From assembly GCA_018401055.1 (NCBI GenBank), contig JAGYLB010000117.1, forward strand, positions 1-20,568: a stretch of DNA of 20,568 bases, written 5' to 3'. The position numbers and the translations under genes are program-made. The stretch is from Roseicyclus sp. Its GTDB lineage: Bacteria; Pseudomonadota; Alphaproteobacteria; Rhodobacterales; Rhodobacteraceae. Shown here piece by piece: positions 1 to 20,568 of the stretch. Numbering within the stretch: the stretch's first letter is position 1; every line of letters starts with the position of its first letter. The notes beneath the pieces were generated by a model. It ran no database searches, was not told where the DNA came from, and saw nothing but the letters and a program-made list of their open reading frames with translations.

Positions 1-704
1 GCGTCGCCAGCCTGACTGCTGCCTGCATCGCCACCGGCGAGAAGCGCGACCTCACCGTCGACGTGGTCTGCGTAGGCGAGGGTTTTTTGCCGCAGGTCGA
101 ACTCGCCCGTGCTCTGGGTTGTGCCACTAGCCGCGACCCCGCGACCGGCTTCCTCTGCCCCAATAGGGACGAGCACGGCGCCACCAGCATGCCGGGCATC
201 TGGGTCGCGGGCGATGGTGGCGGCATGGGCGGCGCGCAGGTGGCGCTGGCGCAGGGCACGCTTTCCGGTGCAGCCGCAGTGGCGCATTTGGGCAAACGCG
301 CCCCCGACATGGCTGAGGAGCTCCGGGCCCTAGCGCGCGCGCGCATCTTCCAGTCCGCGCTCTGGCGCACCTACGCTGCCCCGCCGCGCGACGCTCCACC
401 TGACGATGCCGCTATGCTTTGTCGCTGCGAATCCGTCACCTTCTCACAGGCCCGCGCCGCCATCGCAGAAGGCGCGGGCGACCTTGGCGCGCTCAAGCGT
501 CTCACACGTCTCGGCATGGGCCGCTGTCAGGGGCCGCTACTGCTCCGGCCCCGCCGCGCTCCTGACCGGCACGCCCACTCTCTTCGCGCCGCAGACACCC
601 GCCCGCCCGGTCCCTGCCGCTGCCATCGCGCTCGAAAAACCGGAATGGGGCGGCCACCGTCAGGCGCCCAGCCCCACGCTGCGGGCACCCGACCGCGCCG
701 CTGA
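1..704 (+). CDS. Opine-oxidase/HcnB-type FAD oxidoreductase, A subunit (5' end outside window, frameshifted)
   Basis: The frame is open from base 3, so the N-terminus lies upstream of the window. The visible part is the C-terminal half of a pyridine-nucleotide-disulfide-type flavoprotein (GEGFLPQVELARALG, then VAGDGGGMGGAQVAL, the usual FAD-contacting segment). It is followed by a Bfd-like [2Fe-2S] domain with ligand pattern CRC near base 420 and GRCQG-x-YC near 525-545. This architecture is typical of the A subunit of opine/nopaline oxidases and of HcnB. The complex oxidises an amine or opine carbon-nitrogen bond and passes electrons to the respiratory chain (family knowledge). One extra G in the run at 530-533 breaks the frame inside the last cysteine motif; the sequence continues one frame over with YCSGPAALLTGTPTLFAP. 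The annotated end is the TGA at 702-704 in the original frame. After the indel no stop separates this tail from the B subunit, so the true end is uncertain. The substrate cannot be read from the sequence. Confidence 0.75.
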   Translation, partial: VASLTAACIATGEKRDLTVDVVCVGEGFLPQVELARALGCATSRDPATGFLCPNRDEHGATSMPGIWVAGDGGGMGGAQVALAQGTLSGAAAVAHLGKRAPDMAEELRALARARIFQSALWRTYAAPPRDAPPDDAAMLCRCESVTFSQARAAIAEGAGDLGALKRLTRLGMGRCQGPLLLRPRRAPDRHAHSLRAADTRPPGPCRCHRARKTGMGRPPSGAQPHAAGTRPRR

Positions 705-714
705 GACCGTCCAG

Positions 715-1866
715 CTGCCCGCCACCGCCGATCTTGTCATCATCGGCGCGGGCATCATGGGCACTGACCGCCGCCCTGCGCGCGACCGAGCTTGGGCTTC
801 GATACCGTGGTGATCGATCGCGGCACGGTGAACGCCGAGATCCTCGGGCGGCAACGCGGGCAGCCTGCACCTGCAACTGCTCTCCTTCGATTTTGGCCAA
901 AAGACCGGCGGTCGGGGCGAGGCGCTTTTGCAGACCCTGCCGCTGCAGCGCGACGCCATCGCGCTCTGGCAGGACCTCGAGCGTGACCTCGGCACCTCCT
1001 TCGAGATCGTGCTCACTGGCGGCATGATGCTGGCCGAGGAGGAGCGGCACATCACCTTTCTCCGCGACAAGATTGCGGCCGAGCGGAAGATGGGCATCGA
1101 TGTGGACCTGATCGACCGCTCGGGTATAAAGGTTCTGGCTCCCGGCGTGTCCGACCGCATGATCGCTGCCGCATGGTGCCCCGGCGAGGGGAAGATCAAC
1201 CCTCTCCTCGGCACCCCCGCGCTTGCTAATGCCGCCCGCGCGAAAGGCGCCCGCTTCGTCGAGGGCGTGGCGATCATCGGCCTCACCGACACCGCCCCAG
1301 GCTATGCCGTCTCGACCAGCGCGGGCACCATCCGCGCCCGCCGCCTGATCCTTGCGGCAGGCGGCTGGACCGGGGCGCTGGGCGCGATGCTGGGCGTGCC
1401 CCTGCCGATTCACGGCGCGCCGCTGCAGATGGTCGTCACCGAAACCGCCCCGCCGCTGGCGTCTTGCCTGCTCGCCCATTGCGACCGGCACCTGACGATG
1501 AAACAAGCCACCGCCGGAAACCTCATCATCGGCGGCGCCTGGTCTGCCGCCGCCGATCCCGTCACCGGCCGCACCCGTATTCTGCGCGAAAGCCTCGAGG
1601 GCAATCTCTGGGTTGCCGAACGGGTCTTGCCCGGCGTCGCGGGCCTGCATGTCCTGCGCTCCTGGGCCGCGATGAACGTCGATATCGACGGCGCGCCGCT
1701 GGTGGGCCATCTGCCGGGTCACCCGGATTGCGTCGTGGTCGCGGGCGCCAATGGCTACACTCTCGGGCCGCTCTTGGGGCGCCATGCCGCCGATGCTGTC
1801 GCCACCGGCCGCCAGCCCGTGGGCCTCGACCGCTTCTCGCCCGCGCGCCTCACCCAACCAGCTTGA
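715..1866 (+). CDS. FAD-dependent amine/opine oxidoreductase, B subunit (DAO fold; frameshifted near N-terminus)
   Basis: This is a DAO-family flavoprotein, the usual partner of the preceding A subunit (opine oxidase B / HcnC type). The dinucleotide-binding GxGxxG is visible as ADLVIIGAGIMG near 727-765. The C-terminal FAD/substrate region reads LHVLRSWAAMNVDIDGAPLVG and VVAGANGYTLGPLLGRHAAD near 1645-1800. Bases 928-1866 form an uninterrupted frame. The first 130 bases hold three single-base insertions: an A near 764 (GIMG then LTAALRATELG), a G in the run at 791-793 (GFDTVVIDRGT), and one base near 850 (SGGNAGSLHLQLL). With those removed, one reading frame of about 380 residues results. No clear ATG precedes the FAD motif, so the start at 715 is approximate. 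The stop is followed 27 bases later by the DUF3830 gene, suggesting one operon. The alternative, HCN synthase, is less likely because no HcnA is visible. Confidence 0.75.
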
Positions 1867-1893
1867 ATTCCCCCATCACACAAGGATCCACCC

Positions 1894-2307
1894 ATGGAAA
1901 ACCTCAAGATCACCGCCGGAGCCTTCACCTTCACCGGCCGTTTCGAGACCGAGCGCGCGCCGCAAACAGTCGCCGCCTTTCGCAAGCACCTGCCCTATGT
2001 CAGCCAGATCGTGCACGTCCGTTGGTCTGGCGAAGGTGTCTGGGTCCCGTTGGGTGAGACCGACTTCGGCGTTGGTTACGAGAACCACACCAGCCATCCC
2101 GCGCCCGGCCATATCATCCTCTACCCCGGCGGCATCAGCGAGACCGAGATCCTGCTGGCTTATGGCGGGGTGGATTTCTCGTCCAAGATGGGCCAGCTTG
2201 CCGGAAACCACTTCATCACGTTGACGGGCGGGCTGGAAAACCTGCATGCGCTGGGAACCTCCGTCCTGTGGGAAGGGGCCAAGCCGATCCGGTTCGAGGT
2301 AGCCTGA
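1894..2307 (+). CDS. DUF3830 family cyclophilin-like protein
   Basis: An intact 137-residue protein. The start at 1894 is supported by AAGGA about 9 bases upstream. Family hallmarks are AFRKHLPY near residues 28-35, HVRWSGEGVWVPLG (43-56), ENHTSHPAPGHIILYPGGIS (about 66-85), AGNHFITL (about 107-114) and LWEGAKPIRFEV at the end. DUF3830 proteins have the size and pattern of a small cyclophilin-like beta barrel. In proteobacteria they often sit beside amidohydrolases, opine-oxidase-like genes or peptide transporters, but I know of no established reaction. No signal peptide or membrane segment is present, so it is probably cytoplasmic. Its position directly behind the flavoprotein pair suggests a role in the same amine or opine catabolic pathway; that is inference. 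It is one of the few genes in the window without an indel. Confidence 0.85.
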   Translation: MENLKITAGAFTFTGRFETERAPQTVAAFRKHLPYVSQIVHVRWSGEGVWVPLGETDFGVGYENHTSHPAPGHIILYPGGISETEILLAYGGVDFSSKMGQLAGNHFITLTGGLENLHALGTSVLWEGAKPIRFEVA

Positions 2308-2344
2308 GCGCGCGGCAGGGCGTATGGATCAAAAGGGGTCGGCC

Positions 2345-2446
2345 GTGACTGATTTCATCCTCTCCGGCGCCCGTATCGCCGGGCATACAGGCCCTGTCGA
2401 AATCGCGCCCGCAGTGCGGGACGTGGTGCACGCGCATCTTGAAGAC
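2345..2446 (+). pseudogene. Truncated amidohydrolase N-terminus (gene remnant)
   Basis: A GTG at 2345 with AAAAGGGG about 7 bases upstream begins MTDFILSGARIAGHTGP, which resembles the first beta strands of cytosine-deaminase/dihydroorotase-type amidohydrolases. After roughly 17-20 codons the similarity ends. The frame closes at a TGA (2444-2446) after VRDVVHAHLED, with none of the metal-binding motifs. An in-frame ATG at 2324 is an alternative start with a weaker ribosome site. It lies 37 bases behind the DUF3830 gene, where an amidohydrolase would be a natural operon partner. I read it as the stump of such a gene, cut by a deletion or rearrangement. A genuine small peptide of about 33 residues cannot be excluded. 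Confidence 0.4.
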
Positions 2447-2490
2447 TGAAGCGGTCGGCGCAATCGGGAGAACACCGTGCGATTGCCTCT

Positions 2491-2534
2491 AAGGCGGGTG
2501 GTGCCACCGTCAAGCCAGCCACCCGATGCCTTTT
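2491..2534 (+). terminator. Probable rho-independent terminator between converging transcripts
   Basis: The arms AAGGC/GGGTGG (2491-2501) and CCACCC/GCCTT (2519-2532, with a 3-base GAT bulge) can pair over about 11 bases around a 17-base loop. The 3' arm runs into TTTT at 2531-2534. The hairpin lies between the end of the plus-strand remnant and the 3' end of the minus-strand operon at 2606. The T tract follows only on the plus strand, so it should mainly stop transcripts coming from the left. The rest of 2447-2605 shows no gene that I can support. Confidence 0.45.
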
Positions 2535-2605
2535 GATCAACACACGACAGGTCATGCTGGTGGGCGCGGGATCGGGACTGGTTTCCCGGTGCGTCGAAAG
2601 GCGGC

Positions 2606-3858
2606 TCAGTGCAGGCGGTTGCGGCGGATCTTGCCGTCGATCAGCACCAGGCGCGGACGCGCTGGTCTGGCGGAGGATACGAAGACCGACAGATCGGTCA
2701 GGGGATCGCCATCCACGAGGATCATGTCAGCCAGAGCGCCGGGAGTGATCTGCCCCAGCTGGCCCGCGCGCTGCACGATCTCGGCGTTGATCGAGGTGGC
2801 GGAGCGCAGCACGTCCACGGGGCGTTGCACCTGTCCGCGCAGCAGCAATTCGCGGCCTTGGGTCTGCAGGAAGATGTCGCCATGCAGATCGCAGCCGAGC
2901 CGAGCTTCACACCGGCGGCAATGCAGGCCTCGATCGCATCGAGCGTGCGTTTGTTGACCTCGCGCACCTTCTGGGTCGCGGAGCTTGGCAGGCCAGCTCG
3001 GCTGCGTTTTCGGCGACTCAGCTCTCCCGCCGACGGGGTGGGCACCACGAAGGCATGCCGGCTGCCGCGATCCAGCCTCGCCGTCTCGGGCGTGATCAGG
3101 CTGCCGTGCTCGATCGATGCAGCACGCCCAGATCGATGCAGCGGCGCGCTCCTTCGTCGGTATGGCAATGGGCCATAACATAGGAGCCGCGCCGGGCGGC
3201 CTCCTCACGGCGACGCGGATTTCGGCATCGGTGAAATGGGGCATCGCCAAGGGGGCGAGTTCCGTCGATACGCCGCCCGACAGGAAAATCTTGATCTGCG
3301 TCGCGCCCTGGCGGAATCGCTGCCGCACGGCCTTGCGCATCTCGTCTGGGCCATCGGCGGCGCCCCGCAGATGACGCCGGCATATTCGCCGCAACCGCAG
3401 AGGTCCGGCTCGCCGCGTCTGCGCATGTCGCCATGGCCGCCGGTCTGGGTCAGGGCCTTCCCGGGGTAGAAGAACCGCGGCCCGTCGACGACCCCGGCAT
3501 CAAGCGCCTGGGCGAGTCCGACATCGCCGCCGCCGGCATCGCGGATCGTCGTGTAGCCGCGATCCACGGCGCCGGTCAGAAGCCGTACCGCATGGGAGGC
3601 GAGCAGGGCCGGATGCATCCTGTCGGTGCCGTAGAAATCGTAGCTGGGCGTATTGGCATGGTAATGGGCGTCGATCAGCCCCGGCATCAGGAAGTGGCCA
3701 GCGCAATCGATCCGGGTGGCATCTCCGGCATAGATGACGCCGGGCCCCGCCTCGCGGATCCGGGCGCCCTCGATCACCACGGCGGCGCCCTCGACCGCAT
3801 CCTCCGCCAGGCCGTCCCAGAGACGCGCATCGTGCAGGACGGTGATCGCGTTGCTCAT
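2606..3858 (-). CDS. Metal-dependent amidohydrolase (imidazolonepropionase/prolidase-like), frameshifted
   Basis: The last gene of the minus-strand operon, about 417 codons once repaired. Metal-site features of the amidohydrolase superfamily appear in order: LIDAHYHAN (HxH, near 3670), KIFLSGG (lysine, near 3285), MAHCH (near 3175), IEHGS (near 3105) and CDLHGD (aspartate, near 2885). The C-terminal cap reads LGQITPGALADMILVDGDPL. The family hydrolyses cyclic or linear amide bonds in the cytoplasm; the closest relatives by pattern are the Xaa-Pro dipeptidase-like amidohydrolases. The ATG overlaps the M20 stop as ATGA (3855-3858), showing translational coupling. As given, the frame shifts near 3360, 3207, 3115 and 2900, each equivalent to one missing base. 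A compensating pair is also likely at 2985-3025, where the good sequence lies in neighbouring frames. The stop is TGA at 2606-2608. The substrate is unknown. Confidence 0.8.
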
Positions 3859-5243
3859 GCCGACATCCTTCCTAGACGATCGAGAAGCGCTGCGCCGGTG
3901 CGGATCCCGTCATGGAACAGCGCGATCTCGAGGTTTTCGTTCGGGGCGTGATTGGCTTCGTCCGCATTGGCATAGGGCGTGACGAAGGCCGGCAGGCCCA
4001 GGATGTTGGTGAAGGCATAGTCCGGCAGGCTGCCGCCGACGCTGGGGTAAAGGTAGGGCGCGACACCGCGCGCCAGTTGCACCGCGTCCACGATCGCTGG
4101 CGCGAAGGGATCGTCGAGCGGCGTGCGAGGGCAGCATTCCGCCGTGACCGATGACCTCCACCTCGCCGTCGGGGGCATGCTTTTCGACATGCGCGCGCAC
4201 GCAGGCCAGCACCTGCTCCGGGGTCATGTCGGGGACCAGGCGGATGTCGCATTTCGCCACGGCTTCGGCGGGCAGGACGGTCTTGGTGCCCGGGCCCCCG
4301 TAGCCGCCGTGAATGCCGTTGATCGTCAGGGTCGGGTGGAACATCAGCCGGTCGTGGAAGGGGCGATCGGCGGGCGCGTCGAGCCGGTGGGAGCGCCATG
4401 TCCGCAAGATAGCCGAGCACATCGACCGGAAGCTGCGGCGGCGGCGGCACGCTCGGCGTTGGAGGGCGGGCGGATGGGATCATGCAGGCCGTCGATGGTG
4501 ATGTTTCCCTGCGCGTCCTTCATGGTCCCCAGAAGATGGACCAGCGTCCAGAGCGCGTTTGGCATGGTGCCGCCGTGATTGCCGGAATGGGCATCGGTCC
4601 GACCGGTGCGCACGCGCAATTCGAACCCCACCATGCCGCGCACCCCGAAGGTCACGATTGGCGTGCCCGAGGCATGGAGTGGGCCATCGGCCGTGACCAC
4701 CAGATCGGCCTTCAGGCGGTCGGCATGCCGGGCGACGAATTCCGCGATGCGGGGCGAGCCGATCTCCTCCTCGCCTTCCAGCAGGAAGATGACGTTGCAG
4801 GGGAGGGTGCCGTGGACCTTCAGATGCGCCTCGATCGCCAGAAGCTGCGCGAAATGCTGGCCCTTGTTGTCGCCGATTCCGCGGGCATAGATGCGGCCGT
4901 CGCGGATCGTCGGCTCGAAGGGCGGGCTGACCCATGCCTCCAGCGGGTCGGGCGGCTGGACATCGTAATGGCCGTAGAGCAGGGCCGTGGGCTTGCCCGG
5001 TGCCTTGCAATGGTGGCCGAGGACCATCGGATGACCGGAGGTGGGCACTGCCTCGGCGGCGAAACCTAGCGCGCCAAGGTGATCGACCAGCATCGCCGCG
5101 ACCTCGCGGATGCCGATGTCATGTGCCGAGATGGAAGGGTGGCGGACATAGTCCATCACGCGGGCCAGATTGTCGTCGCGATGGGCCTCGATATGGCCGA
5201 AGACCGCGGCGAGCGTGTCGGGGATGCCTGTCTGGTAGGTCAT
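3855..5243 (-). CDS. M20 family metallopeptidase (dipeptidase/deacylase-like), frameshifted
   Basis: About 462 codons, the normal size for M20 dipeptidases. Visible motifs are LLYGHYDVQPPDPLEAW (metal His and Asp), RGIGDNKGQ (bridging Asp), LEGEEEIGS (catalytic and metal glutamates), DAHSGNHGG in the dimerisation region, and NHAPNENL near the C-terminus (last metal His). The family cleaves dipeptides, N-acyl or N-carbamoyl amino acids in the cytoplasm with two zinc-type ions. Here it could hydrolyse the product of the HyuAB ring opening (inference). The start at 5243 overlaps the HyuA stop (ATGA) and its own stop overlaps the next start. Three frame changes, each equivalent to one extra base, lie near 4440, 4394 and 4122. 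Reading across them gives LPVDVLGYLADMALP, then RLDAPADRPFHDRLMFHP, then RTPLDDPFAPAIVDAVQ. Confidence 0.85.
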
Positions 5244-7280
5244 GGGTCCGCCTTGGTTAGGATCAGGGCACCGGAGGGATGCACAACGCCGGACCAGCCC
5301 GGTGCGATCAGGGTTGTCGTGTCGAGTTGGCTGACGATGGCGGGGCCTTTCAGCACAGCGCCCGCGCCGAAGGTGGCGCGATCATAGAGCGGCACGTCCT
5401 GACGGCCCGCCGGGAGCGAAACCGAGACACGCTCGACCGGCTCGGGTGTGACACCCGGCGCCAGCACGGCGGGGGCAGGGGCTTTTGCATCGTGGCGCGG
5501 GCTTCAACCCGCAGGGTCACAAGCTCGATCGGAGCGCCCAGTTGAAAGCCGTACAGCGCCTTGTGGGCAGCCGTCAATCCGGCCTCGAGGGCATGTGCCG
5601 TATCGGCCCAGGGGATCGACAGCTCGTTGCCCTGTCCGGCGTAGCGCATGAGCGCGACGCGGCTGGTCTGGCGGTCTGCCTTCGCCACACCCTCGGCATC
5701 GAACCAGGCGGCGGCGTCGGCTTCGAGATCTGCGCACATGCGGCCTGCCTCGTCCATGTCCGCAACGCCGGCGCGGGGGCGGGCGCGGCTGAATTCCGAC
5801 TTGAGGTCGGCTGCCATGAGGCCGTCGGCGCAGAGAATGCCGGGCGCGGGCACGATCAGCACCCGGCGGGTGCCGACCAGATCGGCCAGGGCGCAACCGT
5901 GCAGCGGACCCGCCCCGCCGAACGGCAGCAGGGTGAAGTCGCGGGGTCGAAGCCACGCTCCACCGAGACGACGCGCAGGGCACCAACCATCTTGTTGTCG
6001 GCAATGGCGAGGATGCCGCGCGCGGCCTCTTCCACGGCGATGCCGAGGGGCTTGGCCACGCCGTCCTCCACCGCGCGGCGAGCGCGCCACGACGTCGAGC
6101 GTCATGGCGCCGCCGAGGAGTCGCGCGGGCAGGTGCCCTAGCGCGACATGGGCGTCGGTGACGGTCGCGTGCACCCCGCCGCGCCCATAGGCGGCAGGGC
6201 CCGGCGTGGCGCCCGCGCTTTCCGGGCCGACGGTCAGCACGCCACCGGCGACGCGCGCGATGGACCCGCCGCCCGCGCCGATGGTCACCATGTCGACCAT
6301 CGGCAGGGCAGCGGCCAATCGCCCACCTGTCCCCGCTGTGTCAGGCCGATCTTGCCAGCGGCGATCAGGCAGATATCCGCACTGGTGCCGCCGATATCGA
6401 CGGTCACGGATATCGTCGATGCCGCATGCGGCCGCCGCCGATCGCGCCTCGACGACGCCCGCCGCCGGTCCCGGACAGGGCGGTCAGGGCGGGGCGGAGC
6501 GGATCTGGCCGCGCCCGCCACCCCACCGTTGGACTGCATCAGCAGGAGGGGGGCGGGCACGCCCTCTGAGCGCAGCTTTTCCTCGATCCGGCCCACATAC
6601 CGCGTGACGCCGGGCATCACGATCGCGTTCAGGACGGAAGCCAGCGTCCGCTCGTATTCGCGCACCACGGGCAGCACGTCGGAGGAGGCGGTGACGGCGA
6701 CATCGGGAAGGGCCAGTCGCAGCATCTCGGCCACGCGGCGTTCGTGGTCCGGATTGGCAAAAGCATGGAGCAGGCAGATGGCGACTGCGTCAACATCCAT
6801 CTCGCGCAGAGCTTCGGCGGCGCGCGCCACGCTTGCCTCGTCCAGGGGTTCCCCGACGATGCCGCCGGGCAGGATACGTTCGGCCACCTCGACGATGCGG
6901 GAGGCGGGGACGGGGCGTTGCGGCTTGATCCAGTTGTAGAGATTGGCCGCACGGGGAATGTCCTGGCGCCCGATGCCGAGCACGTGGCGGAAGCCCTTTG
7001 TCGTGACCAGGGCCGCGCGCGCGCCCTTGCCTTCGAGGATCATGTTGGTTGCGACGGTGGTGCCGTGCAGCACCTGGCGAAGATCTGCGGGCTCCGCGCC
7101 TGCTGCCCGCAGAGCAAGGCGCAGCCCGTCTAGGAAGGCCTCGGAGGGGTCGTCGGGTCGCGAGGGGGTCTTTGCGCGCCAGACCTGCCCGGTCGCGGTA
7201 TCCGCAAGGGCCACATCGGTGAAAGTGCCGCCGATATCGACGGCAAGGGTAAGTGTCGCGGCGCGACCATCAAAGGACAT
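5240..7280 (-). CDS. hyuA: HyuA: ATP-dependent hydantoinase/oxoprolinase A subunit, frameshifted
   Basis: About 680 codons, as expected for HyuA. The ATP-binding actin-like fold begins at [14 protein letters not shown] (residues about 12-25). [17 protein letters not shown] follows near residue 75, and the second ATPase half reads [14 protein letters not shown] near base 6390. [11 protein letters not shown] (near 6275) and [15 protein letters not shown] (near 5905) are typical of the hydantoinase A / oxoprolinase family. With HyuB it opens a cyclic amide such as a hydantoin or 5-oxoproline at the expense of ATP; which ring cannot be told. The ATG at 7280 lies inside the end of hyuB (stop 7270) and the stop at 5240 overlaps the M20 start. 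Indels lie near 6496, 6469, 6408, 6312, 6075, 5947 and 5477. Several sit in C/G runs, for example DPRDFTLL restored by one C near 5947. Confidence 0.85.
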
Positions 7281-9086
7281 CGAGGTATTCCTTGCGGTGG
7301 AACGGTTTGACCTGCGGGCGTACGGCTCTGAGCCGGACGGTTTCCCGCCTCGTCCACGGTGCGGCGCGAGACGGCGACGCCATAGTCGCGGCGCGCCGCC
7401 CTCGGGGCTGACGAGGCCTGCCAGCACATCCTCCAGCACATGGGCGGTCTCGCGGTCGAAGGGATGGCCGCAACCGCCGCCGCCACCGGTCTCGATTCGC
7501 ACCACATCGCCCTTCTTCAGCATCGTGCCATCGGACAGCTGGAGGAAGTTGCTTCTCGGTCGCGGTGCCGGGATTGATCACGATGCGTCCCGGCGCGCCG
7601 GATTGTCCGCCGTTGATGCCCCAGGGGGGGGTCTGCACCCCGTCAATGCGGATCCCCAACATGGCGGTATCGGCGAGGATCTCGTATTCGCGCAGGATCC
7701 CGGCCCCGCCGCGGAACTTTCCCGGCCCGCCACTGTCGCGCACCATGCCGTAGGCGCGGAAGGCAACGGGATAGCCGAGTTCCGTGAACTCGATCGGATA
7801 ATTCTCCTGCGCCACGAAGTAGACGGCGTCTATGCCGTCGGCAAGGCCGCGCGCCGTACCCACGCCGATGCCGTCGGCCCGGGAGGAACGGCGTCGGGCT
7901 GCCATCCTCGGCCGTGTAGCTGCCCCGGATGAGGGCAACGACATAGGCGGCCTGGGCCGCGGGCGCCTGGCCGCCCGCCACATTGACCAGGCCGTTGAGC
8001 GTCGCGAGCACGCGCATCATCGTGAGACCGCGCATCCCGAGGGGGGCGGGCCATTTCGGTTTCACCAGCGAGCCCTCGCGCAGCCGCACCTCGTCCAGCG
8101 CCAGCGGCCGCGCCCGCGTTGCAGACCTGACCGGGCTCGCCGCCGAGGTAGAACAGGCCCAGCGCCATCCCGGGGATGGATCGGTTCATCAGCAGGTTGA
8201 CCGGGCCGCGGGCCTGGTCGTCGGTCTCGGTCGCATCGAAGATGAAGCGGTCCTCACCGTCCTGGCCCTTCTCGCGGATGATCGCGAAGCGCAGGTGGAA
8301 CGGGCCGTTGCCATGCCCGTCGCTGTCGATTGCGTCGGTGAAGCGATGGGTGCCGTAGTCGAAGGTTTCCGCCAGTTTGCGGCGCACCAGCTTTCGCGTG
8401 CGATCCAGCAGCTGCGCCAGCGCATCCTCCAGCACATCCGCGCCGAAGCGCGCGGACGCCTCGGCCATGCGCTGGGTGCCGAGGCGGACGCTGGCCATGA
8501 GCGCGCTCATGTCGCCCTCGCTTTGCGCCGGGAAGCGGGAGTTGCGATGGAAAATCGCCAAGGCTGCTTCATTCACCGCCGCCGGCCGAGATCAGCCGGG
8601 TCGGGGGATGATGATGCCCTCCTGCCAGATTTCGGTCGCGTCGGGACTGATCGAGCCGGCGCGCATTCCGCCGATATCGGCAAAATGGGCCCAGGACATG
8701 ACGAAGGCCACCCGCTTGCCGTTGTGGAAGACCGGAGCGAGCAGGACCTGATCGTTGGAATGGCTGACCGCCCCGTAGGAGCCATAGCAGTCATTGTACC
8801 AATAGAGGTCTCCCTCGCGCATCGTCTCGACCGGGAAATGCTCGAATACCGGGGTCGTGATGTCCCCGAAGATCGGCACCATGGAGCCCACGGCCATTAC
8901 GCCGTCGCGGTCGAAGATGGCGGTGTAGAAATCCTTCTTTTCGCGGATGAAGGCGGAGATGGCCGTGCGCTCGATCAGGGCTTCCATCTCGCTCTGGGCG
9001 GCCTGGATGGCACCCTGGATGATCTCGAGGGTGATCGGATCGCACACGGTCGCGGCGGCGACGAAAGGGTCAGGGGCGTGGGTCAT
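7270..9086 (-). CDS. hyuB: HyuB: hydantoinase/oxoprolinase B subunit, frameshifted
   Basis: About 605 codons. The N-terminal DPITLEIIQGAIQAAQSEME, IREKKDFYTAIFDRDG and WAHFADIGGMRAGS are classical HyuB, as are FDATETDDQARGPVN, GGGGGCGHPFDRE and DSGGPGKFRGGAG further on. HyuB forms the hydrolytic part of the complex with HyuA. The start at 9086 is 3 bases after the stop of the upstream ATPase gene; the end at 7270 overlaps hyuA by 11 bases. Indels: a paired loss and gain near 8605 and 8580 (restores IIIPPTRLISAG then NEAALAIF), then five one-base insertions near 8109, 7880, 7553, 7395 and 7343. The run at 7343 (AAACC for AACC) is a clear homopolymer case. The C-terminus reads TVRLRAVRPQVKPFHRKEYL in the last frame. 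Uninterrupted codon bias argues against genuine decay. Confidence 0.85.
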
Positions 9087-9089
9087 GGA

Positions 9090-10082
9090 TCACGTCTCCG
9101 GTTCATACAGGTGACAATGGACGATGCGGCCGCCGACGCGGGTGGGACCGGGGCCTCGATGCGCAGCGCAGAGGCTTTCCGGGCAGCGGTCGCGGAAAGG
9201 TGCAGCCCGAGGGCGGATTGCGGGTCGGGCGCGCCGCGCCGCGATGGGCAGAGCATCGTGGCTCTGGTCGGGATGGGGTACGGGAACCGCGGCGACGAGG
9301 GCCTGGGTATAGGGGTGAAGCGGGTCTACGACGATGTCTTCGGTCGGGCCATCCTCGACGATGCGACCGAGATACATGACGATGGTACGCTCGCAGACAT
9401 ACCGGACCAGTGCCAGATCGTGGCTGATGTAGATGGCCGTGATGCCGGTCTGCCGCCGCACGTCGCGAAACACGTTCAGCACGCCGGCGCGAACCGACAC
9501 ATCGAGCATCGAGACAGGCTCGTCGGCGACCACGAATTCGGGCTTGAGGATCAGGGCGCGGGCCATGACGATGCGCTGAAGTTGCCCGCCGGACAGCTGG
9601 TGCGGATAGCGATCCATGAACTGTCCGGGATCGCCCAGCTTCACAAGCTCCATCGCGTGCAGGATGCGGTCTTCGTGTTCGGATTTGGGAATGCGCGCGT
9701 TTTCCAACGGTTCGGCCAGCACGTCACGGATCGTGAAGCGGGGGTTCAGCGCCTCGAACGGATTCTGGAAGATCATCTGGACGCGACTGCGGAAGCGTTT
9801 GAGCGCGTCGCCGGACAACGCGCTGACATCCTCGCCGTCGAATTCCACCCGCCCTCCGGTGGCCTTGTCGAGGCGCACCAGCATCCGCCCCGTCGAGGTC
9901 TTGCCGCAACCGCTTTCGCCCAGCAGGCCGACGCTTTCGCCCCGGTGCAATTCGAACGAGACGCCATCGACCGCCTTCACGACGCTTGCCCGGCCGCGCA
10001 GTTGCGCGAGCGCTCCTCCGACGGGGAAGTGCAACGCGGCCGCGTCGAGCTTCACGAGCGGCGAGGTCCTGATGTCCTTCAT
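9090..10082 (-). CDS. dppF: Oligopeptide-type ABC transporter ATPase (DppF/OppF-like)
   Basis: 330 residues from the ATG at 10082. An upstream ATG at 10241 in the same frame would cover the end of the preceding gene and is not the start. Walker A is GESGCGKTS (residues 55-63), the Q loop is in MIFQNPFEALNP (about 104-115), the ABC signature is LSGGQLQR (163-170), Walker B is FVVADEP (183-189), and the switch histidine is in YISHDLALV. The C-terminal DPLHPYTQALVAAVP and the cysteine-containing FRDRCPESLCAAHRG identify the peptide/nickel subfamily. It energises the DppBC permease pair on the cytoplasmic side. The ATG overlaps the repaired stop of the partner ATPase (ATGA at 10082-10079). Bases 9190-9250 probably carry a compensating indel pair, because PSGCTF, expected before RDRCP, reads in a neighbouring frame. 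Confidence 0.9.
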   Translation of the reverse strand: MKDIRTSPLVKLDAAALHFPVGGALAQLRGRASVVKAVDGVSFELHRGESVGLLGESGCGKTSTGRMLVRLDKATGGRVEFDGEDVSALSGDALKRFRSRVQMIFQNPFEALNPRFTIRDVLAEPLENARIPKSEHEDRILHAMELVKLGDPGQFMDRYPHQLSGGQLQRIVMARALILKPEFVVADEPVSMLDVSVRAGVLNVFRDVRRQTGITAIYISHDLALVRYVCERTIVMYLGRIVEDGPTEDIVVDPLHPYTQALVAAVPVPHPDQSHDALPIAARRARPAIRPRAAPFRDRCPESLCAAHRGPGPTRVGGRIVHCHLYEPET

Positions 10083-11106
10083 TCCTGACCCCGCCGCTGA
10101 ATGGCCCAGGTTTCCGAGACCGTCGCCCTGGCCCTGAGCGCCTGTGCCTCGGCGATCCGGTGGCAGGCAGCGAGGTGATCGCCCTGATAGGCAATCAGGT
10201 CTGGCACCTCGGTCCGGCAGCGCGCCTCCACGAAGGGGCAACGGGCGGCGAAGCGGCAGCCGGGCGGCAGGTTCGCGAGGTCGGGGGCGCGCCCTCGATG
10301 GGCGTCAGCTCTCCGCCGGCACTGGCCAGATCAGGGAAGGCGTTGCGCAGGCCCATCGTGTAGGGATGTGCCGGCGCGGTCAGGGTCGCGGCCATGGGTC
10401 CGGTTTCCACGACGCGGCCCGCATACATCACCACGACACGGTCACAGACATAGGCCACGACAGAGATGTCATGCGTGACCAGAATGACCGAAATCCCCAG
10501 CCGTTCCTTCAACTCGCGCAACTGGTCGAGGATCTGCCGCTGGACGATCACGTCGAGTGCGGTGACAGGCTCGTCGGCGATGATGAGCTTGGGGTCGAGC
10601 GCAAGGGCCAGGGCGATCGCCGCGCGCTGACGCATGCCGCCCGAGAACTGGTGCGGGTAATCCCCAAGCCGGTTGGTTTCGATCCCGACCCATTCGAACA
10701 GCTCTTCGGAGCGCTTTCGTGCCGCCGCGCGCCCAATTCCGCCGCGCCGTGTCAGCACCTCGGCCAGTTGCGAGCCGACGGTATAGACCGGATCGAGCGA
10801 GTTCATCGCCGATTGCGGGATGAAGGCGATCTCGCGCCACCGCAGCGCATTCATCGCGCGTTCCGGCAGGGCCACGATGTCCTGTCCGCAAAACAGCGCC
10901 TTGCCGCCGGCAATGCGCGCATTGCCCGCCAATACGCGCGTCAGCGAGCGGGCAAGCGTGGTCTTGCCGCAGCCGCTTTCGCCCACGAGACCCACGATGC
11001 TGCCGGGTTCGACATCGAAGGTCGCACCTTCCACCGCGATCGTGTCGTGGTTACCGACCCTGTAGGCGATGGACAGATCCTTGAGGGACATGAGGGGTTT
11101 GGTCAT
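10079..11106 (-). CDS. dppD: Oligopeptide-type ABC transporter ATPase (DppD/OppD-like), frameshifted near C-terminus
   Basis: About 342 codons when repaired. Walker A is GESGCGKTT (42-50), Q loop AFIPQSAMNSLDP (94-106), signature FSGGMRQR (154-161), Walker B LIIADEP (174-180), then THDISVVAYVCDRV. HPYTMGLRNAFPDL is the usual peptide-subfamily tail. As given, the original frame runs on to a stop at 10195. One base is missing from the C run near 10290 (GAPPDLANLPPGCRF restored), after which the correct frame reads FAARCPFVEARC and ends at TGA 10081-10079, overlapping the DppF start. That exact overlap supports the repair. The start at 11106 overlaps the permease stop as ATGA. With DppF it forms the heterodimeric ATPase of the importer. 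Confidence 0.9.
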
Positions 11107-12017
11107 CGGTCCAACTTCGGGAAAAGGATCTGCTCATACCCGCGGGAGATGAAGAACCCGGCAGAGACGATCATGATGATGAGGAAGCCCGGGGGCACGA
11201 ACCAGTAGTAGGAACCCTTGGACAGCGCCTGCGAGGCGAAGGCGTCCTGCAGCATGTACCCCCAGCTGATCGAATCCGGATCACCGAAGCCGAGGAAACT
11301 GATCGAGGCCTCGGTGAGGATCGCCCAGCCGATGGCGATGGAGCCGTAGAGGAACGACAGTGGCAGCACGTTGGGGGCGATATGGCGCAGGATGATCTTG
11401 AAATCCGACGAGCCCGAGACGCGCGCGGCCTCCACATAGACCCTGTTGCGGAGCGTGAGTGTCTGGCTGCGGATCACGCGGCCGGTGTCGCGCCACAGGA
11501 CCAGTGCCATGGCGATGACGACGTTCCAGATCGACGGCTCGAGGAAGGCCGCGAGGACAATGACGAAGGGCAGGAACGGGATGCCGAAGGCGACATCGGC
11601 AAGACGCATCAGGATGGTATCGACCCAACCACCGAAATAGCCGGCGACGATGCCGATGATCGACCCGATCAGGGCGACCATGAAGGCCGCCGTCAGCCCG
11701 ATCAGCAGGGCAGAGCGCGCGCCCCAAACGATCTGTGAAAACACGTCCCGGCCAAGGGTCGTGGTTCCCAGGATGTAGCCGTCGACGCCCGGTCGCAGGT
11801 CCCTAGCGAGCGCGAACTCGGAGGTGAAGAGGATCTCGTTCGGGTCGTGGGTCGCGATCTGGGGCGCGAAGACGGCGATGGTGATGAAGAAGAAATAGAT
11901 GCACAGGCCGATCACCGCGAGCGGATCGTGCAGCGGCAGGCGGATGGCGCCGAAGGTCCGGCGCAGCCGCGCGAAGCAGCCGGGCATTTCCTGGCTGGAG
12001 GTCGCGGCGTTACTCAC
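11103..12017 (-). CDS. dppC: Oligopeptide-type ABC transporter permease (DppC/OppC-like)
   Basis: An intact 304-residue inner-membrane protein. It has a cytoplasmic N-terminus of about 30 residues, a first membrane span near 33-52, a periplasmic loop, and the family hallmark LGTTTLGRDVFSQIVWGAR (83-101). More spans follow, and the EAA-type loop VEAARVSGSSDFKIILRHIA (195-214) contacts the ATPases. The C-terminal GFGDPDSISWGYML is also typical. It forms the translocation pore with the DppB-like protein. The start at 12017 lies inside the last codons of dppB (8-base overlap) and its stop overlaps the DppD start. No indel was found here, in contrast to most genes of the window. Confidence 0.93.
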   Translation of the reverse strand: MSNAATSSQEMPGCFARLRRTFGAIRLPLHDPLAVIGLCIYFFFITIAVFAPQIATHDPNEILFTSEFALARDLRPGVDGYILGTTTLGRDVFSQIVWGARSALLIGLTAAFMVALIGSIIGIVAGYFGGWVDTILMRLADVAFGIPFLPFVIVLAAFLEPSIWNVVIAMALVLWRDTGRVIRSQTLTLRNRVYVEAARVSGSSDFKIILRHIAPNVLPLSFLYGSIAIGWAILTEASISFLGFGDPDSISWGYMLQDAFASQALSKGSYYWFVPPGFLIIMIVSAGFFISRGYEQILFPKLDR

Positions 12018-12987
12018 GGGTCACCCTCGGATCAAGTGCGGCATAGAGAAGGTCGGCCACAAGGTTCATCAGGATCACGACGACCGCGATCATCAGGAAG
12101 GCGCCCTGCGCAAGCGGGTAGTCGGCGGTCGAGACGGCGCGCACCAGTTCGCGCCCAAGGCCAGGCCATGAAAAGACCGTCTCAACGACCACATTGCCCT
12201 GTATCTGGTAGCCCACGGCAATGGCGAAGGAGGTCATGACGGGCAGCAGGGCGTTGCGGGCGGCATGGCGGATCACCACCGAGAAGGTGGACAGGCCCTT
12301 GATGCGGGCCATGGTCACGAAATCCTCGCGCATGACATCCATCATGTTCGAGCGCATCAGAAGCAAGGGCAGGCCCTGGCTGTAGATCGCCAGCGTCACG
12401 ACGGGCAGCGTCATGTGCCGCCAGAAATCGGCCGATGTGTACAGGGCCCAGATGGAGTCATATTCGGCGCCCGGCTCTCTCGTGCCGCCGGCGGGAAACA
12501 GGCCGAGGCTGAAACTGAAGACCGCGAGCAACAGCATGCCGAGCCAGAATTCCGGCATCGCGCGTGTCGTCAGGACAAGAGGTACGGCAAGTTGCTCCAC
12601 CGCGGAGCCGCGTTTCCAGGCGAGGTAGGCACCTGCCAGAACGCCGAACGCATAGGCCAGGATGAGGGAGGTGAAAGTCAGGATCAGCGTATTGGGCAGA
12701 AGCGACAGGACCCGTTCCGCGACCGGCTGGCGGTAGAAGAAGCTTTCGCCCAGATCCCCCTGCAGGATATTGCCGAGATAGATCAGGTATTGCCGCCACA
12801 AGGGCTGGTCGAGGCCGAAGCGGGCCATCAGCTCCGCTTGTTGTTCCGGCGTGAAGTTCGGGTCGATGTAGGCGGCCAGAGGGCTGCCCGGCATCAGGCG
12901 GAACATGAAGAACAGGATGGTGATCACCGCCAACAGTACAAACGCAGTTTGCAGCAAACGCGCTCCGATGACGGTGATCGCCTTCAT
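12010..12987 (-). CDS. dppB: Oligopeptide-type ABC transporter permease (DppB/OppB-like)
   Basis: An intact 325-residue inner-membrane protein. The first span is at about residues 9-30, followed directly by RLMPGSPL, then the typical periplasmic stretch FGLDQPLWRQYLIYLGNILQ (57-76) and DLGESFFYRQPV. More spans lie near 100-124, 143-165, 192-212, 249-267 and 292-314. The EAA-type loop is DFVTMARIKGLSTFSVVIRH (222-241). ETVFSWPGLGRELVRAV (269-285) is a family signature. AAAGGG lies about 9 bases before the ATG. It begins 34 bases after the stop of the binding-protein gene and overlaps dppC by 8 bases. No indel was seen. Confidence 0.93.
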   Translation of the reverse strand: MKAITVIGARLLQTAFVLLAVITILFFMFRLMPGSPLAAYIDPNFTPEQQAELMARFGLDQPLWRQYLIYLGNILQGDLGESFFYRQPVAERVLSLLPNTLILTFTSLILAYAFGVLAGAYLAWKRGSAVEQLAVPLVLTTRAMPEFWLGMLLLAVFSFSLGLFPAGGTREPGAEYDSIWALYTSADFWRHMTLPVVTLAIYSQGLPLLLMRSNMMDVMREDFVTMARIKGLSTFSVVIRHAARNALLPVMTSFAIAVGYQIQGNVVVETVFSWPGLGRELVRAVSTADYPLAQGAFLMIAVVVILMNLVADLLYAALDPRVTRE

Positions 12988-13021
12988 TCTACGAACCCTT
13001 TCTAGGATCGGTCGGTCGAGC

Positions 13022-14672
13022 TTATTCGCTCAGGGTTTCAGATACCCCCTCGGGGTAGTTCAGCCGACCATCGACGACGAGATAGCCTGCATCGGCCAGC
13101 GTCTGCTGTGCCACGTCGATCCCGGCTTCCATGCCGGTGGCAGTCTCCTCGTTGTGCCAGAACGCGAGCGCAGGCGAGACGACCGAGTTGGACGGCACCG
13201 CGAAGCCTTGGAAGGCGGCTCCCACGATCAGTCGGCGGTCCACGGCCGCAGACAAGGCACGGCGGAAGGCCGGGTCATTGAATGGAGGACGGCGGTGGTT
13301 GAAGGCCACATACCGGAAGCCGATGTCGATGGTGGAGATGGCGGTCAGGTTCGGATCCTCTTCTGCGGCGGCCACCACGACGGTCGGATCGCCGGGGAAG
13401 TCCGACAGGAAGTTTATCTCGCCCGAGCGCAGCATTCCGAGCGCGGCTTCCACGTTGGGGACGATCCGCAGGATCCAGCGGTCGGCGTTGGGCGCCGCCC
13501 AATGATCGGCATTGGCTTCAAGAACGACTTCTTCGTTCAGGGTCCAGCTGCCAAACCGGTAGGGGCCGGAGCCGACCGGAACTTCTTCCTGGAAGGATTC
13601 CGCGTTGGTCTCGAGCGTCAGCTGCTCTTCGATGACCGGCGCCCAGATATGCATCGGGATCAGGTTGATCTTGGCAAGGCTGGCGGTGAGAAACGGCGCC
13701 GAGGGCTGGCTGAGCGTGAAGGTGATGTCCATGCCGTCGATGGTCATGTCCGCGATACCGCTGACGAAAGGACCATACATCGGTGCCTCGCCCGAACCGG
13801 CTGCCTGGAAGGAGAACACCACATCCTCGGGTGTCACCGGCTGACCGTCATGCCACATCATGCCCTCGCGGAGGGTCACGGTGATGGTGGTATCGTCGAT
13901 CCACTCGTAGCTTTCGGCCGCCCAGAGCTGCGGCAGGCCGTCGGGACCGATCCGCATCAGGCGGTCGTAAGATCAGCTCGGTGATCCAGCTGTCGGTGCC
14001 GCCGGAAATATAGAGCGGGTTGATCGCGGTGACGTTGTCCGAGGAGTTCAGGATGATGTCCGTCACATCACCAAGAGGTTCCAGCTGGAGATAGCTCCAG
14101 GTGTTGCGGATGCCGATGCCCGACTGATCCACGACGCTGTCGGGATTCCAGATGGTGTTGTTGAACGCATAGGTCGATTGCGGGTGCGCCAGCATCATGT
14201 TGGGCTGATCTGCGGCCAACATGGCCTGCGCCTGGCGGACGAGTTCGCGCCGCTCGTCCGGGTCGAGGGCGACCCGCTGCGCCTCGACGAGGGCGTCATA
14301 GGCGGGGTTGTTGTAGCCGATGAAGTTGAAGCCCTGTTCCGCCGTCGAGGAATGGAACAGGTTGAACACGATCTCGTCCGGGTCGGAGCGTTCGGGGCGC
14401 CCGACCATCTGCCACGCGGTCGTGTCCCACTCTTCGCGGCTGAACCAGATCTCCTGGATCATCTGCTCCCAGGGCATGACCTCGACGTTCACGTCCAGAC
14501 CCAGCCTGCGCCATTCCTGGGCGATCAGCTGGGTGAACTGGAATTCGGCAGGTTGCGCGGCCTGGGGACGGGTGACGATGTTGATCGTCCGGATTTCTTC
14601 TGCCGCAACCGGTGTCAGCACGGTGGCCGACAGCATCGCAGCAAGTGCAGAGATTCTTAGGGGCAGTGTCAT
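13022..14672 (-). CDS. Periplasmic binding protein of a peptide-type ABC importer (SBP_bac_5) with circularly permuted domain order; one frameshift
   Basis: About 549 residues. The ATG at 14672 has AAAGGAG about 7 bases upstream; a TTG at 14678 is a weaker option. Residues 1-24 are a Sec signal peptide ending VAA. Residues 28-176 (LIAQEWRRLGLDVNVEVMPW, SDPDEIVFNLFHSS, FIGYNNPAYDALVEAQR, LDPDERRELVRQAQAMLAAD) match what is normally the C-terminal part of DppA/OppA-type proteins. After a linker, residues 205-549 (NPLYISGG, YDRLMRIGPDGLPQLWAAES, LREGMMWHDGQPVTPEDVVF, GSGPYRF, FRRALSAAVDRRLIVGAAF, AQQTLADAGY) match the normally N-terminal two thirds. The parts together make one complete fold in rotated order. 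A single extra T near 13970 breaks the frame (ELIYDRLM when removed). It is followed 34 bases later by the permease genes. The ligand is unknown. Confidence 0.85.
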
Positions 14673-14720
14673 CTTCAATCTCCTTTGGCGTATGTTGGAC
14701 GACGTGAGGGGCGCTCGCCT

Positions 14721-15476
14721 TCAGGCGACGCGCATGTCAGAGGCGGTTTTCCCCGCCTTCATCTTCGCAGGTGTGGGCCATGCCTTCTTGGAATGGGCGA
14801 GACCCATGGAGACCAGCAGTTCGGCGTGCTTGACGGCGGCCCGGCCTGCATTGACGACCGGCACGCCGACCTCGGCCCCGATCTCGTCGCCCATGTCGAG
14901 GAACGACATCGTCATGCAGCCGAACAGAAGCGCATCGGCCCGGTCTTGGCCGACGCAGGCGCGGGCGACCTCGATCAGGCGCCGTTTCGTCGCCGCCGGG
15001 TCCTTCATCAACTCAAGCACCGGGATGTTGGTGGGGCGCACCGAGGCGAGCTTGGCCCGCACACCGGCATGAACGGCCAGCATTTCCTGCCCGGCGATCA
15101 GGCTGTCGAATATCGTCAGCACGCTGAACTTGTGTCCCAGTCCGGCGGCCAGCAGCATCGCGGTTTCAGAGGGGCCGACGACCGGCATCGACACCAGCTC
15201 GTGCCGCTTCCAGGCCCGGATCGCCAGCAGCTGATGATGGCGGCGTCGAAGCCCCTGGCCTCGCAGTCCATGATCAGGTCGAGCGTGGGGGGGATGGCCA
15301 GCATCTCCTCGTAGGCCGATTCGATGGAGGCGGGGCCGGTGGGCACGATCGATCACGAAATCTCCGTGCCATCGAAGGCCCATGTGTTCATCATTGTGTC
15401 TCTCGCGGCGCTGCATTTCCGCCCGGCCCATCGGGCCTTTCGACATCGGTCCCGGCACGACATACGCGATTTTCAT
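14721..15476 (-). CDS. Aspartate/hydantoin racemase family protein, frameshifted
   Basis: About 251 codons; first gene of the minus-strand operon. The start is ambiguous between two adjacent ATGs (15479 and 15476). The second has better spacing from AAGGGG and gives the family-typical MKIAYVVPGPMSKGP. Family features are ASIESAYEEMLAIP (near 15305), IISC followed by GDPGLEAAR one frame over (first catalytic Cys, near 15225), VVGPSETAMLLAAGLG (near 15165) and LLFGCMTMSF (second Cys, near 14915). These two cysteines act as the two-base pair in Asp/Glu/hydantoin racemases, which invert a carbon next to a carboxylate or ring carbonyl. In this operon a role on hydantoin-like substrates is plausible (inference). 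Indels fall near 15410, 15355 and 15190-15240, where an in-frame TGA otherwise interrupts. The binding-protein gene starts 48 bases downstream. Confidence 0.75.
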   Translation of the reverse strand: MKIAYVVPGPMSKGPMGRAEMQRRERHNDEHMGLRWHGDFVIDRAHRPRLHRIGLRGDAGHPPHARPDHGLRGQGLRRRHHQLLAIRAWKRHELVSMPVVGPSETAMLLAAGLGHKFSVLTIFDSLIAGQEMLAVHAGVRAKLASVRPTNIPVLELMKDPAATKRRLIEVARACVGQDRADALLFGCMTMSFLDMGDEIGAEVGVPVVNAGRAAVKHAELLVSMGLAHSKKAWPTPAKMKAGKTASDMRVA

Positions 15477-15495
15477 CATTCCCCCCTTAAAAACT

Positions 15496-15512
15496 GTTTC
15501 ATTAGATGAAAC
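15496..15512. promoter_or_regulatory. Probable IclR operator in the divergent racemase/iclR promoter
   Basis: GTTTCATTAGATGAAAC is a perfect inverted repeat, GTTTCAT and ATGAAAC around TAG. A second pair of arms, AAAAC (15490-15494) and GTTTT (15516-15520), encloses it. It sits 19 bases before the racemase start and 72 bases before the IclR start. A closely related 17-mer (GTTTTGATAGATGAAAC) lies ahead of the M28 gene at 16429-16445. Next to a divergent IclR gene, the natural reading is the regulator's own binding site; no binding data are available here. Confidence 0.6.
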
Positions 15513-15525
15513 GACGTTTTATAAT
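15497..15525 (+). promoter_or_regulatory. Candidate sigma70-type promoter for the iclR gene
   Basis: TATAAT at 15520-15525 is a perfect -10 hexamer in an AT-rich stretch that is rare in this GC-rich window. A 17-base spacer separates it from TTTCAT (15497-15502), a modest -35 match lying inside the inverted repeat. A repressor on that repeat would block this promoter, so autoregulation is expected. The start site is predicted near 15532, about 53 bases before the IclR ATG. Confidence 0.45.
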
Positions 15526-15584
15526 TGAGTATGCGGTAAATCGATCGCAAAGCAAGCCCGACGTATGAAGAGGAGAGCCAGAAG

Positions 15585-16364
15585 ATGTCCGAGCCCCGCG
15601 ATTACACCATCGCTGCCGTCGATCGCGCGCTGAGTGTCCTGGAGGCCTTGGCAAGCCAGCCCAGGCAAGGGGTGACCGAGCTTTCCAACCGCCTGGGCCT
15701 GACCAAGACCATCGTCTTCCGTCTGTTGTCGACCCTGGAGGCACGGGGCTTCGTCACGCGTAATGACAACAAGGCGATCTACTCCCTCGGCTATCGGGTG
15801 GGGGTTCTGGGAGAGCAGGCCGGGTTGCAGAGCACCCTGCTGGCCGCCGCCCGCCCGGTGATGGAACGCCTGCGCAACGACACGACGGAGACCATCAACC
15901 TTATCCTTCGGGAAGGGCAGAGATCCCTTGTTCTGGCAACGCTGCCTGGGCATCACGCCATGCGAATATATGCAAATGCCGGGCGGTACGGGCCATTGCA
16001 TGCCGGCGGCGGGTCCATGCTGCTGCTGGCCTTCGCGCCGGAGGAGGGTTCGCGAAAAACCGTTCTTTCCTGAACGGCTCAGAAGCCTATACCGCCTCCA
16101 CCGTGACAAACCCGGAAAGAGCTGCGTGCGCGCCTCGACATGATCGGCGCCGATGGTTTCAACATCGCGATGAATGACCTCGACGAGGGTGCGTTTTCGA
16201 TTGCCGCCCCGGTGCTCGGCGCCTCTCGCCAGGTGATTGCCGCGGTCTCGATCGCGGGGGCCATGGCGCGCTACGACGAGACGCGCCGACGCCGGTTCCT
16301 TGATCTCGTTGGCGAGGCGGTTGCCGAAATAAGCGGCAAACTCGGTCTGTCGGCCGGCGTGTGA
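15585..16364 (+). CDS. IclR family transcriptional regulator, frameshifted in the effector domain
   Basis: About 259 codons. The ATG at 15585 follows AGAGGAGAG. The N-terminal winged helix spans residues about 8-70 (AVDRALSVLEAL, GVTELSNRLGLTKTIVFRLL, LEARGFVTRND, IYSLGYRVGVLG). The C-terminal effector domain contains TINLILREGQRSLVLAT and LHAGGGSMLLLAFAPEE, and after the damaged stretch DEGAFSIAAPVLGASRQVIA and MARYDETRRRR. As given, the frame stops at 16072. Insertions near 16043 (GGG), near 16060, and in the A run near 16118 (AAA for AA) account for the break. Between them LNGSEAYTASTVTNPE reads in a third frame, as expected for the family. IclR proteins bind a small effector and mostly repress neighbouring catabolic operons. 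Here it lies divergent to the transport/hydantoinase operon and upstream of the M28 gene. Confidence 0.85.
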
Positions 16365-16428
16365 CAACATCGCATCGCGTGCTTGTCGAATCGCCCCCTC
16401 GCTGCCACGCTTCATCAAACGAAACTGT

Positions 16429-16445
16429 GTTTTGATAGATGAAAC
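16429..16445. promoter_or_regulatory. Second probable IclR operator, upstream of the M28 peptidase gene
   Basis: GTTTTGATAGATGAAAC shares GTTT and TAGATGAAAC with the site at 15496-15512, differing at three central-left positions. It ends 15 bases before the M28 ATG at 16461 and overlaps the likely promoter or transcript start. TTCATCAAACGAAAC at 16411-16425 adds a further half-site-like element. It is the main recognisable signal in the 96-base iclR/M28 spacer. Confidence 0.5.
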
Positions 16446-16460
16446 CAAAAGGGGCGTATC

Positions 16461-18183
16461 ATGTTGACTTCGGAAATCGCAATTCTCGACCAGGTGACGA
16501 TGGATGAGCCCTGGGGGCTGGTGCAAAGCTTTGCGACGTTCAAGCGGGAGCATCCGACCGATGTGAACCGCGGCATGGACGAGGTCGTGGAACGCCTGTC
16601 ACGCCACGGGGTTCCGACAACGGTGCACCGGCCGTCGCTGTATCTGAGCCTGCCCGGCGAGGCGCGGGTGGAGGCTGCGGGCAAGACCTTTCGTGCCAAG
16701 CCGCCGGCCTATGCAACGGATGCGCGGGGCGGCGTGACAGCGCGTCTTGTCTATCTTTCCGCCAATGCGGTGGACGACATCGACGACATGTTCGACATCA
16801 AGATCGACGGTGCGGCGGCCAAGGCTGGCCAGGCCAGGGGTGCCATCGTGGTGTCCGAGGGGTTTGCCAGCCCGGTCATGGTTCGGCAGTTCGAGGATCT
16901 TGGCGCCGTGGGCGTCATCGCGATCAATCCCGGGGTGGATATCCATTGGGGCATCTGCACCACCATCTGGGGTGTGCCGACCTGGACGATCTGCCCCGCA
17001 AGCCCGGCATCCCGCCGTCGCTGTCAACAAGCCGGACGGAGAGGCGCTGATCGCGCTGGCCAAGGCGGGCGGCGAAGTCACGGTCTTCACGCAGATGGAA
17101 GAAGGCTGGTTCGACAGTAAGCTGGTCGAAGTCACGATCCCCGGAACGGAGGAGCCGGACAAGTTCGTGCTGCTTCACGGCCATCTGGACAGCTGGGATG
17201 TCGGTGTGGGCGACAACGCCGTCGGCGATGCCGCCATGCTGGAGATCGCGCGCGTGCTTTGGGCCAACCGCGACAAGCTGCGCAGGTCGGTCAAGATCTG
17301 CTGGTGGCCGGGCCATTCCACCGGGCGCTATGCCGGATCCACCTGGTATGCCGACGCCTTTGCCATCGAGCTTGACGAGAACTGCGTGGCGCAGGTCAAT
17401 TGCGACAGTCCGGGGTGCCGCTGGGCGACCGAGTTCCTCAACCTGTCCCGCATGTCCGAGACAGATGACCTGATTAGCGCGGTGATCGACGAAGTCGCAG
17501 GCAAGAAGGCCGAGGGCGAGCGCCCGCATCGTGCGGGGGACTATTCCTTTAACAACATCGGGATCACTGGCTATTTCATGCTGTCCTCGACGATGCCCAC
17601 CGCGCTGCGGGAAGAGAAGGGCTATTACACCGTCGGAGGCTGCGGCGCCAACATTGCCTGGCATACCGAAAACGACACGATGGACATTGCCGACAAGGAG
17701 ATCCTCGAGAGGGACGCAGGGTCTATCTGCTGGCGATCACTGCGCACCGCGACAGCGCGCGTCCTGCCCTTCGACTGGCGTGCGACAGCCCGGGAGTTCC
17801 AGAAGACCATTGCCAAATACCAGGCTGCTGCCGGCGATCGCTTTGACCTTGGGCCTTCCGCCCAGGCGGCGCAGGAGCTTCTGGACAGGTTGGAAGGCTT
17901 CTACAGCGGTGTGAAATCCGGTGCCGTGTCCGAGGCCAAGGCCAACATCGTGATCCAGGATCTGGCGCGCATCCTTGTGCCGATCAACTTCACGCGCGAG
18001 GTGCGTTTCCGCCATGATCCGGCGGCGACGATCCCGCCGTTGCCGACCATCCACGCCGCGACGGAGCTGGACCTTCACGACGGCGCGCTCGGATTTGCAC
18101 GAAATCACCTGGTGCGAGGTCAAAATCGCGTGGTCGCGGCCCTGCGGCAAGCCACCCGGCACGTCACACTTGTTTCCAGCTGA
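16461..18183 (+). CDS. M28-like metallopeptidase with PA domain and variant active site, frameshifted
   Basis: About 573 codons. The ATG at 16461 has AAAAGGGG about 7 bases upstream. The N-terminal third holds a PA (protease-associated) insert (ARGAIVVSEGFASPVMVRQF, GAVGVIAINPG). The M28 core follows: LLHGHLDSWDVGVGDNAVGD (metal His/Asp), WWPGHSTGRYAGSTWYAD where canonical M28 enzymes have GEE-x-GLxGS, NCDSPG (metal Asp) and WHTENDTMD (last metal His). The family cleaves N-terminal residues from peptides. The absence of the two glutamates is discussed as a finding. No signal peptide is visible, so it is probably cytoplasmic. Two single-base deletions near 16983 and 17012 shift the frame (PTLDDLPRKPGIPAVAVNKP when repaired), and a compensating pair lies near 17717-17745. 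The TGA overlaps the next ATG (TGATG at 18181). Confidence 0.8.
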
Positions 18184-19165
18184 TGCGGGCGGTCACCTAT
18201 GCGCAGACGGGGCAGGCAGAGCAGGTTCTGCGTGTCTTGGAGATGGCCAGGCCCTCACCTGCAGCGGGTGAGGTGCTGGTCCGCATCGCGGCCTCCGGGA
18301 TCAATCCGGCGGATGTGAAGCGCCGCGCCGGCTGGGGCGGGATGCAGATGGGGCATCCGGTCGTGATCCCGCATTGCGACGGTGCCGGCACGATCGAGGC
18401 CGTGGGCGATGGCGTCAGCGCCGCGCGGGTTGGTCAGCGGGTCTGGCTCTGGAATGCTCAGGGCGGCTATGGCGAGGCCGGGCGCGCCTTCGGGACGGCG
18501 GCAGAATACATCGCCCTTCCCGAGACACAGGCAGTGCCGCTGCCGGACCATTTCACCCTGGAGCAGGGTGCATGCCTTGGCGTGCCCGCCATGACCGCAT
18601 TCCACTGCGTCCTGTCCGAGGGGCCGGTCGAAGGGAAAGACAATTCTTGTTCAAGGGGGCCGGCAGCGTCGGCTACCTGGCGGTTCAGATCGCCCTCAGG
18701 GAGGGCGCCTGCGTTCTGGCCACCGTCAGCGATCCCGACGCCGCCGCCCGGCTGCGCACCCTTGGCGCCGAGGCGATCAACCGCCATCAGGAAGACGTCG
18801 CCGAAGCGGTCGAGATCCTGACCGGAAGAAGGGGCGTTGACCGCATTGTCGAGGTCGATTTCGCGGCGAACCAGAGGATCGATGCCCGAATGATCAACGT
18901 GAGCGGAAGCATCGCCAGCTTTTCCAGCTCGTCGAACCCCACGCCCGTTCTCGATTACTACGCCTTCGCGTCAAAGGGCGCGACCGTCCGCTTCGTTCAA
19001 GGCTTTGCCTTGCCCAACCGGGTCAGGGCGCGCGGCGAGATCTGGCTGGCGGGCCATCAGATCGAAATCCCCATCGCAGCAAGGTTTCCCCTAGATCGCT
19101 GCGCCGAAGCGCATCGCCACGTCGAAAAATCCAGGGCCTTCGGCCAGACGGTGGTGATCCCCTGA
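18183..19165 (+). CDS. Zinc-free medium-chain dehydrogenase / quinone-oxidoreductase-like protein, frameshifted
   Basis: About 327 codons. The N-terminal GroES-like domain includes EVLVRIAASGINPADVKRRA and HCDGAGTIEAVGDGV. LGVPAMTAFHCVL precedes the cofactor domain, whose AGSVGYLAVQIA is the NADPH-binding turn of the MDR superfamily. The catalytic-zinc cysteines are absent, as in NADPH:quinone reductases. The reaction is probably reduction of a quinone or an activated alkene or carbonyl. Net loss of one base at 18640-18665 (an extra A and a missing GC next to G runs) separates the two halves. The stop is TGA at 19163-19165. The start overlaps the M28 stop (TGATG), so the two are co-translated. 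Its role in the catabolic unit is unclear. Confidence 0.8.
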
Positions 19166-19331
19166 GGACGACATCGATCGGCCGGACGCGGCTTCGCGAA
19201 GGCGGCATGGCGAAGCGGCGCAGGAACATTGGCTTGCAGCCTGCCGGTCGCCAGGCACAAGGGCGTTCGGGGAGCGGAGGCGCCGAGGCGCGGTGACCCG
19301 CCCCCAGCGGTCATGATCGGCGGGCGGATCC

Positions 19332-19396
19332 GGATCCGGCGACTGCGCCGCTTGCGCCCGGACTTCCCCTGCCCGAATGCCTCAGGATCCGGCGAC
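19332..19396 (+). repeat. Short direct repeat GGATCCGGCGAC
   Basis: GGATCCGGCGAC occurs at 19332-19343 and again at 19385-19396. A shortened copy, GGATCCGG, at 19326-19333 overlaps the first. The copies are 53 bases apart and each contains the palindrome CCGGATCCGG or part of it. No function is evident. Confidence 0.4.
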
Positions 19397-19502
19397 GATT
19401 TTGGCTTCGGGTCACGTGATTGCCTGACAGGGGCGCCGTCTGCCGGTCTTCAGATCCGCCTCGGCGTCCCCCGTCTCGTGCATCGGTCCACGCTTCAGAC
19501 TG

Positions 19503-19643
19503 CGACGCAATCGGCGTAGTAGCGCATCACGCCGTCGGAACCCATCTCGTGCACGAGGCCGTGGATGTCGGTTTCGAAGCCGGGGCATTCGCGTTCGAAT
19601 TCACGGTTGAACAGCAGGTATTCGACGAGGCACTGTCAGAGGA
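19503..19643 (-). pseudogene. C-terminal remnant of an unidentified protein gene
   Basis: On the minus strand a frame of 46 codons reads QCLVEYLLFNREFERECPGF, then ETDIHGLVHEMGSDGVMRYY, ending ADCVAV and a stop near 19500. It has the GC-rich codon pattern and sensible composition of a real protein end, but a TGA precedes it immediately and no start or ribosome site is present. I could not assign a family. It may be the tail of a gene whose 5' part was lost where the lower-GC segment begins, or part of a gene broken by an indel. Confidence 0.35.
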
Positions 19644-19936
19644 TTCGATCCACGCTGTCCTTCACCGCCCATCACCACAAGAGATGGGTGCAATTTCTTT
19701 ATCTGTATGGGAAAGAGCCTTGCAGAGCGCCGCCGAGACCAACATCCGAGCCGCTTCTAGCTTAGCAATTCGAGTTCCTCTGATGGTGTGGACGGCTCCA
19801 CCCCGACGGCATCGCATTGTGCCATGTTGGTGCAGTGTGACTGCCAACAACGGAAGGAGCCGACCATAACTGCCGTTGGAGCTGGCTCTTCGCTTCTCTT
19901 TTCCGATACCGAATGCTGCCTTCCCTGAAACCGGGG

Positions 19937-19966
19937 CGGGAGAGAGCCGTCAGCAGCTCACTCCCG
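19937..19966. terminator. Strong hairpin between converging MDR genes
   Basis: CGGGAGAGAGC (19937-19947) pairs with GCTCACTCCCG (19956-19966), ten pairs with one A/A mismatch around an 8-base loop. It sits 39 bases beyond the stop of the minus-strand gene ending at 20005. On the plus strand it is followed by ATTTCT, which is not a proper T tract, so function as a terminator is only likely, not clear. A smaller hairpin, AGAGC-GACT-GCTCT, overlaps that stop codon at 19993-20006. Confidence 0.35.
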
Positions 19967-20004
19967 ATTTCTAAGGCCGAGACGATCAAGTCAGAGCGAC
20001 TGCT

Positions 20005-20568
20005 CTAAATTCTGATTAACTGCTTACCATTCGTCTGCTGACTTTCCAGACGGTCGTGGGGGGTCTGAAACTCTTCGAGCGGGTATATCCCGTCGATCTG
20101 GACCGATAGCGTTCCGTCGAGGATGGCTTGGTATATCTCGCCTGCGCGCTGCTGCAGCGTGAGACTATCGGCAATGTGATCGGCGAGCCGGGGTCGTGTG
20201 AGGTACAGCGAGCCGGCTTCGCCAAGTTCGATCGGGTCTAGGTCGCGGACAGTTCCGCCCACGCTTCCGAAACTGATGATCAAGCCACGTCGCTTGGCAG
20301 CGCGCAGGCTATGGCGCAGGGTTGGCGCGCCGATGGGATCGAAAACAACGTCGACGCCGCCGCCGCCCGTGGCATGACGCGCGGCCTCAGCGAAGGCACC
20401 GTCGTCGTAGGTGAAAGCAGCTGCCGCCCCTGCTTCAGTGCCTGCTTTGCTCGCGCGCGAGTGCTTGTTACGGCAAGGACGCGCGCCCCCATCGACGCGC
20501 CCAATTGGACGAGCATTTGCCCGATACCGCCTGATGCTGCGGCGAGAACGTGAACATGACTGCGACAC
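20005..20568 (-). CDS. Quinone-oxidoreductase-like MDR protein, 3' part (5' end outside window, frameshifted)
   Basis: The visible 188 codons are the C-terminal part of an NADPH:quinone-reductase-type protein. Near the window edge HVHVLAAASGGIGQMLVQLG contains the cofactor-binding turn. GGGGVDVVFDPIGAPTL and GLIISFGSVGG are the usual second half of the Rossmann fold, and YPLEEFQTPHDRLESQQTNG is the typical C-terminus. One base is missing near 20435 (CTGAAGCA for CTGGAAGCA), which joins the two frames into QALEAGAAAAFTYDDG. The gene points towards the left, converging on the other MDR gene, and is not part of the preceding operon. It is not a duplicate of that gene: their sequences differ throughout. 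Confidence 0.8.
   Translation of the reverse strand: MSQSCSRSRRSIRRYRANARPIGRVDGGARPCRNKHSRASKAGTEAGAAAAFTYDDGAFAEAARHATGGGGVDVVFDPIGAPTLRHSLRAAKRRGLIISFGSVGGTVRDLDPIELGEAGSLYLTRPRLADHIADSLTLQQRAGEIYQAILDGTLSVQIDGIYPLEEFQTPHDRLESQQTNGKQLIRI

Follow-up and report, generated by a model that had tools for sequence, protein, structure and literature searches.

A circularly permuted SBP_bac_5 (cluster C) binding protein from Roseicyclus and the probable recurrence of such permutations in its family

A gene in a 20,568-nucleotide stretch of Roseicyclus DNA, referred to here as the window at its full length, encodes a binding protein of the SBP_bac_5 family (cluster C) whose two blocks stand in swapped order. 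Comparisons of sequence confirm that the product is a true circular permutation of this family and no artefact. There is strong confidence in a broader reading, in which a naturally permuted binding protein of an ABC importer would act as a flytrap, dock onto DppBC-type permeases and perhaps take a small-amide ligand, an independent cut of the same connection would have given rise to type B, a second family, and a cut in lobe 1 to type C, a third. It is also probable, with somewhat less assurance, that the chain ends of cluster C proteins move repeatedly, through at least three separate permutations at two sites with the lobe-2 connection cut twice independently, and that one of these forms, found in Archaea and Bacteria and common in haloarchaea, stands in databases under the names of ordinary binding proteins. 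Natural circular permutations are uncommon, and their recurrence at one connection within one family is more so.

The gene and its parts are arranged in the window as follows.

14672..13022, reverse strand: permuted binding-protein gene, 549 residues, SBP_bac_5/cluster C
14601..14672, reverse strand: signal peptide, residues ~1-24 (border by eye), from the translation and low pLDDT at residues 1-21
14076..14600, reverse strand: canonical C-terminal block, residues ~25-199 (the rest of lobe 2, then back to lobe 1), from Pfam, PDB and DppA
14064..14075, reverse strand: linker of ~4 residues (~200-203) between the canonical C-terminal end and the N-terminus of the canonical mature chain, from HMM borders
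13967..13970, reverse strand: frame break (TTAC), one surplus base relative to 97% homologs
13082..14063, reverse strand: canonical N-terminal block, residues ~204-530 (lobe 1 and the first half of lobe 2, ending at LADAGY)
13025..13081, reverse strand: new C-terminal tail VVDGRLNYPEG..., two short strands, from the translation and DSSP of the model

The linker borders were taken from the HMM blocks of the homolog P0003 (199/204), whose length equals that of the window protein, P0002. Twin-arginine and lipobox motifs were absent from the signal peptide in a motif scan. In the predicted model, the tail strands are E531-533 and E536-538 (DSSP), and the tail occupies the position where the canonical chain continues into the next lobe-2 strand.

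The initial annotation had placed a C-terminal piece ahead of the N-terminal lobe with nothing missing or doubled, and the Pfam, PDB and DppA comparisons concur. In Pfam, residues 25-112 of the first frame correspond to SBP_bac_5 profile positions 282-365 (E 2.1e-5; 24.3 bits against a curated cut-off of 32.4), and the second frame corresponds to positions 3-283 (E 4.7e-58; 197.5 bits against 32.4), so that between them the two frames account for the profile a single time, with its parts exchanged. In the PDB, the first piece has 31 matches with E up to 1, and every one begins at chain residue 327 or later, for example, 1xoc 378-495 (E 9.7e-9) and 1dpp 358-478 (E 2.7e-8). The second piece matches the earlier part of the chain among the 60 matches listed of 97, for example, 6i3g 53-336 (E 1.6e-28) and 1dpp 51-319 (E 2.2e-17). 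A profile built from 24 relatives gave the same swapped picture, and no permuted PDB chain was found among the 60 matches listed of 102. When both blocks are set against E. coli DppA, the halves swap cleanly: residues 40-164 of P0002 match its C-terminal half (E 1.3e-12) and residues 214-508 its N-terminal half (E 2.3e-22), each half being matched once. Homologs with the same order were sought and placed on trees, and the C-block precedes the N-block in 120 of 120 homologs among the matches listed. The sequences thereby demonstrate that the order is swapped, that this order is conserved and that no part has been lost. The SBP_bac_5 cut-off is passed by the larger piece, and the N-to-C order of the profile is not followed. 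Since that order is the usual form and not a stated rule of the family, membership by homology stands, and the protein belongs to a permuted subgroup.

It is very improbable that the leading block is an unrelated or extra domain and not the missing C-terminus. The Pfam match by itself, at 24.3 bits, is weak enough to suggest this, but the phmmer matches to DppA, AppA and others are significant and all 31 PDB matches fall in the latter portion of the chain. In P0002 there is no second match to either half of DppA, and the moved block of a type B protein is 46% identical to an unmoved one.

A second concern is the frame break. The coding region is split over two open frames, 13848-14678 and 13022-13957, both on the reverse strand, and P0002 is the 549-residue reading with one four-base step at Y235. 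The swap could therefore be regarded as a product of the break, of misassembly or of a gene fusion in a noisy window, in which neighbouring genes are broken too; the chance of this is close to nil. As had been noted at the outset, the permutation is independent of the indel: the frame is broken at codon 235, and the junction of the blocks (~199-204) comes before this point, within a single frame. The 97% homologs P0003-P0005 are uninterrupted at 549 aa, the same order is shared by 120 of 120 matches listed, and the homologs with this order include names of cultured organisms, Rhodophyticola porphyridii and Nitratireductor. Inner stops were absent from 8/10 matches in the class of R. porphyridii, 5/5 in that of Brevibacillus reuszeri and 4/4 in that of Desulfurococcaceae AG1. 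The reading of the swap as an artefact is thus refuted by the homologs. The break at 13967-13970 is a probable sequence error; other genes of the window are also split (HyuB into three frames, HyuA and a dehydrogenase into two each), which makes it look like noisy sequence and not biology. A scan for viral contigs gave zero matches.

The circular permutation places the new ends elsewhere than at the hinge, to which the initial annotation had assigned them. The N-block of the window protein stops just past the LADAGY helix and its two-stranded tail, and the C-block starts with the canonically next strand, so the cut corresponds to SapA profile positions 374-380. Domain II (the second lobe) of the Haemophilus SapA protein spans 313-531 (PMC8519434), and the hinge strands of EppA sit at the two borders of the corresponding domain III, 303-530 (PMC7312458); the offset between the two SapA numberings, estimated from length, is ~14. 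On this basis, the cut falls inside the second lobe, and the termini lie in lobe 2, ~75 residues beyond the first hinge crossing, which would leave both hinge crossings unaltered. The strand order of cluster C domain III is given in PMC7312458 as beta2-1-3-n-4, and because the cut lies inside this domain, the numbering of strands along the chain must differ here.

Structure prediction shows the whole chain folding as one confident model, in which the lobe-1 and early lobe-2 fold aligns to DppA and AppA. Sequential Foldseek gave TMt values of 0.42-0.56 for the P0002 model (50 rows). The VIA-align rows cover mainly residues 196-545 of P0002. In the proposed arrangement, the old ends would be joined by ~4 residues in lobe 1, and the new ends would lie in lobe 2 in the connection that follows the LLxEAG helix. 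With both hinge crossings intact, the protein would be expected to close on its ligand like any Venus flytrap.

The genes around the binding-protein gene are as follows.

12010..12987, reverse strand: DppB/OppB-type permease (PF00528, E 1.2e-43; PF19300)
11103..12017, reverse strand: DppC/OppC-type permease (PF00528, PF12911)
10195..11106, reverse strand: OppD-type ATPase (PF00005, PF08352)
9090..10241, reverse strand: OppF-type ATPase, open frame exceeding the matched part (PF00005, PF08352)
7270..9086, reverse strand: hydantoinase B/oxoprolinase, broken, three frames (PF02538 pieces)
5350..7523, reverse strand: hydantoinase A/oxoprolinase, broken, two frames (PF05378, PF01968)
4344..5243, reverse strand: M20-family amidohydrolase/peptidase (PF01546)
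14721..15479, reverse strand: Asp/Glu/hydantoin racemase (PF01177)
15585..16073, forward strand: IclR-type regulator, cut short (PF09339, partial PF01614)
16747..18183, forward strand: M28-family peptidase (PF04389)

Genes in several frames or with early stops occur in the window at 2606-3858, 5350-9086, 13967-13970, 15585-16073 and 18183-19165; they include an amidohydrolase, HyuA, HyuB, the IclR gene and a dehydrogenase, a pattern expected of unpolished or noisy sequence.

The protein would presumably dock onto the DppBC-type permeases encoded downstream. The window protein represents a group called type A, and among its main loci the DppB-type permease was present in 28/30, the DppC-type in 26/30 and each ATPase in 25/30, as counted with importer query genes taken from loci of the same set. 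In the window subclade, most alphaproteobacterial members have HyuA, HyuB, M28 or M20 enzymes and an IclR gene nearby, some also a racemase, and single loci have a creatininase, D-aminoacylase or dipeptide epimerase as neighbours. These neighbours suggest that the ligand of the window type may be a small amide or peptide (hydantoin-, oxoproline- or peptide-like), which the hydantoinase, M20 and M28 enzymes and the racemase might handle. HyuA/HyuB occur in only 9/30 main type A loci, so this guess cannot be applied to the family as a whole. There is no support for a dipeptide ligand of the DppA kind. The dipeptide ligand residues of DppA are R383 and D436 (PMC12136057). Read by eye, D436 falls on E94 of the window protein in a column that differs among the type A rows printed, and the R383 region is unaligned with the window protein. 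The deduction of a ligand from R383/D436 was dropped, as the columns align too poorly. Against the dipeptide-binding equivalog NF043070, which asks for over 1005 bits, the pieces score 57.8 and 38.7.

The expectation that similar proteins occur in other alphaproteobacteria was right as to their presence there and far too narrow, since they are also found in Bacillota, Desulfobacterota and archaea. In the protein search, 7996 candidates were scored and 2037 proteins reached E 1e-10 or better; 120 of these 2037 were listed. A tblastn search of plasmids gave single-piece matches in Nitratireductor, Microvirga, Neorhizobium, Ketogulonicigenium, Roseomonas, Maritalea and haloarchaea. Two block profiles sorted the ORFs of species-genome, plasmid and reference loci into 41 permuted and 52 canonical, in a query-biased set that includes nine plasmid loci chosen for their permuted look and the canonical references E. 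coli DppA, OppA and a Devosia protein; seven loci stand outside this classification. The permuted ORFs come from Alpha- and Gammaproteobacteria, Desulfobacterota, Bacillota, an Actinomycetota MAG, a Desulfurococcaceae archaeon and haloarchaea. The species-genome scan gave at least 30 permuted among 80 loci, a count that relies on one motif, is query-biased and does not express prevalence. Prevalence was scored as a single match to the permuted-member profile that starts by position 67 and runs to the end, with the known-positive centre included. By this measure, the permuted form occurs in 61/97 genomes of the haloarchaeal class (67 have any match, and in 6 of these 67 the sole match starts at profile 198-215), 8/190 of the class of Rhodophyticola porphyridii (a ninth is a contig-edge fragment), 4/151 of that of Brevibacillus reuszeri, 3/98 of that of Desulfurococcaceae archaeon AG1 and 1/185 of that of Halomonas socia, the one being the centre itself. 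Type A is thus found across both domains, whether through its age or through transfer. Its single origin is not proven: the placement in type A of a deep haloarchaeal clade and of L101 is ambiguous in a block-wise tree of 148 rows, and A and C as one clade is not rejected.

In the N-block tree of 93 rows, which leaves out the cut-off L035, all but one of the 41 permuted rows group in a single clade (SH-aLRT 98). The exception, L048 from a Bacillota MAG, falls outside this clade beside the canonical L044 of Tepidanaerobacter, with which it shares 56% and 46% identity over the two swapped blocks. L048 defines type B. It is cut in the same connection as type A, after LLxEAG, ~15 to 20 residues earlier (by eye) and ahead of the tail found in the window protein. 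Type B occurs in 13/199 genomes of its phylum, centre included. Six further genomes of the phylum hold relatives at 48-58% identity that match in the N-block only, and three of these (L131-L133) have the canonical order. Type C was first met in the MAG of L048 (L112:892-2664, forward strand; relatives P0123-P0235). Its order in L112 is signal peptide, N-block 193-332, C-block and N-block 7-191; the cut follows 'NPNYW' in lobe 1, and the ends remain in lobe 1. This order was found in 107 of 120 matches listed, the other 13 including seven canonical proteins (P0236-P0242) and fragments, and a type C match occurs in 16/249 genomes of the phylum, centre included. The names are those of Bacillota MAGs for type B and, where given, mostly of Bacillota MAGs for type C. 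The type C proteins P0217 and P0231 carry an extra C-terminal stretch of ~130-215 residues, and Pfam lists SBP_bac_5 alone for these proteins.

The block-wise tree of 148 rows drew on 18 type C proteins out of 107, 11 rows of type B and a selection from the later loci; L035 and L014 (N-block identical to L002) were left out. In this tree, type C forms one clade (100), as does type B (99), which is nested with L044, L060 and L131-L133. In AU tests with 43 rows picked after the trees were seen, A and B as one clade was rejected (log-likelihood 246 lower, p-AU 4.4e-38), as was A, B and C as one clade (p-AU 2.1e-54); A and C as one clade was not rejected (p 0.298), so type C may have arisen by re-cutting a relative of A. 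At least two independent origins of the permutation are well supported by these trees. A separate origin of type C is likely, although not proven, which makes three independent origins likely. In this account, the connection of the window type would have been cut independently in family B, and family C would have been cut in lobe 1. A simple route might start with tandem duplication and fusion, after which the outer halves would be lost while the signal peptide stayed at the new front. The longest type C matches, P0217, P0231, P0234 and P0235, showed no N-C-N-C fusion intermediate.

It had been suggested that moving the termini could change lobe closure, ligand release or permease contact. The locus of L048 and that of canonical L044 are collinear, with 56% identity for the first permease, 67% over 147 residues for the second and 51% for one ATPase; the second ATPase of L044 has no separate collinear partner among the plus-strand frames compared in L048. 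L048 thus appears to serve orthologous permeases, which argues that no new docking mode was needed when the ends moved. This comparison argues against a large effect of the permutation on lobe closure or permease contact. An adaptive cause, in which ends in lobe 2 alter membrane tethering, export or closure kinetics, is on balance unlikely. Tethering is proposed for the permuted protein TpMglB-2 (PMC4990184), and the presence of type A in two domains of life and the cutting of one connection twice independently would suit an adaptive cause. On the other side, type A anchors are mixed, with soluble, twin-arginine, lipoprotein and apparently membrane-anchored members (motif scan and eye), so no single tethering need explains the permutation and tethering is not its general cause. 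L048 retains orthologous permeases, and the ends of type C stay in lobe 1. A lipobox-like cysteine was seen in all of the canonical L044 and L131-L133 and also in the type B subgroup L127/L128/L130 (last two by eye). A loose scan of the type B rows (L048, L120-L128, L130) found no lipobox in 5/8 others (L121, L122, L123, L125, L126), and the anchor of type B may have been lost after permutation.

Among the known systems closest to the window protein are E. coli DppA and B. subtilis AppA. Both blocks of the window protein are homologous to these proteins over nearly the whole length, and the operon likewise has two permeases and two ATPases; they have ends in lobe 1 and the canonical order, whereas the window protein has ends in lobe 2 and swapped blocks. 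Type B shares with it the cut connection, the short linker and the importer operon but has a separate origin, and type C is likewise a circularly permuted SBP_bac_5 protein that is cut elsewhere, in lobe 1. The initial annotation knew of no description of such proteins; among the matches listed in the open-access literature, a scope that excludes subscription papers and preprints, no permuted cluster C/SBP_bac_5 protein was recognised. The single precedent found for a permuted ABC binding protein is TpMglB-2 (Tp0684), of 'Type Ic/Cluster Bc', a naturally permuted protein that retains ligand binding and closure (PMC4990184). TpMglB-2 is a type I, cluster B, sugar-binding protein with another cut site, and its permutation needs a fourth hinge crossing, whereas the window protein is of cluster C and its number of crossings is unchanged. 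No MglB-type sugar-binding homology was found, as Pfam gives SBP_bac_5 alone in both pieces (E 0.001).

The occurrence of such swaps in many bacteria and archaea, with more than one origin, suggests that a common fold can be re-cut without losing its job. Type B and its canonical relatives, at ~50% identity and with orthologous permeases, provide a natural experiment on whether the location of the chain ends affects folding, the capture of ligand or docking onto the permeases. Wherever sequence alignment, annotation or structure searching presupposes a single chain order, it misreads a class of proteins that is common in haloarchaea. Two loops are also named at which biosensors based on binding proteins might be opened safely.

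Not every permuted member need be part of a transporter, since importer genes were found in 0/8 of the deep haloarchaeal permuted loci (L010, L034, L036, L037, L064, L068, L085 and L089). A PAP2-family membrane phosphatase is encoded in 8/8 of these loci versus 0/82 other loci, and its gene adjoins the permuted gene in three checked loci (L010, L034 and L036). An orphan binding protein beside PAP2 hints at a non-transport role. In Natrinema, the permuted genes are paired (L034:5008-6852 with 7827-9611 and L037:5127-6917 with 7647-9719), and the L034 pair flanks the PAP2 gene.
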